A DNA stretch of 64,000 nucleotides from Nocardioides mangrovicus (lineage in GTDB: Bacteria; Actinomycetota; Actinomycetes; Propionibacteriales; Nocardioidaceae). Of this stretch, positions 1 to 64,000 are shown piece after piece. Position numbers and translations under genes: made by a program. Numbering within the stretch: the stretch's first letter is position 1; every line of letters starts with the position of its first letter. Location of the stretch: contig NZ_RDBE01000006.1 of NCBI RefSeq assembly GCF_003674065.1, positions 456,410 to 520,409 on the forward strand, given 5' to 3'. The notes under the pieces are model-generated. The model searched no databases and was not told where the DNA came from. It saw only the letters and a list, made by a program, of their open reading frames with translations.

Positions 1-1029
1 GGCGTGCTGGTCGTTGAGGGCGATGATGCGGACGCCCTCGGCGTTCTGCACCTCGGGCAGGCCCTCGTCGTAGGGCAGGTCGCGCTTGCCGGCGTCGAGG
101 ATCGCCAGTCCTGGCTCAGGTTGCGAGCTGACCCGGCCCCAGCCGTGGATGGCGGGTCGCAGCGCCGGACCGGACGTGCGCGGCTGCTCGCCGAGCGGCG
201 AGACGTGCCGGTAGAAGCCGTCGTCGTGGGCCACGTAGGCGCCGCTGCGGAGCACGAGGCGAGCGTCCTCCACCTCGCCGAACACCTCGTCGACGACGTC
301 GAAGTAGGCACTGCCGCCGGCCGTGAGCACGGGCTCGGTCTCGTAGCGGCCGACCAGCGAGCGATGCACCTCGACCAACGAGCGCAGGTATGCACGCACG
401 GTCTCGCGGCTGGCCTCGTCACGGTCGTGGGCCAGGGCGCCCTCGTAGCCGGCGACGCCGGCCAGTCGCAGGTTGGGAGCCGCGAGCACTGCTCTCGCGA
501 CCTCTGCGGCCGTCTGCGCCGACCGCGCTCCCGTCCGTCCGCCGGCGCCGCCGACCTCGACCAGCACCGCGAGGGCGGCGGCGTCGGGCAGTCCGCGCGC
601 CATCCGCTCGACCGTCTCCACCGCGTCGGCCCACACCAGCACCTCCTGCTCGGGATGCGCGGCGATCTCCTGCAGGGCGGGGACGTGGAGGATCGGGTTG
701 GCCACCAGCACACGCGGGATCTCGAAGGCCCGGGCCACCCACAGCTGCGCGGCGTTGGCCACGGTGATCGCCCACGCACCTGCGTCGAGCTGCTCGCGCC
801 ACAGCTGCGGGGCCATGGTGGTCTTGCCGTGCGGGGCGAGCTCGTAACCACGCTCGCGACACCACGCCGCCAGCACGTCGCGGTTGTGGTCGAGGGCCAC
901 TCGGGAGAGCGTGAGGAGCGGCGTCGGCATCTCGCGCAGCAGCGTGCCGCGGACCTCCGCGAGGGTGCGGCCCCACCACGCCGGTGGGGCGCACTTGACC
1001 CACGGATCGATGCGGTCGGACGGTTCCAC
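1..1029 (-). CDS. D-serine dehydratase-like / amino acid deaminase (partial, 3' end outside window)
   Basis: Fold-type III PLP enzyme of the alanine racemase N-terminal family (DSD1 / D-threonine aldolase group), expected to eliminate water from or deaminate a D-hydroxy amino acid in the cytoplasm. About 343 codons are visible and the frame stays open to base 1. The N-terminal part reads as the PLP barrel: 'TPLLTLS', then 'APHGKTTMAP' with the PLP lysine near residue 69, and further in 'VEVGGAGGRTGAR' and 'TAGGSAYFD'. The GTG at 1029 is chosen because GGGAG lies about 5 bases upstream. It is divergent from a PfkB kinase - IclR - RidA operon. RidA hydrolyses the enamine/imine released by such PLP dehydratases, which supports the role. 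The exact substrate cannot be read from the sequence. Confidence 0.85.
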   Translation of the reverse strand, partial: MEPSDRIDPWVKCAPPAWWGRTLAEVRGTLLREMPTPLLTLSRVALDHNRDVLAAWCRERGYELAPHGKTTMAPQLWREQLDAGAWAITVANAAQLWVARAFEIPRVLVANPILHVPALQEIAAHPEQEVLVWADAVETVERMARGLPDAAALAVLVEVGGAGGRTGARSAQTAAEVARAVLAAPNLRLAGVAGYEGALAHDRDEASRETVRAYLRSLVEVHRSLVGRYETEPVLTAGGSAYFDVVDEVFGEVEDARLVLRSGAYVAHDDGFYRHVSPLGEQPRTSGPALRPAIHGWGRVSSQPEPGLAILDAGKRDLPYDEGLPEVQNAEGVRIIALNDQHA

Positions 1030-1048
1030 GAGACTCCCAACCCAGCGA

Positions 1049-1063
1049 TTGCACAATGTGCAA
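1049..1063. promoter_or_regulatory. Perfect palindrome, candidate IclR operator
   Basis: TTGCACA-A-TGTGCAA is a perfect 7-bp inverted repeat around one base. It lies between the divergent dehydratase-like gene and the kinase-iclR-ridA operon. A second, looser inverted repeat (GCAT...ATGC, 1065-1080) follows. IclR regulators bind short palindromes beside their own operons, and the only local regulator is the IclR gene at 1983. That this is its operator is inference. Confidence 0.6.
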
Positions 1064-1069
1064 TGCATG

Positions 1070-1099
1070 TTGCGCGATGCGAAGGCACATGCCTAGCAT
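1070..1099 (+). promoter_or_regulatory. Candidate promoter of kinase-iclR-ridA, probably leaderless
   Basis: A -35-like TTGCGC (1070-1075) and a -10-like TAGCAT (1094-1099) are 18 bases apart. Transcription would begin about where the ATG at 1108 begins, and no Shine-Dalgarno sequence precedes that ATG. This fits the leaderless mRNAs common in actinobacteria. The palindrome at 1049-1063 lies just upstream of the -35. Confidence 0.4.
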
Positions 1100-1107
1100 C
1101 GCCATCG

Positions 1108-1986
1108 ATGAGCGGTCAAGGAGTCGTGTGCCTGGGTGAGGCCCTGGCCGTGCTGGACGCCGTCGGCGATCGCACCTGGCGCGCCGGCGTCGGCGGCGCG
1201 GAGGCCAACGTGGCCTGGGGTCTGGCCGTCCTCGGCGTGCCCGCGACCTTCGTGACAAGGCTGGGCGCTGATCCCTTCGGCGACCTGGTGCAGGCCGACC
1301 TCACCGCAGCCGGCGTGCGCGTGCTGGGCGCGCGCGACGAGGTCCGACCGACCGGCGCCTACGTGAAGACCGCCGCGAGCCGCATGCACTACTACCGCTC
1401 CGGCTCGGCCGCCTCGGCGATGTGCGCCGACCTGCTGGACCGGCCCGACGTCGCCGAAGCGCTGGCGCAGTGCGCCGTCGTGCACACCTCGGGCATCACG
1501 GCCGGCGTGCTCGCCGACGACACCCTGCTGCACCGGCTCGTCGGCGAGCGTGACCGTCTCGGCTTCACGCTCTGCGTGGACCTCAACTGGCGCCCCGCCC
1601 TGTGGCACGGCCGCGACCACGACGCGTTGGTCGACCTGCTCTCGCTGGCCGACGTCGTGCTCCTGGGCGCCGACGAGGCGCTCGCCGCTCTCGGCACCGC
1701 CGACGTGGCGGGCCTGCGCTCACGACTTGGGCCACGGCCCCGGCTGGTGCTGAAGTCCGACGCCCACGAGGCCACGGAGGTCGAGCCGTCCGGGGCGAGC
1801 ACCACCGTGCCCGCGTTGAGCGTCGACGTCGTCGAGCCGATCGGGGCCGGCGACGGCTTCGCGGCGGGCTACCTCACCGGGCTGGTCGAGGGCCTCGACC
1901 CCGCCGAGCGGCTCGGCCTGGGCCACCGGGTGGCGGCGTCGGTGCTGACCCACCGCGGCGACCACCTGCTCGAGGATCCACGATGA
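1108..1986 (+). CDS. PfkB-family carbohydrate kinase (2-keto-3-deoxygluconate kinase-like)
   Basis: Ribokinase/PfkB-fold kinase of 292 aa that should phosphorylate a small sugar or sugar acid using ATP. It opens with 'VVCLGEALAVLD' and then the 'GGAEANVAWGLAVLG' glycine-rich region (PfkB signature 1). It carries the C-terminal 'PIGAGDGFAAGYL' anion hole and catalytic aspartate near residues 245-255. The length is normal for the family. The frame is open far upstream, but the homologous N-terminus and lack of upstream family sequence put the start at ATG 1108. The stop overlaps the next ATG (ATGA), so it is translationally coupled to iclR. KDG-kinase-like genes beside D-amino-acid genes are common in actinobacteria; the precise substrate is unknown. 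Confidence 0.85.
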   Translation: MSGQGVVCLGEALAVLDAVGDRTWRAGVGGAEANVAWGLAVLGVPATFVTRLGADPFGDLVQADLTAAGVRVLGARDEVRPTGAYVKTAASRMHYYRSGSAASAMCADLLDRPDVAEALAQCAVVHTSGITAGVLADDTLLHRLVGERDRLGFTLCVDLNWRPALWHGRDHDALVDLLSLADVVLLGADEALAALGTADVAGLRSRLGPRPRLVLKSDAHEATEVEPSGASTTVPALSVDVVEPIGAGDGFAAGYLTGLVEGLDPAERLGLGHRVAASVLTHRGDHLLEDPR

Positions 1987-2735
1987 GCCAATCGGTGGCA
2001 CGGGCGCTGCAGATCCTCGGTGAGCTGGGCGAGGGCCCGCGCTCCCTCGACGAGCTCGCGGCCCGGCTCGAGGTGCACAAGAGCACCGTGCTCCGGCTGC
2101 TGCGGACCCTCGAGCACGACCGGTTCGTCCGCCACGACGAGCAGCACCGCTACTCCCTGGGCTCGCGCCTCTTCGACCTCGGAGCCGTCGCGCTCGAGCA
2201 CCACGCGGTGCGCGACCTCGCACTCCCCCACCTCACTTCTCTCGGCCGCACGACCGGCGGCCAGGCGGTGCACCTTGCCGCACTCGAGGGGCACGACGCC
2301 GTCTACCTCGCCAAGGTCGAGAGCACCAGCCCGGTGCGCATGTACTCGCGCGTGGGTCTGCCCGCGCCCGTGCACGCCACCGCCGTGGGCAAGGTGCTGC
2401 TGGCCGACCTGCCGGCGCGACGGCTCGACGCCGTGCTCGCCGGCCTCGACCTCGCCCCCTTCACCTCGCGCACCATCACCGACGCCGGCGCCTTCCGCGC
2501 CGAGCTCGACCTGGTCCGCGAACGCGGCTGGGCCGAGGACGCGATGGAGCACGAGGAGTTCGTCAACTGCATCGGCGCTCCCGTGCACGACCCGGGCGGC
2601 CGGGTCGTCGCCGCGGTGTCGGTCTCTGTGCCCACCGTGCTGCTCGAGCGCGACGGCGTCCACGACCTGCTCCCCCACCTGTTGCAGACCACGTCGGCCA
2701 TCGAGGCGGCGTGGTCGGGAAAGGAACCCTCATGA
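1983..2735 (+). CDS. IclR-family transcriptional regulator
   Basis: 250-aa regulator. The N-terminal winged helix-turn-helix spans about residues 1-65 ('SLDELAARLEVHKSTVLRLLRTLEHDRFV', recognition helix around 30-45). The C-terminal IclR effector domain follows, with 'VGLPAPVHATAVGKVLLA' and the closing 'NCIGAPVHDPGGRVVAAVSVSVP'. Its ATG overlaps the kinase stop and its TGA overlaps the ridA ATG, so the three genes form one operon. It most likely controls this operon and the divergent dehydratase-like gene through the palindrome at 1049-1063. The effector is not predictable. Confidence 0.92.
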   Translation: MSQSVARALQILGELGEGPRSLDELAARLEVHKSTVLRLLRTLEHDRFVRHDEQHRYSLGSRLFDLGAVALEHHAVRDLALPHLTSLGRTTGGQAVHLAALEGHDAVYLAKVESTSPVRMYSRVGLPAPVHATAVGKVLLADLPARRLDAVLAGLDLAPFTSRTITDAGAFRAELDLVRERGWAEDAMEHEEFVNCIGAPVHDPGGRVVAAVSVSVPTVLLERDGVHDLLPHLLQTTSAIEAAWSGKEPS

Positions 2736-3142
2736 CCCGCACCGCCGTGACCACCTCCGACGCGCCGGCCCCGGCCCACACCTTCTCCCAGGGCGTGCTC
2801 GCCGGCGGACTGCTGCAGGTCTCCGGCCAGGGACCGGTGGACCCCGCCTCCGGGGAGTACGTCTTCGCCGGCGACGTCGCCGCGCAGACCACCCGCACCC
2901 TGCAGAACGTCGAGGCGATCCTGCTCGCCGGCGGCGCCTCGCTGGCCGACGTCGTCATGCTGCGCGTCTACCTGACAACCCGCGACGACTTCGCCGCGAT
3001 GAACCAGGCGTACGGCGACTTCCTCGCCGAGCGGCTCGGCGCGCACGCCGTCCTCCCCGCGCGGACCACGGTGATGGTGGGCCTGCCGCGTGAGGAGATG
3101 CTGGTGGAGATCGACGCACTGGCCACCATCGACCGGACCTGA
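2732..3142 (+). CDS. RidA family enamine/imine deaminase
   Basis: 136-aa YjgF/YER057c/UK114 protein that hydrolyses reactive 2-aminoacrylate-type intermediates made by PLP dehydratases. The fold is recognisable from 'FSQGVLAGGLLQVSGQGPVDPASG', 'QTTRTLQNVEAILLAGGASLADVV' and the active-site arginine in 'LPARTTVMVGLP' near residue 105. The start at ATG 2732 overlaps the iclR stop and is preceded by GGGAAAGGAA. Sitting in an operon opposite a PLP-dependent dehydratase-like gene explains its likely job: detoxifying that enzyme's product. Confidence 0.9.
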   Translation: MTRTAVTTSDAPAPAHTFSQGVLAGGLLQVSGQGPVDPASGEYVFAGDVAAQTTRTLQNVEAILLAGGASLADVVMLRVYLTTRDDFAAMNQAYGDFLAERLGAHAVLPARTTVMVGLPREEMLVEIDALATIDRT

Positions 3143-3163
3143 CGCGGCTGCGGTCGGCGGTGG

Positions 3164-3202
3164 GGTGATCTCGACGCGCGGCTCGCCAGCTGCTCGATCA
3201 CC
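3164..3202. repeat. Dispersed palindromic repeat, variant copy
   Basis: A 39-bp element bounded by GGTGATC (3164-3170) and GATCACC (3196-3202), with 'TCTCGACGCGCG' inside. It lies in the gap between ridA and the SRPBCC gene. It belongs to the same loose family as the copies at 6033, 21842 and 34378-34549. A partial relative ('GGTGGTCGAGCCGGGCAGC') begins near 3274, and 'GGGGTGATCCCTACGCGCGG' runs up to the next gene near 3313. Confidence 0.55.
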
Positions 3203-3322
3203 ACAGCCGGCCCCACGACCGAACCCACCTGCACCCACCGTCAACACCCTTTGACGACCCACCCACGACACTCCGGTGGTCGAGCCGGGCAGCGGCATTC
3301 ACCGTCGGCGGCGGGGTGATCC

Positions 3323-3769
3323 CTACGCGCGGCCGGCCAGGGCCGCCAGCCGCTCCAGCGAGGCCGCGAGCATCGCGGGGGTGGTGGCGCGGGCGCGCTC
3401 CTCGCGGTGGGGGTCGGTGAGCTGCGACCAGTCGTAGGTGTGGGTCACACGGGTGCGGGCGGCGTCCAGCGGCTCGAGCTCCCAGCGCCAGAGGTGGCCG
3501 GCGACCGGCTGTCCGGCGGTGGCCGGCCGCCACGCGATGAGGCGGGGCTCCTCGAGCTCGACCACGTGGTTGTCGCGGTCGGTGCCGCCGGTCAGGGTGG
3601 TAACGAAGACGTCGCCGACGGCGCGCACGCGGGGCGAGATCGAGAAGGCGAGGTTGTCGTTGCCGTCCCACTCCGGCTGCCGGGCCGGGTCGGCGATGAG
3701 CTCGAAGAGCACGTCGGCCGGGGCGTCGATCTCACGGCTCGCGGTCACCACGCGCGCGTCGTCGTCCAC
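3323..3769 (-). CDS. SRPBCC family protein
   Basis: A 148-aa START/Bet v1-like hydrophobic-pocket protein. The N-terminal 'VTASREIDAPADVLFELIADPARQPEWDG' is the standard opening of polyketide-cyclase/SRPBCC domains. 'THTYDWSQLTDPHREERAR' near residue 110 is typical of the actinobacterial subgroup. The GTG at 3769 is taken as start; a TTG four codons earlier is an alternative. It ends an all-minus-strand run behind the sigma factor and membrane protein but is separated from them by 23 bp. The ligand is unknown. Confidence 0.8.
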   Translation of the reverse strand: MDDDARVVTASREIDAPADVLFELIADPARQPEWDGNDNLAFSISPRVRAVGDVFVTTLTGGTDRDNHVVELEEPRLIAWRPATAGQPVAGHLWRWELEPLDAARTRVTHTYDWSQLTDPHREERARATTPAMLAASLERLAALAGRA

Positions 3770-3792
3770 GCGAGCAGTCAACCACCGCGGCC

Positions 3793-4350
3793 TCACTTCG
3801 TGGCGGACGTCCCGGTGCGCCACAGCTCGAGGAGCTGCTGGCGGGTCAGGTCCGGAGAGACCAGCGCCATCGGCCGGCCGTCGTTGCGCGAGGGCACGGT
3901 GACCCAGATCGCCTCCCGGTCGGTGCCTGGGTAGTGACCGACGGCAGCCTCGACGCCGTCGGCGTTCCGCACCCGGCTGGCATCTGTCGGGACCGGCACC
4001 GGGTCGGTCACCAGGGCGGCGACGGCGTGAGCGGCGTCCACCCCGGCCGGTGAGGTCATCAGGTAGCCGGCGAAGCGGATGGTCGAGGACGGCGTGCCCA
4101 GCGACGTGGTCACGACCGTCGGGCTCGGCGGCGCGGCGTGGGTGCCCGGTGAGTGCGGTGATGGCGCCGCACCCGGCTGGCCGGCCACGACGACTCCCAT
4201 CGCCGCAGCACCGGCCAGGGAGACCGCCGGCACCAGGACCAGCGCCGGGCGCGGGCGGGGCGGGGCGACCGGCCGGGCGTAGTGCAGGTCGGCGGTCGCG
4301 TGCTCGAAGCTGCGCCGCAGCCGGGTGGTGATCTCGTCGTCGGTCAGCAT
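3793..4350 (-). CDS. Single-pass membrane protein encoded with the sigma factor
   Basis: 185 aa. A short cytoplasmic N-terminus ('MLTDDEITTRLRRSFEHAT') precedes one transmembrane helix at about residues 40-62 ('LVLVPAVSLAGAAAMGVVVAG'), a Pro/Ser/Thr-rich linker, and an extracytoplasmic domain. The ATG at 4350 overlaps the end of the sigma-factor gene, so the two are coupled. Position and topology resemble the membrane partners often encoded after SigE-family ECF sigma factors. I see no recognised anti-sigma (zinc-binding HxxxCxxC) motif, so an anti-sigma role is only a possibility. Confidence 0.7.
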   Translation of the reverse strand: MLTDDEITTRLRRSFEHATADLHYARPVAPPRPRPALVLVPAVSLAGAAAMGVVVAGQPGAAPSPHSPGTHAAPPSPTVVTTSLGTPSSTIRFAGYLMTSPAGVDAAHAVAALVTDPVPVPTDASRVRNADGVEAAVGHYPGTDREAIWVTVPSRNDGRPMALVSPDLTRQQLLELWRTGTSATK

Positions 4351-4835
4351 GGTGACTCCTGTTCGGTGAGGGCGTGCCGGAGCCGTTCCAGCGCGCGGGA
4401 GGTCTGGGACTTGACGGTGCCGGTGGAGCAGCCGAGGGTCTGAGCGGTCTCCTCGACGCTGAGGCCCTCGAAGTAGCGGAGCACCAGGACGGTGCGCTGG
4501 CCCGGCGGCAGTAGGCGGACGACGTCCAGCACGGTCGGGTCGGCGCCCGTCTCGACCGACACCGGCTCGGGCACGCCGTCCCACGCCGTCTCGACCGGAC
4601 GGCGCGAGAGGCCGCGCCAGCGGTCCTTGGCCAGGTTGACCAGCACGCGCCGGGCGTAGGCCTCCGGTGTCCGCCGGGCCGCACGCCAGCGGCGGGCGGT
4701 GCGGAGCAACGTCGTCTGCACCAGGTCCTCGGCGTGACCGCGGTCGCCGCACATCAGGTAGGCCGTGCGCAGCAGCCGGTCGGAGGAGCCGCGCACGAAC
4801 TCCTCGAACGCACGACGGTCGTGGCTGGCGATCAT
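4344..4835 (-). CDS. SigE-family ECF RNA polymerase sigma factor
   Basis: 163-aa sigma-70 family protein made of region 2 (about residues 8-75, 'FVRGSSDRLLRTAYLMCGDRGHAEDLVQTTLLRT') and region 4 (about 100-155, 'LPPGQRTVLVLRYFEGLSVEETAQTLGCSTGTVKSQTSRALERLR') without regions 1 or 3. This is the short size of the actinobacterial SigE family. The ATG at 4835 follows GGAG about 9 bases upstream. Its stop overlaps the start of the membrane-protein gene. The gene is divergent from the T-box leader of aspS2, so the two promoters share or overlap the gap 4836-4862. Confidence 0.9.
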   Translation of the reverse strand: MIASHDRRAFEEFVRGSSDRLLRTAYLMCGDRGHAEDLVQTTLLRTARRWRAARRTPEAYARRVLVNLAKDRWRGLSRRPVETAWDGVPEPVSVETGADPTVLDVVRLLPPGQRTVLVLRYFEGLSVEETAQTLGCSTGTVKSQTSRALERLRHALTEQESPC

Positions 4836-4862
4836 GCCTGGATAACTCCAAGGAATCCGATG

Positions 4863-5048
4863 GGGTTGTCGGCGGGCTCCGGATATCCTGCTGCCGGCTC
4901 GACGTGAGGCCTGACAACCCTCGCTGACGTCGGCCCGCGCGTCACGGCGTACCGACGAGAGGCCGATCCGATCCGGGTCGGCGAAGGTGTGGTGGCACCG
5001 CGATCTAGCCCCCGCCCACACCTCCAGGGCCCATGACTGGAGGTGGAG
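4863..5048 (+). promoter_or_regulatory. Translational T-box riboswitch leader of aspS2
   Basis: The T-box core GGTGGCACCGCG is at 4991-5002. The antisequestrator is complete: AGGTGTGG (4985-4992) pairs with CCACACCT (5016-5023), the bulge TGGCACC is 4993-4999, and the upper helix GCG/CGC is 5000-5002 with 5013-5015. The competing sequestrator ACCTCCAG (5020-5027) pairs with CTGGAGGT (5037-5044), burying the GGAGGTGGAG ribosome-binding site. Upstream candidates are Stem I (GGGTTGTC 4863-4870 with GACAACCC 4913-4920), Stem II (GTCGG 4929 / CCGAC 4952) and Stem III (GCCGA 4962 / TCGGC 4978). The bulge UGGC predicts a tRNA ending GCCA, i.e. discriminator G73, as in tRNA-Asp and tRNA-Asn. The specifier is not settled; GAC (Asp) at 4901-4903 is my best candidate. 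Uncharged tRNA should free the ribosome-binding site. Confidence 0.88.
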
Positions 5049-6356
5049 ATGACACGCACGTTGAACGACTCGCTCGCGCACGCCGAGCCCGGCTCGCAGG
5101 TCACCCTGCAGGGCTGGGTGCACCGGCGCCGAGAGCTGGCGTCGGTGACCTTCCTGGTGCTGCGCGACCGCACCGGGCTGGCGCAGGTCGTGGTCGCGCC
5201 GGGGACGCCGGTGCCGCCGGAGGAGACCACGGTGGAGGTCACCGGCACCGCGACGGCCAACCCGCAGGCGCCGGGTGGCGTGGAGGTGACCGCGCCGACG
5301 ATCACGTTGCTCACCGAGCCCGCCGAGACACCACCGGTGGAGCTGTGGCGACCGACGCTGGACACCTCGCTGCCGACGTTGCTCGACCACGCGCCGGTCA
5401 CCTGGCGCCACCCGGCGCAGCGGGCCCGGTGGGAGCTGGCCGCTGCCAGCCTGCGCGGCTTCCGGGCGACGCTCGACGCAGCGGGCTTCACCGAGGTGCA
5501 GTCGCCGAAGTTCGTGGAGTCGGCCACCGAGTCCGGCTCGAACGTGTTCGAGGTCGACTACTTCGGCCGGCCGGCGTACCTGGCGCAGAGCCCGCAGTTC
5601 TACAAGCAGCAGCTGGTAGGCGTCTTCGAGCGGGTCTACGAGGTCGGTCCGGTGTTCCGCGCGGAACCGCACGACACGGTGCGTCACCTGGCCGAGTACG
5701 TCTCGCTCGACGTCGAGCTGGGCTTCGTCCGCGACCACCGCGACGTGCTGGCGGTGCTGCGCGACGTCGTCGCCGGCATGGCCGACGGCGTGCGCCGCTG
5801 GGCCGCGGCGGCGATCAAGCGGCTCGGTGTCGAGGTGCCGGTCGTGCCCGAGGAGATCCCGGTGATCGGTTTCGCCGACGCGCTGCGACTGGTCGGCGCA
5901 CCCGAGGACGAGCCCGACCTGGCGCCGGAGCACGAGCGGGAGATCGGTGCCTGGGCGAAGGCGGAGCACGGCTCGGACCTGGTGGCGGTCGAGGGGTACC
6001 CGATGGCCAAGCGGCCGTTCTACACCCACCCGTGGTCTCGAGACGACGCCGCCGCGCCTCCTCGACCGACCGGCCATGCGGGCTGGTCGAACAGCTTCGA
6101 CCTGCTCTTCCGCGGGCTGGAGCTGGTCACCGGCGGCCAGCGGCTGCACCGGCCGGGCGACTACGACGCGGCGCTCCGGGCGCGCGGCGAGGACCCGGCG
6201 GACTACGCGGCCTACCTGCAGGCGTTCCGGCACGGCATGCCGCCGCACGGCGGGTTCGCGATCGGGCTGGAGCGCTGGACGGCACGGCTGGTGGAGGCGG
6301 CCAACGTGCGCGAGGTGACGCTGTTCCCGCGCGACCTGCACCGGCTGACGCCCTGA
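5049..6356 (+). CDS. aspS2: Archaeal-type aspartyl-tRNA synthetase (probably non-discriminating)
   Basis: Class IIb aminoacyl-tRNA synthetase, 435 aa, charging tRNA-Asp and possibly tRNA-Asn. An OB-fold anticodon-binding domain fills about residues 1-100 ('VTLQGWVHRRRE'). The catalytic core has 'YLAQSPQFYKQ', motif 2 'YEVGPVFRAEPHDTVRHLAEY', 'TGGQRLHR' and motif 3 'GMPPHGGFAIGLERW', ending 'REVTLFPRDLHRLTP'. It lacks the large insertion of the bacterial AspRS and matches the short archaeal form. ATG 5049 is chosen over GTG 5043 because GGAGG (5039-5043) is correctly spaced. Residues about 329-341 (WSRDDAAAPPRPT) are an in-frame extra segment encoded by the dispersed repeat. Expression is governed by the T-box leader. 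A standard bacterial AspRS is expected elsewhere in the genome. Confidence 0.85.
   Translation: MTRTLNDSLAHAEPGSQVTLQGWVHRRRELASVTFLVLRDRTGLAQVVVAPGTPVPPEETTVEVTGTATANPQAPGGVEVTAPTITLLTEPAETPPVELWRPTLDTSLPTLLDHAPVTWRHPAQRARWELAAASLRGFRATLDAAGFTEVQSPKFVESATESGSNVFEVDYFGRPAYLAQSPQFYKQQLVGVFERVYEVGPVFRAEPHDTVRHLAEYVSLDVELGFVRDHRDVLAVLRDVVAGMADGVRRWAAAAIKRLGVEVPVVPEEIPVIGFADALRLVGAPEDEPDLAPEHEREIGAWAKAEHGSDLVAVEGYPMAKRPFYTHPWSRDDAAAPPRPTGHAGWSNSFDLLFRGLELVTGGQRLHRPGDYDAALRARGEDPADYAAYLQAFRHGMPPHGGFAIGLERWTARLVEAANVREVTLFPRDLHRLTP
6033..6069. repeat. Dispersed repeat copy inside the aspS2 coding sequence
   Basis: GGTCTCGAGACG followed by a GC-rich core and CGCCTCCTCGACC matches the intergenic copy at 34460-34493 (GGTTTCGAGACGG...GCACCTCCTCAACC) at both ends. 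Here it is read in frame as WSRDDAAAPPRP, between 'FYTH' and 'SNSFDL', a point where archaeal relatives have a shorter connection. The reading frame is intact on both sides. Confidence 0.65.
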
Positions 6357-6388
6357 TTGCGCTTCCGGCACACGGGTACGGGGCGGAC

Positions 6389-6820
6389 ATGGCACTCATT
6401 GACAGCTCGGGCTTCGGCCATGTCCGCCTCACCGTCACCGACATCGCTCGATCGAAGGAGTTCTACGACCGCCTCTTCGGGTTCGAGGTCGCGGCCGACA
6501 ACTCGGCCAAGGTCGATGACCCCGGCGTCCGCGAAGACCCGGCGCAGTTCTACGGCGGCGTCGTCTACCAGACCCCGCAGGGCACCCTGTTCGGGCTGCG
6601 ACCGGTGGGGTCCTCCTCCTTCGACGCCGACAGCACGGGACTGGACCACGTGAGCTTCGCGGTGTCCTCCCGCGCGGACCTGGAGGCGGCCGCCGAGGCG
6701 CTCACGCAGGCGGGCATCGAGCACGGCGAGGTCACCGACCTCACCGACGCCGGCATGGCGATCCTGTCGATCCAGGACCCCGACGACATCAACCTCGAGC
6801 TGGCCGCACCGCTGTCCTAG
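6389..6820 (+). CDS. VOC (glyoxalase/bleomycin resistance) family protein
   Basis: 143 aa forming two beta-alpha-beta-beta-beta units. The first opens 'FGHVRLTVTDIARSKEFYDRLFGFEV' with a metal-type His near residue 10. The second opens 'GLDHVSFAVSSRADLEAAAEAL' and ends 'QDPDDINLELAAP' with the final Glu. The length is usual for a single-chain dimeric VOC dioxygenase, glyoxalase or resistance protein. The reaction cannot be assigned. ATG 6389 begins the conserved N-terminus. It lies 32 bp after aspS2 on the same strand and may be co-transcribed with it. Confidence 0.85.
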   Translation: MALIDSSGFGHVRLTVTDIARSKEFYDRLFGFEVAADNSAKVDDPGVREDPAQFYGGVVYQTPQGTLFGLRPVGSSSFDADSTGLDHVSFAVSSRADLEAAAEALTQAGIEHGEVTDLTDAGMAILSIQDPDDINLELAAPLS

Positions 6821-6851
6821 AGGGCGCTCGGGCGGGCGCTCTCCTGGGCGG

Positions 6852-7433
6852 TCAGCTCAGCTTGCCGGCGTAGCCCGGGAGGCGGAAGCCCTTCTCGTAG
6901 TCGCCGCCGACGAAGTCGGTGGCGCGGTTGCCGACGTTGGCGATGATCGTGTAGCCGTCGGCGTAGAACTGGGCCCGGCAGCGCTGCTTGCTGTGCGTCA
7001 GCGACTCGCCGTGCTGGCGCCCGCAGATGCGGGTGTAGTCGTACCCGGCCTTGGTCAGCACCTTGGAGATCGCGCCCAGCTGGTCGGCGTAGCGGCCGGT
7101 GTTGAAGAACAGCGTGACGCCGTGCTTGGTGGCGTAGCGGGCGAACCGCTGCGTCACCGGCACCGCCTTGGGGTAGGCGTAGTGGGACTGGATCGAGGTG
7201 TTGTCGATGTCGAGGTTGATGGCGAGCTTCTGGCCCTTCTGCTGGGCGTCGACCCGCTGCCGGACATAGGCCTGCGAGCCCTTCATCGCCCTCACCGTGT
7301 CGGCCAGCCAGGCCTTGCGTGTGGGGAGGGGTGCGGCGCCGGCCGAGGCCTGCACCCCCATCACCAGGCTGACGACGACGGCGACCAGCGCGGCTCCGGT
7401 CCGAGGCGAGAGGTGGCGCAGGCGAGCAGACAT
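6852..7433 (-). CDS. Secreted HAD-superfamily acid phosphatase (subfamily IIIB-like)
   Basis: 193 aa. A signal peptide occupies about residues 1-33 (basic 'MSARLRHLSPR', hydrophobic 'GAALVAVVVSLVMGV', Ala-rich cleavage region). The mature part has HAD motif I as 'LAINLDIDNTS' (nucleophile Asp and acid-base Asp) and motif II as 'LFFNTGRY' near residue 110. It ends with 'IIANVGNRATDFVGGDYEKGFRLP', resembling motif IV. This pattern is that of secreted class B/plant-type acid phosphatases, though 'DIDNT' replaces the more common 'DIDET'. Likely a periplasmic or extracellular phosphomonoesterase; the substrate is unknown. Confidence 0.8.
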   Translation of the reverse strand: MSARLRHLSPRTGAALVAVVVSLVMGVQASAGAAPLPTRKAWLADTVRAMKGSQAYVRQRVDAQQKGQKLAINLDIDNTSIQSHYAYPKAVPVTQRFARYATKHGVTLFFNTGRYADQLGAISKVLTKAGYDYTRICGRQHGESLTHSKQRCRAQFYADGYTIIANVGNRATDFVGGDYEKGFRLPGYAGKLS

Positions 7434-7522
7434 GCCGAGCACGGTATCCCGGAAAGGGAGGTTTGCGACGCTGCTGCGCGGGAACAGAGAAAGTAGTCCG
7501 CCGTATCTCGGGAGCGGCGGAC

Positions 7523-8419
7523 TCACGCTGTCCCGAACAGATCGCCGTCGGCGGCGACCCGTTCGAGGACCTCCTCGTAGCGCAGCTGCTCCAGCTCCAA
7601 CGGGTCGTCGGCCCCGGCCTCGATCTCGGCCCAGGTGCGCGGGGCGGCCACCGTCGGCCGTTCGCGGCCGCGCAGGGAGTACGGCGAGACGGTGGTCTTG
7701 GAGCCGGCGTTCTGCGACCAGTCCAAGAAGACCTTGCCGCTGCGGCGCGACTTGGTCATCGACGACAGCATCAGCGCCGGGTGCTGCTTCTCCAGCTCCT
7801 GGGCGATCTCGTGCACCCACGCCCGGACGTCGTCGGGGTTGCCGAGGTCGACCGCCGCATAGAGATGGATGCCCTTGCTGCCGCTGGTGACCGGGTAGGC
7901 GGTCAGGCCGTCGGCGGCGAGCCGGTCGCGGACGATGAGGGCCACCTCGGCGCACTCCCCCGTGCCGGCTCCCTCGCCCGGGTCGAGGTCGATGACCAGC
8001 CGGTCGGGGTTGCGCGGCTGACCGTTGCGGCCCACCGTCCACTGGTGCACGTGCAGCTCCAGCGAGGCCAGGTTGACCAGGTAGGTCAGCGCGGCGAGGC
8101 CGTCGACGATCGGGAAGCGCAGCGTGTCGGCCTGGCCCGAGGCGCTGCGCGAGCCGGTGGTGGGCACCTTGGCCGTCCGCAGCCACGACGGCGCACCGGC
8201 CGGTGCGTTCTTCTCGAAGAAGCTGCTCTCCTCCACCCCGTGGGGCCAGCGGATGCGGGTGACCGCGCGGTCGGCCAGGTGCGGCAGCAGCACGGGCGCC
8301 ACCTGGGCGTAGTAGTGGAGCACCTCGCCCTTGGTGGTGCCGGTGCGCGGGTAGAGCACCTTGTCGAGGTTGGAGATCTTCAGCGTGCGGCCGTCGACCT
8401 CCACCTGCATCTCAGCCAT
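7523..8419 (-). CDS. ligD (polymerase): LigD polymerase domain protein (NHEJ primase-polymerase)
   Basis: 298-aa stand-alone archaeo-eukaryotic primase-type polymerase used in bacterial non-homologous end joining to fill in or add nucleotides at break ends. It reads 'ISNLDKVLYPRTGTTKGEVLHYYAQVAPVLLPHL', then 'VIDLDPGEGAG' (catalytic DxD) and 'VTSGSKGIHLYAAVDL', followed by the family's 'LSSMTKSRRSGKVFLDWSQN'. The start ATG 8419 lies inside the end of the ligase gene (8-bp overlap), so the two are coupled. In many bacteria these domains are fused in one LigD protein; here they are separate and no phosphoesterase domain is present in the window. Confidence 0.92.
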   Translation of the reverse strand: MAEMQVEVDGRTLKISNLDKVLYPRTGTTKGEVLHYYAQVAPVLLPHLADRAVTRIRWPHGVEESSFFEKNAPAGAPSWLRTAKVPTTGSRSASGQADTLRFPIVDGLAALTYLVNLASLELHVHQWTVGRNGQPRNPDRLVIDLDPGEGAGTGECAEVALIVRDRLAADGLTAYPVTSGSKGIHLYAAVDLGNPDDVRAWVHEIAQELEKQHPALMLSSMTKSRRSGKVFLDWSQNAGSKTTVSPYSLRGRERPTVAAPRTWAEIEAGADDPLELEQLRYEEVLERVAADGDLFGTA

Positions 8420-9329
8420 CGACGTCCTCCCGCACGCCCCGGAACGACGGCTGGCGCAGCCGGCCGTCGGCGGTGATGCGCAGGTAGTCCACGTCGACCA
8501 CGACCTGCGGCTCGACCCACACCGTGCCGAGCGCGTCGACGCGCGGCACCTCGACGAACGGACTGTCGGCGCGTCGCAGTGGTTCGAGCAGACGGGCCAC
8601 TGCCCGCCCGGAGCGACCGGCCAGGCCGCTGCCCACCCGGCCGCGGAAGACCAGCCCCGACCCGGTCCGCTCGCCGAGGAGCACCGCCCCGAGCCGGCTG
8701 GCGCTGTCGGTCTCGAACCGGTATCCGCCCACCACGTAGGAGCCGGTGGTGCGCAGCGGGAACTTCAGCCAGCTGCGGCTGCGCGCGCCCCACTCGTAGC
8801 GCGAGGTCACCTTCTTCGACACCACGCCCTCCAATCCCTGCTCGCGCACGCCGGCCAGCAGCGCCTCGCCGTCGCCGTAGGTGGGCGGCACCTGCCAGGA
8901 GACGTCGTCGAGGCCGAGCGCCTCCAACCGCTCGCGGCGGACCGCCCACGGCTCGCGGCTCAGGTCGCGACCCTCGGCCCGCAGGACGTCGAAGGCCAGC
9001 AGCGTGATCGGTGCGGTGTCCGCCAGCCGTCGCGCCTTGCCTGCGTTGGTGAGGTGGATCCGGTCGGCCAGGCCGGCCAGGCTGGGCACGCCGTCGCCGA
9101 GACGGACGATCTCCCCGTCGAGCAGCAGGTCGCAGCCGGCGTGAGAGAGCGCCTGGAGCTCGGGGAACGCCACGCTCACGTCGCGCTCGGTGCGGGTCCA
9201 GACCCGTACGCGCTCGCCGACGTCGACGAGTGCTCGGATGCCGTCCCACTTCACCTCGTGCGACCACGCCTCACCGCGCGGCACGCGCTCGCCCTTGGTG
9301 GCGAGCATCGGACGACCGGGGGCGGGCAC
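8412..9329 (-). CDS. ligD (ligase): ATP-dependent DNA ligase (LigD ligase domain)
   Basis: 305-aa nucleotidyltransferase ligase for end joining. The N-terminus carries 'RPMLATKGERVPRGEAWSHEVKWDGIRALV', with motif I lysine (KWDG) near residue 28. 'LDGEIV' (motif III) and 'EGVVSKKVTSRYEWGARSRSWLKFP' (motifs IV-V) follow, then a C-terminal OB-fold. The GTG at 9329 keeps the conserved 'RPMLA' opening; an in-frame ATG at 9308 is an alternative. It lies 22 bp from the divergent ku gene and overlaps the LigD polymerase gene, making a compact NHEJ locus. Confidence 0.9.
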   Translation of the reverse strand: MPAPGRPMLATKGERVPRGEAWSHEVKWDGIRALVDVGERVRVWTRTERDVSVAFPELQALSHAGCDLLLDGEIVRLGDGVPSLAGLADRIHLTNAGKARRLADTAPITLLAFDVLRAEGRDLSREPWAVRRERLEALGLDDVSWQVPPTYGDGEALLAGVREQGLEGVVSKKVTSRYEWGARSRSWLKFPLRTTGSYVVGGYRFETDSASRLGAVLLGERTGSGLVFRGRVGSGLAGRSGRAVARLLEPLRRADSPFVEVPRVDALGTVWVEPQVVVDVDYLRITADGRLRQPSFRGVREDVDG

Positions 9330-9351
9330 GCGTCGACCCTATGCTGGTGCT

Positions 9352-10311
9352 ATGCGATCGATCTGGAAGGGCGCGGTCTCGTTCGGGCTGGTCAGCGTGC
9401 CGGTGAAGCTCTACTCCGCTACCGAGAGCAAGGACGTCACGTTCCGCCAGGTGCACGTCACCGACGGCGGCCGGATCAAATACCAGCGGATCTGCTCCCT
9501 CGACGGCGAGGAGGTGCCCTACTCCGACATCGCGAAGGGCTATGAGACCGAGGACGGCGAGATGGTCATCCTCGACGACGACGACATGGCCGACCTGCCG
9601 GTCACCGGCAGCCGCGAGATCGGCGTCGAGAAGTTCGTGCCGAGCGACCAGATCGACCCGATGCTGTTCGAGAAGAGCTACTACCTCGAGCCGGAGAAGA
9701 CCGGCGTCAAGCCGTACGCCCTGCTGCGCCAGGCGCTCCTGGACTCCGACCGCATGGCGCTGGTGACCATCGCGATCCGCAACCGCACCTCGCTGGCCGT
9801 GCTCCGCGTGCGCGACGACGTGATCGTGCTGCAGACGATGATGTGGCCCGACGAGATCCGCCAGCCCGACTTCGGCGGCCTGGACGCCGAGGACGCCAAG
9901 CCCAGCGAGGTCAAGATGGCCACCATGCTGGTCGAGACGCTGGCCGGCGACTTCGACGCCTCCGAGTACGAGGACGACTACCGCGAGGCCGTCGAGGCGC
10001 TGGTGAAGGCCAAGATCGAGGGCGGCGAGGTCAAGCGCACCCCGGAGACCACCAAGACCTCCGGCGAGGTCGTCGACCTGCTGGCCGCGCTGCAGAAGAG
10101 CGTCAACGCGGCGAAGTCCAAGCGGGGCGAGGCTGTCGACGACACCGAGGACACCGAGGACACCGACGACACCGACGAGAAGCCGGCGGCGAAGAAGACG
10201 ACCAAGAAGGCGCCGGCCAAGAAGGCGGCCGCCAAGAAGACCGCGGCGAAGAAGACCACCACCAAGAAGGCAGCCGCCAAGAAGGCGGCCCCGGCGAAGA
10301 AGAGCGCCTGA
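9352..10311 (+). CDS. ku: Non-homologous end joining protein Ku
   Basis: 319-aa homodimeric ring protein that binds DNA ends and recruits LigD. The Ku core starts 'MRSIWKGAVSFGLVSVPVKLYSAT' and includes 'QRICSLDGEEVPYSDIAKGYE' and 'YYLEPEKTGVKPYALLRQAL'. After about residue 258 an acidic 'DDTEDTEDTDDTDE' stretch leads into a lysine/alanine-rich tail of histone H1-like AAKKT repeats, a DNA-binding extension known in many actinobacterial Ku proteins. A TATGCT -10-like box (9340-9345) ends 6 bases before the ATG with no Shine-Dalgarno sequence, suggesting a leaderless mRNA. It is divergent from the LigD genes. Confidence 0.95.
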   Translation: MRSIWKGAVSFGLVSVPVKLYSATESKDVTFRQVHVTDGGRIKYQRICSLDGEEVPYSDIAKGYETEDGEMVILDDDDMADLPVTGSREIGVEKFVPSDQIDPMLFEKSYYLEPEKTGVKPYALLRQALLDSDRMALVTIAIRNRTSLAVLRVRDDVIVLQTMMWPDEIRQPDFGGLDAEDAKPSEVKMATMLVETLAGDFDASEYEDDYREAVEALVKAKIEGGEVKRTPETTKTSGEVVDLLAALQKSVNAAKSKRGEAVDDTEDTEDTDDTDEKPAAKKTTKKAPAKKAAAKKTAAKKTTTKKAAAKKAAPAKKSA

Positions 10312-10321
10312 GCCGACCTGC

Positions 10322-10807
10322 CTACCGGGCCGCGAGCTCCTGGTTGCGTCGCACGGAGTCGACGAAGCGCGCCTGTTGGCGCAGGTGCAGCCGTCGGTAG
10401 CACAGGCCGAGGAGCAGTAGCAGCGCGTCGAGAACCAGCGACAGCCAGCCGAAGACTCCCACGTCACCGGTGACAACGGTCGTGACCGCTGCTACCGACG
10501 CCAAGAACACCAGCGTGCGCGAGACGGACCTGTTCGCCGCCATCCGGCCACTGGCGGCGGCCAGCGCCTGGCCGCGCTGGACGGCGAACGGAGCCAGCCG
10601 CGACGACCGTGTCGCCCGACCCGCCGCATTGGCGCGCCACAGTGCCCACCGGTCGCGCCAGGGCAGGCTCCGGGCCACCGATCGCCACTCCTGCAGGCCG
10701 GTGCCGCCGAACCAGCGCTCCTGCAGCCGGCCCCTGAGCACCAGGGCCAGCACCACGATCAGGGCGACCGGGACGAGCCCCACGACGATGAGCCAGGTCG
10801 TGGACAC
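10322..10807 (-). CDS. Hypothetical membrane protein
   Basis: 161 aa, unrecognised. One transmembrane helix at about residues 5-24 ('WLIVVGLVPVALIVVLALVL') is followed by a basic cytoplasmic segment rich in Arg/Trp. Two closely spaced hydrophobic helices come near residues 97-112 and 116-138 ('GWLSLVLDALLLLLGLCY'), then a charged tail. The start is GTG 10807. It ends 11 bp from the convergent ku stop. No enzymatic motif was seen. Confidence 0.65.
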   Translation of the reverse strand: MSTTWLIVVGLVPVALIVVLALVLRGRLQERWFGGTGLQEWRSVARSLPWRDRWALWRANAAGRATRSSRLAPFAVQRGQALAAASGRMAANRSVSRTLVFLASVAAVTTVVTGDVGVFGWLSLVLDALLLLLGLCYRRLHLRQQARFVDSVRRNQELAAR

Positions 10808-10855
10808 GACGCGACCTCATCACGCTCAGCACGCTCAGGACAAGAGCGAGCCGAC

Positions 10856-11545
10856 CTACCGCCCGATCGCGATGACCGGCTTCGCAGCCGGGTCGAGCCG
10901 GGCCAGCAGCGACCTCATCATCCAGCGCGGCACGGAGACGCAGCCGGCGGTGGGGCCCTTGCCGTTCACGTGCAGGAAGATCGCGAAGCCCTTGTGGCGC
11001 ACCTGCTTGGCGTTGAAGCCGATCGGCACGACGTACTCGTACTGGCTGGCGTAGTCGATCAGGTGCTCGGAGGCGTCGGCGTCGCTGCTGGGCAGCCACC
11101 AGCGGAAACCGCCCTCGCTCTTGGCGCGGAACTGGTTGTAGAAGGCTGAGCTGTTGTCGCCGACCCAGTAGTCGCCGTCGGTGAGGCGCCGGTAGGGCAG
11201 CCGCCAGGCGGGGTCGGCCTCGTGGGTGCCGAAGGCCGAGGCGAGCGAGAAGGTGCCCAGCGGGATCGTGCCGCTGCCCTGGTGCCGCCGGTTGCCGGCC
11301 ACCAGGCCGCCGTAGCCGGTGCGGGCGTCGTTGCTGCGGATCACCTTGGCCCACCGGCCGTCGGTGAGCTGCCACAGCGTCGCCCGAGCGTGGTAGCCGT
11401 GGGTGTGCCGCACGGTGAGCACCTGGGTGGCGCCGGCGGGCAGCCGTACGGCGACGCCGTCCAGTCGCAGCGCCGGCGCGGCGCTCGCGGGAGCGATCGT
11501 CACGGCCAGCAGAGTCGTCAGCAGCAGGACAAACCGGGCGCGCAT
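10856..11545 (-). CDS. Secreted L,D-transpeptidase (YkuD domain) family protein
   Basis: 229 aa with an N-terminal signal peptide (about residues 1-24, 'RFVLLLTTLLAVTIAPASA'). The C-terminal half carries the YkuD-type signature: 'GFAIFLHVNGKGPTAGCVSVPR' contains the conserved His and the catalytic Cys in the S/A-G-C context. Upstream 'GSGTIPLGTFSLASAFG' fits the fold's first strands. Such proteins form 3-3 peptidoglycan cross-links or attach proteins to the wall, outside the membrane. It is divergent from the MFS transporter gene. The assignment rests mainly on the Cys motif. Confidence 0.8.
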   Translation of the reverse strand: MRARFVLLLTTLLAVTIAPASAAPALRLDGVAVRLPAGATQVLTVRHTHGYHARATLWQLTDGRWAKVIRSNDARTGYGGLVAGNRRHQGSGTIPLGTFSLASAFGTHEADPAWRLPYRRLTDGDYWVGDNSSAFYNQFRAKSEGGFRWWLPSSDADASEHLIDYASQYEYVVPIGFNAKQVRHKGFAIFLHVNGKGPTAGCVSVPRWMMRSLLARLDPAAKPVIAIGR

Positions 11546-11602
11546 GCGGAGACCGTACCGGGAGAACGTGTGCGGCGCGGGGATGTCGGGTAGTGGTCGG
11601 CC

Positions 11603-13090
11603 ATGGCCAGCTCCGTGGAGACCGGAACGATCCAGACCGACGTGCCCGCCCGGATGGACCGGCTGCCGTGGGCCCGCTGGCACTGGCTGATCGTGGTCGG
11701 GCTGGGCACGGTGTGGATCCTCGACGGGCTCGAGGTGACCATCGTCGGCTCGATGTCCGATGCGCTGAAGCCGAGCAGCACCGGCCTGGGCATGGACTCC
11801 ACCGACATCGGCATCGCGGGCGCCGTCTACGTCGCGGGAGCCTGCATCGGTGCGCTGTTCTTCGGCCAGCTCACCGACCGGTTCGGCCGCAAGAAGCTGT
11901 TCATGCTCACGCTCGGCGTCTACGCCGTCGGCACCGTGCTCACGGCGTTCTCGATGAACCCGCTGTGGTACTTCGTGTGCCGCGCCATCACCGGCACCGG
12001 CATCGGCGGCGAGTACGCCGCGATCAACTCCGCCATCGACGAGCTGATCCCCAAGGCCTACCGGGGCCGCGTCGACGTGGCGATCAACGGCTCGTTCTGG
12101 GTGGGCGCCGCCGCCGGCTCGCTGTTGACGATCCCGCTGCTGGACCCGAAGGTGCTCGACCCCTCGTTCGGCTGGCGGCTGGCCTTCGGGCTGGGTGCGG
12201 TGCTCGCGCTGGGGATCCTGTTCGTGCGCCGCAACGTACCGGAGAGCCCGCGCTGGCTGTTCATCCACGGCCGCGAGCAGGAGGCCGACGAGGTGGTGGC
12301 CGGCATCGAGCGCACGGTGGCCGACGAGGACGGCGTGCAGCTCGAGCCGGTGGAGGAGACCATCACCATCCGGCAGCGCCGCACCATCCCGCTCTCGCTC
12401 ATCGCCCGCACCGTCGTCACGATGTACCCCAAGCGCACCGTGCTGTGCTTCTCGCTCTTCTTGGGCCAGGCATTCCTCTACAACGCCTTCTTCTTCACCT
12501 ACGGCGACACCTTGTCGACCTTCCTGGGCGTGAAGCAGACCGGCTGGTACCTCGCGGTCTTCGCGGTCAGCAACTTCGTGGGCGCGCTGGCGCTCTCGCC
12601 GCTGTTCGACTCCATCGGCCGGGTGCGGATGATCACCGGCACCTACGTCGTCTCCGGCGTGCTGCTCGGCGTCACCGGCCTCTTCCTGGGCGACCTGTCG
12701 GCGATCGGGCTGACCGCGTGCGGCGCGGTGGTCTTCTTCATCGCCTCCGCCGGCGCCAGCGCGGCGTACCTGACGGCCAGCGAGGTCTTCCCGATGGAGA
12801 CCCGGGCGCTGTGCATCGCCTTCTTCTACGCGATCGGCACGGCCGCGGGCGGCATCACCGGACCGCTCATCTTCGGCAAGCTGATCGACAACGCCTCGGC
12901 GGACAAGGACATCACCGGCATCGCGGTGGGCTACTTCATCGGCGCCGTGCTGATGATCGGCGCCGGCCTCGTGGAGGCGTTCCTCGGCGTGCGGGCCGAG
13001 GGTCAGTCGCTGGAGAACATCGCCAAGCCGCTCACCGCGGAGGAACCGGACCGCAGCAGCGCGCCGTCAGCACCGCCAGCGCCCGCGTGA
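11603..13090 (+). CDS. MFS transporter (metabolite:H+ symporter / sugar-porter type)
   Basis: 495-aa major facilitator with about 12 transmembrane helices. 'GQLTDRFGRKKLFMLTLG' is the loop 2-3 signature and 'GGEYAAINSAIDELIPKAYRGR' is typical of the aromatic-acid/organic-acid symporter and sugar-porter branches. 'VPESPRWLFIHGREQEADE' marks the central cytoplasmic loop. A long C-terminal tail ends 'DRSSAPSAPPAPA'. The last 39 bases of the gene, including the stop codon, are one copy of the direct repeat that flanks vapBC, so the natural C-terminus may have been altered. The substrate is not predictable. Confidence 0.85.
   Translation: MASSVETGTIQTDVPARMDRLPWARWHWLIVVGLGTVWILDGLEVTIVGSMSDALKPSSTGLGMDSTDIGIAGAVYVAGACIGALFFGQLTDRFGRKKLFMLTLGVYAVGTVLTAFSMNPLWYFVCRAITGTGIGGEYAAINSAIDELIPKAYRGRVDVAINGSFWVGAAAGSLLTIPLLDPKVLDPSFGWRLAFGLGAVLALGILFVRRNVPESPRWLFIHGREQEADEVVAGIERTVADEDGVQLEPVEETITIRQRRTIPLSLIARTVVTMYPKRTVLCFSLFLGQAFLYNAFFFTYGDTLSTFLGVKQTGWYLAVFAVSNFVGALALSPLFDSIGRVRMITGTYVVSGVLLGVTGLFLGDLSAIGLTACGAVVFFIASAGASAAYLTASEVFPMETRALCIAFFYAIGTAAGGITGPLIFGKLIDNASADKDITGIAVGYFIGAVLMIGAGLVEAFLGVRAEGQSLENIAKPLTAEEPDRSSAPSAPPAPA
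13052..13090. repeat. 39-bp direct repeat, left copy flanking vapBC
   Basis: Begins CGCAGCAGCGCGCCGTCAGC and ends GCCCGCGTGA. It is identical at 38 of 39 positions to 13709-13747. It forms the 3' end of the MFS gene. Read on the minus strand it encodes 'TRALAVLTARCCG', almost the same as the real C-terminus of the M20 protein, so the right-hand copy looks ancestral. Confidence 0.85.
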
Positions 13091-13102
13091 GGAAGCGGCC
13101 GC

Positions 13103-13477
13103 TCAGGTCGACGCCTCGACGTGGGCCACTCCCAGCTCGCGCGCGGCCTGGGCCAGCCGCCGATCGCGGGTCCACAGCGTGGCCCCCGGCGTGACGCGCA
13201 CCGACCCGAGCAGCTGCGCATCCACTGCGCTCAGCCCGCGGCCCCACAACCGCTGCGCGTCGACGAACCCCAGCAGCTCGTGATGCCCGACCCGGACGAA
13301 GCCGACCAGGTGCGAGAGCAGCGCCAGAATCGTCGTGCGGTTCACGATCGACCCGAGCGCGAGCTCTTCCACTACCGCCGGATGACACCTGACGGCGTCG
13401 TCGGCCAGCCGGTCCGTCAGCTCCCGGACCGGCCGGTGGAGGTGATCGATCCACACCGAGGTGTCGACCAGGATCAC
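13103..13477 (-). CDS. vapC: VapC-type PIN-domain ribonuclease toxin
   Basis: 124-aa toxin, an Mg-dependent RNase. The PIN active-site acids are present: Asp5 in 'MILVDTSVWIDHL', Glu37/38 in 'AVVEELALG', Asp86 in 'GLSAVDAQLL' and Asp105 in 'LWTRDRRLA'. The GTG start at 13477 overlaps the TGA of the antitoxin (GTGA). It is convergent with the MFS gene, only 12 bp from its stop. The whole toxin-antitoxin unit lies between two 39-bp direct repeats, consistent with acquisition as a module. Confidence 0.9.
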   Translation of the reverse strand: MILVDTSVWIDHLHRPVRELTDRLADDAVRCHPAVVEELALGSIVNRTTILALLSHLVGFVRVGHHELLGFVDAQRLWGRGLSAVDAQLLGSVRVTPGATLWTRDRRLAQAARELGVAHVEAST

Positions 13478-13671
13478 GCTGCTCCGTCGCGGCGACGCGG
13501 CCCTGCCGAGGCTTCGGGGTCCGACCCGCCGAGCGCCGCGAGCCGTCGTGCGCTCTCGACCCGGACCAACGCCTCGAGCCCGGCGCGGAGCAGGGCCGAT
13601 CGCTCGGCGATGCCGGAGAGCTCACTCGCGCGCGCGACGAGCTCGTCGTCGATCGTGACGGTCGTTCGCAT
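13474..13671 (-). CDS. vapB: VapB-type antitoxin
   Basis: 65-aa partner of VapC. An N-terminal ribbon-helix-helix-like DNA-binding segment ('MRTTVTIDDELVARASELSG') is followed by 'ERSALLRAGLEALVRVESARRLAALGG', typical of the VapB / DUF2191-type antitoxins that occlude the toxin active site. ATG 13671 is preferred; an ATG three codons earlier (13680) is in frame. It starts 26 bp after the M20 gene stop on the same strand, and repeated GCATC motifs lie directly before it. Confidence 0.88.
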   Translation of the reverse strand: MRTTVTIDDELVARASELSGIAERSALLRAGLEALVRVESARRLAALGGSDPEASAGPRRRDGAA

Positions 13672-13697
13672 GCATCGCATCTAGCATCAGATGATGC
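13672..13697. promoter_or_regulatory. GCATC repeat cluster, candidate vapBC autoregulatory operator
   Basis: GCATC occurs at 13672, 13677 and 13684, and its inverse GATGC at 13693-13697. The last two form the inverted repeat GCATC-AGAT-GATGC. The cluster spans the 26 bp immediately upstream of the vapB start. VapB-VapC complexes normally repress their own promoters through such repeats. Binding here is inferred. Confidence 0.45.
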
Positions 13698-14963
13698 TCA
13701 ACGAACGCCGCAGCAGCGCGCCGTCAGCACCACCAGCGCCCGCGTGACGGCCACGACGTCGGCCAGCTCCACGTGCTCCAGTGGGGCGTGGGCCAGCCGG
13801 GGGTCGCCCGGCCCGTAGTGCAGGGTGGGGATGCCGCCGACGCCGGAGTAGAGCCGCAGGTCGCTGCCGTAGACCTCGGCGCGCACCGGCGGCTCCACGC
13901 CGTCGGTGTCGACGACGGCCGCGGTGGTCGCGGCCACCAGCGGGTGGCCGGGGTCGAGCCGGCCGGAGGCGAACTGGCCGCCGGGCCAGGTGACGACGGG
14001 TCGGTGGTCGCGCAGCCACGGGTCCTTGAGGCTGGCCTCGGTGACGACGTCCTCGAAGGCCGAGCGCGCGGCGGCGGGGTCCTCCCCCAGCATCACGCCG
14101 TAGCGGCCCTCGGCCACCAGCCGGTCGGGCACGCTGCTGGCCCAGTCGCCGGCGCTGACCAGGCCCACCGAGAGCGAGTAGGGCAGCGTCCGCTCCCCGA
14201 AGAGCGGGTCGACGTCGACGTTGCGGGCGGCCTCGAGGTCGAGCAGCGCGCGGTGCACGGGCAAGAACGCCTCGAACGCGCTCTGCCCCTCCTGGCGCAA
14301 GCTGCCGTGGGCCGAGCGTCCGGGCACCTCGATGCGGAAGGTGAGCGCGCCCGCGTTGGCCACGACGAGCCGGTCGCCGGTGGGCTCGGTGAGCACCGCG
14401 GCGTCGCCGCGGTGCCCGCGCCGCAGGGTCGCGAAGGCGCCGAGGCCGCCGTCCTCCTCACCGGTGACCGCGTGCAGCGCCAGTGGCCGCTCCAGCGTGA
14501 CCCCGGCGGCGCGCAGGGTCTCCACGACGGCCAGGTTGGCCGCGAACCCGGCCTTCATGTCGCACGCGCCGCGGCCGTAGAGCCGGCCCTCGTGCACCTC
14601 GGCGGAGAACGGATCGGTCAGGCCCCACGCCGAGGGATCGCCGGGCGGCACGACGTCGAGGTGGCCCTGCAGGATCAGCGCGGGCGTCCCCTCGTCGGTC
14701 GTGCCGACCAGGCCGAGCGCCCGCTCGCGCTCCACCTCGGCGCCCGGGAACCACGGGTCGGCGGCCAGCTCGTCGAGGTCGATCTCCCAGCGGTCGATCG
14801 CGAGCCCCGCCTCGGCGAACATCTGCGCCGCGACGTCGACGACGTCGACCTCGCCCTGGGTGCCCGAGACGCTCGGCACGCGCACCAGCGCCGCCAGCCG
14901 CTCGACCAGCAGGTCCTCGTCGAGGTGGTCCAGCAGCCGGCGCTCGGTCTCGGTCAACGACAC
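13698..14963 (-). CDS. M20-family peptidase / ArgE-DapE type deacylase
   Basis: 421-aa di-zinc amidohydrolase of the M20 family acting in the cytoplasm on N-acyl amino acids or small peptides. Metal-site motifs are 'ALILQGHLDVVPPGD' (first His/Asp), 'GRLYGRGACDMKAG' (bridging Asp), 'HAVTGEEDGGLGA' (catalytic Glu and ligand Glu), 'LTEPTGD' and the late 'THYGPGD'-like 'TLHYGPGDPRLAHAPLEHVEL' with the last His. The dimerisation lid domain sits between about residues 190 and 310. The C-terminus ('TRALVVLTARCCGVR') contains the right copy of the 39-bp repeat. The substrate is unknown. Confidence 0.85.
   Translation of the reverse strand: MSLTETERRLLDHLDEDLLVERLAALVRVPSVSGTQGEVDVVDVAAQMFAEAGLAIDRWEIDLDELAADPWFPGAEVERERALGLVGTTDEGTPALILQGHLDVVPPGDPSAWGLTDPFSAEVHEGRLYGRGACDMKAGFAANLAVVETLRAAGVTLERPLALHAVTGEEDGGLGAFATLRRGHRGDAAVLTEPTGDRLVVANAGALTFRIEVPGRSAHGSLRQEGQSAFEAFLPVHRALLDLEAARNVDVDPLFGERTLPYSLSVGLVSAGDWASSVPDRLVAEGRYGVMLGEDPAAARSAFEDVVTEASLKDPWLRDHRPVVTWPGGQFASGRLDPGHPLVAATTAAVVDTDGVEPPVRAEVYGSDLRLYSGVGGIPTLHYGPGDPRLAHAPLEHVELADVVAVTRALVVLTARCCGVR
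13709..13747. repeat. 39-bp direct repeat, right copy flanking vapBC
   Basis: Differs from 13052-13090 at one base. It encodes the C-terminal residues of the M20 protein on the minus strand. The repeat unit period is 657 bp and exactly encloses vapC and vapB. Confidence 0.85.
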
Positions 14964-14985
14964 GCGCGTGACCGTACGCGAACTC

Positions 14986-17900
14986 TCAGGCGAGCAGCGA
15001 GCGGACCACGCGCAGGCCCACGGAGAGCCGGGCCAGGTCGGCCGACTCGTCGCTGCAGATCTCCTCCAAGGTGGCGACCGCCCGCGAGACGACGACCTCC
15101 TCCTCGGACTCCCAGTCGGTCACCCGGGCCGGGGCGCCGTCGTCGGGCGACGTCGCGGCCAGCACCTGGGCCGTGAGCTGGGTGTGGACGCCGTGCAGGT
15201 CGTCTCGCAAGGCCGCGCGGGCCATGGTCTCCCAGCGGTCCGTGCGCGGCAGCGCGAGGATCCGGGCCACCAGCGTGGGCAGCCCGAGCCGCTCCCCCAG
15301 CGCGAAGTGCACGCGGGCGACCTCGAGGGGGTCCAGGCCGTCGCGCGAGGCGGTCTCGACGATCCCGATGATCATGTACGCCGGCGGCATCGCGGCCACG
15401 CGGGCGGCGAGCTCGGCCGGGACGCCCTGCTTGACGTACTCGTCGCGCCGCTCCTCGAAGGCGACGAGCTCGCGGCCGGTCATGACGTCGGGCAGGGCCG
15501 CCAGCACGCGCTGCGTCATCACGTCGAAGTGGTCGACGATGGCCTCGCTGTCCAGCGGCGGACGGCGGTTGTTCACCAGCCACCGCGAGGCGCGCTCGGC
15601 CAGCGTGCGCACCTCCAGCCGCATCCGGGTCTGCACCGCGGCGTCGACCCGGTTGTCGAAGCCGTTGATCTCACGACGCAGCGCCTCGGTGCCGAACACC
15701 TCGCGGGCGATGAAGTTGGCGCGGGTGAGCTCGGCCGGCGTGGCGCCGGTCTCGCCGCCGAGGCGGTGGAGGTAGGTGATGCCGGCACCGTTGACCAGGT
15801 CGTTGACGATCTGGGTGACGATGATCTCGCGGCGCAGCGGGTGGGCCTCCATGGCCGACCGGTAGTCCTGCCGCATGGCGTGAGGGAAGTAGGAGTACAG
15901 GTCGTTGCGCAGGAACGGGTCGTCGGCCAGGTCGGTGGTGAGCAGCTCCTCGGCCAGCCCGATCTTGGCGTAGGCCAGCAGCACGCACAGCTCGGGATCG
16001 GTCAGCCCCTCGCGGCGCTCGATGCGCCCGGCGTTCTCGCGACGGCTCGGCAGCCCCTCCAGCGCCCGGTTGAGGCGGCCGTCGGCCTCCAGCTGCCGCA
16101 TCCAGCTCTCCTGCACGTGCAGCAGGTCGGCCGCCTGGTGCATCGAGTTGGCCAGCGCCAGGTTCTGCTCGTAGTTGTCGGCCAGCACCAGCGAGCCGAC
16201 CTCCTCGGTCATCGAGGCCAGCAGCTCGTTGCGGTCGTCCTCGCTCAGGTCGCCGTCGGCGACGACCCGGTCGAGCAGGATCTTGATGTTCACCTCGTGG
16301 TCGGAGGTGTCGACGCCCGCGGAGTTGTCGATGAAGTCGGTGTTGAGGCGACCGCCGGCATGGGCGTACTCGATGCGGCCGAGCTGGGTGAGCCCGAGGT
16401 TGCCGCCCTCGCCGACGATGGCGCAGCGCAGGTCGCGACCGTCGACGCGGATGGCGTCGTTGGCCTTGTCGCCGGCCTGCGCGTCGGTCTCGTCGGAGGC
16501 CTTGACGTAGGTGCCGATGCCGCCGTTCCACAGCAAGTCGACCTCGCTGAGCAAGATGGCGCGCATCAGCTCGGGCGGCGAGAGGGCGACGACGTCCGCG
16601 GCCAGCCCGAGCGCCGCCCGGACCTGGGCGCTGACCGGGATCGACTTGGCGGCGCGAGAGTAGATCCCGCCGCCCTCGGAGACCAGGTCGGCGTCGTAGT
16701 CCTGCCAGGAGCTGCGGGGCAGGTCGAAGAGCCGGCGGCGCTCGGCGTAGGAGGCGGACGGGTCGGGGTTCGGATCGAGGAAGATGTCGCGGTGGTCGAA
16801 GGCGGCCACCAGCCGGATGTGCTCGGAGCACAGCATCCCGTTGCCGAAGACGTCGCCGGACATGTCGCCGATGCCGACGGCGGTGAAGTCCTGGGCCTGG
16901 CAGTCGATCCCGCGCTCGCGGAAGTGGCGCTGCACCGAGACCCACGCACCGCGCGCGGTGATGCCCATCGCCTTGTGGTCGTAGCCGACCGAGCCGCCCG
17001 AGGCGAAGGCGTCGCCGAGCCAGAAGCCGTAGCTCTTGGCCACCTCGTTGGCGATGTCGGAGAACGTGGCGGTGCCCTTGTCGGCCGCGACCACGAGGTA
17101 GGAGTCGTCGGCGTCGTGACGCACCACCAGGCCCGGCGGCACGACGGCGCCGCCGACCAGGTTGTCGGTGACGTCGAGCAGCGCGGAGATGAAGGTGCGG
17201 TAGCAGGCGATGCCCTCGGCCAGCCAGGCGTCGCGGTCCTTCTGGTCGGGCAGCTGCTTGCACACGAAGCCGCCCTTCGCGCCCACCGGCACGATGACGG
17301 TGTTCTTGACCATCTGCGCCTTGACCAGCCCGAGCACCTCGGTGCGGAAGTCGTCGCGCCGGTCGGACCAGCGCAGCCCGCCGCGGGCGACCGCGCCGAA
17401 GCGCAGGTGCACGCCCTCCACGCGCGGGGAGTAGACGAAGATCTCGAAGCGCGGCCGCGGCTCGGGCAGGTCGGGGATCTGCGAGGGCTCCAGCTTCAGC
17501 GACAGGTACGGGTGCGGCTCGCCGTCGGCGCCGGGCTGGAAGTAGTTGGTGCGCAGCGTGGCCCCGATGAGCGCCAGGTAGGAGCGCAGGATCCGGTCCT
17601 GGTCGAGCCCGGCGACGTCGTCCAGGGCGCGGGTGATGCGGGTGACCAGCTCCTCGCACTTGGCCACGCGCGACTCGGCGTCGGCGGCCAGGCCGTTGCG
17701 GCCGGGGTCGAACCGGGCCTCGAAGAGCGCCACCAGGTAGCCGGTGATGTCGACGTTCGCGGCCAGGGTCTCCTCGATGTACTCCTGGGAGTACGGGGTG
17801 TTGCCCTGCCGCAGGTAGCGGGCGTAGGCGCGCAGCAGCATCGCTTGTCGCCAGGTGAGCCCGGCGCCGAGCACCAGCGCGTTGAAGCCGTCGCTCTCGG

Positions 17901-19839
17901 CCTGGCCGCGCCACACCGCCTCGACGGTGTGCTGGAACGGCTCGAGCGCGGCCTGCGGCCAGGGCCGGCCCAGGTGGAGGCCGAAGTCGTAGATGTGGGT
18001 GGGCTGGTCGAGCCCGGTGAGCACGTAGGGCCGCTCGTCGACGATCTCGACGCCCATCGCGGTCAGCATCGGCAGCACCTGCGAGAGCGAGAGCGAGGGC
18101 CCGGTGCGGAAGATCTTCAGCCGCGCCTCGCCAGCGCCCGCGTGCTGCGGGGTGAGCAGCAGCTGCAGGTCGTCCTCGCCCATCGACACGATGCGGCAGA
18201 GGTCCTCGGCGCCGGTGGCGGCGTCGTAGTCCTCCTTGTAGGCCTCCGGGAACGCCTCGGAGTAGCGGCGCACCAGCTGCGGACCGTCGTCGGTCTCGCG
18301 CTCCAGCACGCTGGCGGCGAGGTCGTCGGTCCACGAGCGCGCGGCCTGCGCCAGCTCCTGCTCCAGCGCGCCGGTGTCGACGTCGGCCAGCTCCTGGCCC
18401 TGCGGCGGCCGGGCCACGAACTGCAGCCGGGCGGCGAAGGACTCGGTGACCCGCGCGGTGTAGTCGACGCTGTCAGCGCCCAGCCGGTCCTTGAGGATCG
18501 TCGAGATCCGCTCGCGGACCGAGGTGTTGTAGCGGTCGCGGGGCAGGTAGACCAGGCAGGAGAGGTAGCGGCCGTAGCTGTCGCGGCGCAGGAACAGCCG
18601 CAGCTGGCGCCGCTCGCGGGTCTGGGCGACAGCGTCGGCGATGCGGACCAGGTCCTCGGCCGGGGTCTGGAACAGCTCGTCGCGCGGGTAGGTCTCCAGC
18701 ACGTCCATGACGGCCTTGCCGGCGTGGCTCATCGGCTCGTAGCCGGCCAGCGCGATCACGCGGCGGGCCTTCTCGCGCAGCATCGGGATCCGGGTGACCG
18801 ACTCGGTGTAGGCGGCCGAGGAGAACAGTCCGAGGAAGCGCTTCTCGCCGACCACCTCGCCGGCGGCGTCGAACTTCTTCACCCCGACGTAGTCCAGGTG
18901 CACCCGGCGGTGCACGGTGGCGCGGGAGTTGGCCTTGGCCAGCACCAGCAGCTGCTTCTCCCGCGCTCGGCCCGCGACGGCGTCGGCCAGCCGGCCGGCG
19001 TCGGCCCCGCCGTCGGGGTCGCCGCGCAGGATGCCGAACCCGGTGCCGGGCACGGCCCGCAGGAACGTCCCGTCCTCGCGATCCTCCAGGTCGTACTCGC
19101 GGTAGCCGAGGAAGGTGAAGTGGTTGTCGGCCAGCCACAGCAGGAAGTCGCGGGTCTGCTGGACCTCCTCGCCGGTGATCGCGCTCGCGGGCGACGGCGG
19201 GTGCTCGGCCAGCTCCTCGACCAGCACCCGTGCCTGGTGGTGCATCCGCGGCCAGTCCTCGACGGCCTCGCGGACGTCTTGGAGCACCTTGAGCAGCGCG
19301 GCCTCCACGGCGGCCTGCTCGGTGCCGTCGCCCTCGGGCAGCCGGTCGATCTCGACGTGCATCCACGACTCGCGCTCGACGTCGTGCGCCCCCGTCGCGG
19401 CGTCGTCGGCCAGCACCTGCTGCAGCTCGCCGTCGACGCCGCGTCGCACCACGAACTGCGGGTGGAACAGGGCGCGCACCTCGTGCCCGGCGGCGTCGAG
19501 CGCCATGCTCACCGAGTCGACGAGGAACGGCATGTCGTCGGTGACCACCTCGACCACCGTGCGGCCGCCGACGCTCCAGCCGTCGCGGTCGCGCAGCGGG
19601 GTGAGCAACCGCACCACGGCGGTGCCCTGCGGCCGGTTGCCGGCGGTGCCGAGGTGGTGCAGCACGGCGGCACCGAGGTCGCGCGACGTGCGGTCGATGA
19701 TGTCCTCGGCCGGCACGTGGCGGTAGTAGCCCCGGATCAGCGCCTCCAGGTCCACCCCGTCGAGGGTGGGGAGGTTCTTGGCCTGCGCGAACAGGTCGTT
19801 CAGCAACGCGTCTTTGCGTGCGTCAAGGCTTGCGGACAC
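14986..19839 (-). CDS. gdh: NAD-specific glutamate dehydrogenase, giant (GDH180-like) type
   Basis: 1617-aa cytoplasmic enzyme that oxidises L-glutamate to 2-oxoglutarate and ammonia with NAD. This length is normal for the large actinobacterial/proteobacterial type with N-terminal ACT-like regulatory regions (roughly residues 1-700) and a catalytic domain in about 750-1250. The catalytic region shows 'ARGGLRWSDRRDDFRTEVLGLVKAQMVKNTVIVPVGAKGGFVCK' with the substrate lysines, then 'VGIGDMSGDVFGNGMLCSEHIRLVAAFDHRDIF'. The long helical C-terminal domain follows. The GTG at 19839 is the only plausible start, and it falls inside one arm of a long inverted repeat. The gene follows kynA on the same strand. 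Confidence 0.95.
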   Translation of the reverse strand: MSASLDARKDALLNDLFAQAKNLPTLDGVDLEALIRGYYRHVPAEDIIDRTSRDLGAAVLHHLGTAGNRPQGTAVVRLLTPLRDRDGWSVGGRTVVEVVTDDMPFLVDSVSMALDAAGHEVRALFHPQFVVRRGVDGELQQVLADDAATGAHDVERESWMHVEIDRLPEGDGTEQAAVEAALLKVLQDVREAVEDWPRMHHQARVLVEELAEHPPSPASAITGEEVQQTRDFLLWLADNHFTFLGYREYDLEDREDGTFLRAVPGTGFGILRGDPDGGADAGRLADAVAGRAREKQLLVLAKANSRATVHRRVHLDYVGVKKFDAAGEVVGEKRFLGLFSSAAYTESVTRIPMLREKARRVIALAGYEPMSHAGKAVMDVLETYPRDELFQTPAEDLVRIADAVAQTRERRQLRLFLRRDSYGRYLSCLVYLPRDRYNTSVRERISTILKDRLGADSVDYTARVTESFAARLQFVARPPQGQELADVDTGALEQELAQAARSWTDDLAASVLERETDDGPQLVRRYSEAFPEAYKEDYDAATGAEDLCRIVSMGEDDLQLLLTPQHAGAGEARLKIFRTGPSLSLSQVLPMLTAMGVEIVDERPYVLTGLDQPTHIYDFGLHLGRPWPQAALEPFQHTVEAVWRGQAESDGFNALVLGAGLTWRQAMLLRAYARYLRQGNTPYSQEYIEETLAANVDITGYLVALFEARFDPGRNGLAADAESRVAKCEELVTRITRALDDVAGLDQDRILRSYLALIGATLRTNYFQPGADGEPHPYLSLKLEPSQIPDLPEPRPRFEIFVYSPRVEGVHLRFGAVARGGLRWSDRRDDFRTEVLGLVKAQMVKNTVIVPVGAKGGFVCKQLPDQKDRDAWLAEGIACYRTFISALLDVTDNLVGGAVVPPGLVVRHDADDSYLVVAADKGTATFSDIANEVAKSYGFWLGDAFASGGSVGYDHKAMGITARGAWVSVQRHFRERGIDCQAQDFTAVGIGDMSGDVFGNGMLCSEHIRLVAAFDHRDIFLDPNPDPSASYAERRRLFDLPRSSWQDYDADLVSEGGGIYSRAAKSIPVSAQVRAALGLAADVVALSPPELMRAILLSEVDLLWNGGIGTYVKASDETDAQAGDKANDAIRVDGRDLRCAIVGEGGNLGLTQLGRIEYAHAGGRLNTDFIDNSAGVDTSDHEVNIKILLDRVVADGDLSEDDRNELLASMTEEVGSLVLADNYEQNLALANSMHQAADLLHVQESWMRQLEADGRLNRALEGLPSRRENAGRIERREGLTDPELCVLLAYAKIGLAEELLTTDLADDPFLRNDLYSYFPHAMRQDYRSAMEAHPLRREIIVTQIVNDLVNGAGITYLHRLGGETGATPAELTRANFIAREVFGTEALRREINGFDNRVDAAVQTRMRLEVRTLAERASRWLVNNRRPPLDSEAIVDHFDVMTQRVLAALPDVMTGRELVAFEERRDEYVKQGVPAELAARVAAMPPAYMIIGIVETASRDGLDPLEVARVHFALGERLGLPTLVARILALPRTDRWETMARAALRDDLHGVHTQLTAQVLAATSPDDGAPARVTDWESEEEVVVSRAVATLEEICSDESADLARLSVGLRVVRSLLA

Positions 19840-19904
19840 GCTTCGAGGTTAGCCCCGCACGAGCGGGCGCAGGCGAGCGACGTGCGGGGCCGACCTCGAA
19901 GCGT
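19838..19904 (-). promoter_or_regulatory. Long hairpin covering the gdh start codon
   Basis: Two 23-base arms (19838-19860 and 19882-19904) are complementary at 21 positions around a 21-base loop. Arm ends read ACGCTTCGAGGT and ACCTCGAAGCGT, inner parts CCCCGCAC and GTGCGGGG. On the gdh transcript the 3' arm contains the first two bases of the GTG start, so the hairpin would block initiation unless opened. There is no U-run after it, so a simple intrinsic terminator is unlikely. Confidence 0.6.
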
Positions 19905-19937
19905 CCAGAACTTCTCGCGCGCGAAGACGCAGGAGCC

Positions 19938-20073
19938 GAGACGTCGCCACCTGGCAGCCCGGCGCGTCGCGCGGAGCGCGCTTCCCGGGGTGCTGGGTTG
20001 CGACGTCTCAGCGACCAGGACACGCGGGGACGCGACGCCTCGGCGCGCAGGACGGCCGGGAACGCGACGCCTC
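19938..20073. repeat. Degenerate 32-bp tandem repeats and inverted repeat between kynA and gdh
   Basis: GCGACG(T/C)CTC recurs at 20000, 20032 and 20064, exactly 32 bases apart. The first two units match at about three quarters of positions ('CAGGAC' shared at the same offset). The third runs into the kynA 3' end and supplies its stop codon. An inverted copy, GAGACGTCGC, at 19938-19947 pairs perfectly with 20000-20009. Between them is self-complementary GC-rich sequence. No open frame of interest is present. Confidence 0.55.
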
Positions 20074-20917
20074 AGAGGACCGACCGCAGGTCCCACAGCA
20101 GGGGGTAGAACTTCAGGTCCAGCCGCGAGCGCAGGTAGGTGGCCCCCGTGGAGCCGCCGGTGCCGGTCTTGGCGCCGATCATCCGCTCCACCATGACCAC
20201 GTGGCGGGCCCGCCAGGCCGCGGCCAGCTCGTCGTGCTGGAGCAGCGCCTCGGCCAAGCCCCACACGTCGGCGTAGGAGGAGCGGTCATGGGCCACGCGG
20301 CGCAGCGAGGCGGTGATCGCGTCGGTCGAGGAGACGTCGAGGCCGGCCTCCCCCAGCACGTGGACGAAGCCGTCCCACAGGCTCGGCTCGGCGAGCCGGC
20401 GCTCCAGGCCGCGCTCCTCGGCGTCGGTCAGGCCGCGGAAGCGCTGCAGGTACCCGGCGTCCTTGGCCCCGGAGAGGAACTCCAGCTCGCGGAACTGCAC
20501 CGACTGGAAGCCGCTGGCCGGCGCGAGACGCTGGCGGAACTGCAAGAAGTCCTGCGGCGTCATCGTCTCCAGCACGTCCACCTGCTGCACCAGCAGCCGC
20601 TCGATGACGTGCATCCGGGTGAGCAGGTGACGGCAGAACCACAGGTCGCGGCCGCCGCTGGCCGCCTCGGTGGAGATCAGCCGGTCGCGCACCGTCTCGG
20701 CCTCGTGGAGCAGCTGCTTGAACCACAGCTCGTAGGCCTGGTGGATGACGATGAAGAGCAGCTCGTCGTGCGCGGGCGGCCGAGCGTCGTCACCGCTCTC
20801 GAGGTGCTGGCTGTCCAGCAGCTGCGGGAGCCGCAGGTAGCTGCCGTAGGTGAGCTGCTCGCCCTCCTCGCCGAACGCGACGAACCGCTCCCGCTCCACC
20901 TCGTCCACGTGGGACAT
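20072..20917 (-). CDS. kynA: Tryptophan 2,3-dioxygenase
   Basis: 281-aa haem enzyme that opens tryptophan to N-formylkynurenine, the first step of the kynurenine pathway. The sequence starts 'LTYGSYLRLPQLLDSQ' and continues 'HDELLFIVIHQAYELWFKQLLHE', 'LLVQQVDVLETMTPQDFLQFR' and 'SGFQSVQFRELEFLSG', all hallmarks of TDO, ending 'TGATYLRSRLDLKFYPLLWDLRSVL'. ATG 20917 gives the usual length. It is divergent from the DUF2505 gene by 9 bp and upstream of gdh on the same strand. Kynureninase and formamidase are not in the window. Confidence 0.95.
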   Translation of the reverse strand: MSHVDEVERERFVAFGEEGEQLTYGSYLRLPQLLDSQHLESGDDARPPAHDELLFIVIHQAYELWFKQLLHEAETVRDRLISTEAASGGRDLWFCRHLLTRMHVIERLLVQQVDVLETMTPQDFLQFRQRLAPASGFQSVQFRELEFLSGAKDAGYLQRFRGLTDAEERGLERRLAEPSLWDGFVHVLGEAGLDVSSTDAITASLRRVAHDRSSYADVWGLAEALLQHDELAAAWRARHVVMVERMIGAKTGTGGSTGATYLRSRLDLKFYPLLWDLRSVL

Positions 20918-20926
20918 GATGCCGCC

Positions 20927-21409
20927 ATGACGAAGACGATCGACCATGCCCTGACCTACGAGGGCGCGAGCGCCGAGCAGGTCTACGCGATGCTGGGCGA
21001 CGAGAAGTTCCGCAACCTGGTGTGCGACGCCCAGCGGGTGATCCGCAAGGACGTCTCGATCACGCCGGCCGGCGAGGGCATGACCGTGCGCATCGAGCAG
21101 GTGCAGACCGCCCAGGGCATCCCCTCCTTCGCCACCAAGTTCGTCGGCGAGGAGATCACGATCCTGCAGGAGGAGCAGTGGGCCTCCCCCACGCAGGGCA
21201 CCGTCCACGTCTCCATCCCCGGCAAGCCCGGTGAGATGAACGGGACGATCACCATCTCCGAGTCCGGCGGCACCACCACCGAGACCGTGCACATGGACTG
21301 CAAGGTCTCCATCCCGCTGGTCGGCGGCAAGATCGAGGGGCTGCTGGTCGACCTGCTCACCAAGGCCCTGAAGGCCGAGAACCGCGTGGGACGCGACTAC
21401 TTGGCCTGA
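20927..21409 (+). CDS. DUF2505 domain-containing protein
   Basis: 160-aa protein of the SRPBCC-like DUF2505 family common in actinobacteria: 'TIDHALTYEGASAEQVYAMLGDEKFRNLVCDAQ' at the start, and 'DCKVSIPLVGGKIEGLLVDLLTKALKAE' at the end. Probably a soluble lipid- or ligand-binding helix-grip fold; function is unknown. ATG 20927 lies 9 bp from the divergent kynA start. The 3' end overlaps the convergent gene at 21397 by 13 bp. Confidence 0.85.
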   Translation: MTKTIDHALTYEGASAEQVYAMLGDEKFRNLVCDAQRVIRKDVSITPAGEGMTVRIEQVQTAQGIPSFATKFVGEEITILQEEQWASPTQGTVHVSIPGKPGEMNGTITISESGGTTTETVHMDCKVSIPLVGGKIEGLLVDLLTKALKAENRVGRDYLA

Positions 21410-21786
21410 CGCACCTGGTCGTGCGGCACGCCGAGGTGCGGCACGCCGATCAGCCGCTTGCCGTGCCGCACCCGGTCGGCGTGCTCGGCCAGCACCTGCC
21501 ACAGCGCGACGTGCGCGGCCCACGGCAGCGGCTCCTCGCCGTCGTACCAGCTGGCGCCGAAGGCGACGAAGACCGGCGTCCATGCCGCCGCGCAGTCCCA
21601 CTCCCCCCGTTTGGCCTCGACCATGCGGTGGCGCACCTGGAAGGCGTGGCGCTCACCGTCGACGCTGACCGCCGAGGTGGCCACCGGCCACACCCACAGG
21701 TCGCTGCTCATCAGCTCCAGCTCGAGGTCGCGCAGCGCTGCGGGCTCGACCAGGACGGTCGCCACGAGCTGGTGGGGGCGCCTCAT
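21397..21786 (-). CDS. Hypothetical protein
   Basis: 129 aa, unrecognised. It is soluble, with several aromatic residues ('LMSSDLWVWPVATSAVSVDGERHAFQVRHRMVEAK', 'PLPWAAHVALWQVLAEHADRV'). No signal peptide, membrane helix or catalytic motif was seen. The frame opens further upstream, but ATG 21786 ('MRRPHQLVATVLVEP') is the most plausible start, since the upstream part lies in the repeat-bearing gap. It overlaps the convergent DUF2505 gene end. Confidence 0.55.
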   Translation of the reverse strand: MRRPHQLVATVLVEPAALRDLELELMSSDLWVWPVATSAVSVDGERHAFQVRHRMVEAKRGEWDCAAAWTPVFVAFGASWYDGEEPLPWAAHVALWQVLAEHADRVRHGKRLIGVPHLGVPHDQVRQAK

Positions 21787-21841
21787 GCCCGTCAACGCTA
21801 CGACGAGCCGCCGACAATCGGAACGACACGACACCGACGCA

Positions 21842-21880
21842 GGTGTCGAGACGGTTGCCAGCGCAACCCCTCGACCAGCG
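21842..21880. repeat. Dispersed palindromic repeat copy
   Basis: GGTGTCGAGACGGTTGCCAG followed by CGCAACCCCTCGACCAGCG. The outer parts (GGT-TCGAGACGG and CTCGACCAGCG) match the copies at 34460-34493 and, less closely, 6033-6069. It lies in the 102-bp gap between the hypothetical gene and pruA. Confidence 0.65.
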
Positions 21881-21888
21881 CCCTGCTG

Positions 21889-23517
<1,629 letters not shown>

Positions 23518-23522
23518 GGACG

Positions 23523-23903
23523 TCACAGTAGGTCGGGGATCTCCTGGGTGGCGAACCAGCGCAGGTCCTCCTCCTGGGTGGCGTCGACCTCGGTGAGGTC
23601 GGCGTGGACGGCGGCGACGCGGCGCAGCGGCACCTCGTGCTCGACCACGACCAGGGTGGGGTCCTCGGGATCGTCGGGGCGCACCACGGAGACGTCGGCC
23701 GCCACCACCACGCGTCGGCCCGGCGGGCAGTCGTCGGCGGCCAGGTTGAGCGCCTCGTACTCCCACTCCTCCTCGCTCGCCCCGGCCCACTCCTCGCGCA
23801 CCGCGTCGGTGACGGCGTGCGCCCGCAGCGGCGGCGCCAGCGTGCCGGACGCCTGCAGGTCGGCCAGGCCGGCGAGGGTGAGCGGGATGTAGACCCGGGT
23901 CAT
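23523..23903 (-). CDS. DUF6912-like conserved actinobacterial protein
   Basis: 126 aa, soluble and acidic. The opening 'MTRVYIPLTLAGLADLQASGTLAPPLRAHAVTDAVREEW' and closing 'WFATQEIPDLL' fit a small conserved family in actinobacteria of unknown function. ATG 23903 follows AAGGAGAG. It overlaps the end of the WS/DGAT-like gene by 4 bp and is 5 bp before pruA, so the three genes form an operon. The family name is from memory and moderately certain. Confidence 0.65.
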   Translation of the reverse strand: MTRVYIPLTLAGLADLQASGTLAPPLRAHAVTDAVREEWAGASEEEWEYEALNLAADDCPPGRRVVVAADVSVVRPDDPEDPTLVVVEHEVPLRRVAAVHADLTEVDATQEEDLRWFATQEIPDLL

Positions 23904-25354
23904 GCGTCGCTCTCCTTCTCGGTTTTCCTCACGCGCCCGCGCGGAGCACGGCGCTTGGAGTCGGTGGCGGAGTCGACCAGCTCGTCGAGCGCGTCGCGCA
24001 CGCACTGGCCCAGCACGTCGGCGTCGGCCAGCGCGTCGCGGTCGGCGGTGATCCCGTAGTAGACCGAGCCGTCGTAGGAGGTGACGCCGATGGAGAGCGC
24101 GAACCCGGGCAGCAGCGGCGGCAGCGGGTAGGTCTCGAGCATCTCCGCGCCCGCGGCGAACATCGGGAACTGCGGGCCCGGCACGTTGGTGACGACCAGG
24201 TTGACGTGGTGCTGGTCGGCCAGCGCCACCCGCGTGCCGAGCGCGTGGAAGGTGGTCGGCGCGAAGCCGGCGACGCCGGCGATGCGGTCGGCGGCCACCG
24301 CCCTGCCCGCCTCGCTGTGGGCCTTGAGCGCGTAGGAGACCTGGTGCAGCCGCACCACCGGCGAGCTCTCGCCGATGGGCAGGTTGATGAGGTGGCCGAT
24401 GACGCTGCTGCCCAGGCTGGTGGGCTCCTGCTCGTCGTCGATGACGCTCATCGGCACCAACGCGCGCAGCCGGCGGTGGCTGGAGACCGTCTCGGCCCGC
24501 GTCATCAGCCAGACCCGGATGCCACCGGCGATGGTCGCCAGGACGACGTCGTTCACGGTGCCGCCGTGCACCCGGCGCACCTTGCGGTACTCGCTCAGCG
24601 CGGTGCGCACCAGCACGACCCGACGCTGCTCGGAGGGGTCGACGTCGAAGACGAACTCCGGCGCCTGCCGGCGTCGTCCCACCGCCAGCGCCCCGGCCAC
24701 CGACCGAGCCCCGGAGGTCACCGCGCCCGCCGTGCGCCAGGCCGCCTGGCCGGTGCTGCGCAGCGCGTCGAGGGCGACGTCTCGGTCGCCGAGCGCGTCC
24801 TGTACGGCGCCGGCGACCAGGGCCGCGGCGCCGGGCTGGCGGGCCGGGCGCCAGTCCTCGGCGACCAGCCGCCGCGGGCCGGGGTCGACGTCGAGCAGCA
24901 CCTGGCCCAGGTCGACGGTGCGGACGCCGTCGACGAGCACCTGGTGGGACTTCGAGAGCACGGCCACCCGGCCCCCCTCGAGCCCCTCGACCACGTACAC
25001 CTCCCACAGCGGGCGGGCGCGGTCCAGGCGCCGCGACATGATGCGGGCGACGAGCTCGCGCAGCTGGTCGGTGCTACCCGGACGCGGCAGCGCCGAGCGG
25101 CGCACGTGATAGTGCAGGTCGAAGTCGGGGTCGTCGACCCAGACCGGGTTGCCGACGCCACCCGGGACGCGCCGCAGCAGCTGGCGGTAGCGCGGCACGA
25201 ACGCGATCCGGTCGTCGATGTGGGCCACCAGCCGGTCGTGGTCGAACCCGGACGTGCCGGGGTCGAAGATCTCCAGCGTCGAGTTGTGCATCGGGGTGCG
25301 GGCCGACTCCCGCGCCAGGACCGACAGGTCCCCCGCGCGCAGCCGCTCGCTCAT
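23900..25354 (-). CDS. Wax ester synthase/diacylglycerol acyltransferase (WS/DGAT)-like protein with altered active-site motif
   Basis: 484 aa with the layout of the WS/DGAT superfamily. The N-terminal condensation-like domain includes 'MHNSTLEIFDPG' and 'DDPDFDLHYHVRRSALPRPG', the C-terminal domain 'GGTVNDVVLATIAGGIRVWLM' and 'NLVVTNVPGPQFPMFAAG'. The catalytic motif HHxxxDG reads HQVLVDG (near residue 140), so the second, catalytic histidine is glutamine. Either this subfamily uses another mechanism or it is not an acyltransferase. The protein would act at the membrane in storage-lipid synthesis if active. It is first gene of an operon with the DUF6912-like gene and pruA. Confidence 0.8.
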   Translation of the reverse strand: MSERLRAGDLSVLARESARTPMHNSTLEIFDPGTSGFDHDRLVAHIDDRIAFVPRYRQLLRRVPGGVGNPVWVDDPDFDLHYHVRRSALPRPGSTDQLRELVARIMSRRLDRARPLWEVYVVEGLEGGRVAVLSKSHQVLVDGVRTVDLGQVLLDVDPGPRRLVAEDWRPARQPGAAALVAGAVQDALGDRDVALDALRSTGQAAWRTAGAVTSGARSVAGALAVGRRRQAPEFVFDVDPSEQRRVVLVRTALSEYRKVRRVHGGTVNDVVLATIAGGIRVWLMTRAETVSSHRRLRALVPMSVIDDEQEPTSLGSSVIGHLINLPIGESSPVVRLHQVSYALKAHSEAGRAVAADRIAGVAGFAPTTFHALGTRVALADQHHVNLVVTNVPGPQFPMFAAGAEMLETYPLPPLLPGFALSIGVTSYDGSVYYGITADRDALADADVLGQCVRDALDELVDSATDSKRRAPRGRVRKTEKESDA

Positions 25355-25365
25355 GGCACCCAAGC

Positions 25366-26046
25366 ATGGACCATGATGAGCCGGTGGCACGTCCTGCCCT
25401 GCGTTGGCTCCGTGCCGCCCTGCTGACCGGGGTGGCGCTGGGTTCGGGCGTGGCCGCACACGTCTCCGCGCAGGGCCTGATGCCGCGCTGGCCGGCGCTG
25501 GCCGTGATGGCCGGGCTCGGGCTGCTGATGTCCTACGCCTTCTTGGCCCGGCCGGCCTCGCGGCTGCGGGTGGTGCTGCTGTGCGTCGGCGGCCAGCTCC
25601 TCACCCACGGCACGCTGACGGCGATGTCGGGCCATCGCGGCGACCCGCCGATCCGGCGCACGAGCGCTCCGCGCTTCGTGCCGGCACCGCCGACGACCAG
25701 CCGCCACGGCACGTACTACGAGCTCACCTACGGGCGCTCCCACACCGCCCCGACGCAGGCCTCGGTCCCCGCACCGGTGCAGCACCTCGTGGCCGACATG
25801 ACCGGTCCCCACGCCGCCATGGCGCTGGCCCACGTCGCGGCCGCCGTCGTGGTCGGCCTGTGGCTGGCCGGCGGTGAGCGCGCGCTGTGGACGATCGTCG
25901 CGCTCCTGGTCGAGGGCATCCGTCAGCTGGCGGCACCCCTCGTGCCGACGGTTCCGGCGAGGCGGCCGGCGCCGTTCGTCGTCCGGCTACGTCGACCGCA
26001 CGCGTGGCCGCTGCTGCGCGGCGTCGTCCTGGTCAGAGGGCCCTGA
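25366..26046 (+). CDS. Hypothetical membrane protein
   Basis: 226 aa, unrecognised. Hydrophobic helices lie at about residues 17-35, 44-61, 68-84 and, after a long polar extracytoplasmic loop containing 'GRSHTAPTQASVP', at about 147-170 and 173-190. An Arg-rich tail follows. ATG 25366 lies 11 bp from the divergent WS/DGAT start; a GTG about 18 bases downstream ('MARPALRW') is an alternative. It is followed after 72 bp by a lipoprotein gene on the same strand. Confidence 0.65.
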   Translation: MDHDEPVARPALRWLRAALLTGVALGSGVAAHVSAQGLMPRWPALAVMAGLGLLMSYAFLARPASRLRVVLLCVGGQLLTHGTLTAMSGHRGDPPIRRTSAPRFVPAPPTTSRHGTYYELTYGRSHTAPTQASVPAPVQHLVADMTGPHAAMALAHVAAAVVVGLWLAGGERALWTIVALLVEGIRQLAAPLVPTVPARRPAPFVVRLRRPHAWPLLRGVVLVRGP

Positions 26047-26118
26047 CGCGGGCAACGAGTCGGTGCCAGCGCACCTCCTCGCCCAGCGTCATGTCCCGTC
26101 ACCAGAAAGCGATCACCC

Positions 26119-26466
26119 ATGTCCAGATGCATCCGCCTGCTCGCGCTCGCCTGCGCGGCGGTCCTCCTCACCGGCTGCGGCAGCAGCGGTGGCTCCAGCA
26201 GCACCACCCAGCACATCCACATCACCGTCAAGGGCGACACCGTCACGCCGACGAACAAGAAGATCAGCGTCCCGCTGAAGAAGCCGATCACCCTCACCAT
26301 CGACGCCGACGCCCCCGGTGAGCTGCACCTGCACTCCTCACCGGAGCAGCACATCGAGTTCGCCAAGGGCACCACCACCAAGAAGATCACCTTGAAGGTC
26401 CCCGGCGTCGTGGAGCTGGAGGACCACGCCACCGACACCCTCATCGCGCAGCTCGAGGTGAAGTAG
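26119..26466 (+). CDS. Small lipoprotein with cupredoxin-like domain
   Basis: 115 aa. A type II signal peptide ends in the lipobox 'LLTGCGS' (Cys about residue 20), followed by a Ser-rich linker and a beta-rich domain: 'IHITVKGDTVTPTNKKISVPLKKPITLTI', 'PGELHLHSSPEQHIEFAKG', 'VPGVVELEDHATDTLIAQLEV'. The layout and several His residues resemble plastocyanin/azurin-like domains, but no complete copper site (His-Cys-His-Met) is visible, so metal binding is doubtful. The stop overlaps the next gene's GTG, so it is probably a partner of that membrane protein. Confidence 0.75.
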   Translation: MSRCIRLLALACAAVLLTGCGSSGGSSSTTQHIHITVKGDTVTPTNKKISVPLKKPITLTIDADAPGELHLHSSPEQHIEFAKGTTTKKITLKVPGVVELEDHATDTLIAQLEVK

Positions 26467-27818
26467 TGGCGGTGCCCGTGGCGGTGCCGGTCCCGCTCCA
26501 CGGGGTCGGCGGCGCCAAGGACCTGCCGATCCCGGCCGCCCTCGCCATCACGGCGGGGGCGGCCGCCCTGGCGGTCTCGTTCCTGGTGCTCGCCCTGGCC
26601 TGGCGGGTGTCCCGCTTCGACGGATCGGCGCGAGGCCGGCCCGTCGCCGCTCCCCTCGCCCGGTTCGTCGACAGCCTCGGCCTGCGCTGGACGCTGCGCG
26701 GCCTCGGCCTGGCGTTCGCCGCCTACCTGGCCTGGCCGACGGCCGTGGGTCCCGACGTCGTCACCAACCCGATCTTCGGCACCTTCTACGTGCTGCTGTG
26801 GGTGGGCATCGTGCCGGCCTCCCTGCTGCTCGGCCCGGCGTTCCGGCTGGTCAGCCCGGTGCGGACGCTGCACGCACTGGTCTCCCGCGCCCGCGGCGTC
26901 CGTCCCGACCAGGGGCTGGCGCGCTACCCCGCATGGCTGGGCTACTGGCCGGCGGCGCTGGGGCTGCTGGCCTTCGTGTGGCAGGAGCTCGCCAACGAGG
27001 ACGGCACGCTGCTGGTCAGCGTGCAGGTGTGGCTGATCCTCTACGTCGTCATCACCTTCGTCGGCGCCGTGGTGTTCGGCGACGTGTGGCTGGCCCGGGC
27101 CGATCCCTTCGAGGTGTACTCCACCCTGGTCGGCCGGCTCGCCGTCATCGGGCGACGAGCCGACGGCGTCCTGGTGTGGCGCAGCCCGCTGGCCGGCCTG
27201 GCCGCGACGCCGCGCGGACCCGGGCTGGTGGCGGTGCTGGCCGTCCTGTTCGGCAGCACCGCCTTCGACAGCTACAAGGACAACCTGCACTGGGCCGGCT
27301 TCGTCGACTCGCTCTCGGTGTCGCCGGAGCTGACCAACTCGGTGGCGCTGGTGGTGTTCTGCGGCGTCATCGCGGCGACGTTCTCGCTCGCGGCGATGGC
27401 CACCGGCCGAGGCACCACGGTGTCGACCGAGCGAGGGCCGCGCCGTGCGCTGCCGGGTCTGCTGGTGCACTCGCTGGTGCCGATCGTCGTGGGCTACATG
27501 ACCGCGCACTACCTGTCCTACTTCGTGGAGCAGGGCCAGGTGACGCTGATCCAGCTCTCGGACCCGATGGTCGACGGCTCGAACCTGCTCGGCACCGGTG
27601 GCCTCACGGTCGACTACTGGCTCTCCCAGCACCCCTCGTTCCTGGCGGACGTGAAGGTCCTGGCGATCGTCGTCGGGCACATCACCGGCGCGGTGGCCGC
27701 CCATGACCGGGTGCTGCGCCTGCTGCCGCCTCGCTCGCGGATCGTGGGGCAGCTGCCGATGCTGGTGCTGATGGTGGCCTACACCTACGCCGGCCTCTGG
27801 CTCCTCTTCAGCAGCTGA
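26466..27818 (+). CDS. Polytopic membrane protein ('fenitrothion hydrolase'-type family)
   Basis: 450 aa with roughly 10-11 transmembrane helices, starting at a GTG that overlaps the lipoprotein stop (TAGTG). Recognisable stretches are 'GPDVVTNPIFGTFYVLLWVGIVPASLLLGPAF', 'GDVWLARADPFEVYSTLVGRLA' and 'TAFDSYKDNLHW'. The pattern resembles actinobacterial membrane proteins often labelled fenitrothion hydrolase. I see no hydrolase active site, and a transport or redox-membrane role with the upstream lipoprotein is as likely. Histidines in helices ('MTAHYLSYFVEQG', 'VVGHITGAVAAHDRVL') could bind metal or haem. It ends convergently, overlapping the CpaE-like gene by 34 bp. Confidence 0.7.
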   Translation: MAVPVAVPVPLHGVGGAKDLPIPAALAITAGAAALAVSFLVLALAWRVSRFDGSARGRPVAAPLARFVDSLGLRWTLRGLGLAFAAYLAWPTAVGPDVVTNPIFGTFYVLLWVGIVPASLLLGPAFRLVSPVRTLHALVSRARGVRPDQGLARYPAWLGYWPAALGLLAFVWQELANEDGTLLVSVQVWLILYVVITFVGAVVFGDVWLARADPFEVYSTLVGRLAVIGRRADGVLVWRSPLAGLAATPRGPGLVAVLAVLFGSTAFDSYKDNLHWAGFVDSLSVSPELTNSVALVVFCGVIAATFSLAAMATGRGTTVSTERGPRRALPGLLVHSLVPIVVGYMTAHYLSYFVEQGQVTLIQLSDPMVDGSNLLGTGGLTVDYWLSQHPSFLADVKVLAIVVGHITGAVAAHDRVLRLLPPRSRIVGQLPMLVLMVAYTYAGLWLLFSS

Positions 27819-29056
27819 CGGCGCCCACCGGCGCGGCGCCCGGCGAGGGGCCGCGCCGGTGCGGGCACCACCCGCTCCGCCAGGGCGCACATCGCCTGCC
27901 CCAGCGCCGATTCGCCGACCTCGACCAGCGTCTTCCCGCCGACGGCCGCGCGGTCGCAGGCGGCCTGGTCGTCGGGGAGGAAGGCCACGCCCAGGGGCCG
28001 GGTGAAGCCCTCGACCATGCCGGTGATGTCGTGCTCGCTCCAGCCCAGCCGGTCGCGCATCCGGTTGACCACCACCCACGGCGCGACGCCCGGCACGACG
28101 TCGCCCAGCTCGACCAGCGCCCGCGCGAGCCGCGAGAGCCCCACCGGGTCGGCGCTGCCCACGACCACCACGTCGTCGGCGGCCTGCAGCGCCTCCAGCG
28201 TCATCCGGTTCCGCCCGGCTCCGCGCCCCCACCCGTCGTCGTCCTCCAGGCAGAAGCCGGTGTCGACGACCACGTCGCCGCGGGCGGCGGCCAGCCCGAG
28301 CAGGTCGGTGGTGATGGCCTCGCGCACCTCGACCCACCGGTCGGCCCGCGGCAGCCCGGTGAGCACCTCCATCCCGGCGACGACGCGGCGGCACGCGGCG
28401 AAGCGACGGGCGTCGAGCTCGCCGGCGTTGCCCAGCCGGGCCGCGGCCAGCAGCCCGGAGACCTCGTCGAGCACCCCCAGCGTCTGCGCCACCGCGCCGC
28501 CGTAGGGGTCGAGGTCGGCCAGCACCACCCGCGCCCCGCCGGCGGTGCCGTGGCGCCGGGCGAGCTCGGCGGCCAGGCCGATGGCGACCGTGGTGCGGCC
28601 CGGGGCGCCGGTCGGTCCCCACACGACGACGGTGCGGCCCGGCTCGTCGTCGGCGGCGTCGTAGGTCACCGCGTCGGGTCCGGCGACCGGATCCTCGACA
28701 AGCTCGCGCGACGCGGCCCGGCGCACCACCTCAACCAGGTCGTCGACGGCCTCGGCGCCGACCACCTCGGTGATCCCGATCCGGCCCAGGCTGGTCATGC
28801 CCTCGTCGCCGACCGCGACCGTGCGGACGTCGCCGCGCAGCAGCCGGGTGATCGAGGATGCGTCGAGCCCGGGCAGGTCGGCGGCGACGACCGCCACCTC
28901 GGCCTGGCCGGTGGCGGCGGTGGCGAGCAGGTCGGCCAGGTCGACGCAGCGCTTGACCACGACCACTCCGGCCGCGGCCAGCCCGCGCAGCGCCGCGGAC
29001 TCCCAGGCCGCGCCCGCGGCGGCGAGCAGCACGGTGGTGCGGGTCTCCGGCAGCAC
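27785..29056 (-). CDS. CpaE/TadZ-like ParA-family ATPase
   Basis: 423 aa. An N-terminal receiver-like pseudo domain (about residues 5-110) precedes a ParA/MinD ATPase domain (about 140-400) with the deviant Walker A 'VVVWGPTGAPGRTTVAIGLA', Walker A' region 'VVLADLDPYGGAVAQTLG' and the switch region 'GDVVVDTGF'. Basic residues fill the C-terminus. Walker A lacks the usual signature lysine pair (GAPGRTT rather than GKGGVGKTT), so ATP binding may be weak. This architecture is that of pilus-assembly CpaE/TadZ proteins. The next gene upstream encodes a SAF-domain protein (CpaB-like), 4 bp away. No other Tad genes are in the window. Confidence 0.75.
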   Translation of the reverse strand: MLPETRTTVLLAAAGAAWESAALRGLAAAGVVVVKRCVDLADLLATAATGQAEVAVVAADLPGLDASSITRLLRGDVRTVAVGDEGMTSLGRIGITEVVGAEAVDDLVEVVRRAASRELVEDPVAGPDAVTYDAADDEPGRTVVVWGPTGAPGRTTVAIGLAAELARRHGTAGGARVVLADLDPYGGAVAQTLGVLDEVSGLLAAARLGNAGELDARRFAACRRVVAGMEVLTGLPRADRWVEVREAITTDLLGLAAARGDVVVDTGFCLEDDDGWGRGAGRNRMTLEALQAADDVVVVGSADPVGLSRLARALVELGDVVPGVAPWVVVNRMRDRLGWSEHDITGMVEGFTRPLGVAFLPDDQAACDRAAVGGKTLVEVGESALGQAMCALAERVVPAPARPLAGRRAGGRRQLLKRSQRPA

Positions 29057-29060
29057 CGGC

Positions 29061-29756
29061 TCAGCCCCGCCGGGTGATCACGACGCGTCCCGCGGCGATG
29101 CTGCCCAGCGCCTGGCCGAGGTCGTCGGCCTGCGCGCGGGTGACGCCGACGATGACCTGACGGGTGCCGGTGGGGGTCAGCGAGTCGACGGCCTTGGGGA
29201 CCTCGACCACCACGACGTCGTCCAGCACCCGCGTGGCGTCGGCCAGCTGGTCGGCCGTGGTCGCCGTCTGCGGGCTCACCCAGACGTCGACCCGCGACCC
29301 CTGCCTCACTGTGGCCGGCAACCCGTCGACGTCGACCGACAGTGGCACCTCGACCACCGCGCCACGGGACTGGTCGAGCGCCGCGCGCGGCAGCAGCTCG
29401 CCGTCGGAGACCGCGCGCGTCAGCACCACCCCGCGGGGCAGCGACCGGTCGGCGGCGAGGTAGCGGTCGGCCTGGTCGTCGCCGGTGAAGCGGATCCGCA
29501 CCCGTTCGACGTCGTCGCTGCCCACGGTGGTGCCCGCCGCCAGGTCGTGGCGCGCGGCCCACACCCCGACCGTGTCGTCGGCGGCGCCGACCACCTTGGC
29601 CCCCAGCACCACCGAGGCGGCGATGATGATTAGCCCGACGAGCACCCGCGGGTCGCGCCACCCCGGCCTCCGGTGCCGTCGGGCCGTGGGCACGGCGTCG
29701 CCACCGGCGCCCACTTCGGTGTCGACCGCTCGCGGTCGTCCCAGCATGCTCGTCAT
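29061..29756 (-). CDS. SAF domain-containing protein (CpaB/RcpC-like)
   Basis: 231 aa with one membrane anchor at about residues 38-57 ('VLVGLIIIAASVVLGAKVVG'). A SAF domain follows ('VWAARHDLAAGTTVGSDDVERVRI', 'RSLPRGVVLTRAVSDGELLPRAAL'), then the RcpC-like beta domain ('VDVWVSPQTATTADQ', 'RQVIVGVTRAQADDLGQALGSIAAGRVVITRR'). Such proteins assemble the periplasmic part of Flp/Tad pili. ATG 29756 follows AGGAGG. It is co-transcribed with the CpaE-like ATPase. The pairing recurs in actinobacteria without a full pilus locus, so the present job is uncertain. Confidence 0.8.
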   Translation of the reverse strand: MTSMLGRPRAVDTEVGAGGDAVPTARRHRRPGWRDPRVLVGLIIIAASVVLGAKVVGAADDTVGVWAARHDLAAGTTVGSDDVERVRIRFTGDDQADRYLAADRSLPRGVVLTRAVSDGELLPRAALDQSRGAVVEVPLSVDVDGLPATVRQGSRVDVWVSPQTATTADQLADATRVLDDVVVVEVPKAVDSLTPTGTRQVIVGVTRAQADDLGQALGSIAAGRVVITRRG

Positions 29757-29866
29757 CGCACCCGCCTCCTGTGCCGACCAGCCTTCCCCTTCCTGAGGGT
29801 CCAAACGCGGTCGTCCACAGGTCTTTGCGTCCACGTGGGCACGGTTGCGTCCCAGGTGGCACAGTG

Positions 29867-30133
29867 ATGCACATGCCCCCCAGCCCGCGGTTCCTGCTGC
29901 TCGCCGACGTGGCCGAGATCCTCAACACCTCCAGCGCGCAGGTGTACGCCCTGGTGCGTCGCGGCGACCTCAAGGCGGCCAAGATCGGCGGCCGCGGTCA
30001 GTGGCGCGTGCAGGCCGACGATCTGGAGACCTACATCCAGCGCGCCTTCCGCGACGCGGAGCAGTTCATCGCCGAGCACCCGTTCAGCGACGAGGGCAGC
30101 GACGAGGGCAGCGAGGCGACCGAGGAGGTCTGA
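29867..30133 (+). CDS. Small helix-turn-helix (excisionase/BldC-like) DNA-binding protein
   Basis: 88 aa. A MerR-like winged helix domain in about residues 6-60 ('LLLADVAEILNTSSAQVYALVRRGDLKAAKIGGRGQWRVQADDLETYIQRAF') is followed by an acidic tail with a doubled 'SDEGSDEGSE'. The fold is that of HTH_17 excisionase/BldC-type proteins, which bind direct repeats. ATG 29867 or ATG 29873 could be the start. It is divergent from the SAF/CpaE operon and could regulate it. No phage or integrase gene is near. Confidence 0.8.
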   Translation: MHMPPSPRFLLLADVAEILNTSSAQVYALVRRGDLKAAKIGGRGQWRVQADDLETYIQRAFRDAEQFIAEHPFSDEGSDEGSEATEEV

Positions 30134-30143
30134 GGCCCGCCTC

Positions 30144-30920
30144 TCACCCCACCGACCGGCACCACCGCTGGCTGCGGGAGACCTGGTCGGTGATGACACC
30201 GTCGACCCCGTTGCGCACCACGCGGCGCCAGGTGGGGTGGGAGTCGACGGTCCAGGTCTGCACCGTGACGCCGGCCCGGTGCAGCGCCCGCACCGCGCGC
30301 CAGGTGACGGCGTGTGCCGCGAGGTCGACCGAGCCGCCGTAGCGGCGCATCGACGCCGCATGCCGCGGCGCGTGGGTGAGGATCGGCGCGGTCTGCCAGC
30401 CGGGGTCGAGACGGCGCAGCCGGGCCAGGACGGCGGGATGGAAGGAGGTGATGGTGGCCCGCGCGCGCAGGCCGTGGGCGTCGAGCACGGCCATGAACCG
30501 CTGCAGCGCGCCGCGACCCGGCGAGGCGGGCTTGATCTCGATCTGCAGCTGCGCGGGCGCCGCGTCGAGCGGTGTCAGGGACGCGTCCAGGGTCGAGACG
30601 CCCACGCGGCCGTCGGTGTAGCGCAGCCGGGCCAGCGTGGCGTCGTGGAGGCGGCTGACGCGGCCGCGGCCGTTCGTCGTGCGGTTGACGGTGGGGTCGT
30701 GCATGAGCACCCAGGTGCCGTCGGCGGAGAGCCGGGCGTCGCCCTCCACGACGTCGGCCCCCTTCTGCACCGCACGCAAGAAGGAGGCGGCGGAGTCCTC
30801 GGTGGTGTGGACGCTGTGGACGCCGCGATGGGCGACGACCGGCACGCCGCCGCAGCCCGCCAACGAGCGGTCGGGTCCGGCGGCCGCGGCAGCGGCCAGA
30901 GCGATGGCGGCGACGAGCAC
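30144..30920 (-). CDS. Secreted glycerophosphodiester phosphodiesterase family protein
   Basis: 258-aa TIM-barrel enzyme hydrolysing glycerophosphodiesters. The active-site motif 'VVAHRGVHSVHTTEDSAASFLRAVQKGADVVEGDARLSADGTWVLMHD' contains HRG, the metal-binding E/D pair and the second catalytic His ('MHDPTVNRTT'). 'IEIKP' supplies the next acidic ligand. The N-terminus is hydrophobic ('MLVAAIALAAAAAAG') and a 'LAGC' follows, suggesting export, possibly as a lipoprotein. The GTG at 30920 is a tentative start. It lies back to back with the DHA2 transporter gene. Confidence 0.85.
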   Translation of the reverse strand: MLVAAIALAAAAAAGPDRSLAGCGGVPVVAHRGVHSVHTTEDSAASFLRAVQKGADVVEGDARLSADGTWVLMHDPTVNRTTNGRGRVSRLHDATLARLRYTDGRVGVSTLDASLTPLDAAPAQLQIEIKPASPGRGALQRFMAVLDAHGLRARATITSFHPAVLARLRRLDPGWQTAPILTHAPRHAASMRRYGGSVDLAAHAVTWRAVRALHRAGVTVQTWTVDSHPTWRRVVRNGVDGVITDQVSRSQRWCRSVG

Positions 30921-31014
30921 GAACGACCTCCCGAGATCGGCCCTCCCACCGGCGACGGTTCCACCCGGAGGGAGCCTCCGGCTGCCGCCGTGGCGTCGTT
31001 ACGGTGAACAGGTG

Positions 31015-32463
31015 ATGGCCGAGGAGCAGGACCGGTGGCGAGCGCTGGCCCTGTGCCTGGTGGCCGGCGCGATGACGCTGCTCGACGTCAGCATCGTCAA
31101 CGTGGCGCTGCCAACCATCCGCAGCGGGTTGCATGCCGGTGACGCCACGATCCAGTGGGTCGTGGCCGGCTACTCGCTGGCCTTCGGCGTCGCGCTGGTG
31201 CCCGCAGGACGGTTGGGCGACGCCCGCAGTCGCCGTCAGGTCTTCATCGTCGGCGTCGCGGTGTTCACGCTGGCCAGCGCGGCCTGCGGAGCCGCGCAGA
31301 GCCCGCTGTGGATCGCCCTGGCCCGGGTGGTGCAGGGCGCGGGCGGCGGGCTGATCACGCCGCAGGTCTCCGGCTTCATCCAGAACCTGTTCAAGGGTCC
31401 CGAGCGCGGTCGGGCCTTCGGGCTGTTCGGCACCACGATCGGCGTCTCCACCGCGCTGGGCCCGCTGCTGGGCGGGCTGCTGGTGCAGCTGGGCGGCTCG
31501 GACTTCGGGTGGCGGCTGGTCTTCTACGTCAACGCCCCCATCGGGCTGGCGCTGGTGGTGCTGGCGCTGCGCTGGCTGCCGCGCACCGAGCGCGGCCCCC
31601 GGCAGTCGCTGGACCCGGTGGGCGTCCTGCTCTTCGCCGCCTCGGTGGTGCTGGTGCTGCTGCCGGTCGTCGAGGGCAAGCAGGGCGAGCGCCTCTCGCA
31701 GCGGCCGTGGTGGCTGCTGGCGGTAGCGGCGGCCCTGCTGGTCGGGTTCTGGCGCTGGGAGCGGCACTGGGACCGGCGCGGCCGGGCCACCCTGGTCGAC
31801 CTGGCCCTCCCCCGGATCCGCTCCTACGTCTTCGGGCTGGGCCTGGGCACCTTCTACTTCGCCGGGTTCACCTCGATCTTCATCATCCTCACCCTCTACC
31901 TGCAGACCGGCCTGCACTACTCGGCCCTGCAGGCCGGCGCGACCCAGGTCGCCTTCGCGGTCGGCTCGGCCACCTCGGCCTACGTCGCAGGTGGCCTGGT
32001 GGGCCGCTTCGGGCGCTGGCTGGCCGTGACCGGTCTGGTGATGGTTGCGGTCGCGCTGGTCGGGCTCGACGTCGTGGTGCCGCGCGTCGAGGGCGACGTC
32101 GGACTCAAGCTCGCCCCGCTGCTGCTCCTGGCCGGGCTGGGCGGCGGGATGGTGATCTCGCCCAACATCACGCTCTCGCTCGACGAGGTCGACCCCGCCA
32201 AGGCCGGTGCCGGCGGCGGGCTGCTGCAGACCGCGCAGCGCACCGGGTCCGCGATCGGCGTCGCGGTCGTGCTCGCGCAGTTCTTCGACCAGGTCGGCGC
32301 CACCCGCGGCGACTTCGGCGAGGCCTTCTCCGTGGCGCTGCGCACCACGCTGGGGCTGGTCCTGGTGGCGCTGCTCATCGCCCTGGTCGACCTGGGCCGG
32401 CGCGCGGTGCGCCGCGACGACCAGGAGCCACCGCGCCACCTGGCCGGCGCCCACCTCACCTGA
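31015..32463 (+). CDS. DHA2-family MFS drug/metabolite efflux transporter
   Basis: 482-aa, about 14-helix major facilitator. 'AGAMTLLDVSIVNVALPTIRSGL' (motif D1 of DHA2 proteins), 'WVVAGYSLAFGVALVPAGRLGDARSRRQVF' (motif A) and 'ARVVQGAGGGLITPQ' (motif B with the conserved Arg) identify the EmrB/QacA group. It is likely a proton-driven exporter of hydrophobic compounds. ATG 31015 is used; a GTG directly before it is also in frame. No TetR regulator is adjacent. Confidence 0.88.
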   Translation: MAEEQDRWRALALCLVAGAMTLLDVSIVNVALPTIRSGLHAGDATIQWVVAGYSLAFGVALVPAGRLGDARSRRQVFIVGVAVFTLASAACGAAQSPLWIALARVVQGAGGGLITPQVSGFIQNLFKGPERGRAFGLFGTTIGVSTALGPLLGGLLVQLGGSDFGWRLVFYVNAPIGLALVVLALRWLPRTERGPRQSLDPVGVLLFAASVVLVLLPVVEGKQGERLSQRPWWLLAVAAALLVGFWRWERHWDRRGRATLVDLALPRIRSYVFGLGLGTFYFAGFTSIFIILTLYLQTGLHYSALQAGATQVAFAVGSATSAYVAGGLVGRFGRWLAVTGLVMVAVALVGLDVVVPRVEGDVGLKLAPLLLLAGLGGGMVISPNITLSLDEVDPAKAGAGGGLLQTAQRTGSAIGVAVVLAQFFDQVGATRGDFGEAFSVALRTTLGLVLVALLIALVDLGRRAVRRDDQEPPRHLAGAHLT

Positions 32464-32483
32464 TCCGGCTCACCTGACCCGGC

Positions 32484-33032
32484 TCACCTGAAGCGCGCGG
32501 CGGCCACCACCACCAGCGGCACCACGTCGTAGCCCTCCGGGCCGACGTCGCCGGCCAGCCGCAGCTCGGCGAAGTCCTCGCCCAGCCGCAGCAGCCGGCC
32601 CTCCAGCGTGGCGCCGTCGACCAGGTGGAGCACGCACACCGCGCTCTGGTCGGCGAGTCGGCGCAGCACCGCGCGCAGCGAGAGCCGTCGCAGGACGCCG
32701 ACGGCGCTGGCCGGCACCGCCCGGGCCGGCGCACCGCGCAGCACCGCCACGGCCGGCACCGGCACCACCCATTCCTGCCCGGCCGGGTCGGCGAGCAGCA
32801 GCCAGTCCGCCCCGGTGCGGGTCACCGTGCCCTCCAGACGCAGGCCGCCGAGCAGCGTGAGCCGCACCGGCCGGTCCACGACCGCGTGCACCCGTGCCAG
32901 CAGCGGCACCTCGGCGTACTCCGCACGCGCCCGGTCGGCCACCTCCAGGTCGCGCTCGACCAGCGCGAGCCCCTCCGCCTGCTGCTCGAGGTCGTCGAGC
33001 ACCCCCAGCAGCCAGCCCGACCCGGACGTCAT
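32484..33032 (-). CDS. Conserved hypothetical protein (actinobacterial, secA neighbourhood)
   Basis: 182 aa, soluble. The N-terminus 'LLGVLDDLEQQAEGLALVERDLEVADRARAEYAEVPLLARVHA' looks helical. The rest is an Arg/Val/Leu-rich beta region with two similar halves ('LTLLGGLRLEGTVTRTGADWLLLADPAG' and 'LHLVDGATLEGRLLRLGEDFAELRLAG'), suggesting a duplicated small beta-barrel. No catalytic motif. ATG 33032 sits across the gap from the LysM gene promoter. I recall similar proteins near secA/LysM genes in Nocardioides-type genomes, of unknown role. Confidence 0.65.
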   Translation of the reverse strand: MTSGSGWLLGVLDDLEQQAEGLALVERDLEVADRARAEYAEVPLLARVHAVVDRPVRLTLLGGLRLEGTVTRTGADWLLLADPAGQEWVVPVPAVAVLRGAPARAVPASAVGVLRRLSLRAVLRRLADQSAVCVLHLVDGATLEGRLLRLGEDFAELRLAGDVGPEGYDVVPLVVVAAARFR

Positions 33033-33047
33033 GGCCTCACTCAACCC

Positions 33048-33056
33048 TGTGGACAA
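33048..33056. promoter_or_regulatory. Perfect actinobacterial DnaA-box sequence
   Basis: TGTGGACAA is the complement of TTGTCCACA, the DnaA box favoured in high-GC actinobacteria. It lies 4 bases before the -35 of the promoter at 33061-33089. It is single, so this is not an origin, but DnaA could act here as a transcription factor. It may also be chance. Confidence 0.4.
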
Positions 33057-33060
33057 CCCT

Positions 33061-33089
33061 TTGACAACTGCTCTGATCAGACGTTGTAT
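33061..33089 (+). promoter_or_regulatory. Near-consensus housekeeping promoter of the LysM operon
   Basis: A consensus -35 TTGACA (33061-33066) and a -10 TTGTAT (33084-33089) are 17 bases apart, in unusually AT-rich sequence for this genome. After it, GGCAAAC is repeated at 33092 and 33102, 10 bp apart. AAAGG precedes the ATG at 33121. Confidence 0.7.
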
Positions 33090-33120
33090 GAGGCAAACGT
33101 AGGCAAACAAAGGTATCGAG

Positions 33121-33777
33121 ATGGGTCGACGCTGGTGGGGGCCGTGGCTGGCCGCCTCCCTGACCGCCCTGGGCGGCGTCGGCTGCTGGCGCGTCCTTCC
33201 CGCCGAGCGCGCCGCCCTGCTGCGGCACGACGCCGACCTGGCCACGCTGCTGGTGGCGCTGTGCGCGTGGCTGCTGCTGGCCGCCTCGGCCTGGCTGACG
33301 GTCCTGCTGGTGCTGGTGGCCCTCGAGCCCTGGGCCGGTCGCGAGCTGACCGGCTGGGCCGGCTGCCCGGGCATGCTGCGACCGGTGCTGCTGGGCGTGT
33401 GCGGCATCGCCGTCGCCGGCGTCGTCGCGGCCCCGGCCACCGCGGCCGACCACCCCCACCCGACCGGGACGTCGACGCGAGTCACCGGGCTGGTCACCGG
33501 GCTGGCCACCGGGCTGGCCACCGGGTTGGCCGACGGCCTGCCCGTCCCCGACCGCCCCGAGACGCCGGTCGCTCACCCCGCCTCGATCGTGGTGCGCCCG
33601 GGCGACTCGCTGTGGCGCATCACCGCCGAGGAACTGCCGCGCACGGCCACACCGGCCGACATCGACCGCGGCTGGCGACGCCTCTACGACCGCAACCGGG
33701 CCCGCATCGGCGCCGACCCGGACCTCATCGAGCCGGGCGTCCGGCTGGAGACGACCACCACGCAGGAGAACCGATGA
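33121..33777 (+). CDS. Membrane-anchored LysM domain protein
   Basis: 218 aa. Three hydrophobic helices lie at about residues 8-22, 40-66 and 84-107. A linker with the repetitive 'VTGLVTGLATGLATGLADGL' (near 122-141) follows. A C-terminal LysM domain occupies about residues 152-212 ('ASIVVRPGDSLWRITAEEL', 'WRRLYDRNRARIGADPDLIEPGVRLE'), which binds peptidoglycan glycan chains. It is the first gene behind a strong promoter and overlaps the Rv3235-family gene by an ATGA. Confidence 0.85.
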   Translation: MGRRWWGPWLAASLTALGGVGCWRVLPAERAALLRHDADLATLLVALCAWLLLAASAWLTVLLVLVALEPWAGRELTGWAGCPGMLRPVLLGVCGIAVAGVVAAPATAADHPHPTGTSTRVTGLVTGLATGLATGLADGLPVPDRPETPVAHPASIVVRPGDSLWRITAEELPRTATPADIDRGWRRLYDRNRARIGADPDLIEPGVRLETTTTQENR

Positions 33778-34328
33778 ACCGCACCCTTCCCCCCACCAGC
33801 TTGCCCCCGACCAGCCTGCCCCGGAGCGGGGTCGCCGGCGTCACGCGGCTGGCCGACCACGCCACCTTGTTCGGCGTCTCCCTCGAACCCGACCAGCACC
33901 CGACCCAGGGCGCCCTCGCGCTGAGCCCGCCCTGGGCCGGCGGCGTCGAGGACCTGCCGGCGGCTCCCGGGCTGCGGCTGGTCGCCGGCAGCGCGTCGCC
34001 GGTCAAGGCCTGGGCGGTGCGCTTCGCCCAGGCGCTGGTCGAGGTGGTCTCGGGCGACCGCACCCCCCATCAGCTGCTGCGCTGCACCAGCGCCGACGTG
34101 CACGCGCGGATCGTGGACCGCTGCTCGGTGCTCAACGGCGTCAGCCGGCCCGACCAGCGCCGTCGACGCGTGCGCTCGCACGTGCGCAGCGTCCACTGCT
34201 TCCAGCCCGACCCCGCCACCGCCGAGGTCAGCGTCCACGTGCGCCAGGGCGAGCGCTCCCGCGCCCTCGCACTGCGAGTGGAGCACCTGGAGGGCAGGTG
34301 GGTGTGCACGGCGGTCGAGTTCGGCTGA
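33774..34328 (+). CDS. Rv3235-family protein
   Basis: 184 aa. The C-terminal region ('VKAWAVRFAQALVEVVSGDRTPHQLLRCTSADVHARIVDR', 'RSHVRSVHCFQPDPATAEVSVHVRQGERSRALALRVEHLEGRWVCTAVEFG') is that of the conserved actinobacterial Rv3235 family of unknown function, found near secA1 also in mycobacteria. The N-terminus is Pro-rich with repeated 'LPPTSLP'. ATG 33774 overlaps the LysM gene stop, so the two are co-translated. A cell-envelope role is only suggested by the partner. Confidence 0.8.
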   Translation: MNRTLPPTSLPPTSLPRSGVAGVTRLADHATLFGVSLEPDQHPTQGALALSPPWAGGVEDLPAAPGLRLVAGSASPVKAWAVRFAQALVEVVSGDRTPHQLLRCTSADVHARIVDRCSVLNGVSRPDQRRRRVRSHVRSVHCFQPDPATAEVSVHVRQGERSRALALRVEHLEGRWVCTAVEFG

Positions 34329-34377
34329 GCGGGTCACGTGGCGTCATCAGTGAGGCATGCTTGCCAGCGCCCCACCC

Positions 34378-34545
34378 GGTGGTTGAGCAGCGACGCGAGG
34401 AACGAGCGAGCGCGTCGAAACCACCCCACCACCAGCGCCGACCACAGACGTCCTGGTTTGGTTTCGAGACGGTGCGAGCGCACCTCCTCAACCAGCGCGA
34501 CCCGGTGGTTGAGCAGCCGCGCGAGCCCTGCGAGCGGCGCGGCGG

Positions 34546-34549
<4 letters not shown>
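34378..34549. repeat. Cluster of dispersed palindromic repeats downstream of secA
   Basis: Three elements. GGTGGTTGAGCAGCGACGCG to TCGAAACCACC (34378-34425) is a long imperfect palindrome with complementary GGTGGTT/AACCACC ends. GGTTTCGAGACGG to CCTCCTCAACC (34460-34493) is the second. The third begins GGTGGTTGAGCAGC (34504) and runs into the secA stop codon at 34546-34548. The cluster fills the gap between the convergent Rv3235-family and secA genes and may act as a bidirectional termination or REP-like element. Confidence 0.7.
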
Positions 34550-37329
<2,780 letters not shown>

Positions 37330-37395
37330 AGATGTCTCCTCAACCGCTGCTCGGGCCTCGCGGCCCCGGAACCACCTGCCATCGTACGGGTGGGG

Positions 37396-40300
37396 CTAGC
37401 CGCGGCGACGCCTGCGCGTCACCAGCAGCGCGCCGAGCAGCGTCATCGCCGCACCGCCGAGCGGGAGCCCGGGTCCTGCCTCGTTGCCGGTGGCCGGCAG
37501 GACGGGGCTGGCGGCCGGCGCCGCTGCTGCGGGATGCACGGTGCTGCTCGAGGTGCTACTGGAGGTGACCGTCGCGCCGTGGTGCACCACCGAGGTCCAG
37601 CCCCCCGTCGTGGTGCCGGTCGTGGTGCCGGTCCCGGTGCCGGCGGCCCGGGTCGCCATCACCGTCACGCTGCTCTGGGCGGTGCTGGTCTGGCCGTCGG
37701 CGTCGACGACGGTGTAGGAGAAGGTGACCGTGCCGGAGAACCCGGGCGCCGGTGTGAACCGGACCAGGTCGCCGTCGACGACCAGGGTGCCGGTCCCGGC
37801 CGGCGGCTGGGTGACCGAGACCAGGTGCAGCGAGCTGCCGCGGTCGTTGGCCAGCGTGTCGAGGGTGATGGGCCGTCCCGCCGGGGTCGTGCTCCGGTCG
37901 GGCACGGCGCAGGGACCGACGCCGACCCGCACGGAGGCCGCGGCGCTGCGACCCCGGGCGTCGCGCACCCGGTAGCCGAAGCCGTCGGCGCCGGCGAAGC
38001 CGGGATCGGCCGAGTAGGCCAGCGATCCGTCGGCCCGCACGCTGACCGCGCCGTGGCCGGGCAGGTCGATGCCCACGACCGTCAGGGCGCTGCCCGCGTC
38101 GTTGCGGAGCAGGCCGTCGGCGGCGGTGACCGTGAGCGGAGTGCCGCACGGGGTCAGGTAGGCGTCGTCGGCCGCGTGCGGCACCACCACCACGTCGATG
38201 CCCGCCGTCGCCGTGCGGCCGGCCGCGTCGCGAACCGTGTAGTCGAGGTGGTCCTCGCCGGAGAACCCGGACGCCGGCCGGTAGACGAAGGAGCCGGTCG
38301 GGTCGACCGACGCGGTGCCGTGCGCGGGTGCGGAGCTGGCGGTGACGACCAGCCCGGTGCCGAGGTCGTTGACGAGCACGCCGGCCGAGGTCAGGACCAC
38401 GAGGTCGGTGCCGGCCGTGGCCTGGGCGGTGTCGTCGAACGAGCGCGGCGCGACCACCACCGAGACGGTGGCCGTGGCGGCCTGTCCGGCGGCGTCGGTG
38501 AGCGTGTAGCCGAAGGAGTCGTCGCCGGAGAAGCCGGCCGCGGGCCGGTAGGTGAACGACCCGTCGGCGGCGATGCCGAGCACGCCGTGGGTGGGAGCGG
38601 TGTGTCCGCTCACGTGCGGCGAGGTGCCGACGTCGTTGCCCAGCACGCCGGGCGCGGCCACGTCGAGCAGGCCGCCGGCGACGAGCAGCTCGACGTCGTC
38701 GACCGCCCGCGGGACGACCTGGAGGCCGACGGCGGCCGTCGCGGTGCGTCCGGCGGAGTCGGTGGCGGTGTAGATGAAGGAGTCCGGTCCCGACCACCCC
38801 GGCGACGGCTCGTAGCGGTAGCCGCCGTCGGCGTCGAGGACCAGGGTGCCGTGCGAAGGCGCCGACGACACGGCTGCGCGCAGCCCCGAGCCGGCGTCGT
38901 TGGCCAGCACGCCGGCCGAGGACGGCACGACGAGGACGGTGCCCGCCGAGGTGGTGCCGGCGTCGTCGGTGGCCACCGGGGTCACGGTGATGCTCACCGT
39001 GGCCTGGTCGGTGCGGCCGGCCGCGTCGGTGAGGGTGTAGCGGAAGGAGTCGTCGCCGGAGAAGCCCGCTGCGGGCTCGTAGTGGTACCCGCCGGCGGCG
39101 GTCCAGGTGAGCGTGCCGTGGCCCGGCGTCGTCGCCGCGGTGACGACCAGCGACGTCCCGTGGTCGTTGCCCAGCACGCCCGCCGGGTCCACCTCCAGGG
39201 CGTGCCCGGCGCGCGTGGCGGCGGAGTCGGCCACCGCCCGCGGCGTGACCACCACCGAGACGGTGGCGGTGACCGAGCGGCCGGCGCTGTCGCGCGCGGT
39301 GTAGTCGAAGGAGTCCGAGCCGCTGTAGCCCACCGCCGGGGTGTAGGTGAAGCCACCCGCGGTCCCGACGGTGGCCGTGCCGTGGCCGGGGGCGGTGCTG
39401 GCGACGACGGTGAGCCCGCTGCCGGTGTCGTTGGCCAGCACGCCGTCCGCCGCTGTGACGGTGCGGGCGAGGTCGGCTCCGGTGGCGACAGCGTCGGCCG
39501 CCGCCACCGGGGCGACGACGATCCGCACCGTGGCCGACGCCGTCTGCCCGGCCGGGTCGGTCACGGTGTAGCCGAACGCGTCGTCGCCGCTGAACCCGTG
39601 GTCCGGGGTGTAGACCCAGGAGCCGTCGGCCGCGACGGTGAGACCGCCGTGGGCGGGGGTGGTGTGGCCGGAGACCGCGAGCTGGGTGCCGGAGTCGTTG
39701 CGCAGCAGGCCCGCGGTGTCGCCGGCGGCCACCCGCAGCACGGTGCCGGCGGGGACGCCGGCGCTGTCGTCGACGGCCACCGGGCCGGCCGGCACGGCGT
39801 CGACGGTCAACGACGCCGCCTGCTGGTCGCTGGGGTGGAAGACCCAGGTGTCCAGCGCCTTCCAGTCACCGAACTGACCGCTGCACCCGGCGTTGGCGTC
39901 GGTGGAGGTGGTGGACCCGTAGGCGCGCTGGGTGCCCGAGCTGTCGTAGCCGTCGACGCCGTCGGAGTGGTTGACGGTGGGCGGGTTCAGGCCGCACAGG
40001 GTGCTGCCGGGGGTGCCGACGTTGCCGGCGCTGGTGGTGTAGCCGCGGTCGTCGTAGAAGGCGCGCGTGCACGAGCCGCCGAACGCGCAGCTGCCGCCCG
40101 GCGGGTTGGTCAGGGTGACGCTGGGACCACCGCGCGTGGAGTTCTCGGCGTCGATGAGCGGGAAGTGGGCCATGCCGGCCTCGACCCGGGCCCGCACCGT
40201 GTACGTCGCGCCCGCGGGGAAGTCGGTGCCGGCGTTGTCCTTGCCGTTCCACACCACGCTCTGGGAGCCGGCGGGCACGGTCCCGCGCAGCACGCGGTTG

Positions 40301-41505
40301 GTCGTGGTGCCGGGGTCGAAGCCGTTGCCGTCGCGGGAGATCACGATCTCGTAGCGTCCGGCGACGTTGGTGGTGAACCGGAACGTGCCGCCGCGCCCGA
40401 CGAAGACGTGGCGACCGGTGGCCGCGCCCTCGAAGGTCAGGTCGCCCAGCGTGGGCGCCGTCGGCCCGGCGGGCACGCCGAGGGCGGCGAGGGTCTCGGG
40501 AGCCAGCGGGGACTGCGAGATCGGGAACTCCGGCGCCGCGAAGCTGACGCCGCCCTGCACGGTGGACAGGTCGTTGCTGTTGCCGACGACGTCGTGGAAC
40601 AGCGGCTCCCCGGCCGGGTCGAGGAACCCGCGTCCGCTGGAGAAGAGCATGAAGCCCGCCGGGTCCAGGCCGCGGGTGTCGAGCCGGTACACGTACCCGT
40701 CGCTCGTGGTGGCGTAGAGCGTCTGGGCGATCGGGCGCTGGTTGGCGCCGGTGGTCTGCTCGAGCACGTAGGAGAAGACGCGCCCGGCGATGCCCTGGGT
40801 GCTCGACACCGTGGGCCGCACCGTGGCGTCCCAGGCGGCGACGCTGGTGCCCTGGGTGGAGGAGAAGTTGCCGGCGCTGGAGAGCTTGGTCTCACCGGTC
40901 GGGCTGGTGCTGTCGTTGGTGGGGTTGGGGCCGGCGGTGCCGAAGAACGCCACCTTGTACAGGCCGGTGGCGGGGGCCGCGTAGCTGCACGGCACCCAGC
41001 CCGCGGTGTTGGTGGTCCCGTCGACCGAGCGCGGGCCCTGCTGCTCCTGGGCGCGCGTGGTGATCCTGCCCTGGGCGCTGACGCCGGTGGCGGCGCGCTG
41101 GGTGGAGCACTTGAAGACCGGACCGCCCGCGGCGCCGTTGATGCCGGGCAGGTCGGTCGCCTGCTCGTCGGTGATGGCGCCCGGCGCCCACACCCAGGCA
41201 TCGCCCTGGTCGACGCCGACGGCCGAGGAGCCCAGCAGGAGCTGCTCGCCGCTGCGCAGGTAGACCGTCAGCAGCGTGCGCTGCTGGATCCGACTGCTCG
41301 CCGGCCCGTAGGTGGCCTTGTGCCACCACAGGTTGGCCCGGCAGCTGCTGGCGGTGCCGCACGTGGTGTCGGTGGGGTTGAGCGTGCGCGACCCATCGGC
41401 GAAGCCGCTGACGGGCAGCAGCATCGCCAGCAGGAGGACGCCGAGCAGGCCGGTTGCGTACCCCCGCAGCGGGACCTTACGACGACCACGGTGGGTCGCG
41501 TTCAC
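37396..41505 (-). CDS. Large LPXTG-anchored surface protein with eight Ig/cadherin-like repeats
   Basis: 1369 aa. An N-terminal signal peptide ('YATGLLGVLLLAMLLPVSGFA') leads into a unique region of about 600 residues, with Cys pairs and a 'FRFTTNVAGRYEIVISRDGNGFDPGT' segment. Eight tandem repeats of roughly 85-90 residues follow, each with a 'GVLANDxGSGL' beginning, 'GTLxxxxxGGYxYxPxxGFSGxDSFxYTxTDxAGRT' middle and 'ATVSVVVxP' end. The tail is a Gly/Thr/Ser linker, the sortase motif LPATG, a hydrophobic helix and 'RRRRRG'. It should be exported by SecA and linked to peptidoglycan; adhesion is the usual role of such stalks. The start is GTG 41505 with GAGG unusually close. No sortase gene lies in the window. 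Confidence 0.9.
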   Translation of the reverse strand: MNATHRGRRKVPLRGYATGLLGVLLLAMLLPVSGFADGSRTLNPTDTTCGTASSCRANLWWHKATYGPASSRIQQRTLLTVYLRSGEQLLLGSSAVGVDQGDAWVWAPGAITDEQATDLPGINGAAGGPVFKCSTQRAATGVSAQGRITTRAQEQQGPRSVDGTTNTAGWVPCSYAAPATGLYKVAFFGTAGPNPTNDSTSPTGETKLSSAGNFSSTQGTSVAAWDATVRPTVSSTQGIAGRVFSYVLEQTTGANQRPIAQTLYATTSDGYVYRLDTRGLDPAGFMLFSSGRGFLDPAGEPLFHDVVGNSNDLSTVQGGVSFAAPEFPISQSPLAPETLAALGVPAGPTAPTLGDLTFEGAATGRHVFVGRGGTFRFTTNVAGRYEIVISRDGNGFDPGTTTNRVLRGTVPAGSQSVVWNGKDNAGTDFPAGATYTVRARVEAGMAHFPLIDAENSTRGGPSVTLTNPPGGSCAFGGSCTRAFYDDRGYTTSAGNVGTPGSTLCGLNPPTVNHSDGVDGYDSSGTQRAYGSTTSTDANAGCSGQFGDWKALDTWVFHPSDQQAASLTVDAVPAGPVAVDDSAGVPAGTVLRVAAGDTAGLLRNDSGTQLAVSGHTTPAHGGLTVAADGSWVYTPDHGFSGDDAFGYTVTDPAGQTASATVRIVVAPVAAADAVATGADLARTVTAADGVLANDTGSGLTVVASTAPGHGTATVGTAGGFTYTPAVGYSGSDSFDYTARDSAGRSVTATVSVVVTPRAVADSAATRAGHALEVDPAGVLGNDHGTSLVVTAATTPGHGTLTWTAAGGYHYEPAAGFSGDDSFRYTLTDAAGRTDQATVSITVTPVATDDAGTTSAGTVLVVPSSAGVLANDAGSGLRAAVSSAPSHGTLVLDADGGYRYEPSPGWSGPDSFIYTATDSAGRTATAAVGLQVVPRAVDDVELLVAGGLLDVAAPGVLGNDVGTSPHVSGHTAPTHGVLGIAADGSFTYRPAAGFSGDDSFGYTLTDAAGQAATATVSVVVAPRSFDDTAQATAGTDLVVLTSAGVLVNDLGTGLVVTASSAPAHGTASVDPTGSFVYRPASGFSGEDHLDYTVRDAAGRTATAGIDVVVVPHAADDAYLTPCGTPLTVTAADGLLRNDAGSALTVVGIDLPGHGAVSVRADGSLAYSADPGFAGADGFGYRVRDARGRSAAASVRVGVGPCAVPDRSTTPAGRPITLDTLANDRGSSLHLVSVTQPPAGTGTLVVDGDLVRFTPAPGFSGTVTFSYTVVDADGQTSTAQSSVTVMATRAAGTGTGTTTGTTTGGWTSVVHHGATVTSSSTSSSTVHPAAAAPAASPVLPATGNEAGPGLPLGGAAMTLLGALLVTRRRRRG

Positions 41506-41556
41506 CTCTAGTTCATCGGCCGGTGAGCGGTGATCCTTAACGGCCCCGGCTCGCCG

Positions 41557-42687
41557 CTACTGCGAGAGCCGGCGCGGCACGAACGACTTCGGCCGCGAGC
41601 TGCTCCAGTACGGGTAGGGCAGCACGTGGTGGGCCGCTCCGCTGCTCGGGGTCTCCTCGTAGGCCCAGTACTGGGTATGGGCGGCGTTGGCCCAGGCGTC
41701 GAAGAGCACCACGTGGTAGCCCGGCGAGTTCAGCACGTCGCCGCTGCGCAGCTGGTCCTTGGTGATGACCGTGGTGATGCTCGGGATCGTGCGGGTGGTG
41801 TAGCTGCTGGAGAGCCCCCACATCATCGACACGAAGCCGGAGCAGTCGGTGCGGTAGCGGCCGTAGGAGTTCGTGTAGTACTTGCTCTGGGAGTACTTCA
41901 CCTTCGCGTCCACCCAGGTCTGGCCGCGCACGGCCGCCTGGGAGGTGCCGACCGGGTCGGTCGGCACGTGGACGCCGGCGACGCGGTCCCACAGCACCGT
42001 GGTGCCGTCGTGCACGCTCACGCCGCCCGCGTCGTCGACGGACAGGTCGCTGCCCGCGTCGGCGGTGCTGGTGCTCCACAGCAGCACGTTGGCGGGGTCG
42101 ACCAGGACCAGGTTGCCGGCGTACTGCATCACGAGCCGTGCGCCGGGGTGGCCGGCGGTGTTGGTGCTCCACACGACGGTGGCCGGGTCGGCCACGGTGG
42201 TGAGCACCAGGTTGCCGTCGGGCTGCATCACGAGCTGGTAGACCCCGCCCGGCGAGGTCAGGAACTGACCCGACTGCAGGGTCTGGCCGCTCTCCAGGGA
42301 GCTGGCCAGCCCGACCGTGACCGTGCTGGAGGTGACCGCACGCAGCGTCCGGCCGCTGACCCGCGCCCGTGGCATGACGACGCGGTACTGACCGATGCGC
42401 GAGGACGGGTCGGCGACGAGGTACTTGCCGCGCTTGGTGGTGCGGGCCTTGGCGACGTTGCGCCACACGCCCGCACTGTTCAGCTGCAGCCGCACCAGCC
42501 GGTGCGAGCGGGTGCTGACCCCGCCGGCGAAGGTGGCGTGGCCGCCAGTGAGGATCCCCGCGGGCGTCGCCGCAATGCTGACCCGGGTGGCCGCCTCGGC
42601 GGGGGCCTGCACCAGCACCGGCGCCACAGCCACCGCCGCCAGCGCCAGTCCGACGACGATCCGCTCCTTGATCCCGTGCGTGCGCAA
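41557..42687 (-). CDS. Secreted B-lectin - NlpC/P60-like cell-wall hydrolase fusion
   Basis: 376 aa. A signal peptide (to about residue 33, 'VAVAPVLVQAPAEAA') is followed by an Ig-like/barwin-like region to about 130. A bulb-type mannose-binding lectin domain covers about 130-230, with repeated 'QxDGNLVL' ('MQPDGNLVLTT', 'MQYAGNLVLVD'). A C-terminal NlpC/P60-like papain fold has 'YRTDCSGFVSMMWG' (catalytic Cys) and 'SPGYHVVLFDAW' (catalytic His). It probably cleaves peptidoglycan peptides outside the cell, with the lectin targeting glycan. The start is read as TTG 42687 behind AGGGGAG. It lies 51 bp downstream of the LPXTG protein gene's 5' end on the same strand. Confidence 0.82.
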   Translation of the reverse strand: MRTHGIKERIVVGLALAAVAVAPVLVQAPAEAATRVSIAATPAGILTGGHATFAGGVSTRSHRLVRLQLNSAGVWRNVAKARTTKRGKYLVADPSSRIGQYRVVMPRARVSGRTLRAVTSSTVTVGLASSLESGQTLQSGQFLTSPGGVYQLVMQPDGNLVLTTVADPATVVWSTNTAGHPGARLVMQYAGNLVLVDPANVLLWSTSTADAGSDLSVDDAGGVSVHDGTTVLWDRVAGVHVPTDPVGTSQAAVRGQTWVDAKVKYSQSKYYTNSYGRYRTDCSGFVSMMWGLSSSYTTRTIPSITTVITKDQLRSGDVLNSPGYHVVLFDAWANAAHTQYWAYEETPSSGAAHHVLPYPYWSSSRPKSFVPRRLSQ

Positions 42688-42802
42688 CCCGCTGCTCCCC
42701 TGCTCGTCGACGATTCGGCCGCTCGATGCGACAACGCGACGACCGTAAAGGAGATATGTCCGTTTTGTACGGTGTTTGGAGAAAGCAGTGGGGCGGGTGG
42801 GA

Positions 42803-44008
42803 TCAGCGCCCCGCGGCCACCGCGCCCCTCAGGGCCGGCGCCAGATCGCCGCGCTCCTCGACGAGGATGTCGGCCAAGCCCAGCCAGTCGGCCAGCGACC
42901 GCAGCTCCGCGGCCAGCTCGGCCGCGGCGTGGGCGGGCGCGTCGGGCTCGGCGTACGCCGCGGGCACCCGCAGCACCCCGGCGCGCCGGTCGGCCTTGAG
43001 GTCGACTCGGGCCACGATCTGCTCGCCGAGGAGGAACGGGAGCACGTAGTAGCCGTACTCCCGCAGCTCGGCGGGGACGTAGATCTCGATGCGGTAGTGG
43101 AAGCCGAAGAGCCGCTCGGCGCGTGAGCGCTCCCAGACGACCGGGTCGAACGGGCTGAGCACGGCCCGGGCGGGCACCCGGCGCGGGTGGGCCGCGTCGG
43201 CGTGGAGGTACGCCGGCTGGCGCCAGGTCTCCACCTCGACCGGCACGATCTCCCCCGCCTCGACCAGCTCGCGTACCGCCGGGACGACGTCGGCCTGCTT
43301 CATGCGGTAGTAGTCGGCCAGGTCGCGGACCGTCGCGACGCCGTGGGAGCGCGCGGCACGGCGCACCAGCTCGCGGGAGGCCTCGGCCCGGCTCGGCGTC
43401 GGCTGGGCCAGCACGTGCGGCGGCAGCACCCGCTCGGGCAGGTCGTAGCGGATCTCGAACTGCGAGGTGCGCGAGGCGACGGCGACCTGGCCGGCCGAGA
43501 ACATCGCGTCGAGGGCGCGGCGCGTCACCGACCAGTTCCAGCCCCAGTGGTCCTTGGTGCGCGGCAGCCCCTCGTCCAGCTCCCGGGCGGTGCTCGCCCC
43601 GCGGTCGGCGATCTCGGCGAGCAGTGAGTCCATCAGCTCGTCGGTGACGCCCGAGGAGCCCCACTTGCCGCGCTGGGCGGCGTAGTCGGCCATGCGGTGC
43701 CGCATCGCCGGCCACAGGTCGACCGGCATGAAGGCCTGCACGTGCGCCCAGTACTCCACCATCCGGCGCGGCCGGTGCTCGGAGGCGCGTCGCAGTAGCT
43801 CGACGTCGTAGGGGCCCATCCGCGAGAACAGCGGCATGTAGTGGGCCCGCTGCAGCACGTTGACCGAGTCGACCTGGAGCACCCCGGTGCGCTCGAGCGT
43901 GCGTGAGAAGGTGCGCATGGTCGGCACCGCATGCGCCGGGTCGCGGAAGCCCTGGGCCGCCAGCGCCACCCGGCGGGCGCGCGCGAGCGAGAGGCGCTCG
44001 GGGACCAC
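42803..44008 (-). CDS. YcaQ/AlkZ-like winged-helix DNA glycosylase family protein
   Basis: 401 aa of the HTH_42 family, whose studied members (AlkZ, YcaQ) unhook interstrand DNA cross-links as monofunctional glycosylases. The catalytic QxD/Q-like motif appears as 'GVLQVDSVNVLQRAHYMPLFSRMG' near residues 42-65. The hallmark C-terminal segment 'LSPFDPVVWERSRAERLFGFHYRIEIYVPAELREYGYYVLPFLLGEQIVARVDLKADR' is well preserved. The GTG at 44008 is directly next to the response regulator stop, implying a shared transcript. Substrate lesion is unknown. Confidence 0.85.
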   Translation of the reverse strand: MVPERLSLARARRVALAAQGFRDPAHAVPTMRTFSRTLERTGVLQVDSVNVLQRAHYMPLFSRMGPYDVELLRRASEHRPRRMVEYWAHVQAFMPVDLWPAMRHRMADYAAQRGKWGSSGVTDELMDSLLAEIADRGASTARELDEGLPRTKDHWGWNWSVTRRALDAMFSAGQVAVASRTSQFEIRYDLPERVLPPHVLAQPTPSRAEASRELVRRAARSHGVATVRDLADYYRMKQADVVPAVRELVEAGEIVPVEVETWRQPAYLHADAAHPRRVPARAVLSPFDPVVWERSRAERLFGFHYRIEIYVPAELREYGYYVLPFLLGEQIVARVDLKADRRAGVLRVPAAYAEPDAPAHAAAELAAELRSLADWLGLADILVEERGDLAPALRGAVAAGR

Positions 44009-44701
44009 CTACGGGAGGTCGAGCAGCTTCTCGCGGACGGCGTACATGACCGCCTCCATGCGCGAGTGGAGCTGGAGCTTCTCCAAGATGTTGCGCACGT
44101 GGTTCTTCACCGTGTTCTCGGAGATGAACAGCTCCTTGGCCACCTCGCGGTTGTTCAGCCCTTTGGCCACCAGCCGCAGGACCTCGAGCTCGCGGTCGGT
44201 GAGCCGCGGCGTCGGCACCTGCTCCTTGTCGGTGCGCGACATCTCCTTGAACTCGTCGAGCAGCTTGACCGCCATCGACGGGCTGATCAGCGACTGCCCC
44301 TCGGCGACGACGCGCACGGCCTGGGCGACCTCGTCGATCGAGGAGTCCTTGAGCAGGTAGCCCGACGCTCCGTTCTTGACCGCCTCGTAGAGGTCGGCCT
44401 CCTCGTCGCTGACGGTGAGCATGATGATCCGCGCCGCCGGGACGAGGTCCTTGATCTCGATGCACGCCTCGAGCCCGGTGCGCTTGGGCATCCGGACGTC
44501 GAGCAGCACCACGTCGGGCACGACGTTCTTGACCAGCTCGACCGCGTCCTGCCCGTCGCCGGCCTCGCCGACGACCTCGATGTCGGGCTCGACACCGAGC
44601 AGCATGATCAGCCCGCGCCGGAACAGCTCCTGGTCGTCGACCACCACCACGCGCACGGGCTCGGCGCCGGCGGGGCGGACCGCGACTGGCTGCTGTGACA
44701 C
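44009..44701 (-). CDS. NarL/LuxR-family response regulator
   Basis: 230 aa. The receiver domain (about residues 15-135) has 'VVVDDQ', phosphoacceptor Asp68 in 'DVVLLDVRMP', Thr in 'IIMLTVSD' and Lys in 'GYLLKDSS'. The LuxR-type DNA-binding domain spans about 165-225 ('LTDRELEVLRLVAKGLNNREVAKELFISENTVKNHVRNILEKLQL'). No histidine kinase is adjacent, so it is an orphan here. The GTG at 44701 is the start. It lies downstream of hpf (33 bp) on the same strand and may be part of that transcript. Confidence 0.93.
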   Translation of the reverse strand: MSQQPVAVRPAGAEPVRVVVVDDQELFRRGLIMLLGVEPDIEVVGEAGDGQDAVELVKNVVPDVVLLDVRMPKRTGLEACIEIKDLVPAARIIMLTVSDEEADLYEAVKNGASGYLLKDSSIDEVAQAVRVVAEGQSLISPSMAVKLLDEFKEMSRTDKEQVPTPRLTDRELEVLRLVAKGLNNREVAKELFISENTVKNHVRNILEKLQLHSRMEAVMYAVREKLLDLP

Positions 44702-44734
44702 GTTCGCATCATGTCAGACGTCCAGACGGGCTAC

Positions 44735-45343
44735 TCAAAGACCACTCAGGGAGATCACCCCGTAGTCGTAGCCGCGACGCCGGTAGACCACCGAGGGCTT
44801 CTCGCTCTCCTTGTCCACGAACAGGTAGAAGTCGTGACCGACCAGCTCCATCTCGTACAGCGCCTGCTCCAGCGTCATCGGCACCGCCTCGTGCACCTTC
44901 TCGCGCACCACCAACGGGCCGTCGCCGGTGACCGTGACCGGGCCGACCTGGTGCTCGAGCACCTCCTCGGCCGACTCCTCGAGCACGGGGGCGCCGATCG
45001 AGGCCATCGCCCGCGCCACCGACTGCGGCCGACGCTGGCCCCGGTGCACCTTGCGGCGGTCGGCGGCCTTGCGCATCTGCGCGGCCATCTTGTCCAGCGC
45101 CAGGTCCAGCGCCGCCATCTTGTCCTCGGCGGCCGACTCGGCCCGCACCACCGGCCCGCGCGACTTCGCGGTGAGCTCGATGCGCACCGCCTGCGCGGGG
45201 TTCGGGCTGCAGTCCTTCTCGACCAGGACGTCGACCCGGATGATCCGATGGTCGTGCTTCTCCAGCCGCGTGAGCTTCTCCTCCACGTGCTCCCGGAAAC
45301 GATCGGACACGTCGCAGTGGCGACCGCTGACCACGATGTCCAT
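44735..45343 (-). CDS. hpf: Ribosome hibernation promoting factor, long form
   Basis: 202 aa. The N-terminal S30AE/YfiA domain (about 1-100, 'MDIVVSGRHCDVSDRFREHVEEKLTRLEKHDHRIIRVDVLVEKD') binds the decoding centre. The C-terminal domain (about 140-200, 'PMTLEQALYEMELVGHDFYLFVDKESEKPSVVYRRRGYDYGVISL') drives 100S dimer formation, as in long HPF proteins. It inactivates idle ribosomes in stationary phase. ATG 45343 follows AAGGAAGG. The position between comF and secA matches mycobacteria (Rv3241c). Confidence 0.95.
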   Translation of the reverse strand: MDIVVSGRHCDVSDRFREHVEEKLTRLEKHDHRIIRVDVLVEKDCSPNPAQAVRIELTAKSRGPVVRAESAAEDKMAALDLALDKMAAQMRKAADRRKVHRGQRRPQSVARAMASIGAPVLEESAEEVLEHQVGPVTVTGDGPLVVREKVHEAVPMTLEQALYEMELVGHDFYLFVDKESEKPSVVYRRRGYDYGVISLSGL

Positions 45344-45376
45344 GCGCTGACCTTCCTTGTGAGACGACGGTGAAAA

Positions 45377-45409
45377 CGACAAGACCCGAGGCACCACGTG
45401 CCTCGGGTC
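45377..45409 (-). terminator. Rho-independent terminator after comF
   Basis: A perfect 12-bp inverted repeat (GACCCGAGGCAC / GTGCCTCGGGTC, 45383-45394 and 45398-45409) with a 3-base loop is followed on the minus strand by TTGTCGTTTTC. It overlaps the comF stop codon and lies before hpf. Such a strong stem with a T-rich tail is rare in this GC-rich sequence. It ends the comF transcript or attenuates read-through into hpf. Confidence 0.85.
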
Positions 45410-46178
45410 AGATCGCGGAGTCGGGCTCCATGGGCCGACGGTACGCGATCGGTGGGGAACCGTCACCGGCCGTTCGGACGTCCGTGGCAGCCACGCAGGC
45501 GATGCCGGCGACCGACACGCCGACCGCCGCCAGTGCTCGCTGGGCCTCGCGCGCGGTGGAGCCGGTGGTGACCACGTCGTCGACCACCACCGCGGCCACC
45601 GGCGCGCCCTCGCGGGCCAGGCGTCGCAGTGCGGCGCCGCGGGCGGCCATCGTGCGGCGCACGTTCTCCCGGCGCTGCGCACCACCCAGGTCGCCCTGGT
45701 CCTGCGGCCGCTCGGACTGACGCAGGACGTCGACCGCACGGACGTCGTGCCCGGCGGCCCGCAGCCGTGCCGCGGCCCGCCGGGCGACCCGCTGGACCGG
45801 GTCGTGGCCGCGGCGCGCCACCACCGCCGGGCGCGAGGGCACCGGCACCAGCAGCACGCGCGAGCCGGCCAGGCAGGGCCGCTCGACCAGCCCGGCCGCA
45901 GCGCTCGCCAGCAGATCGCCCAGCGGCCGCGCGAGCGCGAACGCGCGGCGCTCCTTGTGGGCGATGACCATCGCGCGCACCACGGGATCGTCGTAGCCGC
46001 CGGCGGCCACGGTCGGCGCCAGCCCGGCCGGACGGGGCGTGGGTCGCGCCGCTCGAGGGCGCAGCGGCAGGGCGGCCTCGCAGGCGAGGCAGAGCACGCG
46101 ACCGGGCCGGGCGCACCCCACGCAGACCGTGCCCGCGGCCAGGTCCAGCAGGGCGTCGAGGAGGCTCACCCCCGCCAT
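45408..46178 (-). CDS. comF: ComF family phosphoribosyltransferase-like protein
   Basis: 256 aa. An N-terminal zinc finger ('CVGCARPGRVLCLACEAALP') is followed by 'YDDPVVRAMVIAHKERRAFALARPLGDLL' and a type I PRTase domain with 'VLLVPVPSRPAVVARRGHDPVQRVAR' and the PRPP loop 'VAAVVVDDVVTTGSTAREAQRAL'. ComF proteins are linked to DNA uptake, though most actinobacterial ones are uncharacterised. ATG 46178 ('MAGVSLLDALLDLAAG') is preferred over in-frame upstream starts. The position next to hpf matches Rv3242c. Confidence 0.88.
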   Translation of the reverse strand: MAGVSLLDALLDLAAGTVCVGCARPGRVLCLACEAALPLRPRAARPTPRPAGLAPTVAAGGYDDPVVRAMVIAHKERRAFALARPLGDLLASAAAGLVERPCLAGSRVLLVPVPSRPAVVARRGHDPVQRVARRAAARLRAAGHDVRAVDVLRQSERPQDQGDLGGAQRRENVRRTMAARGAALRRLAREGAPVAAVVVDDVVTTGSTAREAQRALAAVGVSVAGIACVAATDVRTAGDGSPPIAYRRPMEPDSAI

Positions 46179-46239
46179 CCTGGCCGCCGGCGCCAGACTC
46201 CGCCAGGGCCGCCCCGCCCGGCTGTGGACGAGCGCTATC

Positions 46240-46266
46240 TGTCCGAAAGCTGTCCGAGATGTCCGA
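46240..46266. promoter_or_regulatory. Three TGTCCGA direct repeats upstream of the GGDEF-EAL gene
   Basis: TGTCCGA occurs at 46240, 46251 and 46260, spaced 11 and 9 bases (about one helical turn), in the 109-bp gap between divergent comF and the GGDEF-EAL gene. The last copy ends 21 bases before the ATG at 46288. It looks like a multi-site binding region for a regulator. TGTGGACGA, one base from the DnaA box, lies just before it (46223-46231). Confidence 0.45.
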
Positions 46267-46287
46267 ATCCCCTCCACACTATGGCGC

Positions 46288-48231
46288 ATGCCGTACCGCC
46301 GCTTCCGCGCCCGCGGGCTGCGCCTGTTCGCGCTGTACGCCGGTGCGAGCCTGGTGCCCGTGCTGGTGCTGGGCGTGGTGCTGGGAGCCAGCTACCGCCA
46401 TGACGCGGAGCAGGGCGCGCTGCAGCAGGGACTGGCCCAGGCGGCGGTGATCGAGCAGATGTCGATCGGTCCCGCCCTGCTCGACGTGTCGCCCGGCCTG
46501 CGGCTCACCGACGCCCAGGAGATCAAGCTCTACGCCGTCTCGAACGAGGCGATCTTCAAGGGCTCGGTGGCCCAGCTGAACCTCGTGAACTTCGACGGGC
46601 AGGTCGTCTTCGCCTCCGCGGGCGATCGCGAGCAGCGACGCGACACCACCACCGCGGCCTTCCGACGGGTCGAGTCCGGCACGCCGGTGGCCCAGTTCGA
46701 CATGACCGGCACCCGCGCCGTGCGGGTGCTCGAGCCGGTGGTCTCCGAGCGCAACGGACTGCCGATCGGCATCTTGGAGATCCGGTTCCCCTACGACCAC
46801 ATCGCCAAGGTCGTCGAGCACAACACCCACCGCGGCTACCTGCGGCTCGGGCTGGGCCTGCTGGCGCTGTACGTGATGCTCGCACTGATCTCGTGGTGGA
46901 CCACGCGGGCGCTGCGCCGCGACGCCGCGGGCCACGAGCACCGCGCCCTGCACGACCCGCTCACCGGGCTGCCCAACCGCGCGCTGTTCCGCCGGCTGGC
47001 CGAGCGCGCGCTGGCCGAGAGCTCAGCCGAGCGCAAGGGCGGGCTGGTGCTGGTCGACCTCAACCGCTTCAAGGAGGTCAACGACACCCTCGGCCACGCC
47101 GCCGGGGACGAGCTGCTGCGCGTCGTGGCCCGCCGGCTGGTCGGCGCCTTTCGCTCCGACGACGTGGTCGCCCGGCTCGGCGGCGACGAGTTCGCCGTGC
47201 TGCTGCGCCGGGTCCACGACGCCGAGGAGGCCATGGTGCTCATGGAGCGGGCCCGCCACGAGATCCGCGAGGACGTGGCCGTCGACGGCGTCGTCATCAG
47301 CATCGACGCCAGCCTGGGCCTGTGCCTGTTCCCCGACGACGCCGGCGACGTCGAGGAGCTGTTGCAGCACGCCGACACCGCGATGTACGAGGGCAAGCGC
47401 GGCGCCACCAAGATCGTCACCTACGCCCCGGCCATCGCGCCCGCCGCGCTCTCGCCGCTCGTGCTGCAGCGCGAGCTGGCCGAGGCCATCGCCGAGGACC
47501 AGCTCTTCGTGGAGTACCAGCCCAAGGTGCTGCTCGCGACCGGTCGCACCGTCGGCGTCGAGGCGCTGGTGCGCTGGCAGCACCCCCAGCGCGGCCGGAT
47601 GTCACCCGACGAGTTCATCCCCGTCGCCGAGCGGTCGCCGCTGATCGACCAGCTCACCGCCTGGGTGGTCGACCGGGCGCTGCGCGACTGCGCCGCCTGG
47701 CAGCAGGCGGGCGCCGACTGGACGCTCTCGGTGAACGTCTCGGCCCGCAACCTGACCGCCCCCGACGTGGTGCAGCGCGCCGTCGAGGCCACCCGGCGCT
47801 ACGGCGTGGACCCCGAGCGGCTCATCCTGGAGCTCACCGAGACCATGACGCCCTTCGACGACGAGGTGCTGCGCCGCACCGTGGTCGACCTGCAGCAGGC
47901 GGGCATCCGGGTCTCGCTCGACGACTTCGGTGCCGGCGTGACCAATCTGGCCCAGCTGCGCGCGATCCCGGTGGCGGAGATCAAGATCGACCGCCAGTTC
48001 GTCGACCGGCTCGACCGCGAGCCGGCCAGCGAGGCCGTCGTCGCCTCGATCATCGACCTGGGCCATCGGCTGGGCTGCACCGTCACCGCCGAGGGCGTCG
48101 AGAGCGCCGAGGTGGCCGAACGGCTGGCCGCGTACGGCTGCGACCTCGGCCAGGGCTACTACTGGCAGCGCCCCACAGCGTGGCGAGAGCTGCTGGCCCA
48201 GGAGGTCCTGACCGCCGCTCAGCCCACGTAG
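46288..48231 (+). CDS. Membrane-bound diguanylate cyclase/phosphodiesterase (GGDEF-EAL)
   Basis: 647 aa. Two transmembrane helices (about 11-32 and 187-207) enclose an extracytoplasmic sensor region of about 150 residues. GGDEF domain (about 225-385): 'HDPLTGLPNRALF', 'DLNRFKEVNDTLGHAAGD', intact 'RLGGDEFAVLLRR'. EAL domain (about 395-640): 'VEYQPKVLLATGRTVGVEALVRWQHP', 'LELTET', 'SLDDFGAGVTNLAQLRAIPVAEIKIDRQFV', with the metal and catalytic residues present. Both activities in c-di-GMP turnover look possible. It is inserted, in opposite orientation, between comF and lpqB of the conserved cluster. The 3' end overlaps lpqB by 13 bp. Confidence 0.93.
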   Translation: MPYRRFRARGLRLFALYAGASLVPVLVLGVVLGASYRHDAEQGALQQGLAQAAVIEQMSIGPALLDVSPGLRLTDAQEIKLYAVSNEAIFKGSVAQLNLVNFDGQVVFASAGDREQRRDTTTAAFRRVESGTPVAQFDMTGTRAVRVLEPVVSERNGLPIGILEIRFPYDHIAKVVEHNTHRGYLRLGLGLLALYVMLALISWWTTRALRRDAAGHEHRALHDPLTGLPNRALFRRLAERALAESSAERKGGLVLVDLNRFKEVNDTLGHAAGDELLRVVARRLVGAFRSDDVVARLGGDEFAVLLRRVHDAEEAMVLMERARHEIREDVAVDGVVISIDASLGLCLFPDDAGDVEELLQHADTAMYEGKRGATKIVTYAPAIAPAALSPLVLQRELAEAIAEDQLFVEYQPKVLLATGRTVGVEALVRWQHPQRGRMSPDEFIPVAERSPLIDQLTAWVVDRALRDCAAWQQAGADWTLSVNVSARNLTAPDVVQRAVEATRRYGVDPERLILELTETMTPFDDEVLRRTVVDLQQAGIRVSLDDFGAGVTNLAQLRAIPVAEIKIDRQFVDRLDREPASEAVVASIIDLGHRLGCTVTAEGVESAEVAERLAAYGCDLGQGYYWQRPTAWRELLAQEVLTAAQPT

Positions 48232-49979
48232 GCCGGGTCGACGAGGCCCTTGGGGATGCCCGAGGCCGCCCAACGCGAGCTGTCGTCGAGGCGCAGCAGC
48301 TGACCGCCGCTGAGCACCAGGTAGAGCGGCAGCGTGCTGTCGGGCGCCCCGACCAGCCCGGTCACCTCGCCGCGGCGGGTGTCGGGCGGGACGGCGCGCG
48401 GGTCGCCGGGCGAGCCGTCGAGGCTGACGAAGAGCACCTCGAAGACGCCGTTGGGCAGCCGCCCGAGCACCGCGAGGTCGTTGGGGCTGCGCCAGACCAC
48501 GTCGCGCAGGTCGTCGAGGTCGTCGGGGACGTTGCCGATGCTGCGACCCGGCAGGGCGCCGACGACGTCGCCGTCGGCCGTGCGCTCCAGACCGGCGGCG
48601 ATCACCTGGTCGCCGCCCGTGGCGTCGACCACCGCCACCAGCGACGTGCCGTCGCGACTGATCGTGAACGACTTCACCTTGGCGCCGCTCACCCCGGGCA
48701 CCCGCACCGGGGTCGGAGTGCCGTCGACCATCCGGTAGACGCGTGCCCCACTGGATGCGTCGTCGACCCACCACAGCGTGCCGAACATGTCGTAGCCGGG
48801 CCGCAGCAGGTCGGCGCCGGCGTAGACGCGGCTCGGCGGGGGTGCGTCAGCGCCCGCGCCCAGGCGCCGCGAGACGTAGAGCATCCGGCCGTTGCCGCTC
48901 ACACCGGCCACGGCCCCGCCGTCGAGGCGCACCGCGAACGACCGCAGCACGAAGGCGCCGGTGCCGAACGCGCCGGCCACCGGCTGCTCGGTGGTGCCGG
49001 TGCGCACCACGAGCCGGCCCTTGCGCAGGCCGTAGAGCGCCGAGCGTGCGGTGGCCACCGTCGGCGCGTAGCGGTTGCCGCTCTGGGCGCTGAAGTCGCG
49101 GCGGCCGTCGGGCAGGGTGATCGCGGTGTCGCCGACGGTGATCCGCAGCCGGGACACGCCCGGCACCTGGCGCAGCGTCCAGGCCAGCTGCGCGGCGGCC
49201 CGGCTCAGCTTGGCGGACGGCAGCGACGCGAGGTGGTCGCCGCTGGGCCCGCTGAGCGGGATCTCGGCGGTGCCGTCGTCGGCGACCACGACCGAGAGGT
49301 TGAGCTGGGTCTGCGGCGGGAACTCCGTGCGCACCCTCGTCGACAGCCCGGGCCCGGGGCCGTTGAGCAGCGCGCGCACCAGCTGCGAGGGGGCCTGCTC
49401 GCCGCGCGGCACGTAGACGCGGTCGGGCACCAGGGTCTGCTCGCTGGGATCGAAGTAGTACAGGTTGTACGGCTGGTAGCGCTGGTCGAGGAACCAGTCC
49501 GGCACGAGCAGCTCGTCGGGCGGATCGGTGATGCGCCACTGCCCGTCCTCGCGCACCACCTGCAGGCTCAGCCGACCGGCGGCGGCCGGCGCGCTGCCCA
49601 GCCAGCTGCCGCGGGAGTCCAGCAGCCGCGGATCGGCCAACCGGGCCCGGACCTGCTGGCTGCCGCGCTGGGTGACCGAGGCCGTCGAGTAGACGACGGT
49701 GCCTCGGGTGGGGTTCCACGAGCCGCGGGCGTCGCGGGAGAGGTAGCTGCGCGCGACCGAGGTGGTGGCGGGGTTGGCCGTCATCGCCTGCAGGAAGCCG
49801 TTGACGATGGCCACCGGGTCGTCGCCGTCGGCCGGTCCCGGCGCCGAGAACCGGGCGTCGCCCTCCTCCACGCCGTCGCCGCTGCCGGCGGTGTGGTGCA
49901 CGACGCCCGACGTCGGCAGCATGCCGCAGCCGGCGAGCAGCAGGAGGCAGGAGACGAGCGCGAGAACCCGCGCCCTCAT
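48219..49979 (-). CDS. lpqB: Lipoprotein LpqB (MtrAB accessory, beta-propeller)
   Basis: 586 aa. A type II signal peptide with lipobox 'LLLLAGCGML' (Cys about residue 18) is followed by a GerMN domain (about 200-320, 'LVRALLNGPGPGLSTRVRTEFPP', 'LNLSVVVADDGTAEIPLSG') and a C-terminal beta-propeller ('GVSGNGRMLYVSRR', 'LWWVDD', 'VKSFTISRDGTSLVAVVD'). In mycobacteria LpqB interacts with the extracellular part of MtrB and tunes MtrA phosphorylation. The ATG overlaps the mtrB stop, so ahcY-mtrA-mtrB-lpqB looks like one operon. Confidence 0.93.
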   Translation of the reverse strand: MRARVLALVSCLLLLAGCGMLPTSGVVHHTAGSGDGVEEGDARFSAPGPADGDDPVAIVNGFLQAMTANPATTSVARSYLSRDARGSWNPTRGTVVYSTASVTQRGSQQVRARLADPRLLDSRGSWLGSAPAAAGRLSLQVVREDGQWRITDPPDELLVPDWFLDQRYQPYNLYYFDPSEQTLVPDRVYVPRGEQAPSQLVRALLNGPGPGLSTRVRTEFPPQTQLNLSVVVADDGTAEIPLSGPSGDHLASLPSAKLSRAAAQLAWTLRQVPGVSRLRITVGDTAITLPDGRRDFSAQSGNRYAPTVATARSALYGLRKGRLVVRTGTTEQPVAGAFGTGAFVLRSFAVRLDGGAVAGVSGNGRMLYVSRRLGAGADAPPPSRVYAGADLLRPGYDMFGTLWWVDDASSGARVYRMVDGTPTPVRVPGVSGAKVKSFTISRDGTSLVAVVDATGGDQVIAAGLERTADGDVVGALPGRSIGNVPDDLDDLRDVVWRSPNDLAVLGRLPNGVFEVLFVSLDGSPGDPRAVPPDTRRGEVTGLVGAPDSTLPLYLVLSGGQLLRLDDSSRWAASGIPKGLVDPAYVG

Positions 49980-51616
49980 CGCGCGACGTCCTCGCGGGTG
50001 CGCGGGCGCGAGGTCGCCGCCGCTGCGGGCACCAGCGGCAGCGGGCTGGCCGTGATCGGCGCGCCGACGTGGCGCGGCAGCACCAGCCGGAAGGCGGCAC
50101 CGCGGTGCGGACGGCCCCACGCCTCGAGCCGGCCGCCGTGCAGCCGGGCGTCCTCCCGCGCGATGGCCAGGCCCAGACCGGTGCCTCCGGTGGTCCGCGC
50201 CCGGGCCGGGTCGGCCCGCCAGAACCGGTTGAACACCAGCGACGCCTGACCCGGCTCGAGCCCGACGCCGTAGTCGCGCACGCTCACCGCCGCCGCGCCG
50301 GTCACCGGGTCGGGGTCGGCGCCCAGCCGGATCTCGATGTCGGCGGCCCGCACGTCGTCGCGCACGGCGTGGTCGATGGCGTTGCTGACCAGGTTGCGCA
50401 CGATCCGCTCGACGCGGCGTACGTCGGCCTCCGCCACGCACGGGCCGTCGGCGGTGACGCTGACCCGCACCTCCCGCGCGGCGGCGAGCGGTGCGGTGGC
50501 CTCGACGACCCGGTTGACGACGTCGACCAGGTCCACGTCGTCGAGCTCCAGCGCCGCCGCACCGGCGTCGAAGCGGCTGATCTCGAGCAGGTCGGTGAGC
50601 AGGTTCTCGAACCGGTCGAGCTCGGCCTGCAGCAGCTCGGCGGCCCGGGCGGTGACGGGGTCGAAGTCGCCGCGGGAGTCGTGCAGCACGTCGCCGGCCA
50701 TCCGGACGGTGGTCAGCGGCGTGCGCAGCTCGTGGGAGACGTCGGAGACGAACTGCCGCTGCACCCGCGAGAGCTCCTCGAGCTGGCGGATCTGGTGCTG
50801 CACGGCGTCGGCCATCTGGTTGAACGACGTGGCCAGCCGGGCCAGGTCGTCCTGGCCGTGCACGCGCATCCGGTCCTCCAGGCCGCCGGCCGAGATGCGC
50901 TCGGCCACCTGCCGGGCCTGCCGGATCGGGCTGACCACCTGTCGCACCACCAGCCAGCACAGCCCGCCCACCAGGAGCAGCAGCAGCACCGCCGCGGTCA
51001 GCAGCGAGCGGTTGAGCAGGCCGAGGGTGTCCTGCTCCTCGTTCATCGAGAAGACAAGGAACACGTCGTAGGTGCCGCCGTCGGAGGGCAGCAGCACCTG
51101 GCTGCCGACCACGACCCCCGGGCCGCCCCCGCCACCGGGACGCTGGATGCGGGTGAAGGTCCAGGCGGTGCCGGGGTCGGACTCGACCTCGGTCCGCAGC
51201 CGGGTGGGCACGCTCGCCGCGCGGACGTCGGAGCTGGTGCGCGTGCCGACGCCGGCGCCCTGGCCCGGCGCGCTGCCGGCCACGGGTCCCACCACGACGA
51301 CGTCGAAGCCGCGGACCTTGCCGCGCTCGACCAGGGTGCCGACGAGCTGGCGCAGCTGGGCACCGGCGTCGAGGTCGCCGCTGCCGGCCTGCCGCAGCCG
51401 GTTGCTGGCGATGGAGATCTCGCTGTCGGCCTCGGCCACCGACACCCGGACCCGGTTGTCGACCAGGCCGCCGGAGATCTGGCGCAGCAGCACGTAGCCG
51501 ACCACGCCGACCACGACCGCCGAGAGCAGCACCACCGAGAGCAGCACGCGGGCCTGCACCGAGCGGCGCCACACGGTCAGCGCGCGCCCGACCAGCGAGC
51601 CCTCAGCCCTCGGCAT
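49976..51616 (-). CDS. mtrB: Sensor histidine kinase MtrB
   Basis: 546-aa membrane kinase controlling cell-wall and division genes with MtrA. Helices at about residues 24-46 and 205-228 bracket an extracytoplasmic domain. HAMP (about 230-280, 'SPIRQARQVAERISAGGLEDRM'), HisKA ('FVSDVSHELRTPLTTVRMAGDVLHD', phospho-His about 302) and HATPase ('RIVRNLVSNAIDHA', 'VRDYGVGLEPGQASLVFNRFWRADPARARTTGGTGLGLAIARE') follow. The ATG at 51616 overlaps the mtrA end by 14 bp. The tail is Pro/Ala-rich and shorter than some homologues. Confidence 0.95.
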   Translation of the reverse strand: MPRAEGSLVGRALTVWRRSVQARVLLSVVLLSAVVVGVVGYVLLRQISGGLVDNRVRVSVAEADSEISIASNRLRQAGSGDLDAGAQLRQLVGTLVERGKVRGFDVVVVGPVAGSAPGQGAGVGTRTSSDVRAASVPTRLRTEVESDPGTAWTFTRIQRPGGGGGPGVVVGSQVLLPSDGGTYDVFLVFSMNEEQDTLGLLNRSLLTAAVLLLLLVGGLCWLVVRQVVSPIRQARQVAERISAGGLEDRMRVHGQDDLARLATSFNQMADAVQHQIRQLEELSRVQRQFVSDVSHELRTPLTTVRMAGDVLHDSRGDFDPVTARAAELLQAELDRFENLLTDLLEISRFDAGAAALELDDVDLVDVVNRVVEATAPLAAAREVRVSVTADGPCVAEADVRRVERIVRNLVSNAIDHAVRDDVRAADIEIRLGADPDPVTGAAAVSVRDYGVGLEPGQASLVFNRFWRADPARARTTGGTGLGLAIAREDARLHGGRLEAWGRPHRGAAFRLVLPRHVGAPITASPLPLVPAAAATSRPRTREDVAR

Positions 51617-52313
51617 CGAGGCTGCCGCCGGCCTTGTAGCCCACGCCGCGCACCGTCACCACGATCTCGGGGTTCTCCGGGTCCTGCTCGACCTTGGCCC
51701 GCAGCCGCTGGACGTGGACGTTGACCAGCCGGGTGTCGGCGGCGTGCCGGTAGCCCCACACCTGCTCCAGCAGCACCTCGCGGGTGAAGACCTGCCAGGG
51801 CCGCCGGGCCAGGCAGACCAGCAGGTCGAACTCCAGCGGGGTCAGCGCGAGCGGCTCGCCGGCGCGGGTGACCGCGTGCCCGGCGACGTCGATGCGCAGG
51901 TCGCCGACCGTCAACGACTCCGGCGGGTTCTCCCCCAGCCGGCGTACCCGGGCCCGGATGCGGGCCAGCAGCTCCTTGGGCTTGAACGGCTTGACGACGT
52001 AGTCGTCCGCGCCGGACTCCAGCCCGGCGACGACGTCGACGGTGTCGCTCTTGGCGGTGAGCATGACGATCGGCACACCGGACTCGGCCCGGATCTCGCG
52101 GCACACCTCGATGCCGCCCTTGCCCGGCAGCATGAGGTCGAGCAGGACGACGTCGGGTCGGTAGTCGCGGAAGGCGCCGAGAGCCGCATCGCCGGTGGCG
52201 ACGATGCGGCTCTCGAAACCTTCGTTGCGCAGCACGAGCGAGAGCATCTCGGCCAGGGAGGCGTCGTCGTCGACGACGAGGACCCGGCCGGTCCCGCGCG
52301 GCTGCTCTGCCAT
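51603..52313 (-). CDS. mtrA: Response regulator MtrA
   Basis: 236-aa OmpR/PhoB-type regulator, partner of MtrB and essential in several actinobacteria. The receiver has acidic 'VVDDDAS', phospho-Asp59 in 'PDVVLLDLMLPGKGG', 'IVMLTAKSD' and 'DYVVKPF'. The winged-helix output domain is about residues 140-230 ('LTPLEFDLLVCLARRPWQVFTREVLLEQVWGY', 'RLVNVHVQRLRAKVEQDPENPEIVVTVRGVGYK'). It begins 12 bp after ahcY. In mycobacteria tmk lies between these genes; here it is missing. Confidence 0.97.
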   Translation of the reverse strand: MAEQPRGTGRVLVVDDDASLAEMLSLVLRNEGFESRIVATGDAALGAFRDYRPDVVLLDLMLPGKGGIEVCREIRAESGVPIVMLTAKSDTVDVVAGLESGADDYVVKPFKPKELLARIRARVRRLGENPPESLTVGDLRIDVAGHAVTRAGEPLALTPLEFDLLVCLARRPWQVFTREVLLEQVWGYRHAADTRLVNVHVQRLRAKVEQDPENPEIVVTVRGVGYKAGGSLDAEG

Positions 52314-52325
52314 GTCGACCGCTAC

Positions 52326-53789
52326 CTAGTAGCGGTAGTGCTCCGACTTGAACGGCCCCTGCTTGTCGACGCCGAGGTAGGAGGCCTGGTCGTCGCTGAG
52401 CTCGGTGAGCTTGACCCCCAGCGAGGCCAGGTGCAGCCGGGCGACCTCCTCGTCGAGGTGCTTGGGCAGCACGTAGACCTCGACCGGGTACTCCTCGGTC
52501 TTGGTGAAGATCTCGATCTGCGCCAGCACCTGGTTGGTGAAGGAGTTCGACATCACGAACGAGGGGTGGCCGGTGGCGTTGCCCAGGTTCATCAGCCGGC
52601 CCTCCGACAGCACGACGATCGCGCTGCCGCCGTGGGCGTTGGCCTCGGGGAACGTCCACAGGTCGACCTGCGGCTTGACGTTCTTCCGCGTGGCGACGCC
52701 GTCGGCCTCCAGGCCGGCCATGTCGATCTCGTTGTCGAAGTGACCGATGTTGCCGACGATCGCGTTGTGCTTCATCTGGCGCATCTGGTCGACGGTGACG
52801 ACGTCCTTGTTGCCGGTGGCGGTGATGATGATGTCGGCGACCGGCAGCGACTCCTCGAGCGTGCTGACCTGGTAGCCGTCCATCGCCGCCTGCAGCGCGC
52901 AGATCGGGTCGATCTCGGTGACGATGACGCGGGCGCCCTGGCCGCGCAGCGACTCCGCGCAGCCCTTGCCGACGTCGCCGTAGCCGCACACGACCGCGAC
53001 CTTGCCGCCGATGAGGACGTCGGTGGCGCGGTTGATGCCGTCGACCAGGCTGTGACGGCAGCCGTACTTGTTGTCGAACTTGGACTTGGTGACCGAGTCG
53101 TTGACGTTGATCGCGGGGAAGAGCAGCGTGCCCTCGCGCATCATCTCGTAGAGCCGGTGGACGCCGGTGGTGGTCTCCTCCGTCACGCCCTTGATGCCGT
53201 TGGCGATCGGGGTCCAGTGGTCGGAGTCCTTCTCCAGCTGGGCGACGAGGGCCTCGAAGATGATCCGCTGCTCGGCCGAGGTGGCGGTGGCCGGGTCGGG
53301 GGCGGTGCCGTTCTTCTCCGCCTGCACGCCCAGGTGCACCAGCAACGTGGCGTCGCCGCCGTCGTCGAGGATCATGTTCGGACCCTCACCGGAGCCCTGC
53401 GTGGCCCAGTCGAGGATCTGCTGGGTGCACCACCAGTACTCCTCCAGGGTCTCGCCCTTCCAGGCGAAGACCGGGACGCCCTGCGGGTCCTCGGGGGTCC
53501 CGTCGGGGCCGACCACGACCGCCGCGGCGGCGTGGTCCTGGGTGGAGAAGATGTTGCAGGACGCCCAGCGCACCTCGGCGCCGAGCGCGACCAGCGTCTC
53601 GATGAGCACGGCGGTCTGGATGGTCATGTGGAGCGACCCGGCGATCCGGGCGCCCTTCAGCGGCTGGCTCGCGCCGTAGCGCTCGCGCATCGCCATGAGG
53701 CCGGGCATCTCGTGCTCGGCGAGCTCGATCTCGGTGCGGCCGTAGTCGGCCAGGGACAGGTCTTTGACCTTGTGGTCCAGCACAGACAT
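52326..53789 (-). CDS. ahcY: Adenosylhomocysteinase (S-adenosyl-L-homocysteine hydrolase)
   Basis: 487-aa NAD-dependent enzyme that splits SAH to adenosine and homocysteine, closing the methyl cycle. It shows '[45 protein letters not shown]', the catalytic Lys/Asp in '[20 protein letters not shown]', the NAD loop '[34 protein letters not shown]' and the C-terminal '[36 protein letters not shown]'. Length is standard for the long actinobacterial form. It heads the ahcY-mtrAB-lpqB run. Its 5' leader contains nested inverted repeats. Confidence 0.98.
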
Positions 53790-53814
53790 GGAAAGCAGGA
53801 ACCTCTCGAGGAGT

Positions 53815-53859
53815 CAGACGGACGGTGTGCGCCGCGCCGACAGGGGCGCGGGGCGTCTG
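53815..53859 (-). other. Nested inverted repeats in the ahcY leader
   Basis: CAGACG (53815-53820) and CGTCTG (53854-53859) enclose CGCGCC (53833-53838) and GGCGCG (53845-53850). They begin about 25 bases upstream of the ahcY ATG, which is preceded by a CCTCGAGAGG palindrome. Two stacked hairpins are possible in the transcript. It does not match the SAH riboswitch consensus as I know it, so regulation is speculative. Confidence 0.35.
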
Positions 53860-53893
53860 GCCACGATCTCGTGCGCGAGGCGCGGCCCCGAGT

Positions 53894-54835
53894 CTACCGG
53901 CGGACGTCCGGCTCGACGTAAATCCGGGTCGCGGCGGGTTCGGCGCTGCGCACCGCCGCCTCGGCTCGGTCGATGGCCGCGGCGACGTCGCCGGCGGTCT
54001 CGGCGGCCGGCACGGCGACCTTGACCGCCACCAGCAGCTCCTCGGGACCCAGGTGCATCGTGCGCAGGTGGATCACGCCCTCGAGGCCCTCGGTGCCCTC
54101 GATCGCGGCGCGGATCCGGCGCTGGGCGTCGGGCGAGGCGGCCTCGCCCAACAGCAGGCTCTTGGTCTCCAGCCCGAGCACCACCGCCACCGCCACCAGC
54201 AGCAGGCCGATCAGCGCGGTGCCGGCGACGTCCCAGTACTCCGAGCCGGTGATCAGGCTCAGCCCCACCCCGAGCAGCGCGAAGACCAGGCCGGTCAGCG
54301 CGGCGGTGTCCTCGAGCAGGATCACCGGCAGCTCGGGCTCCTTGGCGCGGCGGATGAAGGTGACGTAGGACGCCGAGCCCTTGAGCTTCGCGCTCTCGCG
54401 CATCGCGGTGCGGAAGGAGAAGCCCTCCATGCCGATCGCGACGACCAGCACCAGGATCGGCACCCACCACCAGCGCGAGTCGAGGATGGAGTCCTCGGGG
54501 TGACCGTGGGCGGCGTGCACCTCGTGGAACTTGTGGTAGGCCTCGTAGAGCGCGAACAACCCGCCCACGGTGAACAGCACCACCGCCACCAAGAAGCCGT
54601 AGACGTAGCGCTCGGCACCGTGGCCGAAGGGGTGCTCCTCGTCGGCGTCCTTGCGGGCGGCCTTGCCGCCGCGCAGCAGCAGCAGCTGGTTGCCCGAGTC
54701 GGCCACGGAGTGGATCGCCTCGGCCAGCATCGAGGAGGCGCCGGTGAGCAGGAAGGCCAGCAGCTTGGTGACCGCGATGCCGGCGTTGGCCAGCAGCGCG
54801 GCCAGCACCGCCTTGGTCCCACCCTCGCTCGACAC
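53894..54835 (-). CDS. Cation diffusion facilitator family transporter
   Basis: 313-aa CDF protein with six membrane helices, exporting Zn, Mn, Fe or similar divalent ions by proton exchange. The first metal-site motif is in 'SSMLAEAIHSVADSGNQLLLLRG' (HxxxD) and 'HPFGHGAERYVYGFL' is a family signature. The second site 'ILLEDTAALTGLVFALLGV' carries ExxD rather than HxxxD. The cytoplasmic C-terminal domain ends '...AATRIYVEPDVRR'. GTG 54835 ('VSSEGGTKAVLAALLANAG') is the preferred start. Confidence 0.88.
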   Translation of the reverse strand: MSSEGGTKAVLAALLANAGIAVTKLLAFLLTGASSMLAEAIHSVADSGNQLLLLRGGKAARKDADEEHPFGHGAERYVYGFLVAVVLFTVGGLFALYEAYHKFHEVHAAHGHPEDSILDSRWWWVPILVLVVAIGMEGFSFRTAMRESAKLKGSASYVTFIRRAKEPELPVILLEDTAALTGLVFALLGVGLSLITGSEYWDVAGTALIGLLLVAVAVVLGLETKSLLLGEAASPDAQRRIRAAIEGTEGLEGVIHLRTMHLGPEELLVAVKVAVPAAETAGDVAAAIDRAEAAVRSAEPAATRIYVEPDVRR

Positions 54836-54876
54836 GGGACCAGACCCTATCCGCCCCTCTCCGCACGGCCCGCCGA

Positions 54877-57800
54877 TCACCCCACGAGGTGCGACCAGTC
54901 GCCCTCCAGGTCCGACCACGGCCCGACGGCGGCCACCCGTCCCTCGACCAGGACGACGACCCGGTCGGCCTGGGCCAGTGCGGCCCGCTTCGAGGTGGCG
55001 CCGAGCACCGTCGAGCGGCGGGCTCGCAGCGCCGACCAGAGCTCGACCTCCGTGCTCGCATCGAGTGCGCTGGACACGTCGTCGGCGAGGAGGAGGTCGG
55101 ACTCCGCGGCGAGGGCGCGGGCCAGGGCGAGCCGCTGCACCTGCCCGCCCGAGAGCCGGACGCCGCGGTGGCCCACCAGTGCGTCAGCGCCGCCAGCCTC
55201 GCGCACGTCCGCCCCCAGCCGGGCGTCCTCGATGGCCTGCTCCACCGGCCGGTCGTGGTCGAGCCGGATGTTGTCGACGATGCGGCCCGAGAGCACCCGC
55301 GGCACCTGCGCGACGTGAGCGACCCGGGAGGGGCGCAGGAACCTCTCGGCGTCGGTGACCGGGGTGTCGTTCCACAGCACCCGGCCCCGGTGCTCGACCA
55401 GTCCGGCCAGGGCGGAGAGCAGGCTCGACTTGCCCGAGCCGATCTGGCCCAGCAGCAGCACCAGCTCACCGGTGGCCACTTCGAGGTCGACGTCCTCGAC
55501 GCCCACGGTGCCGTCCTCGTGCGCCGCGGAGAAGCCGACCAGGCGCAGCCGGCGCAGCGGCTCGCGCTCGGCAGCGGACGGGACGGGTGCGGGCGCCGCG
55601 CCGGTCTCCAGGTCGACGCCGGCCGGGAGGTCCATCAGGTCGGTCCCGCCGGCGAGCCGGGCCGTGGCGCGCTGCCAGGACCGCACGCCGGGCGCCTCGG
55701 TGATGACCGCGCCGGCGACCTGGCCGAAGTAGGCGAAGCCCGAGAGGGCGGCGGTGATCAGGATCGCGGTGGCCAGGTCCCAGCCGCCGAGCTCGTAGAC
55801 CGCCCAGGCGACCACGACCCCCAGCTGCACCAGGACCACCGGCATGCCGTCGAGCACGGCCTGCACCCGGTGCTCGCGGATGGCGGCCTCGATGCGGCCG
55901 CCGTCGACGCGCCGCAGGTGCTGCTGCACCGCGCGCGTCGCGGCCGCGAGCTTGACGGTGCGGGCGCAGTCGAGGGCGGAGACCAGCGCCCGGCCGAACC
56001 CGGCGCGGGCGGTCGAGGAGGCGGCGGCCGAGCGGCCGGCGACGGGACGTCCGGCGGCCGAGGCCGCCGCGGTCAGCACCATCACGGCCAGCAGGACGCC
56101 ACCGGCGGCCACCGTGCCCGCAGCCAGTGCGGTGACCAGGACCACCACGACACCGTTGCTGGCGTCGATCCAGCGGTCGCCGTAGCGGGCGAACCGGTCG
56201 GCGTCCAGCGCCCGCGCGACGACCTCCCCCGCGGGCGTGGGCGGCAGCCGTCGCTGGTCGGTCTGGCCGAGCAGCACCGACATGCGCGCGCGCAGCATCA
56301 CCTCCACCCACCAACGCGGATATCGACGCAGCGCCACCGTCAGCGCGGGCGGCGCGGCCAGCAGGCTGGCCACCAGGGCCACCAGGAGCAGCACCGGACG
56401 CCCACCGCCGTCGACGTCTTGGACCACGCGTCCCCAGACCCACCCCGTGATCGCCCCGGTGGCGCCGGTGAGCACCACGACGAGGAAGACCCCGATGCTG
56501 AGCAGTCCCCACCACGGCCGCACCAGCAGGGCGTGCGTGACGCCTCGCGCCAGCGATGGGCCGGTGCCCGGCTCCGGCCGCTCCGGGACCGGGCCCTGGC
56601 GGCGCCGCGAGCCGATCTTTGCCGCCGAGGTGCCCTCGTCGGGGGCAGGGATGGTCGCGGCGGGCTCGTCGCGGGCGTCGCGGAGCAGCCGCCGGAACGG
56701 GCCGTCGACCGCAGCGATCGCCGCCCGCTCGCCGTGCTGGACGACGCGGCCGCCCTCGAGGACCGCGACCCGGTGGGCGCGTCCGGTGGTGGAGAGCCGG
56801 TGCGCGACGAGCAGTCCGGTGCGGCCGGCCAGGAGCCGGTCGGCGGCACGGGCCACGCGCGCCTCGGTGAGCGGGTCCATGCGTGCGGTGGCCTCGTCGA
56901 GGACCACGACCCGCACGTCGCGCACCAGCAGCCGCGCGAAGGCGACCAGCTGCTCCTCCCCCGCCGAGAGCGTGGTGCCCCCGGGGCCCAGCAGCGTGTC
57001 GAGGCCCTCGGGGAGGCCGGCCACCCACTCGGAGAGGCCGAGGTCGGCCACGGCGGCAACCACCTGGCTCGCCTCGACCGACGCGAAGAGCGTGATGTTC
57101 TCGGCCAGGGTGGCGGCCAGGATCTCGGTGCGCTGGGTCACGACGCCGACCGCGGCCCGCAGCCCGGACAGGTCGAGGTCCACGACGTCGACTCCTCCGA
57201 CGAGCACGGTGCCGGCCTCGGGGTCCACGGCGCGCGAGACCAACGACGCCAGGGTGGACTTGCCCGAGCCGCTGCGACCCACCAGCGCGAGCGTCTCCCC
57301 GGCCGGCACCCGCAGCGCGACGTCGTGCAGCGCGAACCCGCCCTCGGGGTAGGCGAAGTGCAGGTCGCGGAACTCGACGCCGACGTCGCCCGTCGGCGCG
57401 GGCAGCCCGCCGACGGGCTCGGGCTCCGCGGTGAGCATCTGGCGCAGCCGCACCAGCGCGCCCATGCCGGCCTGCAGGTCGGGCAGGTGGTGGGCGAGCC
57501 GGTCGATCTGGCCGACGAAGGTGGTGGTGACCAGGAAGAGCGTCACCAGCCGCGCCACCGAGAGGTCGCCGCCGACGGCGAGCGCCACGCCGGCGACGCC
57601 GACCGCGGCCAGCATGCCGTGGAGCAGCAGCCCGGCCCGCCGCGTCATCCGCGACTCGACCAGCAGCACGCGGTAGAAGCGGCGGTGCACCTCCGCGGAC
57701 AGCTCGGCCAGGCGGCGGACGGCGTAGGGGCGGCCCAGACTGGTGCGCAGGTCGTCGCGTGCGTTGACGGCCTCCTCGAGCGAGGCGGCGTGATCGGTCC

Positions 57801-58407
57801 AGGCGATCTCCTCGAGGACCTTCAGCCGCGACACCTGGCCCAGCAACGGCCGGACCAGCCGCAAGGTGGCCACGCCCGCCAGCGGGAACAGCACCCAGGC
57901 CGGCCACCAGGTCAGGCCCGCGACGATCCACATCGGCAGGATGCTGAACGCGGTCCGCAGCGCCTCCCAGGCCTGGCGCCGCATCAGCGTGCCGACCTCG
58001 TGGGTGTCGTCGTCGACCCGGTCGAGGACCTCCCCCACCGCCTGCTCGGAGATGACGGCGAGCGGCTGGCCGAGCGCCGCGGACAGCAGGTCGTCGCGCA
58101 GCCGGCCCTCCGCCCGGTCGACCACGCCGGCCCACACGACGCGTCCCAGCGCATCCAGCAGCGCACCGCCCACGACGCACAGCGCCAGCACCAGCACCAG
58201 TCGCTGCGTGGGCCCGGCCGCCAGCCGGCCGGCGACGACGGTGCCCAGGACCTCCCCCACCGCCCCCAGCCCCGAGGCAGCCAGCGCGAGCGAGGTCAGC
58301 GGCCCCCGCAGCCGGCGCTGGTCCACGGTGCGGTTCGTGTCGTCGGCGCGGTTCGTGTCGTCGGCGCGGTTCGCGTCGTCGGCGCGGATCGAGGTCAGGG
58401 TGGACAT
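54877..58407 (-). CDS. Fused two-half ABC exporter (TMD-NBD-TMD-NBD) with one degenerate ATP site
   Basis: 1176 aa from ATG 58407, about twice the usual half-transporter length. The first half has a membrane domain (about 30-320) and NBD1: Walker A 'VGRSGSGKST', signature LSAGE, Walker B 'VVVLDEAT', H-loop 'AHRLS'. The second membrane domain is about 640-920. NBD2 has Walker A 'GQIGSGKSS', perfect signature 'LSGGQ', Walker B 'LLLADDVSSALD' and 'TSKRA' where the H-loop His should be. So NBD1 Walker plus NBD2 signature make one canonical site, and the other site is degenerate, as in heterodimeric exporters. The N-terminus carries three 'RADD(T/A)N'-type repeats. Substrate unknown. Confidence 0.88.
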   Translation of the reverse strand: MSTLTSIRADDANRADDTNRADDTNRTVDQRRLRGPLTSLALAASGLGAVGEVLGTVVAGRLAAGPTQRLVLVLALCVVGGALLDALGRVVWAGVVDRAEGRLRDDLLSAALGQPLAVISEQAVGEVLDRVDDDTHEVGTLMRRQAWEALRTAFSILPMWIVAGLTWWPAWVLFPLAGVATLRLVRPLLGQVSRLKVLEEIAWTDHAASLEEAVNARDDLRTSLGRPYAVRRLAELSAEVHRRFYRVLLVESRMTRRAGLLLHGMLAAVGVAGVALAVGGDLSVARLVTLFLVTTTFVGQIDRLAHHLPDLQAGMGALVRLRQMLTAEPEPVGGLPAPTGDVGVEFRDLHFAYPEGGFALHDVALRVPAGETLALVGRSGSGKSTLASLVSRAVDPEAGTVLVGGVDVVDLDLSGLRAAVGVVTQRTEILAATLAENITLFASVEASQVVAAVADLGLSEWVAGLPEGLDTLLGPGGTTLSAGEEQLVAFARLLVRDVRVVVLDEATARMDPLTEARVARAADRLLAGRTGLLVAHRLSTTGRAHRVAVLEGGRVVQHGERAAIAAVDGPFRRLLRDARDEPAATIPAPDEGTSAAKIGSRRRQGPVPERPEPGTGPSLARGVTHALLVRPWWGLLSIGVFLVVVLTGATGAITGWVWGRVVQDVDGGGRPVLLLVALVASLLAAPPALTVALRRYPRWWVEVMLRARMSVLLGQTDQRRLPPTPAGEVVARALDADRFARYGDRWIDASNGVVVVLVTALAAGTVAAGGVLLAVMVLTAAASAAGRPVAGRSAAASSTARAGFGRALVSALDCARTVKLAAATRAVQQHLRRVDGGRIEAAIREHRVQAVLDGMPVVLVQLGVVVAWAVYELGGWDLATAILITAALSGFAYFGQVAGAVITEAPGVRSWQRATARLAGGTDLMDLPAGVDLETGAAPAPVPSAAEREPLRRLRLVGFSAAHEDGTVGVEDVDLEVATGELVLLLGQIGSGKSSLLSALAGLVEHRGRVLWNDTPVTDAERFLRPSRVAHVAQVPRVLSGRIVDNIRLDHDRPVEQAIEDARLGADVREAGGADALVGHRGVRLSGGQVQRLALARALAAESDLLLADDVSSALDASTEVELWSALRARRSTVLGATSKRAALAQADRVVVLVEGRVAAVGPWSDLEGDWSHLVG
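58330..58383 (-). repeat. Three 18-bp tandem repeats at the ABC exporter N-terminus
   Basis: GCGGTTCGTGTCGTCGGC is repeated three times in a row (one base differs in the last), with a partial fourth copy after 58383. It encodes the repeated hexapeptide ADD-x-NR just before the first membrane helix. The length keeps the frame, so copy number could vary between strains without breaking the gene. Confidence 0.85.
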
Positions 58408-58483
58408 GGCGGCGCCCACCGTAGGCGGCGGGTCCGACCGGGCGCGCCTCCTTTTCGGTGGACCGGCCCTTCAGTGGACCGGT

Positions 58484-59503
58484 TCAGCCGACGAGGCCCA
58501 CGTCGAGGTACGCGGCGGCGTACTGGCCGGTCCCCAGCAGGGCGGCGTAGCGGCCGACCTCGCCCTCGACCTCGCTGGTGACGACCTCGACGCGGACGCC
58601 CCGGGAGTCGGCGACCTCGACCAGGCGCTGCCGGTTGGCGCTCACCGCGGGGTCGTCGGCACCGTCGTCGAGCACGACGAGCGAGGGACGCGGGGCCGAG
58701 GAGGACTCGTCGGCGAAGGGGTCGGCGAAGACGTCGGCGGGCTGGGCCTGCTCGAGCAGCGGCAGCATCTGCTCGACGTCGCCGGAGACGGCCGTGCGAC
58801 CCGTGGCCCGGCGGACGGCCTCGGCCACGCGGCGCGCGGCGCGGGCCGCGAGCACGGTGCCGCCCCACACCAGCGGGGTGGTGTCGGCGATGGCGCTGGC
58901 CAGCGCCTTGGCCGGGTTGACGGCCAGGTCGCGGAAGGGCGAGCAGGCCACGGCGACCTCGTCGAGCGCGTCGGCCACCGCGTCGCCGCTGGTGAGCGGG
59001 GCCAGCTCGAGACGGTGCAGCAGCTCCAGCGCCACCACGGCCGTGGCCAGCTGGTCGCCGGTGACCACGGGCAGCACCGTGGTGTCGCGGCCGGCGGCGT
59101 GCTCGGCGACCAGCGAGGAGGCCGGGCAGGCCACCACCAGTGAGCAGCCGCGGCGCACCGCCTCGGCGACGCCGGAGGCGGTCTCGGGGTCGTTGCCGTC
59201 GGGGGCCAGCACCACCACCAGGTCGAGGCTGCCGGCCCAGCCGGGCAGCCGGGGCGCGGGCCAGGCCACGAAGGGCACCGGGCACCACGGCTCCAGCACG
59301 GCGCGCAGCAGCCGGGAGTCCGGACCGGCGGCGATGACCGCGCGGGGGCGGGCCCCGCCGAGCCGCTCCGCGCCCACCGAGACCGCCTCCGCGGCGGCCA
59401 CCGCCTCGCGGCGCACGCGCGAGCCGGCCTCGGCCAGGTGACGCAGCCGCAGGTCGGCGCGACGCAGCGCGGACTCGTCGTCGAGCAGGCTGTCGTCGAA
59501 CAT
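58484..59503 (-). CDS. TobH-like SIS-domain protein (phosphosugar isomerase-like)
   Basis: 339 aa. It contains 'RAVIAAGPDSRLLRAVLEPWCPVPFVAWP' and 'LVVVLAPDGNDPETASGVAEAVRRGCSLVVACP', which read as the sugar-phosphate-binding SIS fold. 'TPLVWGGTVLAARAARRVAEAVRRATG' resembles the phosphoglucose/phosphomannose isomerase family. The position next to phosphomannomutase matches Rv3256c (TobH) of mycobacteria. The typical catalytic residues of phosphomannose isomerase are not obvious, so it may be a non-catalytic or regulatory relative. ATG 59503 is 3 bp after the Trm112 gene end. Confidence 0.75.
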   Translation of the reverse strand: MFDDSLLDDESALRRADLRLRHLAEAGSRVRREAVAAAEAVSVGAERLGGARPRAVIAAGPDSRLLRAVLEPWCPVPFVAWPAPRLPGWAGSLDLVVVLAPDGNDPETASGVAEAVRRGCSLVVACPASSLVAEHAAGRDTTVLPVVTGDQLATAVVALELLHRLELAPLTSGDAVADALDEVAVACSPFRDLAVNPAKALASAIADTTPLVWGGTVLAARAARRVAEAVRRATGRTAVSGDVEQMLPLLEQAQPADVFADPFADESSSAPRPSLVVLDDGADDPAVSANRQRLVEVADSRGVRVEVVTSEVEGEVGRYAALLGTGQYAAAYLDVGLVG

Positions 59504-59506
59504 CTC

Positions 59507-59701
59507 TCAGGCCGGCTTGCGCGCCTCGTCGACCAGCAGGATCGGGATGTCGCCCTGCGGGTCGGTGTGGACGGGGTAGGCGTAGCCGCAGTCGCCGCCG
59601 GGGTCGGTGCACACCAGCTCGGTGGCGGCCTCGTCGACGCGCAGCGCGCCACGGCAGTGGGGGCAGACGACGATCTCCAGCAGCTGCGGGTCGAGGTTCA
59701 C
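59507..59701 (-). CDS. Trm112 family zinc-binding protein
   Basis: 64 aa. 'LLEIVVCPHCRGALRVDEAATELVC' with a CxxC pair and a later Cys ('DPGGDCGYAYPVHTD') is the UPF0434/Trm112 fold, ending 'IPILLVDEARK'. Such proteins activate or stabilise methyltransferases, and bacterial ones often sit beside sugar-nucleotide genes. The GTG at 59701 follows GGAGAG and overlaps the phosphomannomutase stop (GTGA). Confidence 0.88.
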   Translation of the reverse strand: MNLDPQLLEIVVCPHCRGALRVDEAATELVCTDPGGDCGYAYPVHTDPQGDIPILLVDEARKPA

Positions 59702-61053
59702 TGTTCTCTCCTGATGGTCGCCAGCACCCGGTCGCGGACCTCGGTCATCGTGGCCTCGTCGCGACCCTCGACGTTGAGCCGCAGCAGCGGCTCGGTGTTC
59801 GAGGGTCGCACGTTGAAGAAGCCGCCGGGGAAGCTCACCGTCATGCCGTCGAGGAAGTCGACCTCGGCGTCGGACCACTCCTGCTCGATCCGGGCCATCA
59901 CCGCCTGCGCGTCGGGGACGGTGGAGTTGATCTCCCCCGACGCCACGTAGCGCGCGTAGGGCGCGAGCAGCGCCGAGAGCGGCTGGTCGGTCCCGGCGAG
60001 CGCCGAGAGGGCGTGCAGCGCGGCCAGCATCCCGGAGTCGGCACGCCAGAAGTCCCGGAAGTAGAAGTGGCCGGAGTGCTCGCCGCCGAAGACGGCGTCG
60101 GTCTCGGCCATCGTCGCCTTGATGAAGGAGTGCCCCACCCGCGTACGCACCGGGGTGCCACCGAGCTCGGTGACGATCTCGGGCACGGCGCGGGAGGTGA
60201 TGAGGTTGTGGATCACCGCCGAGCCGGGCGACTTGGCCAGCTCGCGGGCCGCGATCAGCCCGGTCAGCACCGAGGGGTCGACGAGCTCGCCGCGCTCGTC
60301 GACCAGGAAGCAGCGGTCGGCGTCGCCGTCGAAGGCCAGCCCGATGTCGGCCCCGGTCTCGCGGACCTTGGCCTGCAGGTCCACCAGGTTGGCGGCGTCG
60401 ATCGGGTTCGCCTCGTGGTTCGGGAACGAGCCGTCGAGCTCGTAGTACATCGGCACCACGTCGAGGTCGAGCCGGCCGAGCACCTCCGGCGCGGTGAGCC
60501 CGGCCATGCCGTTGCCGGCGTCGACGACGACCTTCAGCCGGCGCCCGGAGACCGGTGCGAGCGAGAGCAGGTGGTCGGCGTAGGCGCCGAGCAGGTCCTG
60601 CTCGGTGGTCTCGCCGGGCGGGGCGTTGTCGGGGACGTCGTCGGCGGCCACCCGGTCGCGGATCTCGGCCAGGCCGGTCTCCAGCCCGATCGGCACCGCG
60701 TTCGCGCGGCACATCTTGATGCCGTTGTACTGCGCGGGGTTGTGGCTGGCGGTGAACATCGCACCTGGCACCCCCAGGTGGCCCGAGGCGAAGTAGAGGC
60801 CGTCGGTGGAGCACAGCCCGATCAGCACCACCGAGGTGCCCACCGCGTTGGCGCCCTCGGCGAACGCCGCGGCCATGCCGGGCGAGGAGGGCCGCATGTC
60901 GTGTCCCACCACGACCTCGCGGGCGCCGGTGACGGCGGCGAAGGCGCGGCCCACGGCGCGGGCGAGGTCCTCGTCGAGCTGGTCGGGCACCGTGCCGCGC
61001 ACGTCGTAGGCCTTGAACAGGGCTCGGAGGTTGTCCGGGTCCAGCGTGGTCAT
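59698..61053 (-). CDS. manB: Phosphomannomutase/phosphoglucomutase
   Basis: 451-aa alpha-D-phosphohexomutase supplying mannose-1-phosphate for GDP-mannose and envelope glycans. Domain 1 has the phosphoserine loop 'GAMFTASHNPAQYNGIK' (Ser near residue 105), domain 2 the Mg loop 'GLAFDGDADRCFLVD', domain 3 'VFGGEHSGHFYFRDF' (sugar recognition) and domain 4 'FNVRPSNTEPLLRLNVEG' (phosphate binding). All four hallmark loops are intact and the length is normal. It precedes the Trm112 and TobH-like genes on one transcript, the same order as mycobacterial Rv3257c-Rv3256c. Confidence 0.96.
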   Translation of the reverse strand: MTTLDPDNLRALFKAYDVRGTVPDQLDEDLARAVGRAFAAVTGAREVVVGHDMRPSSPGMAAAFAEGANAVGTSVVLIGLCSTDGLYFASGHLGVPGAMFTASHNPAQYNGIKMCRANAVPIGLETGLAEIRDRVAADDVPDNAPPGETTEQDLLGAYADHLLSLAPVSGRRLKVVVDAGNGMAGLTAPEVLGRLDLDVVPMYYELDGSFPNHEANPIDAANLVDLQAKVRETGADIGLAFDGDADRCFLVDERGELVDPSVLTGLIAARELAKSPGSAVIHNLITSRAVPEIVTELGGTPVRTRVGHSFIKATMAETDAVFGGEHSGHFYFRDFWRADSGMLAALHALSALAGTDQPLSALLAPYARYVASGEINSTVPDAQAVMARIEQEWSDAEVDFLDGMTVSFPGGFFNVRPSNTEPLLRLNVEGRDEATMTEVRDRVLATIRREQ

Positions 61054-61065
61054 GCGAGGAGTCTG

Positions 61066-61431
61066 TCAGGCGTCCGCGTCGCGCAGGACGCGCAGGTGTC
61101 CGCGACGTCCCACCTCGCGGGTGCCGCCGTCGGGCTCCGGCGGTCGCACCGGCCGGCCGGCCTCGCGCACCAGGTCGGCCAGCGCCAGCAGGTCGTCGCT
61201 GCTGGGCCCGGCGGCGGCCGGGTCGGGGGCCAGCCGGATGACCTCCCAGCCGCGGGGCGCGGAGAGCCGCTCGCTGTGCGCCTCGCACAGGTCGTAGGCG
61301 TGCGGCTCGGCATAGGTGGCCAACGGCCCGAGCACCGCCGTGGAGTCGGCGTAGTTGTAGGTCAGGGTCGAGACCGCCGGGTGGCCGCACGCGGTGCGCG
61401 AGCACCGGCGGTCCAGGCGGTGCACGGTCAC
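61066..61431 (-). CDS. DUF3499 family protein
   Basis: 121 aa. 'RRCSRTACGHPAVSTLTYNYADSTAVLGPLATYAEPHAYDLCEAHSERLSAPRGWEVIRL' is the conserved actinobacterial DUF3499 sequence, with four Cys/His positions (C, C, C, H) that probably bind zinc. The C-terminal half is variable and charged. The function is unknown. It is always near manB in actinobacteria (Rv3258c). Either GTG 61431 or GTG 61425 could start it; it lies 12 bp from manB. Confidence 0.92.
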   Translation of the reverse strand: MTVHRLDRRCSRTACGHPAVSTLTYNYADSTAVLGPLATYAEPHAYDLCEAHSERLSAPRGWEVIRLAPDPAAAGPSSDDLLALADLVREAGRPVRPPEPDGGTREVGRRGHLRVLRDADA

Positions 61432-61483
61432 GGACGGGGACGCTACCCCGGCGCGGGCCCGGCGGCGCCTAGGCTCGCTGGTC

Positions 61484-61918
61484 GTGCGAGGAATCGGCAG
61501 GGACCGTCACGGACGCGGCCGGCGGGGTCCCGACCTGCTGCCCACGCCGCTGGCACCGGACGGCGTCCCCCGCGACCGCACCCGCGGGGAGGCGTTCGAC
61601 GCCTTGGCCCTGGCCGTGCTGGAGGACCTCGAGGAGCGCTACGACGGCAGCCTGCCGCCGCTGGACCTGGCGGTGGAGGAGATCCCGGTGCTGCCGCCGG
61701 ACTGGTCCTCCTCGCGCGTGCCGCTGGGCTCCCAGGTCGCCCCGCGGGGTCCCGACCCGGCGCGGATCGTGCTGTTCCGGCGCCCGATCGAGCACCGCGC
61801 GGAGTCCCGCGCCGACCTGGCCGCGGTGGTGCTGGCCGTCATCGTCGAGCAGGTCTCCGAGCTGACCGGCATCGCTCCCCACGAGCTGCACCCGGACTAC
61901 CCCGACGACGAGGACTAG
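61484..61918 (+). CDS. Metallopeptidase-family (zincin-like) protein with degenerate active site
   Basis: 144 aa, homologous by eye to mycobacterial Rv3259: 'EAFDALALAVLEDLEERY', 'LDLAVEEIPVLPPDW' and 'DPARIVLFRRPIEHRAESRADLAAVVLAVIVEQVSELTGIAPHELHPDYPDDED'. The family is annotated as minimal zincins (HExxH), but here that place reads IVEQVSE, so zinc catalysis is unlikely. GTG 61484 is the most plausible start. It is divergent from DUF3499, as in mycobacteria, and ends 7 bp from the convergent DUF5719 gene. Confidence 0.8.
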   Translation: MRGIGRDRHGRGRRGPDLLPTPLAPDGVPRDRTRGEAFDALALAVLEDLEERYDGSLPPLDLAVEEIPVLPPDWSSSRVPLGSQVAPRGPDPARIVLFRRPIEHRAESRADLAAVVLAVIVEQVSELTGIAPHELHPDYPDDED

Positions 61919-61925
61919 GCACGGC

Positions 61926-63320
61926 CTACGACATTGGCCGGACCTCGGGCACGCGCAGCGCCGCGAGCACCGGACTGAGCGGGAGCGCGGCGTAGGCGGT
62001 GCCGTCGGCGATCTGCACCGAGCCGACCACCTGCCCGCGCGAGGAGACCACGACCGAGACCGCGCGGGCGCTGATCGGCGTGGCGAGGGTGCTGCGCGCC
62101 GGGACCGAGAGGTAGCGACGGCTCAGCCGGCTGCCGTCGGCGGCGAGCTCGGAGATGGCCACGCGACCGGCACGCCGGTCGGCGGTCACCACCAGCGTGC
62201 GCCGGCCCGCCGACGGCAGCGCCGCGGCGGCGGGTCCCTCCCAGTGGACCCCGGGCACGGCGTGGAAGAGGTCGGTCTTGCCGGGCACGAGGTAGCCGGC
62301 CGTGATCGGCCCGCCGGCGTCGACGATCAGAGCCGTCCCGGCGTTCTTGACCTGGTCGCCCAGCGGCACGGTGACGGCCGCTCCTGCCGGCACCGACGTC
62401 GGCCCGGCGCCGGTGGGATCGGAGGTGCCGTCCTCGCCGCTGAGCCGCACCCGGGCCACCACCGCCGAGCTGCCGGGGTTGAACAGCACCAGCGACCCGC
62501 CCGGCCGCAGCGCCGAGGGCAGCGAGGCGGCGTCGGTGGGGGCGTCCTGGGCGTCGGGCGGCGGCAGCCCGGAGAGCACCAGGTGACGGGCGGGGGCGAG
62601 CAGGTCGGGGATCCACTCGGTGGTGGGCTGCGCCTTGGGGTCGAGTACGTCGAGGGTGTGGTCGGCCAGGTCGGCCACCACCAGGCCGCGGGAGGCCTGC
62701 ACGTGGACCACCAGGTTGCCTTCAGCGGGGGCCGCGTCGGCGAGCGCGACCTCCTTGGTGCCGCCGGGACGGACGGTGATGCCGCGCAGACCGGCGCCCT
62801 GCACGACGCCGTCGGGTCCCCAGACGGACACGTCGACGACAGCCGCGCCCGGTCGCGGGTTGACCAGCTCGACGGTGGAGTAGTGCGCGGGCGAGGCGCC
62901 GGCGCCGCTGAACCACCACGACGCCCGCGGCGAGCTGCAGCGGCTCACGCCGTGGGCGTAGGTGCCGCCGGTCTGCTCGCGGCTGCCGAAGATGCCGCGG
63001 GTGGACTGGTTGCGGGCCACGACGCTCAGCGGCGAGCGGCCGGGCGTGCCGATCTCGGCCACCTGCCCGGCCTGCACGGCCAGCGGTCGCTCGCCCGCCA
63101 CCACCGAGCCCCCGCTGGGCGTGCCCGGCAGCAGGCCCACGTGGCTGAGCGTGTCGGCGTCGGCGGAGGAGGGACACACCAGCTGTCGTACCTGGGGCGT
63201 GACGATGGACTGTCCGCGCAGGTGCGGGGTCGACGTCGGCCGGGCCTGCCCGGCGAACAGGGTGGCCAGGGCGGTCACCACCACGGCGGCGACCAGCCAG
63301 GCCAGCGGACGCAGCCTCAT
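61926..63320 (-). CDS. DUF5719 family secreted/membrane-anchored protein
   Basis: 464 aa. One N-terminal hydrophobic segment ('LAWLVAAVVVTALATLFAG', about residues 6-24) is followed by an extracytoplasmic beta-rich domain with 'QLVCPSSADADTL', 'YSTVELVNPRPGAAVVDVSVWGPDG' and 'SLVLFNPGSSAVVARVRLSGEDG', characteristic of actinobacterial DUF5719. The function is unknown, but its ATG overlaps the stop of the upstream putative glycosyltransferase gene (ATGA). This suggests a joint role in envelope polysaccharide assembly. Confidence 0.85.
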   Translation of the reverse strand: MRLRPLAWLVAAVVVTALATLFAGQARPTSTPHLRGQSIVTPQVRQLVCPSSADADTLSHVGLLPGTPSGGSVVAGERPLAVQAGQVAEIGTPGRSPLSVVARNQSTRGIFGSREQTGGTYAHGVSRCSSPRASWWFSGAGASPAHYSTVELVNPRPGAAVVDVSVWGPDGVVQGAGLRGITVRPGGTKEVALADAAPAEGNLVVHVQASRGLVVADLADHTLDVLDPKAQPTTEWIPDLLAPARHLVLSGLPPPDAQDAPTDAASLPSALRPGGSLVLFNPGSSAVVARVRLSGEDGTSDPTGAGPTSVPAGAAVTVPLGDQVKNAGTALIVDAGGPITAGYLVPGKTDLFHAVPGVHWEGPAAAALPSAGRRTLVVTADRRAGRVAISELAADGSRLSRRYLSVPARSTLATPISARAVSVVVSSRGQVVGSVQIADGTAYAALPLSPVLAALRVPEVRPMS

Positions 63321-64000
63321 CGGCGCACCCGCCTCGACGGCATGGTGAGCACGATCGCCGCGACGATGGCCAACCCCTGCAGCACCACCAGCACGAGGTG
63401 GAACGGCTGGCCGTCGTGGTCGGTGGCGCTCAGGGTGGGCGTGTCCTGCAGACGCCAGGAGGCGTCGTGGCGGGTGGCGCCGCTCGCGCGGGAGAACCCG
63501 GGGGCCGCGTCGAAGGCCGCCGAGACGCGACGGCTCACCGGCGCCCGCGCGTACACGTAGGCCACGCCGTAGGCCGCGAGGCTGCGCGCGTCGGCCGGCT
63601 GCGGGTCGGCCAGCAGCCGGCGCAGGACGCCCCGCAGCGCCGGGTCGGGCGCGGTGAGGGCCGCGATGGCGTCGTCGCCGACGGGCAGCGGGCCGTCGCG
63701 CAGCACCTCGTAGCGCACGCCCTGGGCCCGGCCGCCTCGCAGCTGCAGCACACCGCTGGCGTCGTGGGTAGCGGACAGGTCGCTCATGTAGGCCGGCGGT
63801 CCCGCCACCGGTCCGCGCTCCAGCGGGCCGGAGATGCCGGCGACGGCCCACCAGGCGAGGCCGCCCACCACGCTGAACGCGGCCAGGACCCCGCCCAGCA
63901 GCCCGGCCGGCCGGCGCCACCCGCCGGCACGGACCTCGGTCAGCAGTCCGTCGCCGGCCACCACCACGGCGCCGACGAGCCCGGCCTGGAGCACCAGCAG
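63317..64000 (-). CDS. Membrane C-terminal part of a larger protein, probably a family 2 glycosyltransferase (partial)
   Basis: 228 codons are visible and the frame stays open to the right edge, so the 5' end is missing. The part seen has helices at the very start ('LLVLQAGLVGAVVVAGDGLL'), then 'LLGGVLAAFSVVGGLAWWAV', a long extracytoplasmic domain, and a last helix 'FHLVLVVLQGLAIVAAIVLTMPSRRVRR'. No catalytic domain is visible. The glycosyltransferase label rests on what usually precedes DUF5719 in actinobacteria and is an inference. Confidence 0.6.
   Translation of the reverse strand: MLVLQAGLVGAVVVAGDGLLTEVRAGGWRRPAGLLGGVLAAFSVVGGLAWWAVAGISGPLERGPVAGPPAYMSDLSATHDASGVLQLRGGRAQGVRYEVLRDGPLPVGDDAIAALTAPDPALRGVLRRLLADPQPADARSLAAYGVAYVYARAPVSRRVSAAFDAAPGFSRASGATRHDASWRLQDTPTLSATDHDGQPFHLVLVVLQGLAIVAAIVLTMPSRRVRR

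Follow-up and report, generated by a model that had tools for sequence, protein, structure and literature searches.

Which signal controls the expression of aspS2, the gene (5049..6356, + strand) encoding an aspartyl-tRNA synthetase (AspRS) of 435 amino acids in the stretch of 64,000 nucleotides from a soil actinobacterium analysed here (the window)? A preliminary description of this DNA assigned the leader of the gene to the translational T-box riboswitches. As set out below, the leader very probably represents a T-box riboswitch of the translational type, which would sense uncharged tRNA-Asp and thereby control a second, archaeal-type AspRS.

Elements of the aspS2 leader

All elements of the leader are located on the + strand. 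Direct reading of the sequence yielded the T-box core GGTGGCACCGCG at positions 4991-5002, as previously noted, and the coordinates given before for the antisequestrator proved to be correct. Its lower helix comprises the pair A4985-U5023 plus 7 further pairs (4985-4992/5016-5023), followed by the T-box bulge TGGCACC (4993-4999) and the upper helix GCG/CGC (5000-5002/5013-5015); the helices are conserved and covary. Upstream of these elements, the consensus fold of 26 leaders contains an ultrashort Stem I (GAGG 4906-4909/CCUC 4919-4922; 4906..4922) with a loop of 9 nucleotides, in which one pair changes from A-U to G-C on both sides in 8 of the 26 leaders. By inspection only, Stem I might be extended by pairing of positions 4900-4905 with 4927-4932. 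The specifier GAC (Asp) is located within the loop at positions 4913-4915. The consensus fold further indicates a small hairpin of 3 bp (CGC 4936-4938/GCG 4947-4949; 4936..4949) in the stem II to IIA/B region, approximately where IIA is expected, with one pair changing from C-G to U-A in 2/26 leaders; by analogy, this hairpin may correspond to stem IIA/B. A Stem II S-turn was looked for in the window leader and was not identified. Stem III (4962-4966/4978-4982; 4962..4982) displays both-sided changes at 3 of its 5 pairs, and an extension to 4969/4975 was noted by inspection.

A -10-like element, TATCCT, is present at 4884..4889. The corresponding motif TANNNT was found in 41 of 55 short-Stem-I leaders, every match being located at -32..-27 from the specifier; this tally leaves out 8 long-Stem-I and 6 Catellatospora leaders. 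A scan with the sigma-70 consensus found no promoter at the leader. The position of TANNNT would place the transcript start just 5′ of Stem I, and transcription is therefore expected to start near 4896, upstream of Stem I as well as of position 4991. Divergent from aspS2, the − strand encodes an ECF-type sigma factor (Sigma70_r2/r4) at positions 4353-4835.

Relatives of the leader and covariance models

The Rfam T-box model RF00230 yielded no match in the window, none at E ≤ 10 within 4800-5100, and none in the entire genome at E ≤ 0.001. The window leader thus falls below the gathering score of this model (93 bits), which marks a threshold of detection and not of anatomy, whereas the orthologous aspS2 leader L065 exceeds it with 94.4 bits. 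This aspS2 leader, the most classic T-box among them, stems from a metagenome bin labelled Chloroflexi, reflecting either horizontal transfer or misbinning. Over 296 genomes of the class, 148 match RF00230 at E ≤ 0.001, none over the cut-off. Inspection of 50 RF00230 loci revealed IleRS motifs downstream of 46 (26/26 and 20/20), an archaeal-type AspRS downstream of three (L136, L155, L158), and serS downstream of one (L146). In the genome of the window (G000), RF00230 detects no ileS T-box, while one is present in a genome of the same genus (G595); matches to a TGGT core in the own genome (L084, L086, L089) are not located before ileS, as judged by motif.

Because RF00230 alone matched nothing in the window, models were built from relatives. 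Model R3 comprises 34 leaders, excluding the window, with a single Nocardioides-labelled row (L049, with a long Stem I). It assigned 79.1 bits (E 7.8e-15) to the window leader, the next match in the window reaching 15.3 bits. Presented with 13 Nocardioides loci, none of which was in the training set, R3 recovered every leader with at least 65.8 bits; L065 obtained 43.4 bits (E 7.6e-7), whereas four of five ileS loci scored only 16.7-20.9 bits. Model R2, built from 33 ileS leaders, likewise found the window leader as its best match in the window, though weakly (13.7 bits, E 0.087), and among 19 AspS2 loci it recovered 8 leaders at E ≤ 1, with L062 reaching the highest score (25.6 bits). Taken together, the scores obtained with R3, R2 and Rfam suggest that the aspS2 leaders are T-boxes well apart from those of ileS. 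Recognition by a covariance model, proposed as a check in the preliminary description, was hence obtained with the class-specific model and failed with RF00230. A further model, R1, run over 396 genomes of the phylum with stricter filters, returned 4 matches, namely the own leader, an aspS2 leader in G204, L125 in G307, and L127 in G191. The last of these, a weak match in which a T-rich hairpin tail lies behind the T-box core, was not used.

Relatives of AspS2 were found at 79 loci, mostly in Nocardioides and Promicromonospora and additionally in Catellatospora, Microbacterium, Nakamurella and others. Upstream regions were examined in 78 sequences, i.e., 77 loci and the window, leaving out L070 and L072, where the contigs start too near the gene. 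The T-box core is present upstream of aspS2 in 69 of them; the nine lacking it are L054, whose protein is 67% identical, and eight at ≤40% identity. A class-wide sample drawn by protein only, which identified aspS2 at E ≤ 1e-100 in 20 of 393 genomes, the own genome included, corroborated this association, with a T-box upstream of aspS2 in 19/20. The exception is L181, where the match covers residues 93-435 only. This locus (G400:C895) has no T-box just upstream; an RF00230 match lies approximately 3.5 kb upstream on the same contig.

From the 69 leaders, 42 entered alignment A1 and 26 alignment A2. Alignment A4, which underlies R3, has 34 rows, 22 taken from the 69 and 12 from later loci. The full set of 89 leaders consists of the 69, 18 leaders fetched by protein, L136 and the serS leader L146, with L125 and L127 left out. 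As this set holds near-duplicates (e.g., L165/L024 and L163/L009), counts over it do not represent independent events.

The predicted ligand, the competing helices and helix X

The specifier GAC in the Stem I loop is constant in 26/26 aligned leaders and complementary to the anticodon GUC of tRNA-Asp, and the gene downstream encodes an AspRS. We base the statement on this alignment, since a wider tally (83/89 leaders) employed a motif that contained GAC and is hence circular. The six leaders unmatched in that tally are L068 and L171 (GAC by eye), L146 (UCC), L170, L179 and L180, and four leaders with a long Stem I (L044, L049, L051, L062) read GAAGAC at the specifier by eye. The tRNA-Asp of the genome carries the anticodon GUC and G73, and the TGGC of the bulge is complementary to its GCCA 3′-end. 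TGGC is present in 87/89 leaders, in contrast to the ileS leaders, all 26 of which contain TGGT. Two aspS2 leaders, L067 and L176, contain TGGT as well, which would not match G73.

Besides tRNA-Asp, the preliminary description had considered tRNA-Asn. A T-box that reads tRNA-Asn, or both tRNAs, would suit an AspS2 of the type that also charges tRNA-Asn. In alignments, AspS2 shares H and P with 1n9w and 1wyd, in place of the W and K of the T. kodakarensis enzyme, at two positions that we take to decide discrimination. Moreover, the tRNA-Asn of the genome (U1-A72) likewise carries G73, and in the window AAC directly follows GAC. However, AAC is the next triplet in only 10 of 65 short-Stem-I leaders, so that the GACAAC of the window does not reflect conservation of two consecutive codons, whereas GAC itself is invariant in the aligned leaders. 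Due to this conservation of the specifier we rejected tRNA-Asn, which we consider quite improbable as a ligand, while the Asp part of the earlier proposal is upheld by both specifier and bulge. The evidence points to tRNA-Asp, and not tRNA-Asn or tRNA-Ile, as the predicted ligand.

Downstream of the antisequestrator, the proposed sequestrator 5020-5027/5037-5044 over the ribosome-binding site was recovered in the minimum-energy fold, where it extends to 9 bp (5019-5027/5037-5045; 5019..5045), with the Shine-Dalgarno (SD) sequence GGAGG (5039-5043) inside its 3′ strand. In the alignment of 42 leaders, 97.5% of the cells of the whole structure are paired, and 0/500 shuffles reached either this percentage or the covariation score. 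For the lower antisequestrator helix, pairing amounts to 99.7%, and 3/7 pairs show both-sided changes; the upper helix is without variation. In alignment A4, covariation of the antisequestrator was seen again, this time including 2 leaders in which an upper-helix pair has switched from C-G to G-C; further pair types did not stand out in number (132/500 shuffles). Since the 3′ sequestrator strand is wrongly placed for the window in A1, covariation of the sequestrator was scored per leader. For 20 distinct leaders, the complementarity of the own strands amounted to 17.15 compared to 13.72 ± 0.78 for swapped strands (0/5000 permutations). In 16/89 leaders, no SD-like string is contained in the best helix. 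Compensatory changes are thus present in orthologous aspS2 leaders, in line with the preliminary description.

Folding of the segment 4984-5053 without tRNA resulted in pair probabilities of 0.99-1.0 for the sequestrator and of at most 0.01 for the antisequestrator. As single elements, the 8-bp antisequestrator and the 8-bp sequestrator were calculated at -13.7 and -13.9 kcal/mol, respectively. In the model employed, which does not account for Stem III contacts, tRNA or pseudoknots, the best fold of the 70 nucleotides has -29.8 kcal/mol compared to -18.9 kcal/mol for the antisequestrator combined with a remnant of the sequestrator. The OFF state is therefore the predicted default, and the large difference calculated between the two folds would have to be made up by binding of the tRNA.

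The two helices share bases 5020-5023, as described before. The mutual exclusivity ascribed to them, however, does not follow from this overlap, since a shared stretch of only 4 nucleotides would spare a sequestrator of 4-5 bp. Exclusivity may be completed by a further element that the preliminary description does not mention, termed helix X (GCCC 5008-5011/GGGC 5027-5030; 5008..5030), in which the antisequestrator loop pairs with bases just 3′ of the antisequestrator. At least 4 Watson-Crick pairs are possible in 86/89 leaders, in contrast to 4/26 ileS leaders and 21% of letter shuffles; the three leaders falling below 4 bp are L171, L176 and L065 (3 bp). Both-sided changes occur at 3 of the 4 pairs in the 42-leader alignment, and the lineages display different forms of the helix, i.e., GCCC/GGGC, ACCC/GGGT, CCCG/CGGG, CCCC/GGGG, CCCTT/AAGGG, CCCAAA/TTTGGG, TCCCTG/CAGGGA and CCCTC/GAGGG. 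As helix X was first noticed in the initial 69 leaders, the 18 leaders fetched later by protein provide a fairer test; it is present in 16 of these 18 (two near-duplicates of earlier leaders). Own complementarity exceeded swapped complementarity for 23 distinct leaders (13.52 versus 11.9 ± 0.46; 3/5000), whereas in the ileS control of 22 distinct leaders the own value was not above the swapped one (9.77 versus 10.83; 4942/5000). In fixed columns of A4 helix X is only 77.2% paired, because its register shifts.

It could be argued that these pairings reflect chance complementarity, or a conserved protein-binding site, and not a switch. A high G+C content renders complementarity frequent, as illustrated by the letter-shuffled loops that form a 4-bp helix, and the whole leader of 191 nucleotides is not unusually stable (z -1.41). 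Given the compensatory changes, the fixed architecture, the agreement of specifier and bulge with the gene, and the R3 match to the window leader, we regard this explanation as hardly credible.

The location of the SD sequence inside the sequestrator, together with the scan of positions 4800-5150 that found no terminator-like site, supports a translational mode of control. For a Nocardioides genome, a survey gives only 30 predicted Rho-independent terminators (PMC2965389). Transcription attenuation by a terminator or Rho, with helix X as a part thereof, would be compatible with the retention of helix X in leaders whose best helix misses an SD-like string (e.g., L067, L170, L179). In view of the terminator scan, and of a sequestrator that pairs with the SD sequence in the window and covaries, such a mechanism appears improbable. 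The assignment as a translational T-box consequently stands; it is backed in addition by the compensatory changes, by the fitting specifier and bulge, and by the conservation of the leader in numerous genera of Actinobacteria.

How might translational control operate? In the window, helix X, the free nucleotides 5012-5018, the sequestrator (5019-5026/5038-5045) and the loop 5031-5037 would have the order and the lengths of an H-type pseudoknot, and helix X may thereby turn the OFF state into an SD pseudoknot. Uncharged tRNA-Asp would pair with GAC in Stem I via its anticodon GUC and with the TGGC of the bulge via its GCCA end. The antisequestrator, held by the bound tRNA, would take bases of the sequestrator and leave the SD sequence free. 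When tRNA-Asp is charged, the sequestrator would close over the SD sequence, and helix X would tie the sequestrator loop to bases of the antisequestrator loop, precluding translation. In L171 and L176, which lack helix X, the sequestrators seem by eye to overlap more of the 3′ strand of the antisequestrator.

Alternatively, helix X could act as a contact within the ON state, or belong to a third one. In Catellatospora, the helix X strand TTTGGG is also located within the 5′ strand of the best SD-pairing helix, so that both compete there, and the best nested fold of the window pairs 5008-5010 with the bulge and leaves helix X unused. By inspection, however, the antisequestrator and the 3′ strand of helix X are linked by only 2-5 nucleotides, presumably too few for an antisequestrator of approximately 10 bp. 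An ON-state pseudoknot was set aside on this geometric ground only, and we consider a role outside the OFF state somewhat unlikely.

AspS2, known systems and related switches

AspS2 matches NF003483 with 504 bits (cut-off 353), and its best solved match is T. thermophilus AspRS2 (1n9w), in agreement with the archaeal type proposed before. With TIGR00458 (aspS_nondisc) it obtained 308 bits, below the cut-off of 368. Based on its sequence, we classify AspS2 as an archaeal-type, non-discriminating-like AspRS. The own genome encodes a bacterial AspRS as well (L003, NF001750, 822 bits). A search with AspS2 against this genome at E ≤ 0.001 returned four matches, i.e., AspS2 itself, LysRS and two pieces of AspRS, with no AsnRS among these. 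A full-length or nearly full-length bacterial AspRS is found in 21/21 genomes, comprising the 20 sampled aspS2 genomes and G541. As it is present in all 20 sampled genomes, aspS2 is a second copy there, and the switch is tied to duplicated synthetases. AspS2 may step in as a backup upon failure of the housekeeping AspRS; if so, something must at times shut off the latter.

For a T-box that precedes an extra AspRS in Clostridium acetobutylicum, tRNA-Asn is reportedly the ligand and transcription the level of control. In this organism, extra AspRS/GatCAB genes are under T-box control (Saad 2012 and 2013, cited in PMC4206432), which resembles the present case in the link to a second AspRS and differs in being a system of the Firmicutes. 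Closer in design are the actinobacterial translational T-boxes of ileS (PMC1262725; N. farcinica and M. tuberculosis, PMC7583486), which share the short Stem I with the specifier in its loop, Stem III, the T-box bulge, the antisequestrator, and an SD sequestrator in place of a terminator. Unlike these, the aspS2 leaders carry the specifier GAC and not one for Ile, precede a second AspRS, and differ in bulge and helix X as shown above. In the accessible part of PMC1262725 (Seliverstov 2005), T-boxes in Actinobacteria are described before ileS only, and that of PMC3896937 mentions a doubtful hisD T-box in C. glutamicum and a specifier located in the hairpin loop of actinobacterial T-boxes. The class II search in PMC7778990 (section 12) covers Actinobacteria, and the aspS2 leaders may be listed there. 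In the titles, abstract starts and passages searched, including PMC10651847, we found neither an actinobacterial aspS2 or serS T-box nor a pseudoknotted sequestrator, which does not establish priority for either. Second synthetases are known as antibiotic shields for Ser, Ile and Trp (PMC9437257). The present case is similar in that a second synthetase stands beside a distant housekeeping enzyme and a SerRS gene (L146) is preceded by the same kind of switch; in contrast, the term T-box is absent from that review, and an antibiotic shield is solely a proposal for AspS2.

The same switch is found before other genes. L125 (− strand; T-box ~1700-1500, gene start 1438) contains GAC in Stem I, TGGC and GCCC/GGGC and scores 96.7 bits with R1. 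The gene behind it encodes a bacterial-type AspRS; no other AspRS was found in G307, and aspS2 was looked for there and not found. The switch thus goes with Asp and not with one enzyme type, and the idea that it guards spare synthetases has to be narrowed, as backup is not its only use. L146 (− strand; T-box ~1750-1500, serS 1440-148) carries UCC where the specifier is expected, a TGGC bulge, and CCCTC/GAGGG as helix X; its gene was identified as serS (TIGR00414, 362.6 bits), and the same genome contains another SerRS, 38% identical. As judged by these sequences, the switch goes with Asp or Ser, and guarding a second copy is common but not the sole arrangement. Asp, and in one genome Ser, would thereby join the actinobacterial translational T-boxes, with a form that Rfam does not detect in the genome of the window and whose expression platform contains an additional, conserved helix. 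We tentatively raise the possibility of a distinct branch of translational T-boxes, which would respond to tRNA-Asp or tRNA-Ser by means of an SD-sequestering pseudoknot in the OFF state. Most of its members would precede a second synthetase, as a circuit for emergencies or self-resistance, and some of them the only one. L136 (− strand; aspS 1466-147) has GAC and the same arrangement of T-box elements, and the gene that it precedes encodes a different archaeal-type AspRS. The genome harboring L136 also encodes a bacterial AspRS, which is 46% identical to that of the window genome.
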